Source of the DNA: Tersicoccus phoenicis
GTDB lineage: Bacteria; Actinomycetota; Actinomycetes; Actinomycetales; Micrococcaceae
DNA length: 64,000 bases
Assembly: GCF_001968835.1 (NCBI RefSeq)
Contig: NZ_MRDE01000026.1
Span: 1-64,000 of the forward strand
Reading direction: 5' to 3'
Shown here: positions 1 to 64,000 of the stretch, piece by piece
How positions within the stretch are numbered: the stretch's first letter is position 1
Layout of the letters: each line of letters begins with the position of its first letter
Notes under the pieces: model-generated
Told to the model about the DNA's origin: nothing
The model's database searches: none
The model's input: only the letters and a program-made list of their open reading frames with translations
Program-made: the position numbers and the translations under genes

Positions 1-146
1 CGGCACCTGACCACCAGCAATCGACCACACGAGCAAGGAACTCCAGTGGAAAAGCCGGGCAGACCGGCGGCCACCACACGCCCAAACGGCCACGAAGCCA
101 GCTCACCCGGAGCGGTCACCGTCACGAAGCTGATCGGTGGATCGAG

Positions 147-173
147 GCTTAAAGAGCCCCGCTCTCGGGCGGG
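147..173 (-). terminator. Possible terminator of the uracil permease gene
   Basis: On the minus strand a CCCGC stem, 6-nt loop and GCGGG stem (158-173) is followed by CTCTTTAAG. It lies about 55 nt past the permease stop. The stem is short and the T tract weak, so this is a tentative call. Nothing else is recognisable in bases 1-226. Confidence 0.4.
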
Positions 174-226
174 ACCCGCTGACTCACGGGACGGGGCCGC
201 GCCGACCGAGCAGCAAAGCAGGGGCC

Positions 227-1543
227 TCAACCCAGCCGGCTGGGTTCCGCGCCGACGTCCTCGAGGTGCTCGGGGTCCTGCACCGCCCGGGTGGCCCGGT
301 TGATCGCCGTCATGCCGTGGAAGAGCACGAGCGCGGCCGCGGTGCCGAGCGCGATGCCGGCGAAGGTTAGGTCGCCGATGCGCCAGGTGACGTCGGCGAT
401 CCCGATGATCAGGGACACGGCGGCCGTCGTCAGGTTGATCGGGTTGGCGAAGTTGACCCGGTTCTGCACCCAGATCCGCACACCGAGCATGCCGATCATG
501 CCGTAGAGGAGGATGGCGGCGCCGCCGAGCACGCCCGGGGGCACGGTGGCGATCGCCGCCCCGAACTTCGGCGAGAAGCTCAGCAGCAGTGCGGTGATCG
601 CGGCGACCCAGTAGGCCGCCGTCGAGTACACCTTGGTGGCGGCCATGACGCCGATGTTCTCCGCGTACGTCGTGGTACCCGAGCCACCGCCGGAGCCGGC
701 GAGAACGGTGGCCAGCCCGTCGGACATCAGGGCGCGGCCGGTCAGGTCGTCGAGGTTGCGGCCGGTCATCAGCGCCACCGACTTCACGTGACCGATGTTC
801 TCCGCGATCAGCACCAGCACGACCGGGACGAACAGCCCGACGACGGAGAACTGCAGTTCCGGTGCGGTGAACGGGGGCAGGCCGACCCACGGCGCCTGAT
901 CGACGGCCGCGAAGTCGACCTCGCCGCGCACCACCGCGAGGACGTACCCGACGGCGACGCCGATCAGGATGGCGAGACGCCCGAGGATGCCGCGGAACAG
1001 CACGGTGATCAGCACGATCGCGAGCAGCGTCACGACCGCCGTCACCGGTCCCTTCTCCAGATTGGCGCGAGCACTGGGAGCGAGGTTCAACCCGATCAGG
1101 GCGACGATCGAGCCGGTCACCACCGGCGGCATCAGCACCTGCAGCCAGCGGCTGCCCGCCAACTGAACCACCAGCCCCACGAGGAAGAGGACGACGCCGG
1201 CCAGCAGCACCCCGCCGAGCGCGCCGGCCATCCCGTGCTGGCTGGTCGCCGCACCGATCGGGGCGATGAACGCGAAGCTCGAGCCGAGGTAGCTGGGTAC
1301 CCGGCCCGCCGTGATGACGAGGAACAGCAGCGTGCCGATGCCCGAGAAGAACAACGTGGTGGCCGGCGGGAACCCGGTGAGCAGGGGGACCAGGAAGGTC
1401 GCACCGAACATGGCGACGACGTGCTGCATGCCGATGCCGATGGTCCGAGGCCAGCTGAGCCGTTCGTCCGGGCCGACGACGGCGCCCGGCGTGACGGTCC
1501 GACCGTCACCGTGCAGGGTCCACGAGAATCCGGGCAGTTGCAT
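227..1543 (-). CDS. NCS2-family uracil/xanthine permease
   Basis: Proton-coupled nucleobase importer of the cytoplasmic membrane (UraA/RutG type), 438 aa, the usual length. The N-terminal WTLHGDGRTVTPG and PDERLSWPRT segments, the AQH-like IGMQHVVAMFGAT helix, and a NIGVMAATKVYS segment in the second half are typical of the uracil branch of NCS2. About 12-14 hydrophobic segments alternate through the protein. The ATG at 1543 is preceded by a good AAGGGG ribosome site. It is divergent from a RutE-like reductase gene, which suggests a pyrimidine uptake or breakdown role. Family assignment is firm; the exact substrate (uracil rather than xanthine) is inferred. Confidence 0.9.
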   Translation of the reverse strand: MQLPGFSWTLHGDGRTVTPGAVVGPDERLSWPRTIGIGMQHVVAMFGATFLVPLLTGFPPATTLFFSGIGTLLFLVITAGRVPSYLGSSFAFIAPIGAATSQHGMAGALGGVLLAGVVLFLVGLVVQLAGSRWLQVLMPPVVTGSIVALIGLNLAPSARANLEKGPVTAVVTLLAIVLITVLFRGILGRLAILIGVAVGYVLAVVRGEVDFAAVDQAPWVGLPPFTAPELQFSVVGLFVPVVLVLIAENIGHVKSVALMTGRNLDDLTGRALMSDGLATVLAGSGGGSGTTTYAENIGVMAATKVYSTAAYWVAAITALLLSFSPKFGAAIATVPPGVLGGAAILLYGMIGMLGVRIWVQNRVNFANPINLTTAAVSLIIGIADVTWRIGDLTFAGIALGTAAALVLFHGMTAINRATRAVQDPEHLEDVGAEPSRLG

Positions 1544-1762
1544 GGTTCCCCTTCCGGGCGGGCGTGTGGAGGCTGCAGGACAGGATATCCGCCGTGGCGG
1601 TGACCGGCCGCCGCCCCCGCGCGGTCGGCCGCCGGGCCGGCTCGGACACGAGGTTCTCTACTGTCTCCTGTGACCGATCGAACAGCCGGAGGGGGAATCG
1701 GTACCCGGCGGCAACCCGTTGTGACGGTGGACGACACACCGCAGCCTTCCCGGGAGACAACC

Positions 1763-2383
1763 ATGACCGCACAGATCGCCGAGACCGTGCTCGACGAGGC
1801 CGCCGCCGACCTGCTGTTCCGCGCGGGACGGACCGCCAACAGCTTCACCGACGAGGACGTCACCGACGAGCAGCTGCGCGCCATCTGGGATCTGACCCGG
1901 ATGGGGCCCACGGCGTTCAACAGCCAGCCCCTCCGCATCACCTGGCTGCGCAAGGGCGCCGCCCGCGAGCGGCTGCTCGCGCACATGAGCCGCGGCAACC
2001 AGGAGAAGACGGCGGCCGCCCCCGTGGTCGCCGTCCTCTCTTTCGACAACCACTGGCACCGTCGCTTCGACGAGTTCATGCCCGGCATGGCCGAGCGCAC
2101 CGCGCCGATGGCGGAGAACTTCGCGGCCAACGAGGCGCTGAGCCACCAGATCGCGAACAACAACGCCAACATGCAGGCCGGCTACTTCATCCTGGCCGTG
2201 CGGGCGATCGGCCTGGACGCGGGCCCGATGAGCGGGTTCGACGCGGCCGGACTGGACGCCGACTTCTTCGCCGACGGGTCACAGAAGTCCTTCGCCGTCG
2301 TCAACCTCGGTCACGCCGGCGACGGCGCCTGGGGTCCGGCGAAGCCGCGCTACTCCTTCGAGGACGCGACGACGACCCTCTGA
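1763..2383 (+). CDS. RutE-like malonic semialdehyde reductase (nitroreductase fold)
   Basis: 206-aa flavin-dependent nitroreductase-fold protein, matching RutE/malonic semialdehyde reductase: the MGPTAFNSQPLRITW segment (FMN phosphate loop), NNNANMQAGYFILAVRAIGL and a C-terminal VNLGHAG are characteristic. RutE reduces the 3-carbon aldehyde made during uracil breakdown. An upstream GTG at 1670 would add 31 residues, but GGGAGA at 1752-1757 places translation at ATG 1763; a TACTGT -10 box at 1659-1664 fits transcription starting near 1671 with a leader of about 90 nt. The gene is divergent from a RutG-like permease, but no other rut genes are visible, so activity on other aldehydes or nitro compounds is possible. 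Confidence 0.8.
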   Translation: MTAQIAETVLDEAAADLLFRAGRTANSFTDEDVTDEQLRAIWDLTRMGPTAFNSQPLRITWLRKGAARERLLAHMSRGNQEKTAAAPVVAVLSFDNHWHRRFDEFMPGMAERTAPMAENFAANEALSHQIANNNANMQAGYFILAVRAIGLDAGPMSGFDAAGLDADFFADGSQKSFAVVNLGHAGDGAWGPAKPRYSFEDATTTL

Positions 2384-2428
2384 CGAGCTTCGGCCCGACG
2401 AGCCTCGGTCAGGAGAGCTTCGGTCAGG
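2384..2428. repeat. Three imperfect 15-bp tandem copies between convergent stops
   Basis: Three consecutive 15-mers of the form (C/A)GAGC(T/C)TCGG(C/T)C follow one another at 2384-2398, 2399-2413 and 2414-2428. They fill the 40-bp gap between the convergent reductase and pgm genes, and the last copy includes the pgm stop codon. Probably replication slippage. Confidence 0.6.
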
Positions 2429-4073
2429 AGATGACCGAGTCGACCAGCTTCTTCGCCTCGGCCTGCACCTCGGTCAGATGGTCCGCGCCGACGAACGACT
2501 CGGCGTAGATCTTGTACACATCCTCGGTGCCCGAGGGCCGGGCCGCGAACCACGCTCGCTCGGTCGTCACCTTCAGGCCACCGATCGGGGCCCCGTTGCC
2601 GGGCGCCTCGGTCAATTTGGCAGTGATCGGGTCCCCGGCCAGGGTGTCGGCGGTCACCTGCTCGGGGCTCAATCTGCCGAGCTTGGCCTTCTGCTCCCGG
2701 TCGGCCGCCGCATCGATCCGCGCGTACACCGGATCCCCGAACTCCGCGGTCAGTTCGGCGTAGCGCACCGCCGGGGTCTTGCCGCTGACGGCGGTGATCT
2801 CCGAGGCGAGCAGGCACAGCAGGATGCCGTCCTTGTCCGTGGACCACGGTTGCCCGTTCCGGGTCAGGAACGAGGCGCCCGCCGATTCCTCCCCGCCGAA
2901 CGCGATGCCGCCGTCGAGCAGCCCGGAGACGAACCACTTGAACCCCACCGGAACCTCGAGCAGCGACCGCCCCGTGCTGGCCGCGACCTTGTCGATGATC
3001 GAGGAGGAGACCAGCGTCTTGCCGATCGCCGAGGTCACCGGCCACCCGTCGCGGTGCCGGAACAGGTAGTCGATGGCGACGGCGAGATAGTGGTTCGGGT
3101 TCATCAGGGCGCGGGTGCCGTCGGGACCCGCGCAGACGATGCCGTGCCGGTCGGCGTCGGCGTCGTTGCCGGTCGCGATGTCGTAGTCGCCCGCCTTCTC
3201 GATCAGTGAGGCCATCGCGTAGGGCGAGGAGCAGTCCATCCGGATCTTCTCGTCCCAGTCCAGCGTCATGAACGCCCACTGCGGGTCGACGACGGGGTTG
3301 ACGACGGTCAGGTCCAGCCCGTGCCGCTCGCCGATCGCGGCCCAGTAGTCCACCGATGCGCCGCCCAGCGGATCCGCGCCGATCCGCAGGCCCGAGTTGC
3401 GGATGGCGTCCAGGTCGAGGACCTGCGGCAGGTCGTCGACGTAACCGGCCAGGAAGTCGTGGGTGCCGATGCAGTCGGCCGTGCGGGCCCGGTCGATCGG
3501 GATCCGCTTCACCCCGTGGTTGTCCTCGCCGAGGAGTTCGTTCGCCCGGTTGGCGATCCACCCGGTCGAGTCCGTGTCGGCGGGGCCGCCGGTGGGCGGG
3601 TTGTACTTGAAGCCACCGTCGGCCGGCGGGTTGTGGCTCGGGGTGACGACGATGCCGTCGGCCGTCTCCGCGTGTTGCCCACTGCGGTTCCAGGTCAGGA
3701 TCGAGTGGCTGAGGGCCGGCGTCGGCGTGTACCCGTCGCGTGCGTCGATCAGCGTCGTCACGTTGTTCGCGGCCAGGACCTCCAGCGCCGTGCTCTGCGC
3801 GGGGTCGGACAGGGCGTGGGTGTCCTTGGCCAGGAACAGGGGACCGGTGATGCCCTGCCCGGCCCGGTACTCGACGATCGCCTGCGTGATCGCGGCGATG
3901 TGCGCCTCGTTGAACGCGTTCTTCAGGCTCGACCCGCGGTGCCCCGACGTGCCGAACACGACCCGCTGGGCCGGATCGGACAGGTCGGGCTTGCGGTCGT
4001 AGTACGCGTCCAGCAGCGCGGACACGTCGATCAGGTCGCTGGGAAGGGCCACGGTGCCCGCACGATTCGCCAT
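2424..4073 (-). CDS. pgm: Phosphoglucomutase, alpha-D-glucose-phosphate specific
   Basis: Interconverts glucose 1-phosphate and glucose 6-phosphate in the cytoplasm, linking glycolysis to glycogen, trehalose and cell-wall sugar nucleotides. At 549 aa it has the length of bacterial Pgm. Visible motifs are [11 protein letters not shown] near residues 40-50, the phosphoserine loop VTPSHNPP with Ser146, the metal-binding NDADADRHG, the substrate-binding GGEESAGAS and a C-terminal [12 protein letters not shown] phosphate-binding motif. ATG 4073 (MANRAG) is preferred over an in-frame ATG four codons earlier because the family normally begins this way. Transcribed alone or read through from the monooxygenase gene upstream. 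Confidence 0.95.
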
Positions 4074-4151
4074 GCGTCCAAGCATGTCAGAGCCCGCGCC
4101 GCCGTCAACAGGGAAGTCGCGGCCGAGACGCCGCTTGGCTACCCGCCGTCT

Positions 4152-4216
4152 GCGTTGACTATCGGATTTCGGGGCTCCAATGAGCGCAGAGAGCCCCGAA
4201 ATTCAATAGTCAACGC
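4152..4216. repeat. Long near-perfect inverted repeat (26-bp arms)
   Basis: Arms 4152-4177 and 4191-4216 match at 23 of 26 positions around a 13-nt loop; each arm begins GCGTTGACTAT at its outer end and carries ATTTCGGGGCTC at its inner end. It sits in the 215-bp gap between pgm and the monooxygenase gene. There is no T tract on either side, so it is not a classical terminator. The rest of the gap holds a low-complexity GTCGCC/GTCGAC run at 4229-4260. Confidence 0.85.
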
Positions 4217-4288
4217 GGAAGGGGCGGTCGCCGTCGCCGTCGACGTCGCCGTCGACGTTGCGGGCGCGGGAAGACGCGGGCGCCGGGT

Positions 4289-5338
4289 TCAGGAGCTGAC
4301 GGCAGACCCTGCGGGGCGCCAGCCGATGGCGGGGGCCACGTGCTCGGCGATGGTGGCCAGCATCCGGGTGTTGTATTCGACACCCAACTGGTTCGGCACG
4401 GTGAGCAGCACGGTGTCCGCGGCCTGGACGGCGGCGTCGGCGGCGAGCTGCCGCGCGATCACGTCCGGCTCACCGGTGTAGCTGCGCCCGAACCGGGCGA
4501 GCGTCTGATGGTCCACATACCCGACCTGGTCGCCGTCGTCCCCGACCCCGAAGTGGGTGCGGTCCTCGTCGGTGACCAGGGGGATGACGCTGCGGCTGAT
4601 CGAGACGCGCGGCTGCCGGTCCCAGCCGGCCTCGGCCCAGGCGGCGCGGTACTGGGCGATCTGCTCGGCCTGCGCCGCGTCGAACGGGACACCGGTGTCC
4701 TCGGTCAGCAACGTCGAGGACATCAGGTTCATCCCCTCACCGGCGGCCCACACGGCGGACGCACGGGTACCGGAGCCCCACCAGATCCGGTCCGGCAGGC
4801 CGGGGGAGAGCGGCTGGAGGCCGACGACGGCGTCGGATCGACCGGTGGTGCGCGGGTCGGAGCGGGCGACGCCGGAACCGCCGATCGCGGCACGGAAGAC
4901 GGCGGTGTGCCGGCGGGCGAGGTCGGCGTCGGTGCCGCCCTCGGCCGGCACGTACCCGAATGCCTCGTACCCGTTCCGGGCCGGCGACGGCGTGCCGCGA
5001 CTGATGCCCAGCTGCAGTCGGCCACCCGAGATCAGGTCCGCCGCGGCGGCCTCCTCGGCCGCGTAGAGCGGGTTCTCGTACCGCATGTCGATGACCCCGG
5101 TGCCGATCTCGATCCGTGACGTCCGGGCGCCGATCGCGGCCAGCAGCGGGTACGGGGCGGCCAGCTGGCGTTCGAAGTGGTGCACCCGGAAGTACGCGCC
5201 GTCGATGCCCAGCTCCTCGGCGGCGACCGCCAGCTCGATCGACTGCGTCAGCGCGTCCGCCGCCGACCGCGTGTGCGGGCCCGCCGGGTGCCAGTGGCCG
5301 AAGGACAGGAAGCCGATGCGTTTGGGGTGGGCGCTCAT
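4289..5338 (-). CDS. LLM-class flavin-dependent oxidoreductase
   Basis: 349-aa TIM-barrel monooxygenase of the bacterial-luciferase superfamily, using reduced FMN or F420. Evidence is the N-terminal IGFLSFGHWHP strand, AVAAEELGIDGAYFRVHHFERQ, the TSRIEIGTGVIDMRYENP segment and GGRLQLGISRGTP, all standard for this superfamily. The substrate cannot be inferred. The ATG follows a strong hairpin (5351-5390) by only 12 nt and no clear ribosome site is visible between them, so its expression signal is unclear. The next gene downstream is pgm, 215 bp away. Confidence 0.85.
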   Translation of the reverse strand: MSAHPKRIGFLSFGHWHPAGPHTRSAADALTQSIELAVAAEELGIDGAYFRVHHFERQLAAPYPLLAAIGARTSRIEIGTGVIDMRYENPLYAAEEAAAADLISGGRLQLGISRGTPSPARNGYEAFGYVPAEGGTDADLARRHTAVFRAAIGGSGVARSDPRTTGRSDAVVGLQPLSPGLPDRIWWGSGTRASAVWAAGEGMNLMSSTLLTEDTGVPFDAAQAEQIAQYRAAWAEAGWDRQPRVSISRSVIPLVTDEDRTHFGVGDDGDQVGYVDHQTLARFGRSYTGEPDVIARQLAADAAVQAADTVLLTVPNQLGVEYNTRMLATIAEHVAPAIGWRPAGSAVSS

Positions 5339-5350
5339 GTGGAGCGAGAA

Positions 5351-5390
5351 CGCCGGAGGGCGGCCGGGCTATTCCGGCCGCCCTCCGGCG
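5351..5390 (-). terminator. Strong hairpin terminator after the peptide transporter
   Basis: Perfect 17-bp arms 5351-5367 and 5374-5390 (CGCCGGAGGGCGGCCGG and its complement) around a 6-nt loop. It lies 32 nt past the POT transporter stop and ends 12 nt before the start codon of the monooxygenase gene. No T tract follows. It could also act as a 5-prime leader structure for the monooxygenase mRNA. Confidence 0.75.
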
Positions 5391-5422
5391 TCGCGTCCCG
5401 TGAGCGCACCGAACGCGGCGGG

Positions 5423-6901
<1,479 letters not shown>

Positions 6902-6989
6902 GCTTCTATCGTGACACCGGTCGACGTGCAACAGGGGTCCACCCACCGGCGAACGTGGCGCGGATCATACCGATCCGAGCCGCTGGAGA

Positions 6990-8387
6990 TCAGCCGACCC
7001 GCGACGGTTCCCGCCCGCCGTCGTCGATCGACTCCGGAGCCGCGCCGGCGGGGAACTCCTCGTCGAGGTAGGTGCGCTTCTTGTTCGGCAGGAAGACGAT
7101 GTACACCACCAGGGAGATGACGATCGTGATGGTCACGTAGGTGAAGAGCCACTCCTTGTGCCCGGAGCTGGAGAGCCACGAGCCGATGAACGGCACCGTG
7201 CCGCCGAACAGCGAGTTCGCGACCGCATAGCCCAGGCCCACCCCGAGGGCCCGCACCGAGGCCGGGAAGAGCTCCGCCTTGACGATCGCGCTGACCGAGG
7301 TGTAGTTCACCACGATCAGCAGGCCCGCGAGCATGAGCCAGAACGCGATGAACGGGTCCCGGACGCCGGCGAGGGTGGACATGATCGGCCACGTGAAGAC
7401 GGCCCCGAGCACCCCGAACACGATGAGTTGGGCCTTACGGCCGATCTTGTCCGAGAGCAACCCGAACAGCGGGTGCAGGAGCATGTACACGAACAATGCC
7501 CAGAAGTTGATCACCGAGGTCTGTGTCTTGGGGATCTGCGAGACGCTGTTCATGAAGTTGAGGATGTACGTCGTGTACAGGTAGAAGGCGCACGTGCCGC
7601 CCATGGTCAGGAACACGACGACGACGAACGGCTTCCAGTGCTTGGTGAAGAGCAGCTTCAGGCTGCCGGGCTCGGCGGCGCTGGTCCGGGCGCCGTGGGT
7701 CTTCGCCGCGGCGACCTGCTGCGGGGAGATGGTCTCGTCCATCGAGCGCCGCAGCCACAGGACCACGAGCGCGGCGACGGCGCCGATCGCGAACGGGATG
7801 CGCCAGCCCCACGCCTTCAGCTCCGCCTCGGCGAGCACGTTCTGGAGGATGATCAGGGTCAGCAGGGCGAGGACCTGCCCGCCGACCAGGGTGACGTACT
7901 GGAAACTGGAGAAGAAGCCGCGGCGCTTGGCGGTGGCGACCTCGGACATGTACGTGGCGGCGGTGCCGTACTCGCCGCCCACCGAGAAACCCTGGAGCAG
8001 GCGCGAGGCGTACATGAGCACGGTGGACCAGGCGCCGATCTGCGCGACGCCGGGCAGCACGGCGACGAGCAGGGAGCCGGCCGCCATCAGGGTCACGCTG
8101 AGCGTCAGCGCCGCTCGGCGGCCGCGGCGGTCGGCGTAGCGGCCGAAGAACCAGGAGCCGACCGGGCGCATCAGGAACGTCAGGGCGAACGTCAGGTACG
8201 CGTCGATCTGTGCCTGGACCGGGTCCTTGGTGCTGAAGAAGTAGGTCGCGAAGTACGCCGAGAAGGCGGCATACACGTAGAGGTCGTACCACTCGATCAG
8301 GTTCCCTGCGGAGCCCTTGAGGGTGTTGGCGATGGCGCGCCGCGTCACTGCGGCGCCAACGGCCGTCCGGGGCTGGGTGATGGTCAT
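6990..8387 (-). CDS. MFS permease, alpha-ketoglutarate/dicarboxylate (KgtP/ProP-like) type
   Basis: 465-aa MHS-family proton symporter with 12 predicted helices. Motifs are GNLIEWYDLYVYAAFSAYFA in TM1, the RPVGSWFFGRYADRRGRR loop 2-3 signature and LQGFSVGGEYGTAATYMSE in TM5, all typical of KgtP, ShiA and ProP relatives that import organic acids or osmolytes. ATG 8387 is supported by TAGCGT 7 nt upstream (leaderless-type promoter, box at 8395-8400); the longer open frame upstream is not family-like. It is divergent from a two-component/TAXI operon that probably regulates it. The substrate is inferred as a carboxylate. Confidence 0.88.
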   Translation of the reverse strand: MTITQPRTAVGAAVTRRAIANTLKGSAGNLIEWYDLYVYAAFSAYFATYFFSTKDPVQAQIDAYLTFALTFLMRPVGSWFFGRYADRRGRRAALTLSVTLMAAGSLLVAVLPGVAQIGAWSTVLMYASRLLQGFSVGGEYGTAATYMSEVATAKRRGFFSSFQYVTLVGGQVLALLTLIILQNVLAEAELKAWGWRIPFAIGAVAALVVLWLRRSMDETISPQQVAAAKTHGARTSAAEPGSLKLLFTKHWKPFVVVVFLTMGGTCAFYLYTTYILNFMNSVSQIPKTQTSVINFWALFVYMLLHPLFGLLSDKIGRKAQLIVFGVLGAVFTWPIMSTLAGVRDPFIAFWLMLAGLLIVVNYTSVSAIVKAELFPASVRALGVGLGYAVANSLFGGTVPFIGSWLSSSGHKEWLFTYVTITIVISLVVYIVFLPNKKRTYLDEEFPAGAAPESIDDGGREPSRVG

Positions 8388-8444
8388 GCCGTCGACGCTA
8401 GGGGTGACGACGGACACAGCCCAAGCCGGCGGCGGCATTCCTAA

Positions 8445-8458
8445 CACTTCCTTAAGTG
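8445..8458. promoter_or_regulatory. Palindrome in the divergent permease/two-component promoter region
   Basis: CACTT-CCTT-AAGTG lies in the 156-bp region between the divergent MFS permease and response-regulator genes, in a locally AT-richer patch. This is the expected place for an operator of the adjacent OmpR-family regulator. No consensus is known to me, so the assignment rests on position and symmetry. Confidence 0.4.
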
Positions 8459-8543
8459 AGCGCGCCGGCCGGTACTCTCGGGCGTGGACCGCGGGCAGAA
8501 CCGGACGGCGCCAGCCAGAGCAGTCAGTGGGGTGGATCGGGGC

Positions 8544-9236
8544 ATGCGGGTGTTGATCGTCGAGGACGACGACGCGATGGCGGCTGCGCTGATGGCCTCC
8601 GTGCGGCCGGCAGGACATGGTCCGGCACGCGTGAGCAGGGGCGCGGATGCCCTGCTGACGCACCGGGACCACGACCTGATCCTGCTCGACCTGGGCCTGC
8701 CGGACATGGACGGGTTGGACGTGCTCCGCAAGCTCCGCCGGGTCACCGACGCTCCGATCCTCGTCCTCACGGCTCGAGACGACGAGCGCAGTGTGGTCCT
8801 CGGCCTGCGGTCCGGTGCGGACGACTACCTCGTCAAACCGGTCAAGCTCGTGGAGCTGCTGGCCCGCATCGAGGCGGTGACCAGGCGGGTGGCACGGACC
8901 ACCGACGGCGGGACCGAGCCCCGCCGGCTCCGGATCGGCGAGGTGGACATCGACCTCGACCGGCGAGTGGCCGCCGTCGGGTCCCGCGTCCTGAGCCTCA
9001 CCGCCACCGAGTACGACCTCCTGGTGCTCCTGGCCAGGAACGCCGGCTCGGTGGTGACCCGGGAACAGATCCTCGACGCCCTGTGGGGTGACGCGTTCGT
9101 GGCCTCGTCCCGCTCCCTCGACGTCCACCTGACGGGGCTGCGGTCCAAGCTGAGGCTGCCCGGTTTCCTGATCAACGTCCGGGGCGTCGGATACCGCGTC
9201 GAGGGCGCCGCTCACGACCGGGACGGCTCGCCGTGA
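8544..9236 (+). CDS. OmpR-family response regulator (TctD-like)
   Basis: 230-aa two-component regulator. Residues 1-120 form the receiver domain: acidic pocket EDDD at 7-10, phospho-acceptor Asp49 in LLDLGLPD, Thr in LVLTARDD and Lys in DDYLVKP. The C-terminal winged helix includes LSLTATEYDLLVLLARN and VRGVGYRVE. ATG 8544 (MRVLIVEDD) is preferred over a start 20 codons upstream because the receiver strand begins there. It overlaps the kinase gene by 4 bp (GTGA), forming an operon with the kinase and a TAXI protein. Confidence 0.92.
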   Translation: MRVLIVEDDDAMAAALMASVRPAGHGPARVSRGADALLTHRDHDLILLDLGLPDMDGLDVLRKLRRVTDAPILVLTARDDERSVVLGLRSGADDYLVKPVKLVELLARIEAVTRRVARTTDGGTEPRRLRIGEVDIDLDRRVAAVGSRVLSLTATEYDLLVLLARNAGSVVTREQILDALWGDAFVASSRSLDVHLTGLRSKLRLPGFLINVRGVGYRVEGAAHDRDGSP

Positions 9237-10762
9237 GGGTGCGGGTCCTCGGGATCCTGAGCCTGTTCTCCGTCCTCATCGTCGTCGCCGTCGCCGCTTC
9301 GATCCTCACCTCGGTCAGCCGTGAGCTGACCCAGGAACTGCAGATCAACCGGGTCGCGGCACTCAATCGATTCGCGCAGCTGGCCGACGACGCGGTGAGC
9401 ACCGGGGACACGAGCCAACTCCAACGGGACATGAACCGCTACTCGCAGCTCTACGGCGAGGGCATCGTGGTCCACACACCGCAGGCGACGCTCACCTCCG
9501 GCGGCCTGAGCCCGGACCGTGCTGACGTGCGGGATTCGATCGGACGCGCGCGCCTGAACCTCGCCGACACCGCGCTCGCGCCGGTGCAGCCGTTCGGCCC
9601 CCGATCCGAGGTGATCGCCCGCTCGTTCGGGACGGCGAGCCAGGTCCTCGGCGAGGCGGCGCTCGACGTCGACCTCGGCGCGGCGCGGCAGAAGCTGCGC
9701 GAGCGCTGGCTTCTGGTCGTGCTGGCGGCCGTCGCGGGGTGGACGCTCCTGCTCCTGGGGGCCGCGCGGGTCACGGGGTGGGTCCTGCGTCCGGTCCACC
9801 GGCTCACGGACGCGGTCGCGGCGTTCGAGGAGTCCGGGCGGGCGACCCGGCTGCGGGAGGAAGGCCCACCGGAACTCCAACGGCTCAGCCGCGCCTTCTC
9901 GGCCATGGCCGAGCACGTCGCGGCGAGCATGGACTCCCAGCGCCAGCTCATCGCCGACGCCTCCCACCAGCTCCGCAACCCCGTGGGTGCTTTGCGCCTT
10001 CGGGCCGACCTGCTCGCCCTCGAACTCGACGCCCCCGCCCAGCGCGCCGCGGCGGCGGGCCTGACCCGGGAGCTGGAGCACGTCGAGGGAGTGCTCGACG
10101 GGGTGCTCCGGCTGGCGGCGGCCGAACACCGGGTGCAGGAAGGCGCGGTGACCGGGGCGGGCCTCGTGCTCGGCGAGCGCGCCCAACACGTCGACCCCTG
10201 GCCGGTCCTGCAGGAGGCGGTCGAGCGGGCCGAACCGGCCGCCGTCAGCGCCGGTGCCCGGCTCGAGCTCGCCCCTCCGCCCTCCCCGTCGCTGAGGGTG
10301 GTGAGCAACCGGTCGGATCTGGCCGACATGGTTGACGAGCTGATCGGGAATGCCGTCAAGTACGCGCCCGGAGCGACGATCCGCGTCGGCGTCCGTGCCG
10401 AGGCGGGGCGGAGTGGCGAGACGGCGCCGGGTGGGGAGGCGGTTCAGCAGGATCGCGTGGTCGCCCTCGTGGTGACGGACGACGGCCCGGGTCTGAGCGA
10501 GCAGGAGCTCGCCGCGGCGACGACGCGCTTCTGGCGCTCGCCGCAGCACAGCGCCACCCCCGGCACGGGACTCGGCCTGGCCATCGTGGCCCGGCTCGCG
10601 GAGGCGAACGGTGCCCGGCTGGTGCTCGCAACGGCCCAGCCCCACGGGCTGGTGGCCCGCGTCGAGTTCCGCGCGACGCGCCAGGTGCCTGCGTCGGGCC
10701 CTGGCTCCCCGGACGGGGACGACGAGGCGGGGCGGCACGGACGGGCTCGGCCCGATGCGTGA
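9233..10762 (+). CDS. Sensor histidine kinase (TctE-like)
   Basis: 509-aa membrane kinase. An N-terminal helix (about residues 3-25) and a second helix (about 160-182) bracket an extracytoplasmic sensor region of about 135 residues. Then come a HAMP linker, the dimerisation helix with DASHQLRNPVGALR carrying the phospho-histidine, and an ATPase domain with NAVKYAP (N box), VTDDGPGLSEQEL (G1) and GTGLGLAIVARLAEANG (G2). GTG 9233 overlaps the regulator stop. Its 3-prime end overlaps the TAXI gene by 8 bp, so sensing and ligand binding appear to be made together. Confidence 0.92.
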   Translation: MRVRVLGILSLFSVLIVVAVAASILTSVSRELTQELQINRVAALNRFAQLADDAVSTGDTSQLQRDMNRYSQLYGEGIVVHTPQATLTSGGLSPDRADVRDSIGRARLNLADTALAPVQPFGPRSEVIARSFGTASQVLGEAALDVDLGAARQKLRERWLLVVLAAVAGWTLLLLGAARVTGWVLRPVHRLTDAVAAFEESGRATRLREEGPPELQRLSRAFSAMAEHVAASMDSQRQLIADASHQLRNPVGALRLRADLLALELDAPAQRAAAAGLTRELEHVEGVLDGVLRLAAAEHRVQEGAVTGAGLVLGERAQHVDPWPVLQEAVERAEPAAVSAGARLELAPPPSPSLRVVSNRSDLADMVDELIGNAVKYAPGATIRVGVRAEAGRSGETAPGGEAVQQDRVVALVVTDDGPGLSEQELAAATTRFWRSPQHSATPGTGLGLAIVARLAEANGARLVLATAQPHGLVARVEFRATRQVPASGPGSPDGDDEAGRHGRARPDA

Positions 10763-11810
10763 CGCGCGACCGGGCCGGGCCGACGCCCGCGCGGCCGGGC
10801 CGGCCCCCGGACCCCGGGACGTGTCGGGCCCGAGCCGGCGACAGGTCCTGCGGGCGGGGCTGGCCACCGGGCTGGCCGGGTTCGTCCTCCCGGGCGCTGC
10901 CGCCTGCACCCCGGCCGCCCGCACCGACGCGATCACCGTCGCCGGCGGTGAGTCCGGCGGCTTCTACCTCGAATTCGCCACGCTCCTGGCCACGTCGCTG
11001 ACCCGCCGGGCAGTCGCGCGCACCGCCTCCGCCGTGCAGACTCAGGGCAGCCTCGAGAACATCGACCGGCTCGTGCGCGGCGAGGTGACCCTCGGCATCG
11101 CGCTCGCGGACTCCGCGGCCGACAGCGTGGCCGGCAGGTCGGCGAGCGCCGCGCCGTCATCGGCGTCGATCAGGGCCCTCGGCAAGGTCTACGAGAACTA
11201 TCTCCACTGCCTCGTGCGGGCCGACAGCGGGATCGGTGCCGTCGCCGACCTGGCGGGACGCACCGTCGGCGTCGGTGGACAGCGGTCGGGGACCTCGCTC
11301 ACGGCGCGCCGCATCCTGGAGGCGGCGGGCCTCTCCGGCGCCGACCGACAAGCCGGTCTCACCGAGCTGCCCCTCGGACTCAACCAGGGGGTCGCCGCCC
11401 TGCGGGACGGAAGGGTCGAGGGCCTCTTCTGGTCCGGCGGCCTGCCGACCGCGGCCATCACCGCGGCGGCGAAGGACACGAAGCTGCGGCTCGTCGACCT
11501 GTCCGCACTCATCGCCCCGCTCCGGGCGCGATACCAGGGGTTCTACGACCGTGTCCTCATCCAGGCCGGAACCTATCCCGGCATGCCCGCGACCTGGACC
11601 GTCGGCGTCGCCAACGTGCTGCTGTGCCGGGCCGACATGGGCGCGGACGTCGCCCGCTCCATCGTCGAACTCCTGCTGACCCGGGCGAGCGAACTGGTGC
11701 CGGCCTCCAGCCTCGGCGTGCAGTTCCTCAGCCCCGAGACCCTCATCAACACGGCGGGAGTGCCTCTGCACCCCGCGGCGGAGGACGCCTACCGGGCCTT
11801 CCACGGTTGA
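10755..11810 (+). CDS. TAXI-family (TRAP-associated) solute-binding lipoprotein
   Basis: 351-aa extracytoplasmic binding protein. A twin-arginine SRRQVLRAGL and hydrophobic stretch end at PGAAAC, so it is probably a Tat-exported lipoprotein. The mature part carries TAXI features: GGESGGFYLEFATLLA, the TQGSLENIDRLVRGEVTLGI segment, and GRTVGVGGQRSGTSLTARR. TAXI proteins bind organic acids such as glutamate or 2-oxoglutarate. No DctQM-type TRAP membrane gene is adjacent. ATG 10755 overlaps the kinase end by 8 bp, so it is probably a periplasmic sensor for the kinase or feeds the divergent permease indirectly (inference). Confidence 0.85.
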   Translation: MRDARPGRADARAAGPAPGPRDVSGPSRRQVLRAGLATGLAGFVLPGAAACTPAARTDAITVAGGESGGFYLEFATLLATSLTRRAVARTASAVQTQGSLENIDRLVRGEVTLGIALADSAADSVAGRSASAAPSSASIRALGKVYENYLHCLVRADSGIGAVADLAGRTVGVGGQRSGTSLTARRILEAAGLSGADRQAGLTELPLGLNQGVAALRDGRVEGLFWSGGLPTAAITAAAKDTKLRLVDLSALIAPLRARYQGFYDRVLIQAGTYPGMPATWTVGVANVLLCRADMGADVARSIVELLLTRASELVPASSLGVQFLSPETLINTAGVPLHPAAEDAYRAFHG

Positions 11811-11831
11811 GGCGGCGCGCCCCGGCGGCAC

Positions 11832-13274
11832 TCAGGGCAGTGGGACTCCGCCCGGGACGGTCCGGTGCAGCAGGTGCGCCAGGGCGAGCAGGGTGCGTTC
11901 GCCGCTCGGCCGGCCGATCAACTGCACGCCCATGGGCAGACCCTGGGCCTCCGGTCCGCCGGCCGGGTCGGGACGCGTCCAGCCGGTCGTGGCGGTGACG
12001 GCGGGCAGCCCGACGACGTTCAGGGCCGACGTCCAGGGTGTGTACTGGCACTGCCGGCGGTAGTCGGTGTCCGCGTCGACGTCCCAGTCCGCGCCGGTGT
12101 ACCAGCCGATGGGGCGCGGGGTGTCCGCCAGCGCCGGGGTCAGCACGACGTCGTACCGGGCGAAGGCGGCCACCGTGTCCCACTCGATCTGCTGCAGCAC
12201 GTCGATGGCGCGCGCCAGGTCGGTGGCCGGCCGACGGCGGGCCCGCGCCCGGAACTCGCGGGCGAGCGGGGTGAGCCGGGCCTCGGCGTCCGGGTCCAGG
12301 TCCGCCAGCCCGACGCCGGTGGTCCAGACGGTGGCGAACGCCTCGGGGTAACGGGGATCCCAGCCCGGGTCCATCTCCTCGACCCGGTGGCCGTGCTGTT
12401 CGAGGGCCGTGACCCCGGCGTCCAGCGCGGCGTGGGCGGCGGGCGCAACCGGCAGGTCGTACGCGGACGCGAACGGCGAGGCGGTGGTGACCCCGATGCG
12501 CAGGGGGCCCGGCACCGTCAGATCGGTCGGATCGGCCACCGGTGCCGCGGTCAGCGCCCGGTGGTTGACGTCGCCGGCGAGGACGTCCAGCAGCAGGGCC
12601 GCGTCGGCCGCCGTCCGCGCGATCGGGCCGGCGACGACGAACCGGCCGAGGTCGGCCTGCCCCGACCCGGTCGCGATCCGCCCCCGGTTCGGCTTCAGGC
12701 CCACCAGCCCGCACGCCGCGGCGGGAATCCGCACGGACCCGCCGCCGTCGGTACCGACCGCGAAGGGCAGCATCCCGGCGGCAACCGCGGCCGCGCTGCC
12801 GCCGGAGGACCCGCCGGGGCTGAGCCGCGGGTCCTGCGGTAACCGGGCCGGCGGGTGGGTGCGGCTCTCGCTGTGGCAGCTCAGCCCGAACTCCGGGACC
12901 TGGGTCTTGCCGACGACGACGACGCCGGCACGGCGCAGGGTGGCCACCAGGGGAGCATCTTCGGTGGGGACGACGTCGGGCAGCGCGGCGGAGCCATGTC
13001 CGGTCGGCACGCCCGCGACGTCGGTGAGGTCCTTGATGCCCATCGGCAGCCCGTGCAGCGGGCCCACCGGGCCGGTGCGGGCGAACCGCTGGTCCAGGTC
13101 GGCGGCGTCCCGCATGGCCTGCTCGCCGGTCACCGCGACGAAGGCGCCGAGCGCCAGATTGCGCGCCTCGATCACCGCCAGGTGGTGGGCGGTGACCTCC
13201 CGGGCGCTCAGCCGGCCCGCGGCCAGCGCGTCCCGCAGGTCGAGCGCGGTCAGGGTCTCGAGAGAATCGGTCAT
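11832..13274 (-). CDS. Amidase (amidase-signature family)
   Basis: 480-aa hydrolase of the Ser-cisSer-Lys amidase family. GIKDLTDVAGVPT supplies the catalytic Lys, and SPGGSSGGSAAAVAAGM plus GTDGGGSVRIPAA supply the cis-Ser and nucleophile loop. The substrate is unknown. It is not GatA: there is no gatC or gatB nearby. ATG 13274 has TAGCCT 8 nt upstream (13283-13288), pointing to a leaderless mRNA; the 16 extra codons upstream look non-coding. The gene is divergent from the MarR gene and convergent with the TAXI gene. Confidence 0.88.
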   Translation of the reverse strand: MTDSLETLTALDLRDALAAGRLSAREVTAHHLAVIEARNLALGAFVAVTGEQAMRDAADLDQRFARTGPVGPLHGLPMGIKDLTDVAGVPTGHGSAALPDVVPTEDAPLVATLRRAGVVVVGKTQVPEFGLSCHSESRTHPPARLPQDPRLSPGGSSGGSAAAVAAGMLPFAVGTDGGGSVRIPAAACGLVGLKPNRGRIATGSGQADLGRFVVAGPIARTAADAALLLDVLAGDVNHRALTAAPVADPTDLTVPGPLRIGVTTASPFASAYDLPVAPAAHAALDAGVTALEQHGHRVEEMDPGWDPRYPEAFATVWTTGVGLADLDPDAEARLTPLAREFRARARRRPATDLARAIDVLQQIEWDTVAAFARYDVVLTPALADTPRPIGWYTGADWDVDADTDYRRQCQYTPWTSALNVVGLPAVTATTGWTRPDPAGGPEAQGLPMGVQLIGRPSGERTLLALAHLLHRTVPGGVPLP

Positions 13275-13282
13275 CGTGATCG

Positions 13283-13322
13283 AGGCTAGCGGAGGGCCGG
13301 ATCGCTTCGGAGTCTCTATCAT
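13283..13322. promoter_or_regulatory. Divergent leaderless promoters of the amidase and marR genes
   Basis: Minus-strand -10 box TAGCCT (13283-13288), 8 nt before the amidase ATG, and plus-strand -10 box TATCAT (13317-13322), 6 nt before GTG 13329, lie 28 nt apart. Both spacings predict transcripts that begin at or next to the start codon. Confidence 0.6.
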
Positions 13323-13328
13323 GGCCCT

Positions 13329-14003
13329 GTGCGCGCGTCAGATCGGCAGGACCGGGATGCCGATGCCGCGCGCCCCGCGCGCCGGCAGCGGCCCATGGCG
13401 CGTCGCCCCGGCTACGGGCTGCTCCTGCTGCTGGAGCGGATGACCTCCGAGCTGGAGTACTACGCGGCCCGGATGCGCCGCCGCGCGGGCATGCGCCGGA
13501 CGGACATGCACGCCGTCGCTGCCGTCGTCGACGCGGAACGGGACGGCGAGGAGATGACCCCCGGACGCCTCGGCACCATGCTCGGCCTGTCCTCCTCCTC
13601 CGTGACCGCGCTCGTCGACCGGCTCTGCGAGGCCGGCCACCTGGATCGGGGCGCGGCGCGCACCGACGCCCGCCGGGTCGCCCTGCACGCCAACGACATC
13701 GGCCGGCAGGTCGGGGAGGAGCTGTTCGAGCCGCTCGATCACGCGCTGATGGAGGTGTTCGCCCGGCACAGCCCGGCCGAACTGGAACTGTTCGGCCGGA
13801 TCGTCGAGGAGATCACCGACGCCACCGCCGGCGCCGGCGCACCGGTCAGGCAGATCGGCAGCGTCAGGAAGAACGGCAGGCCGACCGGCAGCGGGCACGC
13901 GACCGCCGGGAAGAACGGCAGTGCCGGTTCGAACGGCGCCGCGCTGCCGGGCCGGAACCCGGGCCGGGATCCCGACGGAGCCCGCGACGACGGCGCGTCC
14001 TGA
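13329..14003 (+). CDS. MarR-family transcriptional regulator, candidate carotenoid regulator (CrtR-like)
   Basis: 224-aa winged-helix regulator: RRTDMHAVAAVVDAER, LGTMLGLSSSSVTALVDRLCEAGHL (recognition helix) and the wing AARTDARRVALHA. GTG 13329 is supported by TATCAT 6 nt upstream; ATG 13395 (MARRPGYG) is the alternative. The last 55 residues are a low-complexity G/N/R-rich tail absent from most MarR proteins. It is convergent with idi, 4 bp apart, and the crt operon lies beyond. In corynebacteria the MarR protein CrtR controls crtE in response to geranylgeranyl diphosphate; the same role here is inferred from position only. Confidence 0.85.
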   Translation: MRASDRQDRDADAARPARRQRPMARRPGYGLLLLLERMTSELEYYAARMRRRAGMRRTDMHAVAAVVDAERDGEEMTPGRLGTMLGLSSSSVTALVDRLCEAGHLDRGAARTDARRVALHANDIGRQVGEELFEPLDHALMEVFARHSPAELELFGRIVEEITDATAGAGAPVRQIGSVRKNGRPTGSGHATAGKNGSAGSNGAALPGRNPGRDPDGARDDGAS

Positions 14004-14007
14004 CGCG

Positions 14008-14589
14008 TCAGCGGGTGACCGGCGCGAACCGAGCCGGCCGCGCGGCCGCGAGCAGCGGAGCCTGCTCCACCAGCCAGGGGCTGAACACGAACGGCGCGGC
14101 CGCGACGGCATCGAGCAGCCGGACCGGATCGAGCCACGCCACGTCCATCACCTCGTCCGGACGGGGATCGAACCGCCCGGCCAGCACCGCGGTGTAGACC
14201 GGGCACACCTCGTGCTCGACGATTCGGCTCGCGTCGACGGCCCGGTAGGCGAAATCCGGCAGCACCGGTTCCAGATCCGTGACGGCGGCGCCGAGCTCGT
14301 GCTCCGCCCGGCGGCGCACGGCGTCGCTGACGGCTTCGCCCGGCGCAGGGTGCCCGCAGAACGCGTTGGTCCACACGCCCGGCCAGGCCACCTTGCCCAG
14401 CGCCCGCCGGGTCAGCAGCACCTTCCCGTCGACGTCGAACAACCAGCAGGAGAAGGCCAGGTGCAGGGGCGTGTCCCGGGTGTGGATCGCGGCCTTGCGG
14501 GCCACCCCGGACGGGCGGCGATCCTCGTCGAGCAGCACCACCAGCTCCGCCGCTGCTGGCGGGGAGCACGCGTCGGCGGGAATGTCCAT
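14008..14589 (-). CDS. idi: Isopentenyl-diphosphate delta-isomerase, type I
   Basis: Converts IPP to DMAPP in the cytoplasm and so primes prenyl-chain synthesis. 193 aa, Nudix fold. The active-site Cys motif appears as WTNAFCGHPAPGE and the metal/catalytic Glu motif as EHEVCPVYTAV, with FSCWLFDVDGKVLLTRRA at the N-terminal strand. ATG 14589 has TAGGAT 7 nt upstream (leaderless type). It is divergent from crtE, so supply of DMAPP is placed next to the carotenoid genes. Confidence 0.95.
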   Translation of the reverse strand: MDIPADACSPPAAAELVVLLDEDRRPSGVARKAAIHTRDTPLHLAFSCWLFDVDGKVLLTRRALGKVAWPGVWTNAFCGHPAPGEAVSDAVRRRAEHELGAAVTDLEPVLPDFAYRAVDASRIVEHEVCPVYTAVLAGRFDPRPDEVMDVAWLDPVRLLDAVAAAPFVFSPWLVEQAPLLAAARPARFAPVTR

Positions 14590-14596
14590 GGCCCCG

Positions 14597-14625
14597 ATCC
14601 TAGATCGCCTTCTCGGTATTCGAGA
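14597..14625. promoter_or_regulatory. idi/crtE divergent control region with a palindrome
   Basis: The idi -10 box (TAGGAT on the minus strand, 14597-14602) is followed at 14611-14625 by the inverted repeat TCTCG-GTATT-CGAGA. The palindrome covers the expected -35 position of idi and lies 4-22 nt before the possible crtE starts, so a bound regulator could control both directions. The nearby MarR protein is the obvious candidate (inference). Confidence 0.5.
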
Positions 14626-14646
14626 GACATGGGGTTGAATGGGTCC

Positions 14647-15738
14647 ATGACGGTGCTCACGGAGTCGAGTGAGACGCAGTTCCTCGACGCGGTCGACGTG
14701 GTCCTGACCGGGTTCTTCGCCCGCGGCCGGGCCGGTACCTCGGGCCTGCCCGCCACGGTCGGGCAGCTGTGGGACGCGCTCGCCTCCTCGGCCACGGGCG
14801 GTAAGCGGATCCGGCCCCGGCTGCTGCTCTCGGTGGTCGACGGGTACGGCGGCGGACCCGCCGGCACGAGCGACGGCGCCGGTTGGTCGCCCGAGGACCC
14901 CGCCGTCGTCACCGCCGCGGCCCTCGAACTGCTGCACACCGCGCTGGTGACCCACGACGACGTGATCGACCACGACTTCGTGCGCCGCGGCAAGCCGAAC
15001 GTCGCGGGCATCTACCGGCGTCGCGCCGCCGCCGACGGCTTCGACGCGGCGGCGGCCAACGAGCGGGGCCAGGCTGCCGCCATCATCGCCGGGGACGTGG
15101 CGCTCGCCGCGGCCTATCGGCTGGTGGCGTCGACGCGGGCCCGGCAGCTGCCGGTGCTGCTGGACCTGATGGACGCCGCGGTGCACTCCGCCGCGGCGGG
15201 GGAGCTGCTGGACGTCGAGTACTCCGGCCACCTGCGCGTGCCGAGCGCCGAGGTCGTGCTGCAGACCGCGCTGCTGAAGACGGCGATCTACTCGTTCGAT
15301 GTGCCGCTGCAGGCCGGGGCGGTGCTCGCCGGCGCGCCCGCCGAGGAACGGCAACTGCTGTGCCGGGTGGGGCAGGACATCGGTACCGCGTACCAGCTCG
15401 TCGACGACCTGCTCGGCGTGTTCGGTCACGAGTCCGCCACCGGCAAGACGACGACGGGGGACCTCACCGCGATCAAGCACACCCTGCTGCTCTCGCACGC
15501 GGTGCGCCAGCCCGGGTGGCCGTCCGTCGCCCCGTTGTTGACGGGTGCCGGCTCCCGCACGGACGTGGAGACGCTCCGCGACTTCCTGGTGGCCAGCGGC
15601 GCCCGTGCCTACGTGCAGACCATGGCGCGGGAGTACGCGGAGCGGGCCCGCGACGCCGTCGCCGGCTCGTCGCTGCCGGTCGCCCTGCGCGCGGACCTGG
15701 GGGTGCTGATCGACGCCGCGGTCGATCGCGTCCGGTGA
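14647..15738 (+). CDS. crtE: Geranylgeranyl diphosphate synthase
   Basis: Adds IPP units to make the C20 precursor GGPP. 363-aa trans-prenyltransferase: GGKRIRPRLLL near the N terminus, first Asp-rich motif HDDVIDHD followed by RRGKPNV, and second Asp-rich motif YQLVDDLLGVFG with a GKTTTGDL segment. ATG 14647 (MTVLTESS) has TTGAAT 6 nt before it; ATG 14629 would add six residues and cannot be excluded. First gene of a six-gene carotenoid operon; it overlaps crtB by 4 bp (GTGA). Confidence 0.93.
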   Translation: MTVLTESSETQFLDAVDVVLTGFFARGRAGTSGLPATVGQLWDALASSATGGKRIRPRLLLSVVDGYGGGPAGTSDGAGWSPEDPAVVTAAALELLHTALVTHDDVIDHDFVRRGKPNVAGIYRRRAAADGFDAAAANERGQAAAIIAGDVALAAAYRLVASTRARQLPVLLDLMDAAVHSAAAGELLDVEYSGHLRVPSAEVVLQTALLKTAIYSFDVPLQAGAVLAGAPAEERQLLCRVGQDIGTAYQLVDDLLGVFGHESATGKTTTGDLTAIKHTLLLSHAVRQPGWPSVAPLLTGAGSRTDVETLRDFLVASGARAYVQTMAREYAERARDAVAGSSLPVALRADLGVLIDAAVDRVR

Positions 15739-16700
15739 CGGCCCGACCCCCCGGTGCCGACCGGAACCACTCCGCGCCCCCGGCCGCGTCACGCGCACCG
15801 CGGGCGGCGGACCGGGGGCTGCGGGATTCCTCCGCCCGGTACGACGACGTCGCGCAGCGGGCCGCCGCCGTCGTGATCGGCCGCTACTCGACGTCGTTCG
15901 GTGCCGCCAGCCGGCTGCTGGCCCCGCCGCTGCGGCGGCACGTGCGCAACATCTACGCCCTGGTCCGGGTGGCCGACGAAGCGGTGGACGGGGTCGGCGC
16001 CGGGCACGGACTCGACGACGCGGCCGTCCTCGCCGCCCTGGACGAACTGGAGGCCCAGACCGAGGCCGCGCTGCGGTCCGGGTACAGCGCCAACGTCGTC
16101 GTGCACGCTTTCGCCGTGACCGCTCGGCGCACCGGCATCGGCCCCGAGTTGACCCGCCCGTTCTTCGCCTCGATGCGCACCGACGCGCAGCGCTCCGAGC
16201 ACGACCCGACCAGCTTCGACGCCTATGTGCACGGCTCGGCCGAGGTGGTGGGGCAGATGTGCCTGCGCGCGTTCTTCGACGGCGCGCCGGTCCAGCCGGT
16301 CGAGCTCAGCGTGTTGGATGCCGGAGCGCGCCGGCTGGGTGCCGCGTTCCAGAAGGTCAACTTCCTGCGCGACGTCGGGGCGGACGTGCAGACCCTCGGG
16401 CGCCGCTACTTCCCGGGCGTGGATCCCGCGCAGTTGACCGAGACCGAGAAGCGCCGCCTGGTGGCGGACATCGACGCCGACCTGGCGGCGGCCCGCGCGG
16501 TGATCGGCCGGCTCCCCTCCGGCGCCCGTGCCGCGGTGCTCGCGGCCCACGACCTGTTCGCCGAACTGAACGCCCGGCTGCGTCGCACCCCCGCCGCCGA
16601 TCTGCTCACCACCCGGGTCAGCGTCCCGACCGGCCGGAAGGCGCGGATCGTCGCCGGTGCCGTGCTCGGTGCCCGCCGGGGCGGCCGGGGCTGGGCCTGA
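15735..16700 (+). CDS. crtB: Phytoene synthase
   Basis: Joins two GGPP molecules into the C40 compound phytoene. 321-aa squalene/phytoene-synthase-family enzyme: STSFGAASRLLAPPLRRHVR, first Asp motif VRVADEAVDG, and second motif FQKVNFLRDVGADVQTLGRR followed by YFP. GTG 15735 overlaps the crtE stop codon. The first 30 or so residues are proline- and alanine-rich and poorly conserved. Its stop shares one base with the crtI ATG. Confidence 0.93.
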   Translation: MTARPPGADRNHSAPPAASRAPRAADRGLRDSSARYDDVAQRAAAVVIGRYSTSFGAASRLLAPPLRRHVRNIYALVRVADEAVDGVGAGHGLDDAAVLAALDELEAQTEAALRSGYSANVVVHAFAVTARRTGIGPELTRPFFASMRTDAQRSEHDPTSFDAYVHGSAEVVGQMCLRAFFDGAPVQPVELSVLDAGARRLGAAFQKVNFLRDVGADVQTLGRRYFPGVDPAQLTETEKRRLVADIDADLAAARAVIGRLPSGARAAVLAAHDLFAELNARLRRTPAADLLTTRVSVPTGRKARIVAGAVLGARRGGRGWA

Positions 16701-18427
16701 TGACCACCGCCGAGGCGGACGCGGCCCGGGCCGTGCACGACATGGCCTCCGACGATGCCGCTAGTGGCGACCCTGCCGCGAAGGACCCTGCCGTTGGTGA
16801 CGCGGCCGTGCACGAGGCCACCGCCGGCGCGTCCCGGCGGGTCGCCGTCATCGGCGGCGGCATCAGCGGCCTGGCCGTCGCCGGGATGCTCGCCCGGTTG
16901 GGTCACGAGGTCACGGTGCTGGAACAGCAGGACGACGTCGGCGGCAGGGCCGGCCGGTGGTCCGCGGCCGGATTCCGGTTCGACACGGGCCCCTCCTGGT
17001 ACCTGATGCCGGACGTGTTCGACCACTGGTTCGCGCTGATGGGCTCGAGTGCCGCCGCCGAACTGGACCTCGAACGTCTGGACCCCGGTTACCGGGTGTA
17101 CTTCCGGGACGGCGGTCCGCCCGCGGACGTGCCCGCCGGCCGGGAACGGGCGATGGCGCTGTTCGAGGCGTACGAGCCCGGGGCCGGGGCGCGCCTGGGC
17201 CGGTACCTGGACTCCGCCGCCGACGCGTACCGGATGGCGCTGGCCCACTTCCTGTACACGTCGTACGCCTCGTTCCGGCCGCTGCTGAACCGGGAGGTGC
17301 TCGCCGGCCTGCCCCGGCTGGCCCGGTTGCTGACGGAGTCGCTGCAGCGCCGCGCCGCCCGCACCGTCACCGATCGCCGGCTGCGGCAGCTGCTGGGCTA
17401 CCCCGCGGTGTTCCTCGCCTCCGCGCCGGACCGGACGCCCAGCCTCTACCACCTGCTCTCCCACCTGGACCTGCAGGACGGCGTCTTCTACCCGCGGGGC
17501 GGCTTCGCCGCGCTGATCGACGCCGTCGAGCGGCTCAGTCGGCAGGCCGGTGCCCGGATCCGGACCGGTGCCACGGTCACCGAGATCACCACCGAGCCCA
17601 CCGGGGGCCGGCGCCGGCACCGGGTCACCGGGGTGCGGTACCGGACCGCGGACGGCGTGGAGCACCGGCTCGCCGCGGACGCCGTGATCAGCGCGGCGGA
17701 TCTGCACCACACCGAGACGACGCTGCTGCCGCGGGCCCTGCAGACCCTGCCCGAACCGTCCTGGCGGCGCCGTCTGCCCGGCCCCGGTGCCATCCTGCTG
17801 CTGCTCGGTGTGCGCGGCGAACTGCCGCAGCTGGCGCACCACACCCTGGTGTTCACCGAGGACTGGGACGCCAACTTCGCCGCCATCTTCGGCCGCGACC
17901 GGCACGTCCCCGACCCCGCCTCGATGTACGTGTCCCGGACGTCGGCCACCGACCCGACGGCGGCGCCGCCCGGCCACGAGAACCTGTTCGTGCTGGTGCC
18001 GGTGCCCGCCGACCCCGGCATCGGCCGCGGCGGGATCGACGGCGCCGGGGACCCCGACCTGGAGGCCGCCGCGGACCGGGTGATCGCCCAGCTGGCCACC
18101 GACCTGGACGTGCCCGACCTCGCGGAGCGGATCGTCGTGCGCCGGGTGATCGGGCCCGGCGACTTCGCCGCCGACCTGAACGCCTGGAGCGGGACGTCGC
18201 TCGGCCCCGCGCACACGCTGCGGCAGAGTGCGTTCCTGCGCGGGCCGGTCGTCAGCTCCCGCGTGGCCGGCCTGTCCTACTGCGGGTCGAGCACCCAGCC
18301 CGGTGTGGGCCTGCCGATGTGCCTGATCAGCGCGGAGAACCTGGTCAAGCGGCTGCACGGGGACGTGTCCACGGTGCCGCTGCGGGAACCGCTCGGCCCC
18401 GGCTCGTTCCGGGTGCGGCGTCGATGA
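16700..18427 (+). CDS. crtI: Phytoene desaturase (lycopene-forming)
   Basis: FAD-dependent enzyme that introduces the double bonds converting phytoene to lycopene. 575 aa. The dinucleotide fold is RVAVIGGGISGLAVAGMLA with VTVLEQQDDVGGRAGRW, and the C terminus has the CrtI motif SSTQPGVGLPMCLISAENL. An N-terminal stretch of about 46 residues precedes the fold, rich in Ala and Asp and longer than usual; an internal start is possible, but ATG 16700 overlaps the crtB stop by one base (TGATG), which favours coupled translation. Overlaps crtYe by 4 bp. Confidence 0.93.
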   Translation: MTTAEADAARAVHDMASDDAASGDPAAKDPAVGDAAVHEATAGASRRVAVIGGGISGLAVAGMLARLGHEVTVLEQQDDVGGRAGRWSAAGFRFDTGPSWYLMPDVFDHWFALMGSSAAAELDLERLDPGYRVYFRDGGPPADVPAGRERAMALFEAYEPGAGARLGRYLDSAADAYRMALAHFLYTSYASFRPLLNREVLAGLPRLARLLTESLQRRAARTVTDRRLRQLLGYPAVFLASAPDRTPSLYHLLSHLDLQDGVFYPRGGFAALIDAVERLSRQAGARIRTGATVTEITTEPTGGRRRHRVTGVRYRTADGVEHRLAADAVISAADLHHTETTLLPRALQTLPEPSWRRRLPGPGAILLLLGVRGELPQLAHHTLVFTEDWDANFAAIFGRDRHVPDPASMYVSRTSATDPTAAPPGHENLFVLVPVPADPGIGRGGIDGAGDPDLEAAADRVIAQLATDLDVPDLAERIVVRRVIGPGDFAADLNAWSGTSLGPAHTLRQSAFLRGPVVSSRVAGLSYCGSSTQPGVGLPMCLISAENLVKRLHGDVSTVPLREPLGPGSFRVRRR

Positions 18428-18837
18428 CCGGACTGCTGTACGGGGCCTGCCTGCTGGCGGGACTCGCGTCGATGGCTGCGGTGGACGCGCGTTGGCGACT
18501 GTTCGTCTTCTCCGGTCAACCGGGACGGGCGCTGCTGACCCTGCTCGCCGGGGTCGCCTTCTTCATCGGGTGGGACGCCGCCGGCATCGGCCTCGGCGTC
18601 TTCTTCCGGGGCGAGGGACCGTACCTGAGTGGGATCGTGCTCGGGCCCGAGTTCCCGGTCGAGGAACTGCTGTTCCTGACGTTCTTGTGCTGGCTGACCA
18701 TGAACCTGTGGGTGCTCGGCACCCGGCTGCTGGCCACGGGCCGCGCATCCGCCGGTCCCGCCGGTCCCGCCGGTCCCGCCGGTCCCGCCGGCTCTCCTGA
18801 CGATCGACACGGTCACCGGGTGGAGCCGGGGCGATGA
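18424..18837 (+). CDS. crtYe: C50 carotenoid epsilon-cyclase subunit (lycopene-cyclase domain)
   Basis: 137-aa membrane protein with about three helices. The conserved acidic motif of heterodimeric lycopene cyclases appears as GPEFPVEELLFLTFL. CrtYe and CrtYf together close the rings of the C50 chain made by CrtEb, giving decaprenoxanthin- or sarcinaxanthin-type pigments; the subunit name follows gene order, as in Corynebacterium. The C-terminal tail contains a fourfold GPA repeat made by a 9-bp tandem repeat. Overlaps both neighbours by 4 bp. Confidence 0.85.
   Translation: MTGLLYGACLLAGLASMAAVDARWRLFVFSGQPGRALLTLLAGVAFFIGWDAAGIGLGVFFRGEGPYLSGIVLGPEFPVEELLFLTFLCWLTMNLWVLGTRLLATGRASAGPAGPAGPAGPAGSPDDRHGHRVEPGR
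18751..18786 (+). repeat. 9-bp tandem repeat (4 copies) in the crtYe tail
   Basis: Four exact copies of GCCGGTCCC encode Ala-Gly-Pro units after the last membrane segment of CrtYe. Copy-number changes would stay in frame. Confidence 0.9.
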
Positions 18838-19232
18838 CCTACACCGTACTGAACCTCGCCTTCCTGGTGGTCGCCGGCGTGTTCGCGCTGGTCGCCCACC
18901 GGATCGCCGGCCGGCGCACCGACGACGCCCCTGCCGGCCGGTCACGCGCCGCCCGCCGGCCGTGGATCCGCCGCCACCCGCGGCTGTCCGCCGCATTCGC
19001 GACCCTGGTGATCCTGCTGGTCCTGGCCACCGGGTTCGACTCGATCATCGTCGGCGTCGGGTTGGTCGCCTACGACCCGGCGCGGATCAGCGGGCTGTAC
19101 GCCGGGCTCGCACCCGTCGAGGACCTCGCCTACGTCGTCGGGGCGGTGCTCGTGCTGCCCGCGGTGTGGCGGCTGCTGGGGTCACGGAGGGATCGCCGCA
19201 GGCAACCGGGTCGAGAGCCGGGCCGTCGATGA
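18834..19232 (+). CDS. crtYf: C50 carotenoid cyclase, second subunit
   Basis: 132-aa membrane protein, partner of the preceding cyclase subunit. Three hydrophobic segments and the APVEDLAYVVG acidic motif match the CrtYd/CrtYf half of heterodimeric cyclases. ATG 18834 and the stop at 19232 overlap both neighbours by 4 bp, consistent with equal synthesis of the two subunits. The ring type (beta, gamma or epsilon) cannot be told from sequence alone. Confidence 0.83.
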   Translation: MTYTVLNLAFLVVAGVFALVAHRIAGRRTDDAPAGRSRAARRPWIRRHPRLSAAFATLVILLVLATGFDSIIVGVGLVAYDPARISGLYAGLAPVEDLAYVVGAVLVLPAVWRLLGSRRDRRRQPGREPGRR

Positions 19233-20104
19233 GCGCCGTCGCCGTGCTGCCCCGTCGGTTGCTCGCCTCCTCCCGGCCCCTGTCCTGGGTCAACACCGCC
19301 TATCCGTTCGCGGCCGCGTATCTGCTCACCGCCGGGCGGATCGACGGGACCGCCGTCGTCGGCACCCTGTTCTTCCTGATCCCCTACAACCTGGCGATGT
19401 ACGGCATCAACGACGTGTTCGACTACGAGAGCGATGCCCGCAACCCCCGCAAGGGCGGGGTGGAGGGTGCCGTCCTCGATCCCGGCGTCCACCGGGCGAC
19501 CCTGTGGGCGGCCGCGCTGACCTGCCTGCCGTTCGTCGTCTACCTGTACGCGGTGTCCGGTCCGGTGGCCGCGCTCGTGCTGACCGTGAGCCTGTTCGCG
19601 GTGCTCGCCTACAGCGCGCCCCGGCTGCGGTTCAAGGAACGGGCGTTCGTCGACTCGCTGACCTCCAGCACCCATTTCGTCTCGCCGGCGGTGTTCGGCC
19701 TGACCGTGGCGCACGCGACCTGGACGCCCTCCCTCGTCGCCCTCGCGCTCGGGTTCTTCTGCTGGGGGGTGGCCAGTCAGGCGTTCGGAGCGGTGCAGGA
19801 CATCGGGCCGGACCGGGAAGCGGGCCTGGGGTCGGTGGCCACGGTGATCGGCGCACGAGCGACGGTGTGGTTCGCGGTCGCGGTGTACGCCGTCGCCGGC
19901 GTCCTGCTGCTGTTCACGACGCCGCCGGGCCCGCTCGCCGCGCTGCTGGCGGTGCCGTACATCGCCAACGTGCTGCGGTTCCGCTCGGTCACGGACGCGA
20001 CGGCGGAGCGCACCAACGCCGGCTGGCACACGTTCCTCTGGTTGAACTACGTGACCGGGTTCCTGGTCACCCTGCTGCTCATCTGGTGGGCGATGACCCG
20101 CTGA
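19229..20104 (+). CDS. crtEb: Lycopene elongase (UbiA-type prenyltransferase)
   Basis: 291-aa integral-membrane prenyltransferase that adds C5 units to lycopene, giving C45/C50 carotenoids. UbiA hallmarks are NLAMYGINDVFDYESDARNP (NDxxDxxxD, prenyl diphosphate binding) and QDIGPDREAGLGSVATVIG for the second Asp motif; about eight helices. With crtE, B, I, Ye and Yf it completes a C50 pathway in the same order as the Corynebacterium decaprenoxanthin genes. Last gene of the operon, convergent with a DUF6328 gene. Confidence 0.9.
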   Translation: MSAVAVLPRRLLASSRPLSWVNTAYPFAAAYLLTAGRIDGTAVVGTLFFLIPYNLAMYGINDVFDYESDARNPRKGGVEGAVLDPGVHRATLWAAALTCLPFVVYLYAVSGPVAALVLTVSLFAVLAYSAPRLRFKERAFVDSLTSSTHFVSPAVFGLTVAHATWTPSLVALALGFFCWGVASQAFGAVQDIGPDREAGLGSVATVIGARATVWFAVAVYAVAGVLLLFTTPPGPLAALLAVPYIANVLRFRSVTDATAERTNAGWHTFLWLNYVTGFLVTLLLIWWAMTR

Positions 20105-20127
20105 CCGCGTCGGCTCGGCCGGCCACG

Positions 20128-20649
20128 TCACCCGTCATCGGCACCCTCCCGTTCCGCGTACCGGCCCACCACCAGGGGGTACACCAGTAGGATCAGCGCC
20201 AGCACGACGGCGAGGGCGCCACCGGCGACCCAGCCGGCGACCGGCCCGATCACCACGTGCACGATGAAGGTCAGGCAACCGGTGAGCATCAGCGCGATGC
20301 CGCCGACCATGACCTTGATCAGCGTGTCCGCGTTGGTCACCAGCAGCATCTTGTGGTGCCGGCGGAACAGCAGCCGGTGCGGGCTGACCGGGGCGAGCAT
20401 CAGCGCCGTGGTCAGGCAGGCGAGCACCACGAGGCCCAGGTAGAGCACCAGCCCGGTGCGATCGAGCGAGCTGAAACGCTGCTGGAACGGCAGCGTCAGC
20501 AAGAACCCGGTGATGATCTGCACCCCGATCTGCATCACCCGGATCTCCTGCAGCAGGTCTCCCCAGTTCCGGTCCGCCCGCTGATCGGCGGTCTCCGTGC
20601 GGCCGGAATCGCCCTGTGGTGCCGGTGCGGTGCCGGGAACGTGAGACAC
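20128..20649 (-). CDS. DUF6328-type integral membrane protein
   Basis: 173-aa protein with a soluble N-terminal stretch and four hydrophobic helices. NWGDLLQEIRVMQIGVQIIT then FLLTLPFQQRFSSL and LMLAPVSPHRLLFRRHHK match a family of actinobacterial and cyanobacterial membrane proteins of unknown function. GTG 20649 is chosen because GAGGAG lies 5 nt before it; an in-frame ATG at 20688 has no ribosome site. Divergent from the rhodanese gene. Confidence 0.75.
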   Translation of the reverse strand: MSHVPGTAPAPQGDSGRTETADQRADRNWGDLLQEIRVMQIGVQIITGFLLTLPFQQRFSSLDRTGLVLYLGLVVLACLTTALMLAPVSPHRLLFRRHHKMLLVTNADTLIKVMVGGIALMLTGCLTFIVHVVIGPVAGWVAGGALAVVLALILLVYPLVVGRYAEREGADDG

Positions 20650-20747
20650 GGGTGCTCCTCGTGGCTGGTCGGACGATGGACCCAGCATCCATTGTCCCGC
20701 GTCGCTGAGACCGGCAACGCCGGTGCACGGTGGACTAGGCTGTGCTC

Positions 20748-21074
20748 GTGGATTCCCTGCCGAGCGTCACGGTCGACGCGATCACCGACCAGACCACCGT
20801 GCTCGACGTGCGCGAGGACGACGAGTGGGAGGCCGGCCACATCGCCGGCGCTGCGCACATCCCGCTCGGTGACGTCATGGCGCGTTACGGCGAGCTGCCC
20901 GCCGACGAGGAGATCCACGTCATCTGCCGCACCGGCGGCCGGTCGGCGCGGGTGACGGCATGGCTGAACCAGAACGGGTTCGACGCCGTCAACGTCTCCG
21001 GCGGCATGGGCGCGTGGATGGACGCCGAACGGGACATGGTCTCCGAGACCGGGAACGAGCCGTTCGTCAAGTGA
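20748..21074 (+). CDS. Single-domain rhodanese-like protein
   Basis: 108-aa sulfurtransferase-fold protein. VLDVREDDEWEAGHIAGAAH is the N-terminal rhodanese signature and the active-site loop is VICRTGGRSARVT, with the catalytic Cys present, so persulfide transfer is possible. GTG 20748 lies 6 nt after a TAGGCT -10 box (leaderless type); a GTG two codons earlier would sit inside that spacer. Overlaps pheA by 4 bp, so the two are co-expressed, although no metabolic link is known. Confidence 0.87.
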   Translation: MDSLPSVTVDAITDQTTVLDVREDDEWEAGHIAGAAHIPLGDVMARYGELPADEEIHVICRTGGRSARVTAWLNQNGFDAVNVSGGMGAWMDAERDMVSETGNEPFVK

Positions 21075-22042
21075 GCCCGGACGGAGCGAGTGGGGAGACC
21101 TACGCCTACCTCGGTCCCGAGCTGACCTTCACCGAGTCGGCGCTGCTGACCGTGCCCGGGGCCGCCGAGGCCCGCCGCGTGCCCGCCACGAGCGTCAACG
21201 CCGCGCTGCAATTGGTGCTCGACGGCGAGGTCGGCGCGGCCATGGTGCCGATCGAGAACTCCGTGGAGGGTGGCGTCACCGCGACCCTGGACGCCATCGC
21301 CGTCAGCGAGGAGCTGCGGATCATCCGGGAGGTCGTCGTCCCGGTCCGGTTCAACCTGCTCGCCCGACCGGGTACCCGGCTCGAGGACGTCCGCGTCGTC
21401 GCGACCCACAGCCACGCGATCGCGCAGTGCCGCGGCTGGGTGGACGAGCACCTGCCCGACGTCGAGTACCTGCCGTCGAGTTCGACGGCGGCCGCCGGCG
21501 TCGCCCTGACCGGACCGGGGCCGTGGCCCTGGGACGCGGCGATCTGCGCCCCCGTCGTCGGAGAGCGGTACGGCCTGACGGTGCTGGCGGCGGACATCGG
21601 GGACCGGTCCGGCGCGGTGACCCGGTTCGTGCTGGTCAGCCGTCCGCGGCCCCTGCCGCCGCGGACGGGTTCGGACAAGACCACGATCGTCGTGCCGCTG
21701 CCGGACGATCACCCCGGCGCCCTGATGGAGATCCTCGAGCAGTTCGCCACCCGCGGAGTGAACCTGTCCCGGATCGAGTCGCGGCCCACCGGCGCCTACC
21801 TGGGCGACTACTTCTTCAGCATCGACGCCGAGGGGCACCTGGAGGATGCGCGGGTGGCCGACGCGCTCGCCGGGCTGCACCGGATCAGTCCCGCCACCCG
21901 GTTCCTCGGGTCCTACCCGCGCGCCGACGAGAGCGTCCCGTCCGTGGCGCGCCACCATCGGGATCAGGCTTTCGAGGAGGCGTTCCGGTGGGTGCGGTCG
22001 CTGGCCCGCCGCACGGGCGACGGCGACCCGCCGCGGCGGTGA
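21071..22042 (+). CDS. pheA: Prephenate dehydratase
   Basis: Converts prephenate to phenylpyruvate in phenylalanine synthesis. 323 aa. The catalytic domain starts YLGPELTFTE and contains VPIENSVEGGVTATLDA and THSHAIAQCRGW. The C-terminal ACT domain (from about residue 205) carries VNLSRIESRPTGAYLGDYFF, the Phe-binding ESRP motif that gives feedback inhibition. GTG 21071 overlaps the rhodanese stop codon. Monofunctional: no chorismate mutase domain. Confidence 0.95.
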   Translation: MSPDGASGETYAYLGPELTFTESALLTVPGAAEARRVPATSVNAALQLVLDGEVGAAMVPIENSVEGGVTATLDAIAVSEELRIIREVVVPVRFNLLARPGTRLEDVRVVATHSHAIAQCRGWVDEHLPDVEYLPSSSTAAAGVALTGPGPWPWDAAICAPVVGERYGLTVLAADIGDRSGAVTRFVLVSRPRPLPPRTGSDKTTIVVPLPDDHPGALMEILEQFATRGVNLSRIESRPTGAYLGDYFFSIDAEGHLEDARVADALAGLHRISPATRFLGSYPRADESVPSVARHHRDQAFEEAFRWVRSLARRTGDGDPPRR

Positions 22043-22205
22043 CGTGCGCCTCGGTGACGGGCCGGTGAGGCCGTGCTACCGGTTCGGGGACGGCGTCGGC
22101 TTGGGCACTCGGCCCGTCGCGGCATAGGCTGGTCGGTCCCCGGCCGTGCGAGCACGGCGCGTCAGTGACAGAACCGCGGTGAAGGCCGCGAGTGAGGAGC
22201 CCAGC

Positions 22206-22430
22206 ATGGTGAACGAGATCCCGGACCGGTCCGACGACGGTCAGATCGTCAACCCGGAACTGCAGTACGAGCCGAACGCTTCCGGGACGGACGACGACAT
22301 CGCCCGCGACGAGGCCGACGAGGCGAACGACATGCGCTTCGCCGAGGAGGAGGAGGCCATCGCCCGCCAGGCGCGCGGCGAGGACGAGCCCCAGATCTCC
22401 GAGGGCGCCAAGGACATCGCCGGCGACTGA
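22206..22430 (+). CDS. Small acidic protein of unknown function
   Basis: 74 aa, rich in Asp and Glu, without hydrophobic segments or Cys. I do not recognise a family. ATG 22206 has a strong GAGGAG site 5-10 nt upstream, and a TAGGCT -10-like box occurs at about 22125, so it is probably a real, separately transcribed gene. Convergent with the lipid-kinase-family gene 15 bp away. Confidence 0.7.
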   Translation: MVNEIPDRSDDGQIVNPELQYEPNASGTDDDIARDEADEANDMRFAEEEEAIARQARGEDEPQISEGAKDIAGD

Positions 22431-22445
22431 CGGTTCCCGGGTGGC

Positions 22446-23537
22446 TCAGGCGGGGTGGCTGAGCTGCTTCTCCATCTTCGGTGGCAGCACCCGCACCGTC
22501 AGGGCGCCCGGGTTGACCGTGACCCGCATGGCGACGGCGTCGCCCGTCTCGTCGCCGTCCACCTGGGTCATCAGCGCGTCCTCGGTGCGGATGTCGGCGT
22601 CCCGCGTGTCGTAGTAACGGATGGCCGGCAGCGAGCGGCGGTGCTTGAACACCACCTTGCCCAGCACGGCGAACCACTCCAGGAGGTTCCGCGGCGCCAT
22701 GATGACGACGTTGAGGTTCCCGTCGTCGATCACGGCGTCGGGAATGAAGTCGATGCCGCCGGGCAGCAACCCGCAGTTGGCCACCAGCACGCTGCGCATC
22801 CGGAACCGCTTTCGCCCCCGCGCGTCGAGGTCCATCTCCACCGGACGCCGGCGCCCGATCAGCTTCCGGACGCCGGCCTCCCCGTACGCCAGCCAGCTGA
22901 TCTTCGACTTCAGGTCGTCCCGGGTGCCGGCGATCACCTCCGCGTCGAACCCGATGCCGGCCATCACCAGGCCGGTGTGTTCGACGGTCGACCCGTCCGC
23001 TCGCTCCAGCCGGACGGTGGACGTGTCGATCGCGCGGTGCTCGCCGAAGATCGCGGCCTCGACGTTGCCGACGAAGTCGTCGGGGTCGATGTCGAGGTTG
23101 CGCGCCAACAGGTTGCCCGTGCCCAACGGCACGATGCCCAACGGGACGGCGCTGCCCGCCAGCGCGTGTGCCACCATCCGGATCGTTCCGTCGCCGCCGC
23201 CGGCGATGACGACGTCGGGATCGCTCCCCAGCGCGTCGTGCGTCATCTGGATGCCCGCATCCTCCACGGTCGTCTCGAAGAACGACGGATCCTCCCAGCC
23301 CTGCTCCCGGCAGATCAGGGTGATGCGGCTGCGCGCCTCATCGGCGTTGCCCTTGATCGGGTTGATCACCACCGCCACCCGCTGGGTGCCTTCGTGACGC
23401 GGGGTGGTGCTGCCATTCACTGCGGACCGGGTGTGTCGTTGTCGGACCGTCTGCACAGAGGACAGTCCGGCCACGCGGGTGTTGCCGGTCAGGGAAGCGA
23501 CGGCACGCGCGACGAGCGGCACCCGGGTCTCGGTCAT
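22446..23537 (-). CDS. Diacylglycerol kinase-family lipid kinase
   Basis: 363-aa DagK/YegS-type kinase that phosphorylates a lipid using ATP. Motifs are RVAVVINPIKGNADEARSRI, the nucleotide-binding VVIAGGGDGTIRMVAHALAG and PLGIVPLGTGNLLARNLDI, with GLVMAGIGFDAEV further on. The first 50 residues precede the catalytic domain and are poorly conserved. ATG 23537 has TAGCAT 6 nt upstream (leaderless type). The lipid substrate is unknown; mycobacterial relatives act in phospholipid and glycolipid metabolism. Confidence 0.9.
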   Translation of the reverse strand: MTETRVPLVARAVASLTGNTRVAGLSSVQTVRQRHTRSAVNGSTTPRHEGTQRVAVVINPIKGNADEARSRITLICREQGWEDPSFFETTVEDAGIQMTHDALGSDPDVVIAGGGDGTIRMVAHALAGSAVPLGIVPLGTGNLLARNLDIDPDDFVGNVEAAIFGEHRAIDTSTVRLERADGSTVEHTGLVMAGIGFDAEVIAGTRDDLKSKISWLAYGEAGVRKLIGRRRPVEMDLDARGRKRFRMRSVLVANCGLLPGGIDFIPDAVIDDGNLNVVIMAPRNLLEWFAVLGKVVFKHRRSLPAIRYYDTRDADIRTEDALMTQVDGDETGDAVAMRVTVNPGALTVRVLPPKMEKQLSHPA

Positions 23538-23610
23538 GGGGCCATGCTATCCGCGCGGCGCGATGGGCCCGCGGTCGAAGGGTTGCGCCCGGACCGCGCT
23601 GAACCGGCTC

Positions 23611-24513
23611 CTACTGGACCGTCCGGTGCAGCCGCACCGCGTTGCGCATCGCCATGGCGACCGTCATCGGCCCCACCCGCGGGATGAACGCGCCGGCCGT
23701 GCGGGTGATGTCGTCCGCAAAGTTGCGGAACTGGGAGAAGTTGGCGCAGATGGCGCCTGGCTTGATCTCGTCCGGACCGATCGGGTCGAAGTCGCGGGAC
23801 GGCACCCCGGTGACGACGACGTCGGCCCGGGTCAGGGCCTCGTGCCGGCTGATCGAGGTCGGCTGGATGACGTGGGACTGCCGTCCGATCGCCGGGACGA
23901 ACCGGAGGGCGCCGTCGATGTCGATCGAGATCACCTCGGCGCCGTCGTTGGCCAGCATCGCCGACAGGGGTCGGCCCACGATCTCGGACCGGTTGATCAC
24001 GCACGCCGTGACGCCCTGCAGTGGGGCGTCCGTTCCCGTCCCGGCCAGGCCGGCGCGCAGCAGCAGTTTGAGCAGGGCCAGCGGGGTGCACGGCAGGATC
24101 GCCGGCCGGGTGCGGCCCTCGTCGAGATACCGGCGGTTCTCGTAGAGGTACCGGCTCCAGAAGGAGTGCATCCCCTCGACGTCCTTGCGCGGGTCCACCA
24201 GCTCGCGCAGCCAGCGGTCACCGTCGGGGCCGAGCAGCGGGTAGTAGAGGAAGACGCCGTGCGCTTCCGGGTCCGCGTTCGCGTCGCCGATCGCCCGCTC
24301 GGCGTCCGCGGGGTCCACCAGGCGCAGGTCGAAGTCGATTCCCACGGACTCGCAGCCGCGCCGGGTGTACTCCGCGTAGGTCGCGGCCGGCCCGGTCGGC
24401 TCGGCGAGCAGACCGACGATCCGCACCCGGTGGTCCAGGTCGGCCAGTTCCGCGCGGATCCGGGCCCGGTAGTCCGCCGCGAGCTCCGCCGGGTCGATGA
24501 CGGTCGCGTTCAC
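23611..24513 (-). CDS. Mtd1-type methylenetetrahydrofolate dehydrogenase (predicted monofunctional, NAD-dependent)
   Basis: 300-aa folate enzyme oxidising 5,10-methylene-THF to methenyl-THF. It resembles fungal Mtd1 far more than bacterial FolD: RYLDEGRTRPAILPCTPLAL, VINRSEIVGRPLSAMLANDG and ADVVVTGVPS match the yeast protein as I recall it. In FolD a YxxxK motif supplies the cyclohydrolase Lys; here it is Tyr46-AEY-Thr50, and the FolD Gln of VQLPLP is a Tyr (FLYYPLL). Loss of both predicts that it cannot hydrolyse methenyl-THF. GTG 24513 overlaps an FchA-type cyclohydrolase gene, which would do that step. Confidence 0.85.
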   Translation of the reverse strand: MNATVIDPAELAADYRARIRAELADLDHRVRIVGLLAEPTGPAATYAEYTRRGCESVGIDFDLRLVDPADAERAIGDANADPEAHGVFLYYPLLGPDGDRWLRELVDPRKDVEGMHSFWSRYLYENRRYLDEGRTRPAILPCTPLALLKLLLRAGLAGTGTDAPLQGVTACVINRSEIVGRPLSAMLANDGAEVISIDIDGALRFVPAIGRQSHVIQPTSISRHEALTRADVVVTGVPSRDFDPIGPDEIKPGAICANFSQFRNFADDITRTAGAFIPRVGPMTVAMAMRNAVRLHRTVQ

Positions 24514-25223
24514 CGCGGTCCCTGCGGCCCGGTGGGTCGGTGGGAGAGCGCGGGACGCAGCCGCCCGTGCGCGGCCTCGAGCCGATCCAGCGCCGCGTCC
24601 CGACGGGCGGTGAACGCCGCGCGCGGTTCCGCGGCCAGGCCGGCCAGGTTGATCTCGACGGTGTGCAGGGCGGCGTGGAACGCGCCGGCCAGGATCTCCA
24701 CCCCGGCCAGCACGTCGCTGCGTACCTGGTCGATGACCCGGTCGACGACCGTGCCGGCGAACTCCACGGTCTCCGTGATGGTCTCCGCCAACCGCAGCGG
24801 CACCTCCGTCGCGGCGGCGCCGGCCTCGGCCACCGCACGATCGCGGTCCCGCGCGGCCGCCGCGCCCTCCCGGGGCATCCGGTAGGCCCGCATCAGCGTC
24901 TCGAAGGCGACGACGTCGGCCGCGGCCGCGTCGGCCAGGGCGTCGGCGAGGGCCCGGCCGCGGCGGGCGTCGCCGTCCCAGTCGTGCCGGGGGGAGTGGT
25001 CCGGGTCCGTAGCGGCGCGGGCGGCCTTGCGAGCGGAGATGTGCACCGCCATCTGGACGAGGCCCGCACCGAGCGCCGCCGTGACCGAGGCGACGGATCC
25101 GCCGCCGGGCGTCGGGGTGGGGCCGGCCGTGCGGCGACGGAACTCGGCCAGCGGCAGGGCCCACAGGTCGTCGTGGTCGTCAGGGCTGGGGGACGCGCCA
25201 AGGGCAGCGGAGTGATCGGCCAT
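24510..25223 (-). CDS. Cyclodeaminase/methenyltetrahydrofolate cyclohydrolase family protein (FchA-like)
   Basis: 237-aa all-helical protein of the FTCD C-terminal domain family, which includes FchA methenyl-THF cyclohydrolase and formimino-THF cyclodeaminase. The N-terminal GPTPTPGGGSVASVTAALGA loop is the family signature, and a folate-site region MRAYRMPRE follows. There is no formiminotransferase domain or hut gene nearby. It overlaps the Mtd1-type dehydrogenase by 4 bp, which argues for the cyclohydrolase role. ATG 25223 lies 7 nt after TACGAT (leaderless); the ATG three codons earlier would overlap that box. Confidence 0.85.
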   Translation of the reverse strand: MADHSAALGASPSPDDHDDLWALPLAEFRRRTAGPTPTPGGGSVASVTAALGAGLVQMAVHISARKAARAATDPDHSPRHDWDGDARRGRALADALADAAAADVVAFETLMRAYRMPREGAAAARDRDRAVAEAGAAATEVPLRLAETITETVEFAGTVVDRVIDQVRSDVLAGVEILAGAFHAALHTVEINLAGLAAEPRAAFTARRDAALDRLEAAHGRLRPALSHRPTGPQGPR

Positions 25224-25441
25224 CGGCACCATCGTAGGGGAGCCGTCCCGGGTGGGTCACCGGAAAACGAACCGGCGACCGGCGATTGGACACGTCATGC
25301 ATCCGTCAGCGACGACCTCGCGGACGCCGACGACCAGATCCGGTCCGAGGGGGTCAGGACGAGCCTGAGTGCGGACGAATTGCGCCCGCTGGCACAGCGG
25401 TCTCGAGCTACGAGTCGTCGACGCGACAGACAAGATACGCT

Positions 25442-25471
25442 TTGACGCTTGCAATAAGCGCAAGGTAACCT
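25442..25471 (+). promoter_or_regulatory. Promoter and operator of the nucleotidyltransferase antitoxin gene
   Basis: TTGACG (25442-25447), 18-nt spacer and TAACCT (25466-25471) place transcription at about the ATG at 25479. The spacer holds overlapping inverted repeats, CTTGC/GCAAG (25448-25464) and GCTT/AAGC (25447-25459), as expected for autoregulation by the encoded HTH protein. Base composition here is distinctly less GC-rich than the surroundings. The remaining upstream bases, 25224-25441, show nothing recognisable. Confidence 0.65.
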
Positions 25472-25478
25472 ACGTTTT

Positions 25479-26072
25479 ATGAAACCGTCGGTGCCGGCGC
25501 TGACTCCGATCCTGAGGTCGGACACCCAGGGTCGACTTCTGGCGGAGCTCTACGTCAATCCCGACGAGGAGTATACGGCGACCGAGCTGGCCCGCCGAGC
25601 GGAGACCACCCTGCCGACCGCCTCGCGTGAGCTGAGCCGCATGGTCGACGCCGGCTTTCTGCTCGCTCGCGTCTCCGGCCGCAATCGCTACTTGCGAGTC
25701 AACGAGCAACACCCGCTCTACCGGCCGGTGTCGGAGATCGTCCGCTACGCCTACGGTCCGATCGCGGTCCTTGGGCCTCTCTTGGCGGCGGTGCCGGGCG
25801 TGGACGAAGCCTACGTCTATGGTTCCTGGGCGGCGCGACTCTCCGGCGAATCGGGCCCGAACCCGGAGGACATCGACGTGCTCGTCGTCGGCGACGCGGT
25901 CGACTTCACCGCGCTGGACGACGCCGCCGAGGTCGCCCGGGAGGCGCTCGGCCGCGAGGTGAATCCGCGCCCCGTGTCTCGTCGCGCATGGCGGGACCGC
26001 GACGACCTGTTCCTGCGCCACCTGCACGAGCGCCCCCTGGTCGCGATCCCCATCAAGGCGGGCACGTCGTGA
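25479..26072 (+). CDS. Winged-helix/MNT nucleotidyltransferase fusion, HEPN-module antitoxin type
   Basis: 197 aa. Residues 1-75 are a winged helix (YTATELARRAETTLPTASRE, then VSGRNRYLRVNEQHP). Residues 100-150 are a minimal nucleotidyltransferase with YGSWAARLSG and PEDIDVLVVG (GS...DxD metal site). Such proteins are antitoxins paired with HEPN RNase toxins and can act by adding AMP groups to them. The adjacent partner gene is reduced to 41 codons. The ATG lies 7 nt after TAACCT. The gene probably arrived by horizontal transfer (inference from composition and family distribution). Confidence 0.82.
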   Translation: MKPSVPALTPILRSDTQGRLLAELYVNPDEEYTATELARRAETTLPTASRELSRMVDAGFLLARVSGRNRYLRVNEQHPLYRPVSEIVRYAYGPIAVLGPLLAAVPGVDEAYVYGSWAARLSGESGPNPEDIDVLVVGDAVDFTALDDAAEVAREALGREVNPRPVSRRAWRDRDDLFLRHLHERPLVAIPIKAGTS

Positions 26073-26194
26073 TCCGACGCTGGGACCAGGGCCGCGCGGT
26101 CATTGACCGACTGCTCGCCGAGAACCGGCTGCAGCGAGTACCGGCGAATGCCGAGCTCGCGCACTCGTATCTCGACCAGCTCCCCGTCTACTGA
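26069..26194 (+). pseudogene. Truncated HEPN-type toxin partner (41 codons)
   Basis: GTG 26069 overlaps the antitoxin stop (GTGA). The product [20 protein letters not shown] and following residues looks like the N terminus of the HEPN proteins that accompany winged-helix nucleotidyltransferases, which normally run past 100 residues with the RNase motif further on. Here a TGA stops it at codon 42, and no frame downstream resumes the family sequence before serS. I therefore call it a broken gene; a functional micro-peptide cannot be excluded. Confidence 0.6.
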
Positions 26195-26366
26195 TACGCC
26201 CCGGGCCGGTACGCCCGGATCCGCCGCGGCCCCTCCTGGGTGTGCCTGCCCCCCGAGTGGCAAGGTCCCGGAGCCAGGGCAGATCCGCAACCGGGATCGG
26301 CAAGGAGCCGTTCCCGTCCCAGCCCGTGACGGCAACCTCGTGAGTCCGACCCGTAGGATTGGGCCC

Positions 26367-27650
26367 GTGATCGATCTGAACGAGCTCCGGGAGAATCCGC
26401 ACCGTTTCGCCTCGTCGCAGCGCGCACGAGGGGCGGACGAGTCCCTCGTCCAGCGCATGCTCGACGCCGACAGTTCCCGGCGGGCGGCGATCACCTCCTA
26501 CGAGTCCCTGCGTGCCGAGCAGAACGCGTCCGGCAAGCGGGTGGCGAAGGCCTCCGGCGACGAGAAGGCGCAGCTGCTGGTCCAGGTCAAGGAGCTCGCC
26601 GGCCGGGTCAAGGCCGCTCAGGCGGACGCCGACGCCGCGCAGGCCGAGTTGGACGGCCTCGCCCGGACCATGCCCAACGTCGTCGTCGACGGCGTACCGG
26701 CCGGCGGTGAGGAGGACTTCACCGTGCTGCGCGAGGTCGGCGCGGTCCGGGACTTCGCCGCCGAGGGTTTCGAGCCGCGCGACCACCTGACCCTGGGGGA
26801 GGCGCTCGGCGGGATCGACATGGAGCGCGGCGCCAAGGTCTCCGGCTCCCGGTTCTACTTCCTCAAGGGCGCCATCGCCCGGCTCGAGCTGGGCCTGCTG
26901 TCCATGGCGATGGACCAGGCCGCCGCCAACGGCTTCGTCCCGATGATCACGCCGACCCTGGTGCGGCGCGAGACGATGGCCGGCACCGGGTTCGACGTCG
27001 AGCACGACGACGAGATCTACCAGCTGCCCAAGGACGACCTGTACCTGGTCGGCACCTCCGAGGTCGCCATCGCCGGGTACCACGCCGACGAGATCGTCGA
27101 CCTGTCCGGGGGCCCGCTGCGCTACGCCGGCTGGTCCTCCTGCTACCGGCGGGAGGCCGGCTCGCACGGGAAGGACACCCGCGGCATCATCCGGGTCCAC
27201 CAGTTCAACAAGGTGGAGATGTTCACCTACACCACGGTGGAGGACTCCTTCGCCGAGCACGAGCGGCTACTGGCCTGGGAGGAGGAGATGCTCGGCAAGT
27301 GCGAGCTCGCCTACCGGGTGATCGACATCGCCGCCGGCGACCTGGGCCTGTCCGCGGCCCGCAAGTTCGACTGCGAGGCCTGGGTGCCGAGCCAGCAGCG
27401 CTACCGCGAGGTCACCTCGACGTCGAACTGTACGACGTTCCAGGCACGCCGGCTGAGCATCCGGGAGCGGGTCACCGCCGCCGACGGCAGCAAGGCCGGC
27501 ACCCGGATGGTCGCCACCCTGAACGGCACCCTGGCCACCACGCGGTGGATGGTGGCGATCCTCGAGCAGCATCAGCAGGCGGACGGCTCGATCCGCGTCC
27601 CGGAGGCCCTGCGGCCCTACCTGGGTGGGCTGGCCGAACTCCGTCCCTGA
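26367..27650 (+). CDS. serS: Seryl-tRNA synthetase
   Basis: Charges tRNA-Ser in the cytoplasm. 427 aa, class II. Residues 1-110 form the coiled-coil tRNA-binding arm, followed by the catalytic core: [18 protein letters not shown], motif 2 [20 protein letters not shown], and motif 3 near [21 protein letters not shown] 26367 ([13 protein letters not shown] follows) is the family start and lies 7 nt after TAGGAT (leaderless type). The 172 bases upstream, from 26195, hold no gene. Confidence 0.96.
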
Positions 27651-27803
27651 GGTTTCCCTCCCAGCTCACGGGTTCGGGAACTCGCGGTGCCTCGCCCGTC
27701 GTCGGCCGGACCGGTGCTGACCGCCGGACTGTTCACCCGGGCGTCACCTGACCGTTCCGGCCGCGCCCTGTCGACGGTCGGGGCGGCGTGGCAGGATCGG
27801 AAG

Positions 27804-28691
27804 ATGACCACGAGCATCACGACCGGCACCGAGGACCGGTCCTTCCAGCATCTGTCCACCACCGACCGCAACGAGCACCAGCAGCCCCTCCCGGTGCGGC
27901 AGCGGCGGCTCGTCGCGCTCGACGTCGACGGCACCCTGCTCGACCACGACGGGCACATGAGCGACGCGGTCCGCGACGCGGCCGGTGACGTCGTGGCCGC
28001 CGGGCACCACGTCGTCATCGCCACCGGCCGCTCCCTGCACGCCACCCTGCCCGTCATCGAACGGATCGGCCTGGCGCGCGGCTTCGCCGTCTGCAGCAAC
28101 GGCGGCGTCACCGTCCGCGTCGACCCGGACCTGCCCGACGGCTTCGAGGTCGTCGAGCGGGTCACCTTCGACCCCGCCCCCGCCCTGGCGGCGCTGCGCG
28201 CGATCCTGCCGAACGCCACCTACGCCCTGGAGGACGATACTGGCCGGTTCCTGTCCACCGAGCGGTTCCAGGACGCCAGCTTCGGCGTCGAGGCCCAGGG
28301 CGTGGACTTCGCCCGCCTGCTGAACACCACCGCCGTGCGCCTCGTCGTGTACAGCGCGACCAGCACGCCGGACGACTTCGCCGAGGCCATCACGCAGGCG
28401 GGCCTGCACGGTGTCGCCTACTCGGTGGGCTGGACCGCGTGGCTGGACATCGCCGCGCAGGGCACGACGAAGGCCAGCGCCCTGGAGCAGGTGCGCTGCC
28501 GGCTGGACGTCGACCCCGCGCTCACGGTCGCGATGGGCGACGGCCGCAACGACATCGAGATGCTCGGTTGGGCCGGGCACGGCGTGGTCATGGGCCAGGC
28601 GCCGGCCGAGGTGGTGGCGGCCGCGGACGCGATCACCGGCACCGTCGACGAGGACGGCGCCGCCGTCGCCCTCCGCGCGCTGCTCGGCTGA
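27804..28691 (+). CDS. Cof-type HAD-superfamily phosphatase
   Basis: 295-aa cytoplasmic phosphatase, HAD subclass IIB. Motif I RLVALDVDGTLLDHDG has the nucleophile Asp, motif II lies in HHVVIATGRSLHAT, motif III Lys in GTTKASALEQV, and motif IV is VAMGDGRNDIEMLGWAG. Substrates of this family are sugar phosphates or nucleotide derivatives and cannot be narrowed here. ATG 27804 is preceded by CAGGAT at a 6-nt spacing. The first 35 residues are non-conserved. The 153 bases between serS and this gene show nothing else. Confidence 0.88.
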   Translation: MTTSITTGTEDRSFQHLSTTDRNEHQQPLPVRQRRLVALDVDGTLLDHDGHMSDAVRDAAGDVVAAGHHVVIATGRSLHATLPVIERIGLARGFAVCSNGGVTVRVDPDLPDGFEVVERVTFDPAPALAALRAILPNATYALEDDTGRFLSTERFQDASFGVEAQGVDFARLLNTTAVRLVVYSATSTPDDFAEAITQAGLHGVAYSVGWTAWLDIAAQGTTKASALEQVRCRLDVDPALTVAMGDGRNDIEMLGWAGHGVVMGQAPAEVVAAADAITGTVDEDGAAVALRALLG

Positions 28692-28698
28692 GCTCTCG

Positions 28699-28805
28699 CC
28701 GGGTCGCCCGGCGTCGAGTGTGCGGTTGGCGCAACCGGGTCGCCCGGCGTCGAGTGTGCGGTTGGCGCAACCGGGTCGCCCGGCGTCGAGTGTGCGGTTG
28801 GCGCA
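28699..28805. repeat. 36-bp tandem repeat array (three copies) with internal palindromes
   Basis: Two exact 36-bp units (28699-28734, 28735-28770) and a third complete to 35 bp (28771-28805). Each unit has two hairpin-forming palindromes: CCGGGTCGCCCGG at its start and CGGTTGGCGCAACCG across its end. An inverted copy of the unit core, CGCACACTCG, occurs at 28834-28843. The array starts 8 nt after the phosphatase stop and ends before the convergent SatD-like gene, so it may act as a transcription terminator. Confidence 0.92.
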
Positions 28806-28869
28806 CTTCTCACCGCCGAATGACGGCATCGTTCGCACACTCGGTGATGCGGCTTCCCGAGGGCGATCT

Positions 28870-29478
28870 CTACGTGAGAACCCGCTGCCGGTCCAGCAGG
28901 CCGAGCAGTCGCGCGGCCGCCGGCCGGGCCGCCCACTCCTGCGGCAGCAGGGAGCGGTGCACCGCCTGGGAGACCGCCTGCACGGTGACGCCCAGTTCGG
29001 CAGCGATCGCTTTCTGCTGGCCCCGTACGCCCGGAACCATCAGGTCGGCCACGCGCCATTCCGCCTCGGAGCGAACCGCGACGATCCGGCCGATCAGGCG
29101 GAGCACGGCCTCGGCCTCCGCGGCCAGCTCCTCGTCCAGTCCCTCGACCGACAGGGCGACCCGGTCGGTGACGGCCAGGGAACGCTCGGCCGCGTTTCGC
29201 GTGTGCACCATGGCGGGACCGCTGGCGTCCAGGACGTGGTCGGAGACCAGGTCGTCCACCCGGCCGACGCCGATGCCGACCGACCAGTTCCCGCCCCGCA
29301 GCCCGATCAGGGCGGCGTCGACGGCGACGGCGGGGTCGTCGACGATGCCCTGCACCTCGTCGGCGACGGAGCGCTGGAACGGTACGAGCGCCGCGTGGAA
29401 CCGCAACCGCGTCATCAGGTCCGGTACCAGATCTCCGGCTTCACGTCCGGCGCGCTGGTCGAAAGTGAGGGCGAACAC
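28870..29478 (-). CDS. SatD-family protein with C-terminal helix-turn-helix
   Basis: 202 aa. LVPFQRSVADEVQGIVDDP and GGNWSVGIGVGRVDDL match the SatD family, named for a streptococcal acid-tolerance locus and of unknown biochemistry. The C terminus (KAIAAELGVTVQAVSQAVHR) is a helix-turn-helix. GTG 29478 lies 6 nt after CATACT, a leaderless-like spacing. Neighbours give no functional clue. The 128 bases up to the ppa stop hold no recognised element. Confidence 0.7.
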   Translation of the reverse strand: MFALTFDQRAGREAGDLVPDLMTRLRFHAALVPFQRSVADEVQGIVDDPAVAVDAALIGLRGGNWSVGIGVGRVDDLVSDHVLDASGPAMVHTRNAAERSLAVTDRVALSVEGLDEELAAEAEAVLRLIGRIVAVRSEAEWRVADLMVPGVRGQQKAIAAELGVTVQAVSQAVHRSLLPQEWAARPAAARLLGLLDRQRVLT

Positions 29479-29606
29479 GCGTCCAGTATGCCCGGCGGCG
29501 GGCCTTCCCCGCGGTCTGCGGCAGTGAGATGCCCGGACGCCGAGTCCTCATGCGGACGAGACCGCCGGCACGCAGGCAGCGGCCGGCGGCCTCGTCGATC
29601 GTCATC

Positions 29607-30182
29607 TCATTGCCCGCGACCCTGCGGCTGACTCTCGGACGGCGGGTTGACCGTGTCGGCATCCACGTCGCGACCCTGGGGTTCGTTCTCCTCGGAGGCT
29701 TCACCGTGCTGCTGGAAGCGTTCGAGTGAGGCGTTGATCTCCTTCTCGGCGGCCTCCCGGCTCTCCCAGTCGGCGGTCTCGACCCACTTGCCCGGCTCGA
29801 GGTCCTTGTACTTCGTGAAGAAGTGCTCGATCTCGTGCAGCAGGTAGGAGGAGACGTCATCGATGTCCTGGATGTGATCGAAACGCGGATCAGCCGGTAC
29901 ACACAGCACCTTGGCGTCCCCCCCGCTCTCGTCGACCATGTTGAACACTCCGACCGGCCGGGCCTCGATCAGGACACCGGGGACCACGTCGACGTCGAGC
30001 ACCACGAGGGCATCGAGCGGGTCGCCGTCCTCGCCGAGCGAGTTCTCGATGTACCCGTAGTGCGCGGGGTACTGCATCGAGGTGAAGAGCACCCGGTCCA
30101 GGCGCAGCCGGTGCGTCTCGTGGTCGATCTCGTACTTCACGCGGGATCCCTTCGGGATCTCGATGGTCACATCGAACTTCAT
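29607..30182 (-). CDS. ppa: Inorganic pyrophosphatase (family I)
   Basis: Hydrolyses pyrophosphate to drive biosynthesis. 191 aa. The signature [12 protein letters not shown] contains the metal-binding Asp residues; [14 protein letters not shown] and [16 protein letters not shown] are the usual substrate-loop segments. The hexameric bacterial core ends near residue 160; an acidic, Gln/Glu-rich tail of about 30 residues follows and is unusual. ATG 30182 has a strong GGAGGA ribosome site. Confidence 0.95.
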
Positions 30183-30377
30183 GGTCTTCCTCCGGGAGGC
30201 TCGGGGCCGATGCCGCCCGACAGGATGGCACCGGTAGGACTGGTACCACGATAGTTCAGCGTCGATCGACGACGGCGTGACGTGGTTGTCAGCGTCGAGC
30301 CGCGGCGGTGGACCTCCACGGCCGGATCGCCCGGGGGTCCGGCCGGCCCCCGCGTTCAGGTGTGCCAAGCTGAGGGC

Positions 30378-30866
30378 ATGCCGGAGCCTCGCAGTACGGA
30401 CGAGAAGATCGCCGAACAGGAGAAGATCTACGGCCAGAGCCTCGCCGACCGGTTCGGGACCGTGATGAGCCACTACGGGATCTCCAACCGGCGGCTGGCC
30501 GCGGTGCTGGGCATCTCCGCGCCGATGCTCTCGCAGCTCAGCTCCGGTCAGCGGATCAAGATCGGCAACCCCGTGGTGCAGGAACGACTGCTGATGCTGG
30601 AGCGGGACATGGCCTCGACCATGGACCCCGCACTCATTCTTGAGCGGGTCGCCGCGTCGCAGCCGGTCGCGACGCCGACGGCCGGCGTGACCGGCGCCGC
30701 CCGGTCATCCGCTTCGGGGCGGGCCGGGGCGGTGGACCGCGACGCCGTCGTCGGCCACCTGCGCAGCGCGGCCGATCGTTCGGCCCTCAACGCTGCCGCC
30801 GACGCCGCCGGCCCGGGCGCACTGGCGGACCTGCTCCGCGACGCGGCTCGCCCCGGCACCCGGTAG
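30378..30866 (+). CDS. XRE-like helix-turn-helix DNA-binding protein
   Basis: 162 aa. Residues 20-75 are an [23 protein letters not shown], then [20 protein letters not shown]. The remainder is alanine-rich with no recognised domain; conserved actinobacterial proteins share this plan. ATG 30378 lies 6 nt after CAAGCT. Target genes unknown; divergent from ppa. Confidence 0.78.
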
Positions 30867-30878
30867 CCCTCCCAGCTC

Positions 30879-30970
30879 GCTCGCGCCAGGGCCCGAACAG
30901 TGGCTCCGTTCTCTGGGCCAGGGCGCTGGAGCCCGCACACTGGCCTCACTGGTGAGGCCAGTGTGCGGGC
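30879..30970. repeat. Palindromic intergenic repeat, copy A
   Basis: Bases 30879-30935 align without gaps to 32639-32695 (48 of 57 identical). Directly after, 30931-30970 is a near-perfect palindrome with 19-bp arms (GCCCGCACACTGGCCTCAC and its complement) around 2 nt. It lies between the XRE gene and the hydrolase promoter and would form very stable hairpins in DNA or RNA. Confidence 0.88.
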
Positions 30971-31002
30971 ACGGTCGACCATGGACAGCGCTGGAACTTC
31001 TT

Positions 31003-31033
31003 ACTACACTTGTAGTGTTACTACTGTCGTAGT
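31003..31033 (+). promoter_or_regulatory. Tandem TetR-type operators upstream of the hydrolase gene
   Basis: Two palindromes, ACTACA-CT-TGTAGT (31003-31016) and ACTAC-TGTC-GTAGT (31020-31033), centred 17 bp apart, sit just upstream of the hydrolase ribosome site in an AT-rich patch. Repeated short palindromes at this position are typical TetR binding sites, and a TetR gene follows the hydrolase. Confidence 0.65.
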
Positions 31034-31057
31034 GGCGACCACGAGGAGGAGGCCATG

Positions 31058-31996
31058 ATGAACGGTGCATCCGCTCACAGCGAACGCGAGGATCCTCGCG
31101 AGCCGGTCGAGGCACCCGGCGATCCGACGGCCTGGTCGCCTCCGCTTCCGGCGGCACCCGGCTTCGACCATAGGGTCGTCCAGACCGCGGGCCTGCGCAC
31201 CCACGTCGCCACGATCGGCCCTGAGAACGGCGATCCCGTCCTGCTCCTGCACGGATTCCCGCTGCACTGGTGGCAGTGGCGCGAGGTCGCGCCTCGGCTC
31301 GCCGCCGCGGGATACCGCGTGATCTGTCCCGACCTGCGCGGGTGCGGGTGGACCGAGGACGACGGCCGGCGGTACGACCGGGAGATATTCCTGCGCGACC
31401 TGGTGGCGCTGCTCGACGTCTGCGAACTCGACCGCCCGCGCGTCGTCGCGCACGATCTCGGCGCGATCCCCACGTGGCAGCTCAGCTACGCGCACCCCGA
31501 ACGCGTGCGCGCGGCGGTGCTGCTCAGCGTCCCCCCGGGCTTCGCGTTCGGCCCACAGCTGGCCCCCGCGATGACGCACATGCCGAAGTTCGCGTTCCAC
31601 CGACGCGGCCACTCACTGCGCTGGCTGTGGAACGGCAGGTATCACACTCGACCGGTGCCGGACGCCGTGATCGACAGGTACCTTGCTCCCCTGCAGGACC
31701 CAGCGAAGGATGCCGCCGTGACCAAGCTGTACCGCGCAGTGGCGATCCCCGAGGGCATGACGCTCGCCGGAGGCGCCTACAAGTGCACCCGCCTGCGTCC
31801 GCCGACACTGTTCCTCTTCGGCGCGCTCGACGAACCGATCACCGAGAAGCGCATCCGGAGGCTGGCCGGCGACACCGCCCGGTACGCCGAGCACGTCGAG
31901 TTCGCATCCGTGGACGGAGCGAAGCACTTCATGACCGACGACGCGCCCGAGCGGGTGACCGCGCTCGTGGCCGACTTCCTCGGGCGGGTGGCGTGA
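31058..31996 (+). CDS. Alpha/beta hydrolase, epoxide-hydrolase-like
   Basis: 312 aa. LLLHGFPLHWWQW is the oxyanion-hole HGxP motif. The nucleophile elbow AHDLGA has Asp, as in epoxide hydrolases and haloalkane dehalogenases, rather than Ser. FLFGALDEPITEKRI supplies the acid and GAKHFMTDDAPE the His. An ester-opening or epoxide-opening role is likely; the substrate is unknown. GAGGAGGAGG upstream favours ATG 31058 (5-nt spacing) over ATG 31055. Controlled by tandem palindromes, probably through the TetR protein downstream. Confidence 0.85.
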   Translation: MNGASAHSEREDPREPVEAPGDPTAWSPPLPAAPGFDHRVVQTAGLRTHVATIGPENGDPVLLLHGFPLHWWQWREVAPRLAAAGYRVICPDLRGCGWTEDDGRRYDREIFLRDLVALLDVCELDRPRVVAHDLGAIPTWQLSYAHPERVRAAVLLSVPPGFAFGPQLAPAMTHMPKFAFHRRGHSLRWLWNGRYHTRPVPDAVIDRYLAPLQDPAKDAAVTKLYRAVAIPEGMTLAGGAYKCTRLRPPTLFLFGALDEPITEKRIRRLAGDTARYAEHVEFASVDGAKHFMTDDAPERVTALVADFLGRVA

Positions 31997-32063
31997 CGCG
32001 TACGGGCCACGTCGAAGCACCTCACGTCGGAGAGAACCCGCACCTCACGAGTACCGTCGAGGG

Positions 32064-32612
32064 GTGAGTACGACACGGGAACGAGCCCTGGACGCGGCGC
32101 TCGCGCTCGTCGGTGAACAGGGGATCCGGTCGCTCACGCACGCACGGGTCGACGAGCGCGCGGGCTTGCCGAAGGGCTCGACGTCGAACTGGTTCCGCAC
32201 CAGGGACGCCCTCCTGGCCGGAGTCGTCGCCTGGCTCGCCGAGCGCGAACGGGCGGACTTCGCCGCGGCCGACGCTCCGCTCATCGAGACGGCCGACCAA
32301 CTCGTCGACGCGCTCAGCGGCATGATCGCGGCGCAGACCGGGCCCCTGGCGGCGCGCACCCGCGCCCGTTTCGCGCTCTTCGTCGAGGGCGCGGGCGACG
32401 CCGACCTGCTCGCCCCGCTCCTGCACCAGCGCGCCGTGTTCGTCGAGTGGACGACGGGCCTCCTCGACGCCATCGGAGCACGCCCGGCCCCCGGCGCCGT
32501 TCGCACCCTGATGGCCGCGGCGGACGGACTCGTGCTGCACCGCGTGACGATCGACCCGGACGCCGAGATCCGGCCGGTGATCGAACGCGCCGTGCGCGCG
32601 TGCCTGGACTGA
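32064..32612 (+). CDS. TetR-family transcriptional regulator
   Basis: 182 aa. N-terminal HTH: ALDAALALVGEQGIRSLTHA, RVDERAGLPKGSTSNWFRTR; the rest is a helical ligand-binding and dimer domain. GTG 32064 lies 6 nt after TACCGT (leaderless type), so it has its own promoter in addition to possible read-through from the hydrolase gene 67 bp upstream. Likely represses the hydrolase through the paired palindromes at 31003-31033 (inference). Confidence 0.87.
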   Translation: MSTTRERALDAALALVGEQGIRSLTHARVDERAGLPKGSTSNWFRTRDALLAGVVAWLAERERADFAAADAPLIETADQLVDALSGMIAAQTGPLAARTRARFALFVEGAGDADLLAPLLHQRAVFVEWTTGLLDAIGARPAPGAVRTLMAAADGLVLHRVTIDPDAEIRPVIERAVRACLD

Positions 32613-32638
32613 TTGCCGCCCAACAGGCGCACGCCACC

Positions 32639-32730
32639 GCTCGCACCAGAGCCCGAACAGCGGCTACGCTGTTCGGGCCAGAGCGCTGGAGCCCGAATAG
32701 TGGGCTCCATGTTTGGGCCGGAGTGCGAGC
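32639..32730. repeat. Palindromic intergenic repeat, copy B
   Basis: 32639-32695 is the second copy of the repeat at 30879-30935. It contains a perfect palindrome, GCCCGAACAGCG-GCTA-CGCTGTTCGGGC (32651-32678). A degenerate second unit, GGAGCCCGAATAGTGGGCTCC and onward, follows at about 32689-32719. Together A and B flank the hydrolase and TetR genes in direct orientation. The rest of the 265-bp gap, to 32877, shows nothing else. Confidence 0.88.
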
Positions 32731-32877
32731 CCGGCGGCCAGGGTCGCCGTTCAGTGGGCGCGCCAGGGAAGCCGGTGACCGGCTGCCCGCTCACCGGCGT
32801 GCCCCAAGGACCCACGCCGTCGGTGAACGCAGCCCCACGCCCAGGGGTCCGTCAGAGGCATGTGGTCGAATGTTCCC

Positions 32878-34026
32878 ATGAGCCTCACCTCGTCCCGTCT
32901 ACGCGGCCTGGTCGACTGGGACCTCGCCGCCGGTACCGCCGCCAAGCTCGCCCCCGCCGGTCCGCGCGTCAGTCCGACCCGGATGCGCGCCACCGTGGAC
33001 AGCCTCCGGGAGGCCGCCGACGCCTCCGTCGCTCACGTGCACGAGATCAGCCGACTGGACGCCGCGGCGGACCTGAGGGATTCCGCCGTCCTTGTCGTCG
33101 ACCGGGCCACCTGGTCGCGGGCGAACACGCAGAGCTTCTCGGTGCTCATGCAGCCGGCACTGGACCGCCTGGTCGAGACCCGCGGTCAGGCGCTCACCGC
33201 GGCGACCGCGGCCCTCGGCGGGCGACTCACCGGCGTGCAGCTGGGCACCATCCTGTCCTTCCTCTCCAGCAAGGTGCTCGGCCAGTACGACCCGTTCGCC
33301 GCGCTCGCCCCGGGATCCACCGCACCGCCGGCAGGTCGCTTGCTGCTCGTGGCGCCGAACGTGCTCGAGGTCGAACGGGAACTGAACGTCGAGTCCGCCG
33401 ACTTCCGGCTCTGGGTCTGCCTGCACGAGCAGACCCACCGCGTGCAGTTCGCCGCGGCGCCCTGGCTCCGCGGACACATGATCGAACAGATCGGTCGGCT
33501 CTCCGAGTCCATGGTGGACAAGGCCGACACCTTCGCCGCGCGGATCGCCGAGGCGGCCCGCTCCGTCGGCTCCGGGCGACTGACCGGCGCCGCGGGCACC
33601 CCCGCGCGAACGGACGGATCAGGCGGGTCCGGCGTCGGCCTGCTCGGGATCTTCCAGGACGAGCAGGAACGGCAGATCTTCTCCCACCTGACCGCCGTGA
33701 TGAGCCTGCTCGAGGGGCACGCGAACGTCGTGATGGACGGTGTGGACGCCTCGATCGTGCCCACCGTGCGGACCATCCGGCAGCGGTTCAACGCCCGCGG
33801 CGCCAGTCGCAGCGGCCTGGAGAAGCTGATCCGCCAGCTGCTCGGCCTGGACGCCAAGATGCGCCAGTACAGTGACGGATCACGGTTCGTCCGCGGGGTC
33901 GTGGAGCAGGTCGGCCTCGACGGGTTCAACCGGATCTGGGACGCCCCCGACCAGCTGCCCACCGAGCAGGAGATCCACCACCCCGGGGACTGGGTCGCCC
34001 GGATGGGCCTGTCCGGCCGGCGCTGA
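32878..34026 (+). CDS. DUF2342-family zinc-dependent metalloprotease
   Basis: 382-aa protein conserved in actinobacteria, annotated as a zinc metalloprotease and sometimes as F420-biosynthesis associated. The metal site is the HExxH variant LWVCLHEQTHRVQF with a downstream LLEGHANVVMDGVD providing the third ligand. The N-terminal DWDLAAGTAAKLAPAGPRVS is a family marker. ATG 32878 (MSLTSSRL) is chosen over a start six codons upstream. It occupies its usual place before tilS-hpt-ftsH. Substrate unknown. Confidence 0.85.
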   Translation: MSLTSSRLRGLVDWDLAAGTAAKLAPAGPRVSPTRMRATVDSLREAADASVAHVHEISRLDAAADLRDSAVLVVDRATWSRANTQSFSVLMQPALDRLVETRGQALTAATAALGGRLTGVQLGTILSFLSSKVLGQYDPFAALAPGSTAPPAGRLLLVAPNVLEVERELNVESADFRLWVCLHEQTHRVQFAAAPWLRGHMIEQIGRLSESMVDKADTFAARIAEAARSVGSGRLTGAAGTPARTDGSGGSGVGLLGIFQDEQERQIFSHLTAVMSLLEGHANVVMDGVDASIVPTVRTIRQRFNARGASRSGLEKLIRQLLGLDAKMRQYSDGSRFVRGVVEQVGLDGFNRIWDAPDQLPTEQEIHHPGDWVARMGLSGRR

Positions 34027-34139
34027 GCGGCGTTGAGCGCAGCACGGATCAGGGTCCGGACCGGTCTCGACCGCAGGACGGCGCAGCGGCCACCGAGCAC
34101 ACCCGGAACAGCGGAAGCGGCGTTGAACCGGGTGCCGTC

Positions 34140-35327
34140 GTGACCGGACCGACGACCCGGCAGCGCGGTCGGCGGGGACCGCTCGACCCCGTGGTCGCGC
34201 GGGCGCGCCGCGCGGTGAGAGCGGCGCTGACCGGGTTGCCCGCGCCGTCCGGGCGGGACAGCATGCCCGGCACCGGCACCGGCACCGGCACCGGCACCGG
34301 CATGCCCGGTACCGGCAGTCAACAGGTCGACGCCCTGGTGGCGTGCAGCGGGGGAGCGGACTCGCTCGCCCTGGCCGCCGCGGCCGCCCACCTCGCCAGG
34401 CGCGGCGACGCGCGGATCGGCGCCGTCGTCGTCGACCACGGACTGCACCCCGACAGTGCGGAGGTCGCCGACCGGGCGGCCGCCCAGTGCACCGCACTCG
34501 GGCTCGCCCCCGTCACCGTCGAACGCGTCCGCGTGCAACCGGCGGGGGAGGGCGTGGAGGCAGCCGCCCGTCACGCCCGCTACGCCGCCCTGGAGTGCGC
34601 CGCCGCGCGGGCCGGTGCGCGTGCGGTGCTGCTCGCGCACACGCTCGACGACCAGGCCGAACAGGTCCTCCTCGGCCTGCTGCGCGGCTCCGGGACCCGG
34701 TCCCTGGCCGGCATCCCGGTCCGCCGCGGACGCTATCACCGGCCCTTCCTCCACCCCGAACTGGGCCTGGACCGGGCGAGTACGGAACGGGTCTGCGCGG
34801 CGGAGGGTCTGACCTGGTGGGACGATCCCGCCAATCACGACCCGGCGTACACTCGTTCCCGGCTCCGGGCCACCGTGCTGCCGCTGTTGACGCGCGAACT
34901 CGGTCCCGGCACGAGCGCCGCGCTGGCGCGCACCGCCGCCATCGCCGCGCGCGACGCGGACCACCTGGACGCCGAGGCGGCCGCCCTCCTGGACCGGATC
35001 GCCGAACGACGGCCCGGGTGCTGCCTCCTTCCGGTCGAGGATCTGCGCGCCGCACCGCCGGCCCTGCTGCCCCGGGTGCTGGCCCGGGCGGCGGTCGACG
35101 TCGGAGCGGAACCGCTGACCCGGGAGCGGATCGCCGCCCTCGAGGCGCTGGTCGCCCCCCGGTCGCCCACCGGCCCGGGCGGCGCTGGGCCGGTCCAGCT
35201 GCCGGGCGGAGTCACCGCCCGGCGCCTGCGGCGGGACGTCAACCCGGCCGGCGGAGGGTCCGCCGACGTCGTGCTCGAACTGCGTGGACCAGGATTGCCG
35301 CGCGACCGGGCGGCTGTGGCACGCTAG
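34140..35327 (+). CDS. tilS: tRNA(Ile)-lysidine synthetase
   Basis: Modifies the wobble cytidine of the tRNA-Ile CAU anticodon to lysidine. 395 aa. The PP-loop [12 protein letters not shown] is at about residues 68-79, then [20 protein letters not shown] and [20 protein letters not shown]. The N-terminal helix ([15 protein letters not shown]) is family-like, so GTG 34140 is kept, but between it and the PP-loop is an insertion with a Gly-Thr repeat (residues 44-54). That is absent from relatives I know and places the PP-loop about 30 residues later than usual. Confidence 0.92.
34269..34298 (+). repeat. Hexanucleotide microsatellite inside tilS
   Basis: Five exact copies of GGCACC, bounded by GGCATGCCCGG-like half copies, encode alternating Gly and Thr just before the PP-loop of TilS. 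Gain or loss of units keeps the frame. Confidence 0.93.
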
Positions 35328-35431
35328 GGGGGCATGAGCCGACGTCGTCCACGCCTGGGCGCGGACGATCCGCCGGCCCCCTTTCTCCGCCGCCGGCCGC
35401 ACGACGGCCTGTTTCTCCCGAGGAGCCCCGC

Positions 35432-35983
35432 GTGGATTCGAGCGACGTCAAGGACGACCTGCAGCACGTTCTGTACACGAAGGAACAGATCGACACGCGG
35501 ATCGCCGAGCTGGCCGCCGAGATCGACCGGGACTACGCGGGCCGGGACATCCTGCTCGTCGGCGTGCTCAAGGGCGCGGTGATGGTCGTCGCCGACATCG
35601 CCCGTGCCCTGCACAGCCACGTCGCGATGGACTGGATGGCGGTCTCCTCGTACGGCTCCGGCACCCAGTCGTCCGGCGTCGTGCGCATCCTCAAGGACCT
35701 GGACACCGACCTGATCGACAAGCACGTGCTGATCGTGGAGGACATCATCGATTCCGGGCTCACGCTCTCCTGGCTGCGATCGAACCTGGCCTCCCGCGGC
35801 CCGGCGTCGATCGAGATCTGCACCCTGCTGCGCAAGCCCGACGCCGCCAAGGTGGAGTTGCCGGTCAAGTACGTCGGTTACGACATCCCCAACGAGTTCG
35901 TGATCGGCTACGGCCTCGACTTCGCCGAGAAGTACCGCAACCTCGACTTCATCGGCACCCTCGCCCCGCACGTGTACGAGTGA
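35432..35983 (+). CDS. hpt: Hypoxanthine phosphoribosyltransferase
   Basis: Purine salvage enzyme joining hypoxanthine or guanine to PRPP. 183 aa. The PRPP-binding motif is [34 protein letters not shown] and [16 protein letters not shown] are conserved. GTG 35432 has AGGAG 7 nt upstream. Lies between tilS and ftsH as usual in actinobacteria. The 204 bases to the ftsH start contain no gene. Confidence 0.95.
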
Positions 35984-36187
35984 CCCGGCGCGCGCCAGCA
36001 GGGCGGTGCGGAGGACCGTGACATCCGCCACGCTGCTGCGCTCTGAGGGAACTCGGCACCCGTCGAGTACGTCCTACACCGGTAGCGGTGCGATATTTGG
36101 CACAGACGCGACGTGTCGGCACAAGCCCGACGCGCCGCGGCGGCACAGTCGAACGGGAGGTACGGGCCGATCCGGGCTCAACCACGC

Positions 36188-38228
<2,041 letters not shown>

Positions 38229-38236
<8 letters not shown>

Positions 38237-38861
38237 CGTCCCGACGGTGGACCGCGCCGAGCGGCCCGACGACCCGGGCATGCCCGGGGCGACGGCCGGC
38301 GTCGACGAGCCGCGGATCTCCGCCGCCGTGCGGGAGATCCTGCTCGCCATCGGCGAGGACCCCGACCGGTCCGGGCTGAGAGACACGCCCGACCGGGTGG
38401 CGCGTGCCTACGCGGAGATGTTCTCCGGCCTGCACCAGGACGCCGCCGACGTGCTGGGGACGACCTTCGACCTGGACCACGAGGAACTGGTCCTGGTCAA
38501 GGACATCCCCTTCTACTCCACGTGCGAGCACCATCTCGTGCCCTTCCACGGCACCGCCCACGTGGGGTACATCCCGTCCCACGACGGCAGGGTCACCGGG
38601 CTGAGCAAACTGGCCCGGCTGGTGGAGGTCTACGCACGGCGGCCCCAGGTGCAGGAGCGGCTGACCACGCAGATTGTGGAAGCATTGGTCACGCACCTCG
38701 CACCCCGCGGCGCCATCGTCGTCGTCGAGTGCGAACACCTGTGCATGTCGATGCGCGGGGTCCGCAAGCCGGGAACGAAGACCGTCACGTCGGCGGTCCG
38801 TGGCCAGCTGCACGACCCGGCGACCCGCGCCGAAGCCATGAGCCTCATCCTGGGAAGGTAG
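38229..38861 (+). CDS. folE: GTP cyclohydrolase I
   Basis: First step of folate synthesis, GTP to dihydroneopterin triphosphate. 210 aa. The zinc and active-site motif is [15 protein letters not shown], with [20 protein letters not shown] and [17 protein letters not shown] further on. Start ATG 38229 lies inside the end of ftsH. First of four consecutive folate genes. Confidence 0.96.
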
Positions 38862-38867
38862 AACGTC

Positions 38868-39776
38868 ATGGACACACTCGGTGTCGCACCGGGCACGGGC
38901 CCCAACACCCTGCCGCTGCCGGTGATCCGCCGGGCCACCCGCCCCCGCACCGTCGCCGATCTGCCGACCGGACGCACCCTGGTGATGGGCGTCCTCAACG
39001 TCACGCCGGACTCGTTCAGCGACGGCGGTGATCACAGCAGCCACGGCGCCGCCATCGACCACGGCCTCCGGCTGCACTTCGCGGGCGCCGACATCGTCGA
39101 CGTCGGCGGCGAGTCGACCCGGCCGGGCGCCGCCGAGGTCCCCGTCGACGTCGAACTGGACCGCGTACTGCCCGTGATCACCGCCCTGGTCCGGGCCGGC
39201 GCGCTGGTCAGTGTCGACACCCGCCGGCCGGCGGTGGCGGCCGCCGCGATCGACGCCGGTGCCGTGTTCGTCAACGACGTCTCCGGGACCGACCTGCACC
39301 CCGACATGCCGGCCCTGGTCGCCGAGCGCGGGGTCCACTACGTCCTGCAGCACAGCCGTGGCGACTCCCGGACCATGGCGTCCCGCGCCCGGTACGACGA
39401 CGTCGTCGAGGAGGTCATCGGCGAGTTGGCGTCGCTGGCCGGCGGCTTCATCGAGGCCGGGGTCGCCGAGGACAAGCTGATCCTCGACCCCGGCATCGGT
39501 TTCGCGAAGGCCGGGGAACAGAACTGGCAGTTGCTGCGCTCCCTCGACCGGTTCACCGCGCTCGGCAAGAAGGTGCTGGTCGGCACCTCCCGCAAGTCGT
39601 TCCTCGGTGAGCTGCTGGCCAGCTCCGGCAAGTCCGCGCCGCCGAAGGACCGCGACGAGGCGACCGTCGCCACCACGGCCCTCGCCGCCGCCGCCGGGGC
39701 GTGGGCGGTCCGCGTGCACGACGTCAAGGCGAACCTGGACGCGGTGAAGGTGGCGGCCGCCTGGTCCGGGCGGTGA
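38868..39776 (+). CDS. folP: Dihydropteroate synthase
   Basis: Condenses the pterin diphosphate with p-aminobenzoate; target of sulfonamides. 302 aa TIM barrel. VMGVLNVTPDSFSDGG and DVGGESTRPGA are the two signature loops, with DPGIGFAKAGEQNWQLL and GTSRKSFLGEL further on. The loop usually written MHxRG is QHSRGDSRTM here, a small deviation. GGAAGG overlapping the folE stop serves as ribosome site. Confidence 0.95.
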   Translation: MDTLGVAPGTGPNTLPLPVIRRATRPRTVADLPTGRTLVMGVLNVTPDSFSDGGDHSSHGAAIDHGLRLHFAGADIVDVGGESTRPGAAEVPVDVELDRVLPVITALVRAGALVSVDTRRPAVAAAAIDAGAVFVNDVSGTDLHPDMPALVAERGVHYVLQHSRGDSRTMASRARYDDVVEEVIGELASLAGGFIEAGVAEDKLILDPGIGFAKAGEQNWQLLRSLDRFTALGKKVLVGTSRKSFLGELLASSGKSAPPKDRDEATVATTALAAAAGAWAVRVHDVKANLDAVKVAAAWSGR

Positions 39777-40141
39777 GCCGCGTGGACCTGATCACCCTCT
39801 CCGGGATCCGCGGGCGTGGCACGCACGGCGTGCTCGACGCGGAGCGGCAGCTCGGCCAGGTCTTCACCGCCGACGTCGTGCTGGAGCTCGACCTGACCGC
39901 CGCCGGCCGCGACGACGACCTGACCCGCACCGTCAACTACGCCGAAGCCGCCGAACGGGTGCACGCCCGCCTCACCGGGCCACCGGTGGCGCTGATCGAG
40001 ACGCTGACGGCGACCATCGCCGAGGACCTGCTGGCGGCCTACCCGCTGGACGCCGTCACCGTCACGGTGCACAAGCCGGCCGCTCCGATCCCGGTCCCGT
40101 TCGACGACGTCGCCGTCACCATGCGGCGCGAGCGCCGATGA
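39773..40141 (+). CDS. folB: Dihydroneopterin aldolase
   Basis: Cleaves dihydroneopterin to 6-hydroxymethyl-dihydropterin. 122 aa. SGIRGRGTHGVLDAERQLGQ with DDDLTRTVNYAEAAERVH and the C-terminal TVHKPAAPIP are family motifs. GTG 39773 overlaps folP by 4 bp; a GTG three codons later is possible. Confidence 0.94.
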   Translation: MSRVDLITLSGIRGRGTHGVLDAERQLGQVFTADVVLELDLTAAGRDDDLTRTVNYAEAAERVHARLTGPPVALIETLTATIAEDLLAAYPLDAVTVTVHKPAAPIPVPFDDVAVTMRRERR

Positions 40142-40683
40142 ACGCCGCCGGGTCGGTGAACGGGGGAAGCACCGACGCCCGCGCCGAGGCGATCCTGGCG
40201 CTGGGCGCCAACCTCGGCGACCCTACCGCGACGCTGACCGCAGCGGTCCGGGCGATCGCCGCCGAACCCGGTCTGACGGTGCTGGCGGTGTCCCCGGCAG
40301 CGGTCACCGCGCCCGTCGGGGGGCCACCCGGTCAGCCCGACTACCGCAACCTGGTGCTGCGGGTCGCCACCGGCTTGAGCCCGGAGGACCTGCTCGCCGC
40401 GTGTCACCGGATCGAGGCCCGTTTCGGCCGGGAGCGGGTGGTCCGTTGGGGCCCTCGGACCCTGGACGTCGACATCGTCACCGTCGTCACCGCCGACGGG
40501 GAGGTGCACCGCACCGACCCCGAGTTGACGCTGCCACACGCCTCCGCGGCCGGTCGCGGCTTCGTCCTCGCGCCGTGGTCGTGGATGGAGCCCGAGGCGC
40601 GGCTCGACGGCGTGCCGGTGACCGACCTGCTCGCCGCCGCACCCGACCGCGACGGCGTCCACCGGGCCGGGGACCGGCCATGA
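40138..40683 (+). CDS. folK: 2-amino-4-hydroxy-6-hydroxymethyldihydropteridine diphosphokinase
   Basis: Transfers diphosphate from ATP to the pterin alcohol for FolP. 181 aa. LALGANLGDPTATL, YRNLVLRVATGLSPEDLL and RWGPRTLDVDIVTV are the standard segments. Overlaps folB and the DUF3180 gene by 4 bp each, so folE-P-B-K are translated as a chain. Confidence 0.95.
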   Translation: MNAAGSVNGGSTDARAEAILALGANLGDPTATLTAAVRAIAAEPGLTVLAVSPAAVTAPVGGPPGQPDYRNLVLRVATGLSPEDLLAACHRIEARFGRERVVRWGPRTLDVDIVTVVTADGEVHRTDPELTLPHASAAGRGFVLAPWSWMEPEARLDGVPVTDLLAAAPDRDGVHRAGDRP

Positions 40684-41171
40684 TCGGGCTCCGGGTGCGG
40701 CCGCTGCTCGTGGTGGCCGTCGTCGCCGCCATGATCGGCTGGCTGGTCGATGTGCTCGTCACCCGTGCGGGCGGCCCGACACCGGTACTTCCGCTCAGTT
40801 CGCTGTTCACCGTGCTGCTGCTCGTGGCGATCACCCTGGGCCTCGGCCTGCACGTGCTGCGCTGGCGGCAGGGGAAGTCGCGACGCATGATCAATCCGCT
40901 GCTCGCGGCCCGCGCCCTCGTCCTCGCCCAGGCGACCGCCTACACGGGTGCGGTGCTGGGCGGCTGGCACGTCGGGGTGGTGATCGAACAACTGGGCCTG
41001 CTGGCGCTGCGTTCGGACCAGTCACTGCTCTGGTTCGCGGTCGCCCAGGTGGCCGGAGGCGCCGTCATGGTCGGCACCGGCGTGCTGGTCGAGTACTTCT
41101 GCCGGATCCCGCCGGAGGACGGGGAGAACAGCGGGGAGGGTCCGCAACGGAGCAAGGGGGAGTATGCGTAG
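40680..41171 (+). CDS. DUF3180 membrane protein
   Basis: 163 aa with four hydrophobic helices and the conserved SRRMINPLLAARALVLAQAT and AYTGAVLGGWHVGV segment. An actinobacterial family of unknown function always found after folK. ATG 40680 overlaps the folK stop; the end overlaps the next gene by 8 bp. Confidence 0.88.
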   Translation: MIGLRVRPLLVVAVVAAMIGWLVDVLVTRAGGPTPVLPLSSLFTVLLLVAITLGLGLHVLRWRQGKSRRMINPLLAARALVLAQATAYTGAVLGGWHVGVVIEQLGLLALRSDQSLLWFAVAQVAGGAVMVGTGVLVEYFCRIPPEDGENSGEGPQRSKGEYA

Positions 41172-41676
41172 CGAACCGATCGACCCGGAGGGGCTGACCT
41201 TCACCGGCGTCTCCCCCCGGCTGGTGTGGGCCCGGATGCTGGTCTGGTTGCCGTCGGCCCTGCTCACCGTGGCCGGCTGTGCGGTCCCGCTCGTCCTGAC
41301 CCTCACCGGCGTGTGGGTCTGGATGCCCGCCGTCGTCGCCTGGTCGATTCCCGTCGTCGCCCTCGTCGTCGTGCTCTGGCGGCTGGCTCTGATCCCGCGC
41401 CAGGTGCGAGCGCTCGGGTACGCCGAACGTGACGAGGACCTGCTCATCCGCAGCGGCCTGTTCTTCCGCCGGCTCGTCGTGGTCCCCTACGGCCGGATGC
41501 AGTACGTCGACGTCAAGGCCGGACCGGTGGAACGCGCGCTCGGCATGGCCGGGATCAAGCTGCACACCGCGTCGGCCGCCACGGACGCCGCCATTCCCGG
41601 GCTGCCGACCGGCGAGGCCGCCCGCCTCCGGGAGGCGTTGTCCGCGCGCGGCGAGGCGCGACTGGCGGGGCTGTGA
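41164..41676 (+). CDS. PH-domain (bPH2, YdbS-like) membrane protein
   Basis: 170 aa: two transmembrane helices (about 30-75), then a bacterial PH domain with LIRSGLFFRRLVVVPYGRMQ, YVDVKAGPVERALGMAG and LHTASAATDAAIPGL. Function is not established; the YdbS/YdbT pair in Bacillus affects resistance to certain bacteriocins. Overlaps both neighbours. Confidence 0.87.
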   Translation: MRSEPIDPEGLTFTGVSPRLVWARMLVWLPSALLTVAGCAVPLVLTLTGVWVWMPAVVAWSIPVVALVVVLWRLALIPRQVRALGYAERDEDLLIRSGLFFRRLVVVPYGRMQYVDVKAGPVERALGMAGIKLHTASAATDAAIPGLPTGEAARLREALSARGEARLAGL

Positions 41677-43214
41677 CCACGGCTGGGCCGGACGGCGAAC
41701 GGCCTGCCCCGGCCGCCCCCGTGCGCGGCGGCATCGACACGCCGGCGACCTGGCACCGCGTGCACCCGGCCTCGCCGCTGGTTCGTGGCTGGCTCGCCCT
41801 GGTGGCCGTTTACGTGGTCTTCGGACGGGACTGGCTGCAGAACGCCGTGCAGTCGATCGCGGACCCCGGCTCCCGCGCGCCGGGCCCGGCGGCCCTGCCC
41901 GTCTGGGTCATCGTGCTCGTCGCCGTCGTCCCGTTGGCGATCGTCCTCGTCGCGTTCCTCGCCAGCTGGTGGTTCACCCGCTATCAGGTGACCGCCGACC
42001 ACGTGCGGATCAACTCCGGCATCCTGTTCCGGCAGAACCGGCAGGCGCGTCTCGACCGGGTCCAGGCCATCGACATCAACCAGCCGCTGCTGGCCCGGTT
42101 GCTGCGGTTGGCCGAACTCAAGTTCGAGGTCGCCGACGCCGGCGAGTCCGCCATGCGCCTGTCCTTCCTGCGGCTCGACCAGACCGAGCAGCTGCGAGCG
42201 ACGATCCTCGGTCGGGCCGCCGGCGTGCGGGGCGCGGCGGACCACCCCGACGTGATCCCGTCCGCCCCGGAGCGGGCGGTGCTGGTGGTGCCCCCGCACC
42301 GGGTGCTGGGCGCCGCCGTGTTCTCGGGCATGACGGCGTGGCTGGTGGTCGCCGCGGTGGCCACCCTGCTGCCGGCGGTGCTCAGCGGCCAGCCCCTCGC
42401 CGTGGCCGCCGTGATCCCCGTCGTGTTCGGGGCGGGCACCGCGTACTGGGCGTTCTTCACCCGCAGCTTCAACTTCCGCGTCGCGCACTCCCCGGACGGG
42501 GTGCGGCTGCACTACGGGCTGCTCGAGACGCACGCCCAGACGGTGCCCCCGGGCCGGGTGCAGGCGGTGTCCGTGCACGCCCCGCTGTTCTGGCGGCCGT
42601 TCGGCTGGCACCGGGTGGAGATGAACGTGGCCGGCTACGGCACGTCGGGCGGCGAACAGAACGCCCGCACCGTGTTGCTGCCGGTGGGCACCTTCGACGA
42701 GGTGCTCGAGGTCCTCGCCCTGGTGCTGCCACACCCCGGCGTCGGGGACCCGGTGGCGATCTTCCGGGCAGGGGTCCACGGCACGGGGACCGCCACGGGG
42801 TTCACCACCGCCCCGCGCCGGGCACGGTGGCTCGACCCGTTGGCCTTCCGCCGCAACGGCTACCGGCACACCAAGACGGCGCTGCTGGTCCGGACCGGTC
42901 GCCTCACCCGCCGGCTCGCCGTCGTCCCGCACGAGCGGACACAGTCCGTGGCCCTGCAGCAGGGCCCGCTGCAGCGCCGGCTCAACCTGGCCCACGTGCT
43001 GCTGCACTCGACGGCGGGCCCGGTCAAGCCTGTGGTCCCGCACCTGTCCGCCGACGAGGCTCGACGCCTGTTCACCGATCAGGCGGTCCGCGCCGCCCGG
43101 GCCCGTCGCCTGGCCGGTCCCGAGCAGTGGATGCTGCAGAACGCCTCTCCGGCCGCCGGTGACGGAGTGCCGGACACCGACCTGCCGGGGCCGGCGCCGG
43201 GGGACCGGTCGTGA
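41673..43214 (+). CDS. Multi-PH-domain (YdbT-like) membrane protein
   Basis: 513 aa with paired membrane helices near residues 35-90 and 215-260 and three bPH2-like domains: INSGILFRQNRQARLDRVQA, LLETHAQTVPPGRVQAVSVH and LLVRTGRLTRRLAVVPHERT. Partner of the preceding YdbS-like protein, starting at GTG 41673 within its stop. Role unknown, probably envelope-related. Confidence 0.86.
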   Translation: MTTAGPDGERPAPAAPVRGGIDTPATWHRVHPASPLVRGWLALVAVYVVFGRDWLQNAVQSIADPGSRAPGPAALPVWVIVLVAVVPLAIVLVAFLASWWFTRYQVTADHVRINSGILFRQNRQARLDRVQAIDINQPLLARLLRLAELKFEVADAGESAMRLSFLRLDQTEQLRATILGRAAGVRGAADHPDVIPSAPERAVLVVPPHRVLGAAVFSGMTAWLVVAAVATLLPAVLSGQPLAVAAVIPVVFGAGTAYWAFFTRSFNFRVAHSPDGVRLHYGLLETHAQTVPPGRVQAVSVHAPLFWRPFGWHRVEMNVAGYGTSGGEQNARTVLLPVGTFDEVLEVLALVLPHPGVGDPVAIFRAGVHGTGTATGFTTAPRRARWLDPLAFRRNGYRHTKTALLVRTGRLTRRLAVVPHERTQSVALQQGPLQRRLNLAHVLLHSTAGPVKPVVPHLSADEARRLFTDQAVRAARARRLAGPEQWMLQNASPAAGDGVPDTDLPGPAPGDRS

Positions 43215-43942
43215 AGCCGGGCCGGCTCGGTATCGGGGTGATCGGCGCCGGCCGGGTGGGAGCCGTCCTGGGTGCCGCCCTGCGCGCGGTCGGCCACTCC
43301 GTCGTCGGAGTCAGTGCCATCTCGGAGCAGAGCCGGGACCGCGCGGCGGCCCTGCTGCCCGGGGTGCCGCTCCTGGAACCCGCCGAGATCGTGGAGCGAT
43401 GCGAACTCGTGGTGATCGCCGTGCCCGACGACGACCTGGTGCCACTGGTGCAGGGGTTGGCGGACCTGAAGCACTGGCAGACCGGGCAGATCGTGCTGCA
43501 CACCAGCGGCAGGCACGGCATCGCCGCACTCGCCCCCGCCGCCGCACGCGGGGCGGTGTGCCTCGCGGTGCATCCGGTTCTCGCGTTCACCGGGATGAGC
43601 CTGGATCTGACCCGGCTGACCGGGGCGATGGTCGCTGTCACCGCGCCGGCGGCGTTCCTGCCGATCGCTCAGGCGCTGGTCGTCGAGATGGGCGCGGAAC
43701 CGGTCGCGCTGAGCGAGGAGGAGTTCCCGGTCGTCGGCGGGATCCTCGCCCGCGCCCGGGAGGATATCGACCGGATCGTTCGGCAGGCGCTGCGCCGCCT
43801 GGCCGACCAGGACCTCGAGGAGCCGGCGCGACTGGCCGGTCCGCTCGTGCGGGCGGTGCTGGAGAACGCGCTCGCGGCGGGACCGGAGCGTCCGTCCACG
43901 GGTTTCACCGGGCTGACGGGACCGGACGGCGGGCGGCAGTGA
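43211..43942 (+). CDS. Rossmann-like/DUF2520 protein, C-terminally shortened
   Basis: 243 aa. The N-terminal Rossmann fold is clear (IGVIGAGRVGAVLGAALRAV, VVIAVPDDDLVPLVQGL), and VHPVLAFTGMSLDLTRLTGA matches the DUF2520 region. Related actinobacterial proteins are about 290-310 aa, with a YHAAxxxxxNHLVTL-like helix and a long C terminus after LTGP. Here the helix reads EFPVVGGILARAREDIDRIV and the protein ends 6 residues after GLTGP. The panC gene that normally follows is absent. May be partly or wholly non-functional. Confidence 0.8.
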   Translation: MKPGRLGIGVIGAGRVGAVLGAALRAVGHSVVGVSAISEQSRDRAAALLPGVPLLEPAEIVERCELVVIAVPDDDLVPLVQGLADLKHWQTGQIVLHTSGRHGIAALAPAAARGAVCLAVHPVLAFTGMSLDLTRLTGAMVAVTAPAAFLPIAQALVVEMGAEPVALSEEEFPVVGGILARAREDIDRIVRQALRRLADQDLEEPARLAGPLVRAVLENALAAGPERPSTGFTGLTGPDGGRQ

Positions 43943-44009
43943 TGCGGCGGTTGCGGCCGCTCGTCGGGTCGGGCGGACGGGCTCGGTGCGGCCGATACCC
44001 TTGGATACC

Positions 44010-45551
44010 GTGACCACACCGACTCCCGCGTCCCGTCCGCAACCCCCGGAGCCGGCCGACGGCTTCGCCGAGGTGAACCTGCGCCAGCACACCACCGAGC
44101 AGATCGAGGTGCGCGCCGCCAAGCGTCGGCACCTGCTCGAGACCGGCGTCGAACCGTACCCGGTGGGCGTCGAACGCACGCACACCCTTGCCGAGGTGCG
44201 CGGGAAGTACGAGCACCTGACGGCGGACGAGGCGTCGGGTGAGCACGTCGGCGTCGCCGGTCGCGTCGTGTTCCTGCGCAACACCGGCAAACTGTGCTTC
44301 GCGACCCTGCAGGCCGGTGACGGCACCCGGCTGCAGGCGATGATCAGCCTGACCGGCGTCGGGGAGCAGTCGCTCGCGGACTGGAAGGCGGTCGTCGATC
44401 TCGGTGACCACGTGTTCGTGCACGGCGAGGTGATCAGTTCCCGCCGTGGCGAGCTGTCCGTGCTGGCCGACGCCTGGCAGATGGCGTCGAAGGCGCTGCG
44501 CCCGCTTCCCACTCTGCACAACGAACTCAGTGAGGAGACCCGCGTCCGACAGCGGTACGTCGACCTGATCGTGCGGGAGCAGGCGCGGCAGACCGTCCTG
44601 GACCGGGCCACCATCACCCGCGCCGTGCGGCAGACCCTGGACGCGCGCGGTTATGTCGAGGTGGAGACGCCGATCCTCCAGTTGGTGCACGGCGGGGCGA
44701 CCGCGCGGCCGTTCAACACCCACATGAACGCGTTCGACCAGGGCATGTCGCTGCGCATCGCCACCGAGCTGTACCTGAAACGCGCCGTCGTCGGCGGTCT
44801 GGACCGGGTTTACGAGATCGGCCGGGTGTTCCGCAACGAGGGCGTCGACTCCACGCACAGCCCGGAGTTCACGATGTTGGAGTGTTACGAGGCGTACGCC
44901 GATCAGTTCGTCATGGCCGACCGGATGCGCGAGATGATCCTCGCGTGCGCGCGTGCACTGGGGCGGACACGGATCGAGACGTCGGCCGGAACGGTGGATC
45001 TGGCGGGTGAGTGGCGTTGGCTCTCCGTGTACCCGGCGGTCTCCGCGGCGGTCGGCGAAGAGGTCACCCCGACGACGGGAATCGAGGACCTGCGACGCAT
45101 TTCGGCCGCGCACGACGTCGAACTGCCCGCCGACGTGATCGACCAGAAGATCGTGATGAAGCTGTTCGAAGAACTCGTCGAGCACACCCTGCTGCAGCCG
45201 ACCTTCGTCTGCGACTACCCGCCGATCGCCCAGCCGCTCGCCCGGCCCCACCGCAGCATTCCCGGGGTCATCGAGGCATGGGACCTGATCATCGCCGGGA
45301 CCGAGACCGGCACCGCCTTCTCCGAACTCATCGACCCCGTCATCCAGCGGGAGCGGCTGACCGAGCAGTCCCTGCGCGCGGCGGCCGGCGACGAGGAGGC
45401 CATGACGCTGGACGAGGACTTCCTGCGTGCGCTCGAGTACGCGGCTCCACCGATGGGCGGCATCGGTCTCGGCATGGACCGGCTGGTCATGCTGTTCACC
45501 GGGGTCGGCATCCGGGAGAGCATCCTGTTCCCGCTGATGAAGCCCGAGTGA
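44010..45551 (+). CDS. lysS: Lysyl-tRNA synthetase (class II)
   Basis: 513 aa. OB-fold anticodon domain (VAGRVVFLRNTGKLCFATLQ), then the class II core: motif 2 RVFRNEGVDSTHSPEFTMLE, then EWRWLSVYPAVS, and motif 3 GIGLGMDRLVMLFTG. GTG 44010 lies 8 nt after TACCCT, a leaderless-type start, so it has its own promoter separate from the upstream folate operon. Directly follows the shortened DUF2520 gene (67-bp gap). Confidence 0.96.
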   Translation: MTTPTPASRPQPPEPADGFAEVNLRQHTTEQIEVRAAKRRHLLETGVEPYPVGVERTHTLAEVRGKYEHLTADEASGEHVGVAGRVVFLRNTGKLCFATLQAGDGTRLQAMISLTGVGEQSLADWKAVVDLGDHVFVHGEVISSRRGELSVLADAWQMASKALRPLPTLHNELSEETRVRQRYVDLIVREQARQTVLDRATITRAVRQTLDARGYVEVETPILQLVHGGATARPFNTHMNAFDQGMSLRIATELYLKRAVVGGLDRVYEIGRVFRNEGVDSTHSPEFTMLECYEAYADQFVMADRMREMILACARALGRTRIETSAGTVDLAGEWRWLSVYPAVSAAVGEEVTPTTGIEDLRRISAAHDVELPADVIDQKIVMKLFEELVEHTLLQPTFVCDYPPIAQPLARPHRSIPGVIEAWDLIIAGTETGTAFSELIDPVIQRERLTEQSLRAAAGDEEAMTLDEDFLRALEYAAPPMGGIGLGMDRLVMLFTGVGIRESILFPLMKPE

Positions 45552-45617
45552 CCGACGCCGCAGTCGGCCGGTCGCGGTTGTGAGGATTCGCCCAGTTCGC
45601 CGACGTATCCTGCAACG

Positions 45618-45776
45618 GTGAACGATTTCTTGGCGGCACTCACTGCTCTGTTGCCCTCCACCGGCGTCGGACTGATCTTCTTCCTCGCCATGCGCGCCGT
45701 ATTGAATGCCGACCGGTCCGAGCGCCGGGCATTCGCCGAGGAAGAGAAACGCTATCGGAAAAATTCTCCGGACTGA
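45618..45776 (+). CDS. Small single-helix membrane protein
   Basis: 52 aa: one hydrophobic helix (about residues 14-28, GVGLIFFLAMRAVL) and a charged RSERRAFAEEEKRYRK tail. Similar small proteins occur between lysS and lsr2 in other actinobacteria. GTG 45618 lies exactly 6 nt after TATCCT, a clear leaderless start. Function unknown. Confidence 0.75.
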   Translation: MNDFLAALTALLPSTGVGLIFFLAMRAVLNADRSERRAFAEEEKRYRKNSPD

Positions 45777-45787
45777 GCCGGGGGGCT

Positions 45788-45816
45788 TTGACTCCGAGCC
45801 CGGGAACATTCATACT
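45788..45816 (+). promoter_or_regulatory. lsr2 promoter
   Basis: TTGACT (45788-45793), 17-nt spacer, CATACT (45811-45816): the best sigma-70-type promoter in the window. It predicts a start near 45823 and a 5-prime leader of about 55 nt before lsr2. Confidence 0.75.
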
Positions 45817-45877
45817 TGAGGAGAATTCCAGGAACCCCCGGGATTTCCGCAGGCACCATTTCCCCAAAGGAGTTGAC

Positions 45878-46222
45878 TTGGCTCAGAAGGTGAAGATCAT
45901 CCTCGTGGATGATCTCGACGGCGGGACCGCCGATGAAACCGTCCGGTTCGGCCTCGACGGCGCGAACTACGAGATGGATCTGTCCACGGACAATGCCGGA
46001 CAGCTTCGGGAGGCCCTGAAACCCTTCGTGTCGAAGGCGCGGCGTTCGGGGAGCCGCCCGTCGTCCAACCGGGCGGGGAGGTCTTCGTCCAGTGGTTCCG
46101 GCCGCAATCAGGACACCGCACGCATCCGGGCGTGGGCGCGGGAGAACGGCTACACGGTCAGCGACCGCGGCCGCGTGCATCACGACATCCAGGAGGCGTA
46201 CCGGAGCGCGCACGGTCAGTGA
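45878..46222 (+). CDS. lsr2: Lsr2 nucleoid-associated protein
   Basis: 114-aa H-NS-like protein that bridges DNA and silences AT-rich, often foreign, genes. The N-terminal AQKVKIILVDDLDGGTADET and beta-sheet dimerisation domain are followed by a Ser/Arg linker and the DNA-binding AWARENGYTVSDRGRVHHDI, whose RGR tripeptide enters the minor groove. The start is TTG 45878: AAAGGAG lies 5 nt upstream and the protein then begins at the conserved AQKV; longer frames upstream are not family-like. Transcribed from a strong promoter at 45788-45816. Confidence 0.93.
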   Translation: MAQKVKIILVDDLDGGTADETVRFGLDGANYEMDLSTDNAGQLREALKPFVSKARRSGSRPSSNRAGRSSSSGSGRNQDTARIRAWARENGYTVSDRGRVHHDIQEAYRSAHGQ

Positions 46223-46333
46223 TGTTGCCCGGGTGCCGGGTGAGAACGGTGTGAGGACAAGGCCTGTGCGGGCAGCCGCGGCTGGGCGGAATGCGGATCG
46301 GCGTCGGCCGGTCCGCATTCCTCGTCCCGGCCC

Positions 46334-46351
46334 ATCTCGCCTGTGGCGAAC
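46334..46351 (+). promoter_or_regulatory. Candidate ClgR operator upstream of clpC
   Basis: ATCTCGCCTGTGGCGAAC matches the ClgR consensus I recall (WNNWCGCYNANRGCGWWS) at all but one position. It lies 67 nt before the clpC start, and a TAGCAT -10-like box follows at 46380-46385. ClgR activates clp genes in corynebacteria and mycobacteria. Nothing else is seen in the 195-bp lsr2-clpC gap. Confidence 0.55.
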
Positions 46352-46417
46352 AACCCGTCACGGGGCGCGGCGGCACACGTAGCATCGTCAGTACGCATCA
46401 GCTAGGGAGTGTGCCCC

Positions 46418-48913
<2,496 letters not shown>

Positions 48914-48929
48914 GTCCGGCCGGCCAGCT

Positions 48930-48978
48930 GACGGGCCCGGGACCGCGCCGCCCTGCGGCGGGTGGTCCCGGGCCCGTC
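48930..48978 (+). terminator. clpC terminator hairpin
   Basis: Perfect 15-bp arms GACGGGCCCGGGACC (48930-48944) and complement (48964-48978), with a further GC-rich inner stem, 17 nt after the clpC stop. No T tract, as is common in actinobacteria. Confidence 0.8.
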
Positions 48979-49084
48979 GTCGTCACCCGTGTGTCGCCGC
49001 CCCACGCCCGTGCGGCGACCGCCCGTCATCAGTAGGCTGAGGGTGATGCGGGGGAACGTCCCGCCATGATGAAAGGACGGGCGA

Positions 49085-49462
49085 ATGCTCAAGAAGGCGA
49101 TCTTCCTGGTCGGAGCGGGCGTGGGTTTCGTGCTCGGTACCCGTGCCGGCCGGGACACCTACGACAAGCTGCGAGCTCAGGTGACGGGCTTCGTCAACGA
49201 CCCCAAGGTGCAGGAAAAGGTCAACCAGGGCACCGAATGGGCCAAGGAGAAGGCTCCCGTGGTGGCCGGCAAGGTCCAGGAGGGGGCGGAGAAGGCCAAG
49301 GACGCCGCGTCCGGGGCCGCCGACACGGCCTCCACCAAGGCCGACCAGGCCGTCGGCACCGTCAAGGACAAGGCCGCCGACGACGACGGGACCGACCCGG
49401 AGACCGGCGGCACCAGCAGCGACTACGAACCGCACGTCGTCGACCAGGGCGACTCGCACTGA
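49085..49462 (+). CDS. YtxH-like small protein
   Basis: 125 aa. LKKAIFLVGAGVGFVLGTRA is a short N-terminal membrane segment with the glycine pattern of YtxH-type proteins. A long amphipathic Lys/Ala/Glu helix follows (VQEKVNQGTEWAKEKAPVVA), then an acidic tail. Such proteins are stress- or envelope-associated, with no known activity. AAAGGA precedes ATG 49085. Ends at a strong hairpin. Confidence 0.75.
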   Translation: MLKKAIFLVGAGVGFVLGTRAGRDTYDKLRAQVTGFVNDPKVQEKVNQGTEWAKEKAPVVAGKVQEGAEKAKDAASGAADTASTKADQAVGTVKDKAADDDGTDPETGGTSSDYEPHVVDQGDSH

Positions 49463-49488
49463 GCCGTCGCCCGCGGGCGAATGCAGAA

Positions 49489-49528
49489 GGAACGGCGGAC
49501 CCACCGGTGTCGGTGGGTCCGCCGTTCC
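49489..49528 (+). terminator. Terminator after the YtxH-like gene
   Basis: Perfect 17-bp arms GGAACGGCGGACCCACC (49489-49505) and complement (49512-49528) with a 6-nt loop, 26 nt after the stop codon. Confidence 0.85.
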
Positions 49529-49602
49529 GCGTCCGTCCGAGTCGGCCGCACCGCACGGCACGGATCACCATCGAAGCGGCCGGCAAGTGGTAGAGAAGAG
49601 AC

Positions 49603-51819
49603 ATGACCGACGTCACCACGACCACCATCACCGCCGCTCCCACAGGTCCCGCCGCGAACACGTCCGGGTCTGCGGCGCGGAGGCCTGCCACCGACTTCCA
49701 CGACCTGGACCGTTTCCTGCGCCTGCCGCGCCTGTCCGGGCTGGCGCTCAGCCCCGACGGCACCCGCCTGGTCACCGCGGTCGCCACCCTCAACGGCAAG
49801 GGCACCGCATACGCCACCGCGCTGTGGGGGATCGACACCCGTGGGCAGGCGGCCGCGACCCGGCTGACCCGCAGCGCCGAGGGAGAGGCCGGTGCCGCCT
49901 TCACCGCCACCGGCGACCTGCTCTTCACCTCCGCCCGCCCGGTCCCCGACACCGACGGCGGTGACGATCACGTGGCCGCGCTCTGGTCGATCCCGGCCGC
50001 CGGGGGCGAGGCCCGCATCGTGCACAGCCGGCCCGGTGGGGTCGGGCCCGTGCTCACCGCCGCCGACGCCGACGTCACCGTCGTCCGTGCCAACGTCCTG
50101 CCCGGCGCTCACGACGAGGCGGAGGACGCCGACCTGCGAGCCGCGCGGAAGACCGCCACCGTCTCGGCGATCCTGCACGCCGGGTACCCGGTGCGGTTCT
50201 GGGACGCCGACCTCGGGCCCGACGAGCCGCGCCTGTTCGCCCTCGAGGCCGGCGCAGCGCCGGGCGCCGGGGAGAAGCCGATGCCCGGCACCACCGACGC
50301 CGCCGCCCCCACCGAACTGCGGCCCATCACCGTGGGCATCGGCAACGGGCTGATGCACGCGGAGCAGGTGATCAGCCCCGACGGCGCCACCGTGCTCGCC
50401 GGGGAGACGGTCGCGCTCGCGCGCGCGGACCTGCGCAACGTGCTGATCCGCATCGACGTCGCCACCGGGGAGTGGGTCCGGCTGGTCGAGGACGCCGACT
50501 GGGACTATGCACCCGGTCCGATCAGCCCGGACAACACCCGGGCGGTCGTCGTGCGAGACCGCCGCACCACCCCGGAGCGGGCCGGCCAGTTGCAGTTGAT
50601 GCTCCTGGACTTGCGCACCGGGCAGACCTCCCCGCTGGCCCACGACTGGGACCGCTGGGGCCACCCGCACGCGTGGCTGCCGGACGGGTCCGGCGTCGTC
50701 GTCACCGCCGACCAGGACGGGCGCAGCCCCGTGTTCGTCATCGACGTCGCCACCTCCGCCGTCCGCCAGGTGACGACCGACGACGCCGCCTACACCGACC
50801 TCGTCGTCGGCCGGGACGGTGCCGCCTACGCCCTGCAGGCCAGCTACGCGCACCCCGCCGAGCCGGTGCGGATCGACCTGACCACCGGCGAGGTCACGGG
50901 CCTGCGCGGCCCGGTCACGCGGTCCGGGCTGCCCGGCCGGCTCGAGGAGGTCCGGATCGCGGCGTCCGACGGCACCCCGCTGCGCGCCTGGCTCGCGCTG
51001 CCGGACGCCGCGAGCAGCAGCGCGCCCGCCCCGCTGCTGCTGTGGATCCACGGCGGCCCGCTCTCCTCGTGGAACAGCTGGAGCTGGCGCTGGTGCCCGT
51101 GGCTGCTCGTCGCCCGGGGCTACGCCGTGCTGCTGCCCGACCCCGCCCTGTCCACCGGCTACGGACAGGACTTCATCCAGCGGGGCTGGGGTGCGTGGGG
51201 GGACAAGCCCTTCACCGACCTGATGGAGATGACCGACGCGGTCGTGGCCCGCGACGACGTCGACGACGACCGCACCGCCGCGATGGGTGGCTCGTTCGGC
51301 GGCTACATGGCCAACTGGGTGGCCGGGCACACGGACCGGTTCGACGCCGTCGTCACGCACGCGTCCCTGTGGGCGCTGGACAACTTCGCCCGCACCACCG
51401 ACATGTCGCTGTACTGGGAGAAGGAACTCTCCCCGGCGATGACCGACGCCAACTCCCCGCATCACGCGGTGGCCGACATCCACACCCCGGTCCTCGTGAT
51501 CCACGGCGACAAGGACTACCGCGTGCCCATCAACGAGGGGCTGCGACTGTGGTACGAGCTGCTCTCCCGCTCGGGGCTGGCGGCCGACGAGGAGGGGCGC
51601 AGCCCGCACCGCTTCCTCTACTTCCCGGACGAGAACCACTGGGTGCTCAAGCCGCAGCACGCCAAGGTCTGGTACGGGGTGGTCGGCGCGTTCCTCGCCG
51701 AGCACGTGCTCGGCCGGAAGGAGTCGCTGCCGACCGAGCTCGGCCTGACCCGGGCCGTGGCCGAGGAGCCGGCGGCGGAACCGGGTGAGGAATCGACGGT
51801 TGAAGCTGCCGATGGCTGA
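49603..51819 (+). CDS. S9-family serine peptidase (acylaminoacyl/dipeptidyl peptidase type)
   Basis: 738 aa, cytoplasmic as no signal peptide is visible. The N-terminal beta-propeller (about residues 30-430) has repeated LSPDGTRLV and LPDGSGVVV blades. The alpha/beta-hydrolase domain contains LLLWIHGGPLSSWNSWSWRW, nucleophile GGSFGGYMANW, acid VIHGDKDYRVP and His in FPDENHWVLKPQH. It removes N-terminal residues or dipeptides from oligopeptides. TAGAGA lies 6 nt before the ATG. Overlaps the acetyltransferase gene by 8 bp. Confidence 0.9.
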   Translation: MTDVTTTTITAAPTGPAANTSGSAARRPATDFHDLDRFLRLPRLSGLALSPDGTRLVTAVATLNGKGTAYATALWGIDTRGQAAATRLTRSAEGEAGAAFTATGDLLFTSARPVPDTDGGDDHVAALWSIPAAGGEARIVHSRPGGVGPVLTAADADVTVVRANVLPGAHDEAEDADLRAARKTATVSAILHAGYPVRFWDADLGPDEPRLFALEAGAAPGAGEKPMPGTTDAAAPTELRPITVGIGNGLMHAEQVISPDGATVLAGETVALARADLRNVLIRIDVATGEWVRLVEDADWDYAPGPISPDNTRAVVVRDRRTTPERAGQLQLMLLDLRTGQTSPLAHDWDRWGHPHAWLPDGSGVVVTADQDGRSPVFVIDVATSAVRQVTTDDAAYTDLVVGRDGAAYALQASYAHPAEPVRIDLTTGEVTGLRGPVTRSGLPGRLEEVRIAASDGTPLRAWLALPDAASSSAPAPLLLWIHGGPLSSWNSWSWRWCPWLLVARGYAVLLPDPALSTGYGQDFIQRGWGAWGDKPFTDLMEMTDAVVARDDVDDDRTAAMGGSFGGYMANWVAGHTDRFDAVVTHASLWALDNFARTTDMSLYWEKELSPAMTDANSPHHAVADIHTPVLVIHGDKDYRVPINEGLRLWYELLSRSGLAADEEGRSPHRFLYFPDENHWVLKPQHAKVWYGVVGAFLAEHVLGRKESLPTELGLTRAVAEEPAAEPGEESTVEAADG

Positions 51820-52342
51820 GCAGGACGCACCGGCCTACACCCTGCGCCGCGCCCGCACCTCGGACGTCGGGGCGATCCGGGGCCTGGTCGCCCCCCTCGC
51901 CGAGGAACGCGTCTTGATCTCCAAGGAGGCGGTCGCCTACTACGAGGACATCCAGGAGTTCCTCGTGGCCCAGGACGAGGCGGGGACGGTGATCGGCTGC
52001 GGTGCGTTGCACGTGATGTGGGAGGACCTCGCCGAGGTGCGCACCCTCGCCGCCTCCACGGCGTGGCGGGGCCGGGGCGTCGGCCGCGCCCTGCTCGACG
52101 CTCTGCTCGAGCGAGGGCGAGCGCTCGGCGTCGCCCGCGTCTTCTGCCTGACGTTCGAGGTGGACTTCTTCACCCGGCACGGGTTCGTCGTGATGGCCAA
52201 CCAGGACAGCATCGACCCGGTGGTCTACTCCGAGCTGCTGCGCTCGCACGACGAGGGTGTGGCCGAGTTCCTCGACCTGGCCCGGGTGAAACCCAACACC
52301 CTCGGCAACACCCGGATGATCCGCCGACTGGACGCCGACTGA
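51812..52342 (+). CDS. argA: Amino-acid N-acetyltransferase, ArgA/Rv2747 type
   Basis: 176-aa GNAT enzyme. TLRRARTSDVGAIRGLV, VIGCGALHVMWEDLAEVRTL, the acetyl-CoA loop WRGRGVGRALLDALLE, and the C-terminal GVAEFLDLARVKPNTLGNTR closely follow the mycobacterial N-acetylglutamate synthase Rv2747 as I recall it. It would perform the first step of arginine synthesis. ATG 51812 overlaps the peptidase end; a start nine codons earlier is less likely. No other arg genes in the window. Confidence 0.85.
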   Translation: MAEQDAPAYTLRRARTSDVGAIRGLVAPLAEERVLISKEAVAYYEDIQEFLVAQDEAGTVIGCGALHVMWEDLAEVRTLAASTAWRGRGVGRALLDALLERGRALGVARVFCLTFEVDFFTRHGFVVMANQDSIDPVVYSELLRSHDEGVAEFLDLARVKPNTLGNTRMIRRLDAD

Positions 52343-52488
52343 ACGTCGCTCCGGGTCAGCGCCCGCTCCGCCCCGGACCCCCGGTTGCTGGACATCGCAC
52401 CGATCCTCAGCCTACTGTGGATGTTCGGATGACCGCCCGACGACGGTCGTCCAGGCTGTACTTCCAACCGATGAGGGAGTTGAACACC

Positions 52489-52668
52489 ATGGGATTCGGC
52501 GACGCCATCAACAAGGGCAAGGACGCGCTGGGCAACGACCAGACCAACGGCAAGGTCGACCAGGCCCAGGAGCAGTACGGGGACAAGCTCGGCGACAAGG
52601 GCAACCAGGCCGTCGACGCCGCGCAGCAGAAGTTCGGCGGCGGCGGAGACGCGGGCGAGGGCCAGTAA
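52489..52668 (+). CDS. Small MT0933/Rv0909-like protein
   Basis: 59 aa, Gly/Asp/Lys/Gln-rich and hydrophilic: MGFGDAINKGKDALGNDQTN. It resembles the family annotated as MT0933-like antitoxins, but no toxin gene is adjacent. GAGGGAG lies 9 nt before ATG 52489. The function is more likely stress-related than toxin neutralisation here (inference). Confidence 0.6.
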   Translation: MGFGDAINKGKDALGNDQTNGKVDQAQEQYGDKLGDKGNQAVDAAQQKFGGGGDAGEGQ

Positions 52669-52747
52669 CCACAGCCCGGCCCGGCGGAGTTCCACCACCG
52701 GCCAACATCGGCGCCAGCAGGGCGCCGAACCGACGAAGGGAGAATGC

Positions 52748-52921
52748 ATGGGAATCGGAGACAAGATCAGCAACGCCGCACAGGATCTGAGCGGCAAGGC
52801 AAAGGAAGCCGCCGGCAAGGGAAGCGACGACCCGGGCCTGCAGGCCGAGGGCAAAACGGACCAGGCCGGCGCTGACGTGAAGAAGGCCGGCGAGAACGTG
52901 AAGGACGCCTTCAAGCGCTGA
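52748..52921 (+). CDS. CsbD-family stress protein
   Basis: 57-aa hydrophilic helical protein: DKISNAAQDLSGKAKEAAGK and ending DVKKAGENVKDAFKR, the CsbD pattern. CsbD in Bacillus is controlled by the general stress sigma factor; function unknown. GGGAG before ATG 52748. Follows the MT0933-like gene and ends at a hairpin. Confidence 0.78.
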   Translation: MGIGDKISNAAQDLSGKAKEAAGKGSDDPGLQAEGKTDQAGADVKKAGENVKDAFKR

Positions 52922-52959
52922 ACGTGATCCGGCCCAGGCAACGGGTCCGGCCGGCCGGG

Positions 52960-52989
52960 AGGGGCGGGTACCTGCGGGTTCCCGCCCCT
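52960..52989 (+). terminator. Terminator after the CsbD gene
   Basis: AGGGGCGGG (52960-52968), 12-nt loop and CCCGCCCCT (52981-52989), followed by TTCCCC. Located 38 nt after the stop. Confidence 0.7.
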
Positions 52990-53073
52990 TTCCCCTGCCC
53001 GGGGGCGGCGGTACTGTCAGATCACCGCGTCGACGCCGATGACGGCTCGCGGACGGACTGACGAGGAGATTCG

Positions 53074-54075
53074 ATGAAGAAGCTCATCAACGACCCGAAG
53101 AACGTCGTCATGGAGTCGGTCGAGGGGTTCGGTCGGGCGCACGCCGACCTCGTGACCGTGAACCCGGACCCGCTGTACGTGGTGCGCAAGGACCCGCCGC
53201 GGGAGGGCAAGGTCGGCCTGGTCTCGGGCGGTGGCAGCGGGCACGAGCCGCTGCATGCCGGTTTCGTGGGTCGCGGGATGCTCGACGCCGCCGTGCCCGG
53301 GCCGGTGTTCACCTCGCCCACGCCGGACGCCATCATCCCCGCCACCGCGGCCGTCGACGCCGGAGCCGGCGTCGTGCACATCGTGAAGAACTACACCGGG
53401 GACGTGCTCAACTTCGAGGCGGCCGCGGAGATGGCGCAGGCCGAGGGGAGCACGGTCCGGCAGGTCCTGGTCAACGACGACGTGGCCGTTGAGGACTCCC
53501 TCTACACGGCGGGCCGCCGTGGCGTGGCCGGTACCGTGCTGGTGGAGAAGATCGCCGGTGCCGCCGCCGAACGAGGCGACGACCTGGAAGCCGTCGTCGC
53601 GGTCGCCGAGCGGGTGGTGGCCAACGTCCGGTCGATGGGGGTGGCGTTGATGGCCTGCACCGTGCCGCACGCCGGGGACCCCAGCTTCGACCTGCGAGAC
53701 GACGAGATCGAGATCGGGATCGGCATCCACGGGGAACCGGGCCGGCGGCGCGGCAAGCTGGAGCCGGCCGACGCGATCACCGGGCACCTGCTGCAACCGG
53801 TGATCGACGACCTCGGGCTCTCCTCCGGGGAGCAGGTGCTGCTGTTCGTCAACGGGATGGGCGGCACCCCGCTGTCCGAGCTGTACATCGTGTACCGGGC
53901 GGCCGCCGCCCTGCTGGACCGGACCGGGGTGAGCATTGCGCGTTCGCTGGTCGGCAACTACACCACCTCTCTGGAGATGCAGGGGGCCTCGGCGACGGTG
54001 CTGCGCTGCGACGACGAGATGCTCACCCTGTGGGACGAGCCCGTGCGGACTGCCGCCCTGCGGTGGGGAGTCTGA
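53074..54075 (+). CDS. dhaK: PTS-dependent dihydroxyacetone kinase, DhaK subunit
   Basis: Binds dihydroxyacetone covalently on a His for phosphorylation. 333 aa. [34 protein letters not shown] and [20 protein letters not shown] (substrate His in IHGE) are diagnostic. GAGGAG precedes ATG 53074. First gene of dhaKLM; dhaL starts 3 nt after its stop. Confidence 0.95.
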
Positions 54076-54077
54076 GC

Positions 54078-54770
54078 GTGACGGGGGCGGCACTGGACAC
54101 GGCGTGGGCGGTGCGGTGGGTCCGCGCCGCCGCCGACGCCGTGGCGGAGCACCGAGCGGAGCTGGTGGACCTCGACCGGGCGATCGGTGACGGTGACCAC
54201 GGCGAGAACATGGACCGCGGGTTCACCGCCGTGCGGGAGAAGCTCGACGACGAGTTCACCGGTCCCGGCGCGGTGCTGAAGATGGTGGCCATGACGCTGA
54301 TGTCCAAGGTGGGTGGCGCGGCCGGCCCGCTGTACGGCACGGCGTTCCTGCGGGCGGCCACCAGCCTCGGCGACGACGATGCCTCCGCCGAGGCCGTGGC
54401 CGCCATGCTGGCCGCGGCCCGGGACGGCGTCGTCAGCCGCGGCAAGGCCGAGGTCGGTGACGCGACCATGGTCGACGCCTGGACTCCGGCGGTGGACGCG
54501 GCGGTGCAGGCGGCGTCGTCCGGCGCCTCGCCCGCCGACGTGCTCACCGCGGCGGCCGACGCCGCGCAGACCGGGGCCGAGTCGACCGACGCCCTGCAGG
54601 CGCGGAAGGGGCGGGCCAGTTACCTCGGCGAACGCAGCATCGGGCACCGGGACCCGGGCGCCGTCTCGACGGTACTGCTGCTGCGGGCCGCCGCCAGTGC
54701 GGCGAGCGCCGGGGCGGAGTCCGCCGCCGGGGCGGACGGCGATGGTGACGCTGCGGAGTCCCGCGGGTGA
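54078..54770 (+). CDS. dhaL: Dihydroxyacetone kinase, ADP-binding DhaL subunit
   Basis: Carries the permanently bound ADP that relays phosphate from DhaM to the DhaK-bound substrate. 230 aa. LDRAIGDGDHGENMDRGF has the magnesium-binding Asp residues; MSKVGGAAGPLYGTAFLRAA and GRASYLGERSIGHRDPGA are nucleotide and dimer segments. GTG 54078 uses the GGGGAG overlapping the dhaK stop. The Ala/Gly-rich last 20 residues are variable. Overlaps dhaM by 4 bp. Confidence 0.94.
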   Translation: MTGAALDTAWAVRWVRAAADAVAEHRAELVDLDRAIGDGDHGENMDRGFTAVREKLDDEFTGPGAVLKMVAMTLMSKVGGAAGPLYGTAFLRAATSLGDDDASAEAVAAMLAAARDGVVSRGKAEVGDATMVDAWTPAVDAAVQAASSGASPADVLTAAADAAQTGAESTDALQARKGRASYLGERSIGHRDPGAVSTVLLLRAAASAASAGAESAAGADGDGDAAESRG

Positions 54771-55519
54771 GCGTCGGGCTGGTCGTCGTCTCGCACAGCC
54801 CGAAGATCGCCGAGGGCGTGCGTGATCTCGCCGCCCAGATGGCCGCCGACGTGCGGATCGTCCCGGCCGGTGGCACGGATGACGGCGGCATCGGCACCAG
54901 CCTGGAGGTGGTGATGGCGGCGGTCGAGTCCGCGCAGAGCGGCGACGGCGTCGTCGTCCTGACCGATCTGGGCTCCGCCGTGATGACCGCGGAGTCGGTC
55001 CTCGAGTTCCTCGACGACGACGCCCGCGCCCTGGTGCGGATACCGGACGCGCCGATCGTCGAGGGCGCCGTGGCCGCCGCCGTCGCCGCCCAGACCGGGG
55101 CGGACCTGGACCGGGTCGCGACGGACGCGACGGCCGCGCGGGGCAGCCCCGCCACGTCCGGTGCCGCCGCGCCCGGTGCCGGCGCGTCCCCATCCGCTGC
55201 TGCGTCGCCGTCCGCTGCCGATGTCGACGGCCCGACCCGGGCAGGAGTCGGGAACGACGGCACCACGGCCACCGGGACCTTCACTCTGACCAACAAGGTC
55301 GGTCTGCACGCGCGGCCCGCGGCGATGCTCGCCCAGGCGCTCGGCGGCCTCGACGCGGACACGCGGATCAACGGGGTCGACGGCGCGTCGGTGATGATGC
55401 TGATGACCCTGGCCGCAGGACAGGGCGCGCCCCTGACCGTCGAGGCCACCGGCCCGGACGCCGACCGGGCCGTCCGCACCGTCGAGGAACTCGTGGGTCG
55501 CGGCTTCGACGAGGAGTGA
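54767..55519 (+). CDS. dhaM: DhaM phosphotransferase subunit, EIIA-Man/HPr fusion
   Basis: 250 aa. Residues 1-115 are an EIIA-Man domain with the phospho-His in VVVSHSPK (His10). An Ala/Ser/Pro-rich linker (about 120-165) leads to an HPr domain with His181 in NKVGLHARPAAM. Phosphate passes from the PTS to DhaL-ADP. The E. coli protein has a further Enzyme-I-like domain, absent here, so an external Enzyme I is required. GTG 54767 overlaps dhaL. Confidence 0.92.
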   Translation: MSVGLVVVSHSPKIAEGVRDLAAQMAADVRIVPAGGTDDGGIGTSLEVVMAAVESAQSGDGVVVLTDLGSAVMTAESVLEFLDDDARALVRIPDAPIVEGAVAAAVAAQTGADLDRVATDATAARGSPATSGAAAPGAGASPSAAASPSAADVDGPTRAGVGNDGTTATGTFTLTNKVGLHARPAAMLAQALGGLDADTRINGVDGASVMMLMTLAAGQGAPLTVEATGPDADRAVRTVEELVGRGFDEE

Positions 55520-55638
55520 CGGGGGACCGGCCCGCGGAGCAGTACGGTGGTCAGGCCGACCAACGGGTCGACAGCAGTCCGGGTCGTGCCGCCCCGGTAC
55601 TCGACGGCCAGCCGGTACCGCTCAGGGAGGACCACGGA

Positions 55639-56061
55639 GTGAACGTGTGGAGCGCGGTGATCGCGATCGTGTCCGGCCTGCTCGTGCTCTACGCCGTTCT
55701 GCTGATCCTCCTGGCTCTGTATGCGCGCAGGCACCCCGAAGCGGTGAGCATGAAGGAGGCGCTGCGGCTGCTCCCGGACCTGCTGCACCTGCTGCGCCGG
55801 CTCCTGGCCGACCGGTCGCTGCCCCGCGGGGTCCGCGCTCGCGCCCTCCTGCTGGTGGTCTACCTGGCCCTGCCCATCGACCTGGTGCCGGATTTCCTAC
55901 CGGTGATCGGCTACGCCGATGACGCCATCATCGTGGCACTGGTGCTGCGCTCCGTCATCCGCAGAGTGGGCCCCGGCCCGCTCGAGCAGCAGTGGCCGGG
56001 AACGCCGACCGGGCTCGCCCTGATCCAACGGCTCGCCGGGGAGTCAGACGCCGCACGGTGA
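55639..56061 (+). CDS. YkvA-family (DUF1232) membrane protein
   Basis: 140 aa: an N-terminal membrane helix, then the DUF1232 motif YLALPIDLVPDFLPVIGYAD. Function unknown. GTG 55639 has GGGAGG upstream; a GTG at 55516 overlapping dhaM would add 41 poorly conserved residues. Convergent with the amidase gene. Confidence 0.82.
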   Translation: MNVWSAVIAIVSGLLVLYAVLLILLALYARRHPEAVSMKEALRLLPDLLHLLRRLLADRSLPRGVRARALLLVVYLALPIDLVPDFLPVIGYADDAIIVALVLRSVIRRVGPGPLEQQWPGTPTGLALIQRLAGESDAAR

Positions 56062-56094
56062 GCGGAGCGCGAGATCGCTGGTCTCCCGCTCCGC
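56062..56094. terminator. Bidirectional terminator between convergent genes
   Basis: GCGGAGCGCGAG (56062-56073) pairs with CTCCCGCTCCGC (56083-56094) with one mismatch. It follows the YkvA stop directly and lies 47 bp from the amidase stop. Confidence 0.65.
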
Positions 56095-56141
56095 GAACCC
56101 GGCGGCTTCGGTGCGCCGTCAGCCGCTGATCTCCTGGGCCT

Positions 56142-57488
56142 TCACGAGGTCTCCCACGCCATCAACGCGCTCGCTGTCGCGAGCAACGTGTCGTCGTCGT
56201 GGAGGTCACCGACCAGTTGGACGCCGAGGGGCAGTCCGGACGGTCCCTGCAGGAGCGGCAGCGACATCACCGGACAGTGCAGCAGCGTCCACGAGCGGCA
56301 GAACACCGGATCGCCCGTTGCTGTGCCGAGCGGCGCCTCACCGACGACAGCCGGGACCATCAGGGCGTCGATCCCGTCGAACACGGTGGGGAGCATCGCC
56401 CGGCACCGCGCCGCCAGGTCATGCGCCTGCGCGTACTCGGCCGCCGGGGTGCGCCCACCGCGCTGCAGGAGCTCTCGGAGGCTGTCGCTGACCAGCGCGG
56501 GTTCCTTCGCGCAGAGGGCGCCGAGGCTCCGGCTGACCTCGACGTCCATGACCGTCTTCTGGGCTGCGGTCAGGCCGTCGTAGGCCGCCGGAAGCGTGAC
56601 GGGGACGAGGTCCATCCCGCTGTCCGAGAGCCGATCGGCGAACTCTTCCAGGGCGGTCCTGGTGGACCCGTCGGCTTGGTCCCACTCGATCGGCCGGGCG
56701 AAGCCGATCCTCGGCGGCCTCCCCACCCCGGGTGCTTCGCTCCCGGTTGCCGCACCGGGCACGCGCGGTGCGTCATGCGCGGACCGCTCGGAGCGGAGAA
56801 CGTCGAAGACAGCCGCGGTGTCCGCGACGCTGCGGCTCAGTATCCCCACCGTGTCCAGCGTCTCGCTGATGGAGAAGACCCCGGTCCGGTCGATGCCACC
56901 GAAGGTGGGCTTGAAGCCCACCACCCCGCAGAAGGAGGCGGGCCGAACGATGGATCCGGCCGTCTGCGTGCCGAGGGCGACGGGGAGCATGCCAGCGGCG
57001 ACGGCCGCCGCTGAGCCGCTCGACGAACCGCCCGGTGTCCGGCGCGGGTCGTGCGGATTGCGGGTCGGGCCGGGATCGAAGAGGGCGAATTCGGTGGTCA
57101 CCGTCTTGCCCGTGATCAGGGCACCGGCCGCCCGCAGTTTCCGCACGACTGCCGCGTCACCGGCGGGCCGGTGGCCGCCGAACAGCCTCGACCCGTACTC
57201 GGTCGGCAGATCCGCGGTGTCGATCAGATCCTTGATACCGACCGGCAGGCCCCGAAGCGGTCGGCCGGCAGCGTTCGGAGCGTCGTGGTCCAGGGCGTGG
57301 GCCGCCGCCCGAACGGCATCGGGATCGAGGCGCGCGAAGGCGTGGATCTGGTCTTCTCGCTCCTGGATGGATCGCAGCTGCTTCTCGGCGATCTCGGCGA
57401 CGGTCGTCCGTCCGGCGGCCACGGCGTCGACGAGAGCGAGGCCCGGGCCGGCCGCGGCGTGGCACGGTTGTCGGTTCGCTTCAGACAT
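56142..57488 (-). CDS. Amidase (amidase-signature family), transporter-linked
   Basis: 448 aa. Catalytic Lys in PVGIKDLIDTADLPTEYGSR, Ser loop TPGGSSSGSAAAVAAGM, and GTQTAGSIVRPASFCGVVGF. It overlaps the short-chain fatty-acid transporter gene by 8 bp and is presumably co-regulated by the divergent FadR-type protein. The pairing suggests hydrolysis of an amide to a short carboxylic acid and ammonia; the substrate itself is unknown. Only distantly similar to the amidase at 11832-13274. Confidence 0.88.
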   Translation of the reverse strand: MSEANRQPCHAAAGPGLALVDAVAAGRTTVAEIAEKQLRSIQEREDQIHAFARLDPDAVRAAAHALDHDAPNAAGRPLRGLPVGIKDLIDTADLPTEYGSRLFGGHRPAGDAAVVRKLRAAGALITGKTVTTEFALFDPGPTRNPHDPRRTPGGSSSGSAAAVAAGMLPVALGTQTAGSIVRPASFCGVVGFKPTFGGIDRTGVFSISETLDTVGILSRSVADTAAVFDVLRSERSAHDAPRVPGAATGSEAPGVGRPPRIGFARPIEWDQADGSTRTALEEFADRLSDSGMDLVPVTLPAAYDGLTAAQKTVMDVEVSRSLGALCAKEPALVSDSLRELLQRGGRTPAAEYAQAHDLAARCRAMLPTVFDGIDALMVPAVVGEAPLGTATGDPVFCRSWTLLHCPVMSLPLLQGPSGLPLGVQLVGDLHDDDTLLATASALMAWETS

Positions 57489-58914
57489 GGGGGACGATCA
57501 GCATGGCTGCACCGTAGATCACGAAGCCGACGAGGAACGCCGCGACGGTGAACCCCATTACCTTGCGGACGTTCAACTTGGCGATGGCCAGAACGGGGAG
57601 GAGCCAGAAGGGCTGAATCATGTTGGCCACCGCTTCCCCGGCGGCGACCGACATGGACACCTTTCCCAGGTATTCCGGCGACGACTGGCCGAGCTGGCGT
57701 GCCGCCTCGACGGCGATGGGTCCCTGCACCGCCCAGTGACCACCGCCGGAGGGAACGAACAGGGAGACGATCACCGAGCCGATGAAATTCAGGAAGGGCA
57801 ACGTCGCGACCGACGCTCCAGCCACGATGGAGGCGGAGATGACCGTCTGGAGCGGCTTGCTCTGCGCATCCGGAGTGTAGGCCAGGAGTCCGACGATGCC
57901 GCCGTAGAGGGGATACTGCAGCAGCAGTGGTCCGCAGCTCTTCGACGCTTCGGTGAACGCTCGGATGAAGCGGACGGGGGTGCCGTGCAGGAGCGCCGCC
58001 AGGATGGTGAACAGCATCACCATTGAGGAGATGTTGAGCGCGAAACCGCTGATGACGAAGTAGGTTGCACCGGCCAGGAAGAGCACGACGTTGAGGATCC
58101 ACAGTCCCTCCAGCCGCTCGGCAAAGGTCGGTCGGCCGCTGCCGGGCTGGGCGGGGGTCTCGTCGGCGGCGATCAGTGCGGCACGGTCGACGCTCCCGGC
58201 GTCGGACGGTGCCATCTTCCAGATCAGCAGGGCGAGGGCGGCGACCACCACGAGCACCGTGACGTAGCTGTACGGCTGCAGGATCGTCAGGTTCAGGGGC
58301 ACCAGTTGCTGGGTCAGCGTGTAGATCACGTTCAGCTTGCTCGTGGGGTCCGTGTTCGCCAGCGCAATGGAGCTGGAGAAGCCATTGGTCCACAACATGT
58401 ATCCCATGTAGCCCGCGGCGATCATGTAGCCGAAGTTCGCTCCCGAGAGTCGGGCGAAGATGCGCCGGCCCAGCAGTGCGCCCACCACCAGGCCGAGGCC
58501 CCAGTTCAGCACGTTGGCGACGGCGGCAGCACCGAAGCACATCAGGGCGCCCTCGACCTGGTTGCGCGGCTTGGACGCGAGCCAGTTCAGGCCCTTTTTG
58601 ATCAGCGGCGCCTCCGCGAGGGTGTACCCGCTGACCAGGATGAGCACCATCTGCAGGGCGAAGGTGAAGATGTTGTCGGTGCCCCAGACGCCCTGGTACC
58701 AGCTCGTGATGATGCCGGTTGCCGACGCGTTCGGCACCCAGAGCAGGATCATCGCCACCACGACCAAGGTCAGAATGACGGCGAACAGGAACGGGTCGGG
58801 CATGAACCGTTCGACATACCGCACGCAGAGGTCGGTGAAGCGCTGGACGAGGTTCGGTCGGCGGGTCGCGGTGTTGTCGGTACCGGCCAAGGCCGGTTCT
58901 GGCGCGGGTGGCAT
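57481..58914 (-). CDS. Short-chain fatty acid transporter (AtoE family)
   Basis: 477-aa integral membrane protein. FMPDPFLFAVILTLVVVAMI, VLILVSGYTLAEAPLI and FVPSGGGHWAVQGPI are hallmarks of the AtoE/short-chain-fatty-acid carrier family (butyrate, acetoacetate). About 10-12 helices. AGAAGG precedes ATG 58914. First gene of a two-gene operon with the amidase, divergent from a GntR gene. Confidence 0.92.
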   Translation of the reverse strand: MPPAPEPALAGTDNTATRRPNLVQRFTDLCVRYVERFMPDPFLFAVILTLVVVAMILLWVPNASATGIITSWYQGVWGTDNIFTFALQMVLILVSGYTLAEAPLIKKGLNWLASKPRNQVEGALMCFGAAAVANVLNWGLGLVVGALLGRRIFARLSGANFGYMIAAGYMGYMLWTNGFSSSIALANTDPTSKLNVIYTLTQQLVPLNLTILQPYSYVTVLVVVAALALLIWKMAPSDAGSVDRAALIAADETPAQPGSGRPTFAERLEGLWILNVVLFLAGATYFVISGFALNISSMVMLFTILAALLHGTPVRFIRAFTEASKSCGPLLLQYPLYGGIVGLLAYTPDAQSKPLQTVISASIVAGASVATLPFLNFIGSVIVSLFVPSGGGHWAVQGPIAVEAARQLGQSSPEYLGKVSMSVAAGEAVANMIQPFWLLPVLAIAKLNVRKVMGFTVAAFLVGFVIYGAAMLIVPHV

Positions 58915-59010
58915 GGCTACCTTCTCCGGATCAGGGGACAGGCCGGCGGCCGCGTGCCGGAATTGGCTCTGGCTGCCGGAGGGAGGTGCTGCAGGTCACA
59001 GCCTGCTCGA

Positions 59011-59053
59011 TTGGCCTATCCAATAGGACACCTGTAGGCTTGTCAACTAGGGT
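59011..59053. promoter_or_regulatory. Operator and promoter between atoE-like and GntR genes
   Basis: Inverted repeats CCTAT-CCA-ATAGG (59015-59027), nested with TTGG/CCAA (59011-59023), lie in the 146-bp divergent region, the expected site for the FadR-type regulator. TAGGGT (59048-59053) is 7 nt before the regulator ATG, giving a leaderless transcript. Confidence 0.6.
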
Positions 59054-59060
59054 TTCGGTC

Positions 59061-59804
59061 ATGCGTTCGCACGTCACCGGTACCGCCGCGTCCCTGGTGC
59101 GTCCGCGGCTGTACGAGCGGATCGTCCAGCGTATCCACCAACTGGTTCTCGACGAGGGCTTCGGCCCGGGGGACAGATTGCCGCCCGAGCGCGAGCTGGC
59201 GGTCATGCTCGGGGTCAGCCGGGCCTCGATCAGTCAGGCACTCGTCGCCCTCGAGGTGGTCGGTTTCGTCCAGGTCCGGCACGGAGACGGGATCATCCTG
59301 ACGTCGAGCGCGCGGAACCCGGGACTGATCGACGAGTTCCGCGCCCATCGTGACCGTCTGCCCGCGATCATCGAAGCGCGGGTTGCCCTGGAAGTGCAGC
59401 TGGCCCGGCTGGCAGCCGAGCGGCGCACGGAGGCCGATCTCCGGGCACTCGACGGGGCGCTGGAGTGGATGGCGGCCGAAGTCGATTCCGGGGAGCGCGG
59501 GGCGGGCGGTGACGAGCGCTTCCACGCAGCCCTCACCGCGGCGGGACACTTGGAACTGCTGGCAAGGTTCATGGCTGAGATCGCGGAGTTGGTGCGGGAA
59601 ACGCGGCTGGAGTCCCTGGGGCAGCCGGGCCGCAGCGAACGGTCGCTCGAGGATCATCGACGGATAGCCGCCGCGGTGCGGGACGGCGACGGGGAGGGCG
59701 CAGCCCGGCTGATGGGCAGGCATCTGAGTCATGTGGCCGACGTGGCCCTGCTGCGGAAGAGCTCGGAACCCTCCACCGGCCTCGAGCTGGAGACCGATGC
59801 GTGA
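59061..59804 (+). CDS. GntR/FadR-family transcriptional regulator
   Basis: 247 aa. Winged helix: LYERIVQRIHQLVLDEGFGP, RLPPERELAVMLGVSRASIS; the C-terminal FCD domain has EARVALEVQLARLAAERR and HAALTAAGHLELLARFMAEI with His residues for metal or ligand. Probably represses the divergent transporter-amidase operon until a carboxylic acid effector binds (inference). ATG 59061 is fixed by the TAGGGT box 7 nt upstream. Confidence 0.9.
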   Translation: MRSHVTGTAASLVRPRLYERIVQRIHQLVLDEGFGPGDRLPPERELAVMLGVSRASISQALVALEVVGFVQVRHGDGIILTSSARNPGLIDEFRAHRDRLPAIIEARVALEVQLARLAAERRTEADLRALDGALEWMAAEVDSGERGAGGDERFHAALTAAGHLELLARFMAEIAELVRETRLESLGQPGRSERSLEDHRRIAAAVRDGDGEGAARLMGRHLSHVADVALLRKSSEPSTGLELETDA

Positions 59805-59903
59805 GGCCATCGACGGCGACGCCGTCCCCGGGTCCTCGACGGGCCGTCAGCACGCTGTCGGCGCCGTGTCCGCCGAGGAGGCGGCAACGTCGGTGGGGAC
59901 GTC

Positions 59904-60983
59904 TCAATCCGGGAGCCGCACGGTGCGGACGCCGTTGCCGGCGCGGCCACGGGCGCCTACGCCGTCGGTGTCCTCCAGCTGGACCAGTCCGTCCGCGGCG
60001 AGCCCGTCCAGCGCCGCGCGGACCCGGTCGTCGTCGTGCCCCAGGCTGGCCAGCACCGCCAGTGCACGGCGGTATCGGACCGGTGGCTTCCCGCTGGAGC
60101 CGGCGGTGGGGCCGTCGACGGGACCGGTCGTGGTCCGCAGGAGGGCCGCCACGTCGACGGGCTCGGTGGCCTCCCGGACGACGGCGAGGATCGCGCCGCG
60201 TAGCTGTCGAGTGGTCCCGGCCCAGGTCTGACCGGGCGGCCGGTGGTCCGCGGCGGGGCGCCCCGCCGCCAGCCAGGTGCACCGCGCGGCCAGCGGACAG
60301 TCGTCGCACCGCGGGGCGCGGGCCGTGCAGACCAGAGCGCCCAGCTCCATCACGGCGACGTTCCACTCGGCCGCATCCGCGTCGTCCGCGGGCAGCAGAG
60401 CACGCGCGAGTCTGCTCTCGGCCACGGTCATCGAGGGACGCGGGAGCGCCTGACCCTGCAGGGTCCGGCTGAACACGCGGCGGATGTTCGTGTCCAGCAC
60501 GACAGCGCGTCGTCCGTGCGCGAAGGCGGCGATGGCCGCGGCGGTGTAGGCGCCCACCCCCGGCAGGGCGAGCAGGTCCGCCTCGTCGTCGGGCACGCGG
60601 CCTCCGTGCCGCTCGGTGATGGCTGCGGCCGCCGCGTGCAGCCGCAGCGCCCGGCGCGGGTAACCCAGTCGGCCCCACGCGCGGACGGCTTCGCCGCTCG
60701 GCTCGGCGGCCAGGTCCGCCGGGCTGGGCCAGCGGCGCAGCCACTCCTCCCACACCGGCAACACGCGCCCGACCGGGGTCTGCTGCAGCATGAACTCGCT
60801 GACCATCACGGCCCAGGCGGTGCGATCCGCCGAGCGCCAGGGCAGGACGCGCGCGTGCCGTCGGTACCAGTCGATGACGGCGGCGTGCAGGGCGCCGAGC
60901 TCGTTCGGGTCTCCGGGTGTCCCGGCCCACGCGTGGGCGCGCGAAACCGGCGCCGTGGTGCTTCCCGATCCCGCGTACGCCAT
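59904..60983 (-). CDS. mutY: A/G-specific adenine glycosylase
   Basis: Removes adenine mispaired with 8-oxoguanine. 359 aa. FMLQQTPVGRVLPVWEEWLR (adenine recognition), HhH-GPD with LLALPGVGAYTAAAIAAFAH and the catalytic Asp in VVLDTNIRRVF, and the 4Fe-4S Cys cluster CTARAPRCDDCPLAARC. A short C-terminal region replaces the full NUDIX domain of E. coli MutY. ATG 60983 lies 7 nt after TAGAGT (leaderless); upstream in-frame codons are not conserved. Confidence 0.94.
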   Translation of the reverse strand: MAYAGSGSTTAPVSRAHAWAGTPGDPNELGALHAAVIDWYRRHARVLPWRSADRTAWAVMVSEFMLQQTPVGRVLPVWEEWLRRWPSPADLAAEPSGEAVRAWGRLGYPRRALRLHAAAAAITERHGGRVPDDEADLLALPGVGAYTAAAIAAFAHGRRAVVLDTNIRRVFSRTLQGQALPRPSMTVAESRLARALLPADDADAAEWNVAVMELGALVCTARAPRCDDCPLAARCTWLAAGRPAADHRPPGQTWAGTTRQLRGAILAVVREATEPVDVAALLRTTTGPVDGPTAGSSGKPPVRYRRALAVLASLGHDDDRVRAALDGLAADGLVQLEDTDGVGARGRAGNGVRTVRLPD

Positions 60984-61069
60984 GGTCCCGACTCTAGAAC
61001 AGCCCGGCGTCCGCTCCCGCGGCGCGTCACCGGCCGGAGGCCATCGCCGTCGCCAGTACGCTGGAGCAC

Positions 61070-61747
61070 ATGCCATCGAACGGAAGCCGCCGTGGGCCGG
61101 ATGCGGCCACCTTCCGTCGCCGTCGGCTCGCCGCGGCCCTGATCGTCCTCGTGCTCGTCGTTGCCCTGCTCGGCGGGATCATCGCCGTGGTCACGGCCGT
61201 CAGCGGCAGTCAGGCGCCCGGATCGGCGGCCGAGGAGTCTCCCGGCGGCACCGGTGCCGCCAGCGCGCCTCCCGAGGCCACCGCCACCACGGGCCAGCCC
61301 TCCTCGTCGTCACCGACGGCCTCGCCGAGTGCGTCACCGTCGGCCTCGCCGAGCGCGACACCGACCTGCGACCCGTCCCGGGTGACGGTGGAGGCCGCGA
61401 CGGACAAGGCGGTCTACGCGCCGGGGGAGAAGCCGTTGCTGACGCTGCGCGTGATCAACGGCAACCCGGTCCCGTGCGAGGTCAACGTGGGGACGAGCCA
61501 GATGGAGTTCATCATCACCAGCGGCCAGGACCGGGTGTTCTCTTCGAAGGACTGCCAGGTGAACCCGTCCGACAACAAGAAGCGCCTGGTCGCTGGTGCC
61601 ACCGATTCGGCCAACTTCCCCTGGAACCGCAACCGCTCGACACCGGGCTGCGCCACCGTCAAGACGCCACCCCGGCCCGGCTACTACCGACTGGAAACCA
61701 AGCTCGGGGACCGGACCAGCGGGCAGACCCTGTTCCAGTTGCAGTGA
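61070..61747 (+). CDS. Membrane-anchored extracytoplasmic protein of unknown function
   Basis: 225 aa: Arg-rich cytoplasmic start, one helix (about 20-45, ALIVLVLVVALLGGIIAVV), a long Ser/Pro/Ala/Thr-rich linker with SPSASPSASPSA, and a C-terminal beta-rich domain of about 125 residues with four Cys residues that could form disulfides. The VYAPGEKPLLTLRVIN segment resembles DUF4232-like or Ig-like domains. ATG 61070 is 7 nt after TACGCT. Divergent from mutY. Confidence 0.75.
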   Translation: MPSNGSRRGPDAATFRRRRLAAALIVLVLVVALLGGIIAVVTAVSGSQAPGSAAEESPGGTGAASAPPEATATTGQPSSSSPTASPSASPSASPSATPTCDPSRVTVEAATDKAVYAPGEKPLLTLRVINGNPVPCEVNVGTSQMEFIITSGQDRVFSSKDCQVNPSDNKKRLVAGATDSANFPWNRNRSTPGCATVKTPPRPGYYRLETKLGDRTSGQTLFQLQ

Positions 61748-61773
61748 CGCTCGCGCCAGCAGCGTCCCGGCGG

Positions 61774-61803
61774 CGCCTACACCGGTGACGCCTACACCGG
61801 TGA
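61774..61803. repeat. 15-bp direct repeat (2 copies)
   Basis: Two exact, adjacent copies of CGCCTACACCGGTGA in the 98-bp gap between the convergent anchored-protein and disA genes. Confidence 0.85.
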
Positions 61804-61845
61804 CGCTCGTGCCGGCTCCGCTGCGTGAAGCCGACCCGGGCGCGG

Positions 61846-62910
61846 TCAGCTGAAGCGGTCCAGCAGACTCGTCTCCGCGATCCGCGAGAGGGTCTCCCGC
61901 ACCAGCCGTGCGCGTTGTTCCCCGACGCCGTCGACCGTCATCAGGTCCTCGACGTTGGCGGCCATCAAGGTCTGCAGGTCACCGAACCGGGCGATCAGCC
62001 GCTCGATCACCGGGCGCGGCAGTGCCTGCATTCCGGCCAGCAGCCGGTAGCCGCTGGGCTGGACCGGTGCGTCCAGGTTCTCGCCGGCGCGGATCAGTCC
62101 GGCCGTCTGCGCGATCATGGCCAGGTCGATCAGCTCCGCCGACGTCAACCCGCGCAATGCGGCCACGGCGGCCTCGACCTCGTCGGTGGTGAGATCCGCA
62201 CCGAGGTAGTCACCGAGCAGCATCTGGCTGTCCGGCCCGAGCCCGGTCGCCAGTTCCTCCAGTTGCAGGTCGACGAGCCGGCCGTCGGTGCCCAACTCGG
62301 CGACGTACTGCCGGATCTCGTCCGAGATGCGGCGGACCATCTCCTGCCGTTGCAGGGTGACGGCGACCTCGCGGACCGTGGCGACGGCTTCGATCTCGGA
62401 CGCCGAGAGGGCCGTCGTGACCTGGTCCAGCCGGTTGCGGTACCGCTCCAGGGTCTGCAGCGCCTGGTTGGCGCGGGCCAGGATGGCCGCCGACCCTTCG
62501 AGCACGTGCTTGGTGGCGCCCATGTACAGGCCGATGATGCCCATCGATTGACTGACGGAGACCACCGGGAACCCGGTCTGCCGGGCCACCCGCTCAGCGG
62601 TGCGGTGTCGGGTTCCGGTCTCGGAGGTCTCGATCGCGGGGTCCGGCATCAGATGCACCCCGGCCCGGATGATCCGGGTCAGGTCCCGGTCGACGACGAT
62701 CGCGCCGTCCAGCTTCGCCAGCTCCCGCAGCCGGGTGGCGGAGAACTCGATGCCGATGTCGAAGCCGCCGGTGGAGAGCCGCTCGACCGTCCGGTCCCAG
62801 CCGAGCACGATCAGCGCTCCGGTGCGTCCGTTGAGAATCCGTTCGATGCCGTCCCGCAGGGCGGTTCCCGGGGCGAGCCGGGCCAGCGTCTCGCGCGGCA
62901 TGCTGCTCAT
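61846..62910 (-). CDS. disA: DNA integrity scanning diadenylate cyclase DisA
   Basis: Makes c-di-AMP and reports DNA damage. 354 aa. DAC domain with AKLDGAIVVDRD (DGA motif) and ETGTRHRTAERVARQTG (RHR motif), a helical spine, and C-terminal HhH domain (ANVEDLMTVDGVGEQRARLV). ATG 62910 or the ATG three codons later are both possible. Lies 53 bp after radA, the conserved pairing; RadA inhibits DisA activity in mycobacteria. Confidence 0.95.
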   Translation of the reverse strand: MSSMPRETLARLAPGTALRDGIERILNGRTGALIVLGWDRTVERLSTGGFDIGIEFSATRLRELAKLDGAIVVDRDLTRIIRAGVHLMPDPAIETSETGTRHRTAERVARQTGFPVVSVSQSMGIIGLYMGATKHVLEGSAAILARANQALQTLERYRNRLDQVTTALSASEIEAVATVREVAVTLQRQEMVRRISDEIRQYVAELGTDGRLVDLQLEELATGLGPDSQMLLGDYLGADLTTDEVEAAVAALRGLTSAELIDLAMIAQTAGLIRAGENLDAPVQPSGYRLLAGMQALPRPVIERLIARFGDLQTLMAANVEDLMTVDGVGEQRARLVRETLSRIAETSLLDRFS

Positions 62911-62963
62911 GGGTGGTTTCGCTCCTGCCGACGGGCCGGACGGCCCGGCGGTACCGTCCGAGC

Positions 62964-64000
62964 CTAGTGCAGCGCGGCAGCCGTAGGCGTGCGCCCCTCC
63001 GGTGCGCCGGGGTAGAGCACGGCCAGGGCCTCGTTCAGGGACGACACCTCCCGGACCGTCACCCCCGCGCGAGCGAGGTCCGGTGCGGTGACCGGGCCGT
63101 GCGCGGCGGCGGGCACGATGGCGTGCGTGTATCCGAGCCGGGCGGCCTCCTGCACCCGGCGCAGGATCTCCGGGACCGGTCGAACCTCACCGGCGAGCCC
63201 CACCTCCCCGAAGGCGACCATGTTGCCTCGCACCGCCTCGCCTCGTTTGGCCGATGCCAGGGCCAGGGCGACGGCCAGGTCCGCGGCCGGTTCCGTCAGC
63301 CGCACACCGCCGACGGTGGCGACGTAGCTCTCGTCGCCACCCACCGGGTACCCGGCCCGCTGCTGCAGCACCGCCAGCAGCATCGACACCCGGGAGGCAT
63401 CCAGTCCGCTGGTCGCACGCCGGGCCCCGCCCGGAGCGGACGGCGCCAGCAGGGCCTGTACTTCCGCGACCAAGGGCCGGCGTCCCTCCAGGGTGACGGT
63501 GACGCAGGTGCCGGGCACCGGTTCCCGGGTGCGGGAGATGAACAGGCCGCTCGGATCGGCCAGGCCGGTGATGCCCTCCTCGGTCAGGTCGAAGCAGCCC
63601 ACCTCGTCGGTGGGTCCGAACCGGTTCTTCGTGGCCCGCAGCAGCCGCAGCCGAGAGTGGCGTTCCCCGTCGAACTGGCAGACCACGTCCACCAGGTGTT
63701 CGAGCAGCCGCGGCCCGGCGATCGACCCGTCCTTGGTCACGTGCCCCACCAGCAGGGTGGTCATGTTCCGCTTCTTCGCCGCCGCGATCAGGGAGGCGGC
63801 CACCTCCCGGACCTGGGTGACGCCACCGGCGACGCCGTCCACCTCGGCGCTGGAGAGCGTCTGCACCGAATCGATCACCAGCAGCCGCGGGTCCAGGGCC
63901 TCCACGTGGGCCAGTGCGGTGCCGAGGTCCGTCTCCGCGGTCAGGTACAGCCGGTCGGCGACGGCGTCGATCCGCTGCGCACGCAGTTTGACCTGGGCCG
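62964..64000 (-). CDS. radA: DNA repair protein RadA (5-prime end beyond the window)
   Basis: RecA-like ATPase acting in recombinational repair. The window holds the last 345 codons; the zinc finger and Walker A lie beyond 64000. Visible: Walker B LLVIDSVQTLSSAEVDG, the RadA-specific KNRFG motif in RATKNRFGPTDEVGCF, and the C-terminal Lon-protease-like domain (GGVRLTEPAADLAVALALAS, FGEVGLAGEVRPV). The frame remains open to the window edge. Confidence 0.95.
   Translation of the reverse strand, partial: AQVKLRAQRIDAVADRLYLTAETDLGTALAHVEALDPRLLVIDSVQTLSSAEVDGVAGGVTQVREVAASLIAAAKKRNMTTLLVGHVTKDGSIAGPRLLEHLVDVVCQFDGERHSRLRLLRATKNRFGPTDEVGCFDLTEEGITGLADPSGLFISRTREPVPGTCVTVTLEGRRPLVAEVQALLAPSAPGGARRATSGLDASRVSMLLAVLQQRAGYPVGGDESYVATVGGVRLTEPAADLAVALALASAKRGEAVRGNMVAFGEVGLAGEVRPVPEILRRVQEAARLGYTHAIVPAAAHGPVTAPDLARAGVTVREVSSLNEALAVLYPGAPEGRTPTAAALH

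What the first reader, a model, noticed from the sequence alone, without database searches (positions are those of the whole stretch)
23611..25223. Split one-carbon module: Mtd1-type dehydrogenase coupled to an FchA-type cyclohydrolase
Seen: the two genes overlap by GTGA and share a leaderless promoter. The dehydrogenase lacks the FolD cyclohydrolase Lys (Thr50 in YxxxT) and the FolD active-site Gln (Tyr in FLYYPLL), and its central segments match fungal NAD-dependent Mtd1 as I recall that sequence. Known: Mtd1 is monofunctional and FchA hydrolyses methenyl-THF. Inference: the pair replaces bifunctional FolD, with NAD rather than NADP as acceptor, which would favour oxidation of one-carbon units towards formate or formyl-THF.
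Basis: partly seen in the sequence, partly recalled or inferred. Interest (0 to 1): 0.75.

Follow-up and report, generated by a model that had tools for sequence, protein, structure and literature searches.

The report
Yeast-type folate dehydrogenase replacing bacterial FolD
The soil and clean-room bacterium Tersicoccus has lost the near-universal two-in-one folate enzyme FolD and instead carries two one-job enzymes in one tiny operon, the first of which is a close relative of yeast's NAD-dependent Mtd1, a kind of enzyme I could not find described in bacteria.

Summary
Observation confirmed: window 24513-23611(-) encodes a 300-aa dehydrogenase and 25223-24510(-) a 237-aa FTCD_C/FchA-family protein, overlapping by GTGA, with a conserved leaderless -10 motif. 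The dehydrogenase is Mtd1-type, not FolD: 195 bits to yeast Mtd1 (1EDZ) against at most 56 to any solved FolD; one clade with yeast Mtd1 (100/100) apart from all FolDs tested; Lys54->Thr, Gln98->Tyr, Asp121->Glu and an NAD-type Ser-x-Asp. It is the only PF02882 gene, and its partner the only PF04961 gene, in a 99.99% complete Tersicoccus genome. Two other Tersicoccus genomes also have no FolD. The ancestral purU|glyA-folD locus is present but folD has been removed cleanly. Mtd1-type genes are rare and scattered in Actinomycetota, often paired with FchA at a 4-bp overlap. Two Thermoleophilia genomes with the pair also show no FolD over the cut-off, suggesting a second replacement. Formiminotransferase is absent from Tersicoccus, so the partner is best read as a cyclohydrolase. 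Neither NAD use nor monofunctionality has been assayed. Oxidation as the net direction is inference, supported by sarcosine-oxidase and PurU genes elsewhere in the genome. Verdict: new variant of a known kind.

The parts
23611..24513 (-). Mtd1-type 5,10-methylene-THF dehydrogenase, 300 aa, GTG start; lacks the FolD Lys54/Gln98/Asp121 set (Thr50/Tyr90/Glu113)
24510..25223 (-). FTCD_C (PF04961) protein, 237 aa, most likely methenyl-THF cyclohydrolase (FchA-type)
24510..24513 (-). GTGA overlap of fchA stop and mtd1 start; 4-bp overlaps also in G424, the G547 contig, G686, G765 and G1027
25231..25236 (-). TACGAT, -10-like element 7 nt before the fchA ATG: predicted leaderless promoter of the pair, conserved in relatives

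Best explanation
The two genes form a two-enzyme replacement of bifunctional FolD. The Mtd1-type enzyme oxidises 5,10-methylene-THF to 5,10-methenyl-THF, most likely with NAD+, and has no cyclohydrolase activity of its own. The FchA-type partner, translated just upstream in the same operon, hydrolyses methenyl-THF to 10-formyl-THF. Tersicoccus acquired the pair (or inherited it from a Micrococcaceae ancestor that did) and then lost folD from the glyA-folD operon, so the pair is now its only FolD-family route between methylene-THF and formyl-THF. Shown here: gene content, family placement, residue pattern, conserved operon, loss of folD. Inferred: the two catalytic activities, NAD preference, and a net oxidative direction, with methylene-THF from SHMT or sarcosine oxidase going to formyl-THF for purines and formyl-methionine, or on to formate through PurU or reversed Fhs.
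For: Sequence: 195 bits to yeast Mtd1 against 56 or less to all solved FolDs; about 40-42% identity to yeast Mtd1. Tree: Mtd1-type rows including yeast form one side of a 100/100 branch against 25 FolDs, repeated with 14 Mtd1-type rows. Fold: AlphaFold model (pLDDT 81) has 1EDZ as best PDB hit, E 7.8e-26 against 2.6e-17 or worse for all others. NCBIfam: at most 71 bits on any FolD model, where curated cut-offs are 333-559; for contrast G424's glyA-linked FolD passes at 450.6 over 401. Replacement: single PF02882 and single PF04961 hit in G000; single PF02882 hit in both other Tersicoccus genomes; purU|glyA kept while folD is gone, with no tblastn remnant in L084/L089, whereas it follows glyA in G424 and G008. 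G686 and G765 carry the pair and no other PF02882 hit over the cut-off. Partner: no formiminotransferase in Tersicoccus or G424, so a cyclodeaminase would have no substrate supply. Physiology: T. phoenicis has been grown in acetate minimal medium (PMC12403811), so its formyl-THF supply must work. fhs and purU present; glyA-soxB-D-A-sdaA-purU operon present.
Against: No enzyme assay. Loss of the Lys is not proof of lost cyclohydrolase: the silkworm MTHFD K53A mutant kept cyclohydrolase kcat/Km 0.097 against 0.13 wild type (PMC6443876). The partner scores 86.6 bits on the NCBIfam FchA equivalog, below its cut-off of 275. Fhs is present, so formyl-THF could also be made from formate, and the pair need not be essential. 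Some relatives keep FolD beside the Mtd1-type gene (G424, G546, G547) and some Mtd1-type genes have no FchA within about 8 kb, so the pairing is common but not obligatory.
Confidence: 0.8

Rival explanations
1. The dehydrogenase is a divergent but still bifunctional FolD that keeps cyclohydrolase activity with a changed active site; the FTCD_C neighbour does something else.
For: It belongs to the same two Pfam families as FolD. In silkworm MTHFD a Lys-to-Ala mutant kept cyclohydrolase activity (PMC6443876). Solo Mtd1-type genes exist without FchA nearby.
Against: All three positions (Lys, Gln, Asp) are changed together and in the same way as in yeast Mtd1, reported monofunctional by Barlowe and Appling 1990 (cited in PMC6443876; not read here). 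The pair is kept in several lineages with a 4-bp overlap. The two FolD-less lineages both have the partner.
Confidence: 0.08
2. The partner is a formimino-THF cyclodeaminase, so the operon salvages formimino groups, and FolD function is covered by Fhs plus other enzymes.
For: PF04961 covers cyclodeaminases too, and T. maritima and FTCD cyclodeaminases are among its PDB matches. G686 and G765 have a PF02971 hit.
Against: No formiminotransferase (PF02971) in any Tersicoccus genome or in G424. The best PDB match of the partner is the entry named methenyl-THF cyclohydrolase (7VG4), 54 bits against 36. Direct coupling to a methylene-THF dehydrogenase suits a cyclohydrolase.
Confidence: 0.07
3. The Mtd1-type enzyme runs mainly in the reductive direction: formate -> Fhs -> formyl-THF -> FchA -> Mtd1 -> methylene-THF for serine and glycine synthesis.
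For: Full-length fhs in all three Tersicoccus genomes and in G686 and G765. The FchA/MtdA pair of other bacteria is used this way in engineered formate assimilation (PMC12844395).
Against: Predicted NAD rather than NADP specificity disfavours reduction in an aerobe (general biochemical knowledge). Two PurU genes in the genome, one in a sarcosine-oxidase operon, point to disposal of surplus C1 units.
Confidence: 0.15
4. The similarity to yeast Mtd1 is convergence after loss of cyclohydrolase, not common descent.
For: The yeast branch is long (2.2-2.3), its composition is unusual, and only one fungal sequence was available.
Against: Shared uninterrupted motifs outside the active site (VINRSEIVGRPLxAxLANDGAxVxSxD, ILPCTPLA, TGVPS), shared insertions absent from nearly all FolDs compared (positions 126, 131, 196-200), and 100/100 support.
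Confidence: 0.06

Closest known systems
Yeast Mtd1 (YKR080W; PDB 1EDZ/1EE9), monofunctional NAD-dependent 5,10-methylene-THF dehydrogenase
   Same: Best sequence and fold match, one clade, same Thr/Tyr/Glu active-site replacements, same Ser-x-Asp at the end of the second Rossmann strand
   Different: Bacterial, in an operon with an FchA-type gene, and in place of FolD rather than beside trifunctional C1-THF synthases; activity not assayed
Bacterial FolD (E. coli FolD, PRK14xxx NCBIfam models)
   Same: Same superfamily and domain layout; presumed same pathway step
   Different: Lys54, Gln98, Asp121 all replaced; far below curated cut-offs; separate clade; cyclohydrolase supplied by another gene
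Methylobacterium MtdA + FchA, and the clostridial FchA-'MtdA' enzymes
   Same: Same split of labour between a dehydrogenase and a cyclohydrolase; the cyclohydrolase is of the same FTCD_C family
   Different: The dehydrogenase matches no Pfam family over its cut-off outside the FolD families; MtdA is NADP-dependent and of another family (own knowledge)
NAD-dependent methylene-THF dehydrogenases of Clostridium formicoaceticum and Acetobacterium woodii (biochemically known)
   Same: Bacterial NAD-dependent methylene-THF dehydrogenases have been purified (cited in PMC7793690)
   Different: Anaerobic acetogens; their sequences were not compared here

Membership tests
Mtd1 (monofunctional NAD-dependent methylene-THF dehydrogenase) | Groups with yeast Mtd1 apart from FolD | tested here: met
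   100/100 branch, 100% of 200 bootstrap trees; only one fungal sequence in the set
Mtd1 (monofunctional NAD-dependent methylene-THF dehydrogenase) | FolD Lys, Gln, Asp replaced as in yeast Mtd1 (Thr, Tyr, Glu) | tested here: met
   Thr50, Tyr90, Glu113 in the window protein; relatives outside Tersicoccus and G424 have Ala at the first position
Mtd1 (monofunctional NAD-dependent methylene-THF dehydrogenase) | Acidic residue at the end of the second Rossmann strand (NAD type) | tested here: met
   Asp198 at the end of modelled strand 193-198, invariant in the nine Mtd1-type rows compared, yeast included; FolDs have HS[RK]T or HTGT there
Mtd1 (monofunctional NAD-dependent methylene-THF dehydrogenase) | NAD-dependent dehydrogenase activity without cyclohydrolase activity | not testable with these tools
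   needs purified protein
FolD | Tyr-x-x-x-Lys, Gln98 and Asp121 catalytic set | tested here: not met
   Lys in 24 of 25, Gln and Asp in 25 of 25 FolDs compared; none of the three in the window protein
FolD | Scores over a curated FolD model cut-off | tested here: not met
   best 71.2 bits, cut-offs 333 or more
MtdA (Methylobacterium-type) | Membership of a family other than PF00763/PF02882 | tested here: not met
   only FolD-family Pfam models match over their cut-offs
FchA / FTCD_C cyclohydrolase | PF04961 domain with PTPGGG motif and the positions kept across the family set | tested here: met
   124.4 bits over 24.5; invariant positions in alignment A6
FchA / FTCD_C cyclohydrolase | Over the NCBIfam FchA equivalog cut-off | tested here: not met
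   86.6 bits against 275; so not filed as an FchA equivalog, only as an FchA-type FTCD_C protein
FchA / FTCD_C cyclohydrolase | Cyclohydrolase rather than cyclodeaminase role | tested here: inconclusive
   no formiminotransferase in Tersicoccus or G424 favours cyclohydrolase; no assay

The most novel reading that the evidence does not exclude
A bacterial branch of the fungal Mtd1 family, usually coupled to an FchA-type cyclohydrolase, has displaced FolD at least twice in Actinomycetota (Tersicoccus and a Thermoleophilia lineage), switching the methylene-THF oxidation step from NADP to NAD; its tie to fungal Mtd1 reflects an interdomain gene transfer.
Probability: 0.5. Interest if true: 0.7.

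Novelty: new variant of a known kind. Interest (0 to 1): 0.58.

Why it matters
FolD is one of the most conserved enzymes of central metabolism and a drug target. A group of bacteria that dropped it for a yeast-like, probably NAD-using enzyme plus a separate cyclohydrolase gives a natural test of why most cells keep both steps on one protein and tie them to NADP. It also calls in question the view of Mtd1 as a purely fungal duplication with relaxed selection (PMC11064299), and gives compact new parts for formate and C1 engineering.

Tried and rejected
Looked for a second folD in the genome and for a degraded folD after glyA: none. Looked for RNA families in the window that could regulate the pair: none over gathering. 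The sigma-70 consensus scan found no promoter; the case for a leaderless start rests on the conserved -10 alone. Looked for Mtd1-type genes on plasmids: only FolD-like matches of at most 29% identity among the records listed. The cyclodeaminase reading was tested with formiminotransferase and is disfavoured in Tersicoccus. The neighbourhoods show no consistent C1 catabolic operon: serS and a diacylglycerol-kinase-family gene in Tersicoccus, an acyl-CoA-carboxylase-like gene in G424, asparaginase and an enolase-superfamily gene in G686 and G765, so guilt by association beyond the pair itself was dropped.

Full report
WHAT IS THERE. On the minus strand, 25223-24510 encodes a 237-aa FTCD_C protein and 24513-23611 a 300-aa FolD-superfamily protein, overlapping by GTGA. 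Pfam places them in PF04961 (124.4 bits) and PF00763 + PF02882 (48.4 and 56.9 bits), all over the gathering scores.

MTD1, NOT FOLD. Against all PDB sequences the dehydrogenase scores 195 bits with yeast Mtd1 (1EDZ) and at most 56 with any FolD or MTHFD. Yeast Mtd1 itself scores at most 62 bits with those. On every NCBIfam FolD model the window protein stays at 71 bits or less, with cut-offs of 333 or more. In a maximum-likelihood tree the Mtd1-type rows, yeast included, are split from 25 FolDs by a 100/100 branch; with five more bacterial members found later the split is again 100/100. Caution: yeast is a single long branch, so its place inside the Mtd1-type clade is not resolved and the direction of any transfer is open. 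An AlphaFold model from eight own and related sequences (pLDDT 81, pTM 0.80) finds 1EDZ first, E 7.8e-26, TM 0.82, then FolD/MTHFD structures at 2.6e-17 or worse.

ACTIVE SITE. Against E. coli numbering, FolD Lys54, Gln98 and Asp121 (24, 25 and 25 of the 25 FolDs compared) are Thr50, Tyr90 and Glu113 here, exactly as in yeast Mtd1. In the Thermoleophilia members the Thr is Ala; the same Ala is read in the later Actinomycetales sequences. The end of the second Rossmann strand (193-198 in the model) reads S-[IFLV]-D in the Mtd1-type rows, where FolDs read HSRT, HSKT or HTGT. An acidic residue there is the textbook sign of NAD rather than NADP (own knowledge). The loss of Lys alone would not prove loss of cyclohydrolase: silkworm MTHFD K53A kept it (PMC6443876). 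The inference rests on the whole pattern and on yeast Mtd1, described as monofunctional and NAD-dependent in the title of Barlowe and Appling 1990 (cited in PMC6443876). A recent survey, PMC11064299, says MTD1 has 'only cyclohydrolase function' but describes the dehydrogenase reaction; I take this for a slip.

REPLACEMENT OF FOLD. The protein is the only PF02882 match in the genome (99.99% complete) and in the two other Tersicoccus genomes. The partner is the only PF04961 match in G000. In relatives G424 and G008 the order is purU(-), glyA(+), folD(+). Tersicoccus keeps purU and glyA (68-81% identical to G424/G008) and the downstream ABC transporter, but an FAD-linked oxidase gene stands where folD was, and tblastn with three FolDs finds no remnant. 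So the loss is real and not an assembly gap. All 146 good Micrococcaceae genomes sampled have some member of the superfamily; only Tersicoccus and G424 have the Mtd1 type, and G424 keeps FolD as well.

DISTRIBUTION. No other Mtd1-type match appears in the listing of 397 genomes spread over the phylum. There are 6 of 396 in the order, in three genera, and 3 of 399 in the class of G546, a genome titled Solirubrobacterales, that is Thermoleophilia. The single whole-collection scan gave Tersicoccus plus two bog MAG contigs; it used two short peptide patterns, so bacteria outside Actinomycetota are not well covered. FchA-type neighbours: three Tersicoccus, G424, the G547 contig, G686, G765, G1027; no FchA within about 8 kb in G1246, G1015, G1039, G949, and none anywhere in G546. 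Overlaps are 4 bp in G000, G424, the G547 contig, G686, G765 and G1027, and 1 nt of spacing in the other two Tersicoccus. G686 and G765 have no PF02882 match over the cut-off but the Mtd1 type; G686's contig is 3.46 Mb, nearly the whole genome, so this looks like a second replacement. No completeness figure is given for either.

PROMOTER. TACGAT-N7-ATG in Tersicoccus, TATGAT-N7-ATG in G424, TATGCT or TATCGT-N8-GTG in G686, G765 and the G547 contig, with diverged flanks and no room for a ribosome-binding site. TANNNT density in the window is about 6e-4 per base. A leaderless start at 25223 is therefore likely but not measured; the upstream ATG at 25232 would overlap the -10 element.

PARTNER. 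The closest solved relative is the entry named methenyl-THF cyclohydrolase (7VG4, 54 bits), then T. maritima formimino-THF cyclodeaminase 1O5H (36 bits). It is below the NCBIfam FchA equivalog cut-off. Tersicoccus and G424 have no formiminotransferase, so a cyclodeaminase would have nothing to work on. I take it as a methenyl-THF cyclohydrolase, unproven.

HOW IT WORKS. Methylene-THF comes from SHMT and from heterotetrameric sarcosine oxidase: glyA-soxB-D-A-sdaA-purU is present. Mtd1 oxidises it, FchA hydrolyses it, and formyl-THF feeds purines and fMet or is drained by two PurU or by Fhs in reverse. NAD use would favour oxidation. Fhs also allows the reverse route, so essentiality is open. 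T. phoenicis has been grown in acetate minimal medium (PMC12403811), consistent with a working formyl-THF supply.

NOVELTY. A dehydrogenase/FchA split is known (MtdA/FchA, PMC12844395), and purified bacterial NAD-dependent methylene-THF dehydrogenases are known (cited in PMC7793690). I found no paper in the held library that describes bacterial Mtd1-type enzymes or this replacement; subscription papers are mostly not held. Hence: new variant of a known kind.

Noticed in passing
L086 (G424:C95:8000-21322) 6806-10893: A second, separate split pair in G424: an FTCD_C gene (7678-8328) next to a divergent FolD (6806-7681) in which Lys54 is Ile while Gln and Asp are kept, beside a dimethylglycine-oxidase-like gene (DAO + GCV_T) and purU: a parallel loss of the cyclohydrolase Lys where FchA is at hand.
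   Followed up: partly
L084/L089 after glyA (L084 10831-13157): An FAD-linked oxidase gene in opposite orientation occupies the place of folD in the otherwise syntenic purU|glyA|ABC-transporter region of Tersicoccus.
   Followed up: yes
window 28699-28805: Three perfect copies of a 36-bp tandem repeat just after the stop of a HAD-like hydrolase gene.
   Followed up: no
window 16259-20104: Genes that look like a C50 carotenoid cluster: phytoene desaturase, two small lycopene-cyclase subunits and a UbiA-type elongase (reading translations, no family search).
   Followed up: no
window 25479-26072: Divergent gene upstream of the pair: an HTH domain followed by what reads like a nucleotidyltransferase domain; a possible regulator of unknown role.
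   Followed up: no
window 36113-40683: Folate biosynthesis cluster (FtsH-FolE-FolP...FolK by reading) about 11 kb from the pair, not in its operon.
   Followed up: no
L038 (Acidobacteriaceae MAG BOG_194 contig, 3618 bp): The contig carries an FchA-Mtd1 pair closest to a Solirubrobacterales MAG and what reads like a Hen1-type gene; it may be an actinobacterial contig binned into an Acidobacteria MAG.
   Followed up: no
PMC11064299: The published survey states that fungal MTD1 has only cyclohydrolase function, which contradicts the reaction it then describes.
   Followed up: no

Follow-up and report, generated by a model that had tools for sequence, protein, structure and literature searches.

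Dispersed 90-nt double palindromes at gene junctions of Tersicoccus, two of which bracket a hydrolase/TetR gene pair

Introduction

The BIMEs of Escherichia coli are palindromes in alternating orientation that occupy intergenic sites and occur in arrays (general background, for which PMC2817692 is a partial source). As described in the excerpted text of PMC3116915, the REPINs of Pseudomonas fluorescens SBW25 are REP doublets forming hairpins, i.e., short extragenic doublets of inverted palindromes, with doublets outnumbering singlets and some tandem clusters; they are accompanied by specific RAYT transposases and reach hundreds of copies. GTAG- and CGTC-tagged REPs are, in the excerpted text of PMC3733652, palindromic and frequent downstream of coding regions, and the CGTC REPs, according to that text, have no transposase of their own, which is a precedent for orphan palindromic repeats. 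In the same excerpts (PMC3733652, PMC3116915), REP-type repeats are usually discussed with a dedicated RAYT and mostly in Proteobacteria, and the strings actinobact-, micrococc- and arthrobacter are absent from the text of PMC3733652. Given that RepRanger (PMC12306157) presents, in its excerpted text, counts of predicted elements for Arthrobacter livingstonensis, palindromes are to be expected in Micrococcaceae. Among the papers listed for palindromic or intergenic repeats in Arthrobacter and Micrococcaceae, no description of the 90-nt element family was found.

A sequence-only reading of one stretch of DNA had drawn attention to two direct copies of a palindromic repeat around a hydrolase gene and a tetR gene, and proposed either a REP-like element family that seeded recombination or the ends of a mobilized cassette. 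This stretch (the window, i.e., positions 1 to 64,000 of contig NZ_MRDE01000026.1, 64,000 nt) belongs to Tersicoccus phoenicis, a cleanroom bacterium. The family presented below is new, and of a known general sort.

Results

The locus in the window

The features of the locus are presented in Table 1. The gapless match between 30879-30935 and 32639-32695, with 48 of 57 positions identical, was confirmed, and the repeat is longer than 57 bp: 30878-30974 and 32638-32734 are 77% identical over 97 nt, and the search of the organism's own genome with the repeat yielded E=2.4e-15, far beyond chance. As had been read, the copies bracket exactly the hydrolase and TetR genes, copy 1 starting 13 bp past the XRE stop codon and copy 2 starting 27 bp past that of tetR. 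The further palindromic unit noted behind each copy is present as well, but it belongs to the 90-nt element itself, as its second hairpin.

Table 1. Coordinates of the features at the hydrolase/tetR locus, in positions of the window.
Feature	Position	Strand	Remarks
XRE-like gene	30378..30866	+	left neighbor; conserved in Bi-70; T. solisilvae contig begins inside it
Element copy 1	30880..30969	none	90-nt double-hairpin repeat; 67.1 bits with model R1
Second hairpin of copy 1	30931..30970	none	perfect 19-bp inverted repeat, 30931-30949/30952-30970, 2-nt loop
Promoter-like site TGGACA-17-TACACT	30982..31010	+	downstream of copy 1; consensus match only
Operator-like dyad ACTACACTTGTAGT	31003..31016	none	overlaps -10
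Second operator-like dyad ACTACTGTCGTAGT	31020..31033	none	upstream of the hydrolase gene
Alpha/beta hydrolase gene (Abhydrolase_1)	31055..31996	+	313 aa
TetR-family regulator gene (TetR_N, TetR_C_31)	32064..32612	+	182 aa
Element copy 2	32640..32729	none	90-nt double-hairpin repeat; 91.3 bits with model R1
DUF2342 (Zincin_2) gene	32878..34026	+	right neighbor; family-conserved

Both copies fold more stably than their shuffles (z of -4.1 and -4.6), and Rfam yielded no match at E<=1 in window positions 30300-33000. The arm of the second hairpin of copy 1 is the longest perfect arm among the 23 full copies of the genome; this hairpin is a perfect palindrome in copy 1 and in none of the other 22, as might result from template-switch correction of a quasi-palindrome. 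Elsewhere in the window, a perfect 36-bp unit occurs three times at 28699-28805, directly behind the 3' end of a HAD-like gene, and constitutes a 3'-end repeat outside the 90-nt family.

One promoter-like site was found upstream of the hydrolase gene (0.1 expected), together with the two operator-like dyads, in line with the earlier statement that the cassette carries its own operators. Similar dyads (by eye; L199, L204, L208) stand beside homologous pairs in other genera, where hydrolase and tetR homologues adjoin, mostly divergently and without elements. Given these like dyads and the lack of elements, hydrolase/tetR is a self-contained pair, probably a self-regulated accessory operon, whose TetR protein would control the unit. 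None of the homologues elsewhere is flanked by elements, nor was the unit found elsewhere with its elements, and neither of the two congeners has the hydrolase at E<=1e-50. Relatives with both genes but no repeats are among the findings that the sequence-only reading had listed against itself. A foreign composition of the cassette was considered and rejected, the GC and GC3 of both genes being within ~1.5 SD of those of the window genes.

The locus in relatives

In Tersicoccus sp. Bi-70, DUF2342 directly follows the XRE-like gene, and in T. solisilvae the contig begins inside this gene and runs straight into DUF2342; neither hydrolase, tetR nor an element is present at the XRE-DUF2342 junction of these two genomes. 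Among 80 relatives, the order ppa-dac-DUF2342 is found in 76 (one scan), while the others comprise Bi-70, with XRE added, and three loci that are cut short or variant; hydrolase plus tetR occurs at this locus in none of the 80, several of which are short upstream. Hence, the claim that the cassette lies between XRE and a conserved DUF2342 block stands as to position, but the conserved family order is ppa-dac-DUF2342, to which XRE itself has been added. The XRE-like gene, which has no Pfam match and owes its name to the sequence-only reading, is found at this place upstream of DUF2342 only in Tersicoccus among the 80 loci. The dac gene, which we take from its neighbors to be a D-alanyl-D-alanine carboxypeptidase-like gene and which is present here in most of the 80 relatives, is absent between ppa and XRE in T. 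phoenicis (window 30183-30377; L060 3844-5301). An Arthrobacter-like DUF2342 protein is also encoded on a contig deposited under Vibrio cholerae 35D; this assembly is probably contaminated.

The element family

The T. phoenicis genome (3,209,563 bases in 132 contigs) was searched with either window copy, which yielded ~24 places. The repeat is thus common, a finding that the sequence-only reading had listed against itself, and the element as the private ends of one cassette is rejected; of the alternatives proposed there, a REP-like family is supported in the form of a dispersed family of intergenic double palindromes. The genome holds 23 full and ~7 half copies, all intergenic, and a strict-filter search yielded 29 matches at E<=0.001, both strands counted. 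The full copies form a gap-free alignment of 90 columns, i.e., the spacing is fixed at 90 nt in 23 of 23. Each consists of a 7-bp outer inverted repeat, CTCGCAC...GTGCGAG, which is of the terminal type seen in MITEs (91.9% of cells paired) and encloses two hairpins, whose arms are GCCCGAACA/TGTTCGGGC, joined by GCGC. Half copies measure 50 nt, and short arrays also occur. Mean identity among the copies is 71% (70.7%; 253 pairs). Of the 92 arms, 84 are within two mismatches of GCCCGAACA.

A covariance model search found the family in all three Tersicoccus genomes, with strong matches in T. phoenicis and variant forms in T. solisilvae, whereas Bi-70 yielded a single clear match, of 43 bits. Among 146 further genomes of Micrococcaceae, one was matched, and the DNA in question reads as a different tandem repeat.

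In comparison with REPINs, the elements are alike in that doublets outnumber singlets, yet they are few and diverged, and Y1_Tnp (PF01797, RAYT) has no match at E<=1 in any of the three Tersicoccus genomes (10 of 14 controls matched). They share with the GTAG and CGTC REPs the palindromic form and the location downstream of genes, but the GTAG tag is at the hairpin foot in none of the 23 copies, and CGTC in two, on one strand only. With BIMEs, which bind gyrase, IHF or Pol I, they share alternating palindromes at intergenic sites and the occurrence in arrays, but the sequences are unrelated. Given the outcome of the GTAG-tag and RAYT tests, the family is not filed under the REPIN/BIME families. 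Inspection of the 6-nt element flanks by eye showed no consistent target duplication, and the aligned empty sites are too dissimilar for a base-exact test.

Within T. phoenicis, covariation under a two-hairpin fold does not exceed that of shuffles, and the same holds for a long-hairpin fold, so the arms are kept as sequence rather than by compensation, as would be expected if a protein recognized the DNA in duplex or single-stranded form. When the eight T. solisilvae copies of exactly 90 nt were added (shorter and longer ones being left out), two-sided changes rose to 21 cells, a value reached by 7 of 500 shuffles. This rise is not relied on, since the aligned rows are related to one another and a palindromic site bound by a protein would act alike; RNA structure proved by covariation is hence rejected. 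An intrinsic terminator is rejected too: a T tract (at least 5 T in 8) follows the element at 0 of 46 ends, and nothing terminator-like is found at the cassette.

Placement of the copies

In stretches that are 88% coding, with genes predicted by a simple codon-usage finder, not one of the 24 places reaches more than 30 bp into a gene. Seventeen of the 24 are at most 70 bp from a gene 3' end, where 7.4 are expected and none of 5000 randomizations was as high; the 70-bp limit was picked after the distances had been seen. At co-oriented junctions, 11 of 14 elements are closer to the 3' end (p=0.03), and convergent junctions are in excess (7 versus 3.4 expected, p=0.04). Given that elements habitually sit behind genes, the bracketing of hydrolase/tetR partly follows.

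Gene content at element sites

Three element pairs lie within 3 kb, versus 0.5 expected (P ~0.016, post hoc), and all three bracket segments absent as a unit from at least one congener. Besides the hydrolase/tetR pair (C54), these are C108:9406/10456, which brackets a gene with AbiEi_4 and REase_MTES_1575 matches, and C96:133782/136484, which brackets PhdYeFM, PIN, RES and GNAT genes that are absent in both congeners. The C108 gene is kept in T. solisilvae (69% at DNA level) with an element on each side; Bi-70 is without the gene and both elements, and its outer flanks abut within ~2 bp (BLAST coordinates). The C96 island is toxin-antitoxin-like, with PhdYeFM twice, PIN, RES and GNAT (L185 9208-11404). 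Integron attC sites, whose core is RYYYAAC, are likewise palindromic and next to small accessory genes, e.g., toxin-antitoxin modules; the Tersicoccus elements, however, are dispersed, and their arm CCCGAAC does not fit this core.

Bracket partners rank 36, 127 and 2 of 253 in identity. The last rank is that of the C96 elements, which are near-sisters (86% identical), and the notion of partners as sister elements holds for these alone. At all five informative empty sites (C54 in two genomes, C96 in two, C108 in Bi-70), whose edges are not base-exact, both the segment and the elements are missing; the insertion point cannot be read base-exactly because the intergenic DNA is too diverged. The sequence-only reading had looked to relatives for an empty site with a single copy, and these sites hold zero.

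Spacing relative to Bi-70 differs by more than 500 bp (a limit set by the analyst) in 11 of 22 element intervals, or 10 of 21 sites, the C108 pair forming two rows by interval and one site in the per-site test. In comparison, 17 of 101 element-free control intervals changed when these were required to span 100 bp or more, and 21 of 215 when every size was admitted, which gives p=0.0018 by interval and 0.007 by site against the stricter control. With the three brackets left out, 7 of 18 changed (p=0.05 versus the stricter control, 0.002 versus the wider), five of these seven having extra DNA in Bi-70, and gene content was unchanged at 11 of the 18 single-element sites. Genes of at least 300 bp were compared by tblastn to 24 Bi-70 stretches plus L060, with unmapped genes skipped, and a changed interval places the change somewhere between two mapped genes and not necessarily at the element (the interval at C101:27676 exceeds 5 kb).

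That the repeat be unrelated to gene content, which the sequence-only reading had also listed against itself, is thus not borne out. The elements may fairly be read as markers of junctions with gene turnover; the polarity of gain or loss is not settled by the tree of the three Tersicoccus, which has a support of 53. That the repeats seeded recombination is suggested by the enrichment of element junctions for gene-content change, but only suggested, given that recombination between repeats would leave one copy and the empty sites have none.

Explanations

The best explanation is that the elements form a REPIN/BIME-like family, restricted to the genus, of short double palindromes between genes. 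More specifically, we give a probability of roughly 0.66 to a RAYT-less REPIN-like family that marks permissive gene junctions and does not form cassette ends. Such elements would have spread as a DNA unit long ago, by means of an enzyme since lost or unrecognized; as the search for a mobilizing enzyme, which covered Y1_Tnp, found none, it is by analogy that they may be called mobile. They may persist at permissive gene junctions, and turnover or conversion may keep the copies of one species similar. The hydrolase/tetR pair would have been gained (or kept) independently at one such junction, and the bracketing would be apparent, one element following XRE and the other tetR.

The proposal that the elements are ends of a mobilized cassette fared less well, given that most element sites have no cassette, the two copies are 77% alike and homologues pair without repeats, and yet it retains some probability because all three close pairs bracket accessory segments. 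Stated generally, elements would be the recognized ends of small units that some recombinase, or else homologous recombination between elements, moves, which we regard as unlikely. The three segments missing from at least one congener (hydrolase/tetR, AbiEi/REase and the C96 island) and the higher rate of change at element sites than at controls speak for it, as do the near-sister C96 elements, which a one-event bracket predicts, and the excess of close pairs, which the permissive-junction reading sets down to coincidence and permissive sites. However, deletion between repeats would leave one element where five of five empty sites have none, sister relationship is not the rule among bracket partners, and a lone element without a cassette is the usual state of a site. 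At five of the changed sites the additional DNA is in Bi-70, and no consistent target duplication is evident by eye in the 6-nt flanks. We hold it quite improbable that Tersicoccus has a whole cassette system in which 90-nt palindromes bound accessory units (toxin-antitoxin, AbiEi/REase, hydrolase/TetR) that some enzyme moves as element-gene-element blocks into and out of chosen gene junctions, conversion among copies keeping the boundary sequence of each species uniform at the shared sites.

Placement and folding invite a functional account, in which tandem hairpins, recruited to the 3' ends of chosen genes, terminate transcription, insulate units or stabilize mRNA ends. The 3'-end bias and convergent excess, the stable folds and an outer stem that changes on both sides across two species speak for it, but T tracts and within-species covariation are lacking, and orthologous gene ends in Bi-70 do without elements, one with ~24 bp between convergent aligned blocks; it is rather unlikely as the main cause. 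The four alternating GCCCGAACA half sites could form a binding-site array for a nucleoid or regulatory protein, kept by sequence-specific binding to duplex DNA. Although the conserved arms, kept as sequence and not by compensation, and the invariant 90-nt spacing agree with this, REP elements recognized by a transposase would look alike, the two species differ in the outer arms, and Bi-70 is almost without elements, which leaves such arrays very improbable.

Two things make the family of interest: elements persist at shared gene junctions with altered sequences, and genes come and go there. The case combines, in an actinobacterial genus without RAYT, an exact unit length, places common to two species, sequences that differ by species and an association with the gain and loss of genes, and the almost element-free Bi-70 offers a natural comparison for how repeats persist without RAYT and for whether they steer gene flux.

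Shared sites and changing sequence

In the fetched T. solisilvae stretches, with coordinates matched by hand, eight of ten element places correspond to gene junctions that also hold an element in T. phoenicis. The Bi-70 counterparts mostly have no element left, with one weak match at the C80 site. The elements of T. phoenicis and T. solisilvae differ in their outer arms. Pairs at shared sites are 59-72% identical, in comparison with a between-species mean of 64.8% and an average of 70.7% among the T. phoenicis copies themselves; vertical descent of the element sequences is hence rejected, as shared-site pairs (0.59-0.72) are no better than random between-species ones (0.648). Shared sites with diverged sequence would reflect either homogenization within species, refilling of the same sites, or saturation of the free positions.

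Two T. solisilvae contigs, C12 (L243 1-370) and C11 (L247 1-180), end in an element array that would join them. Given such contig ends, arrays seem to break assemblies in Tersicoccus.
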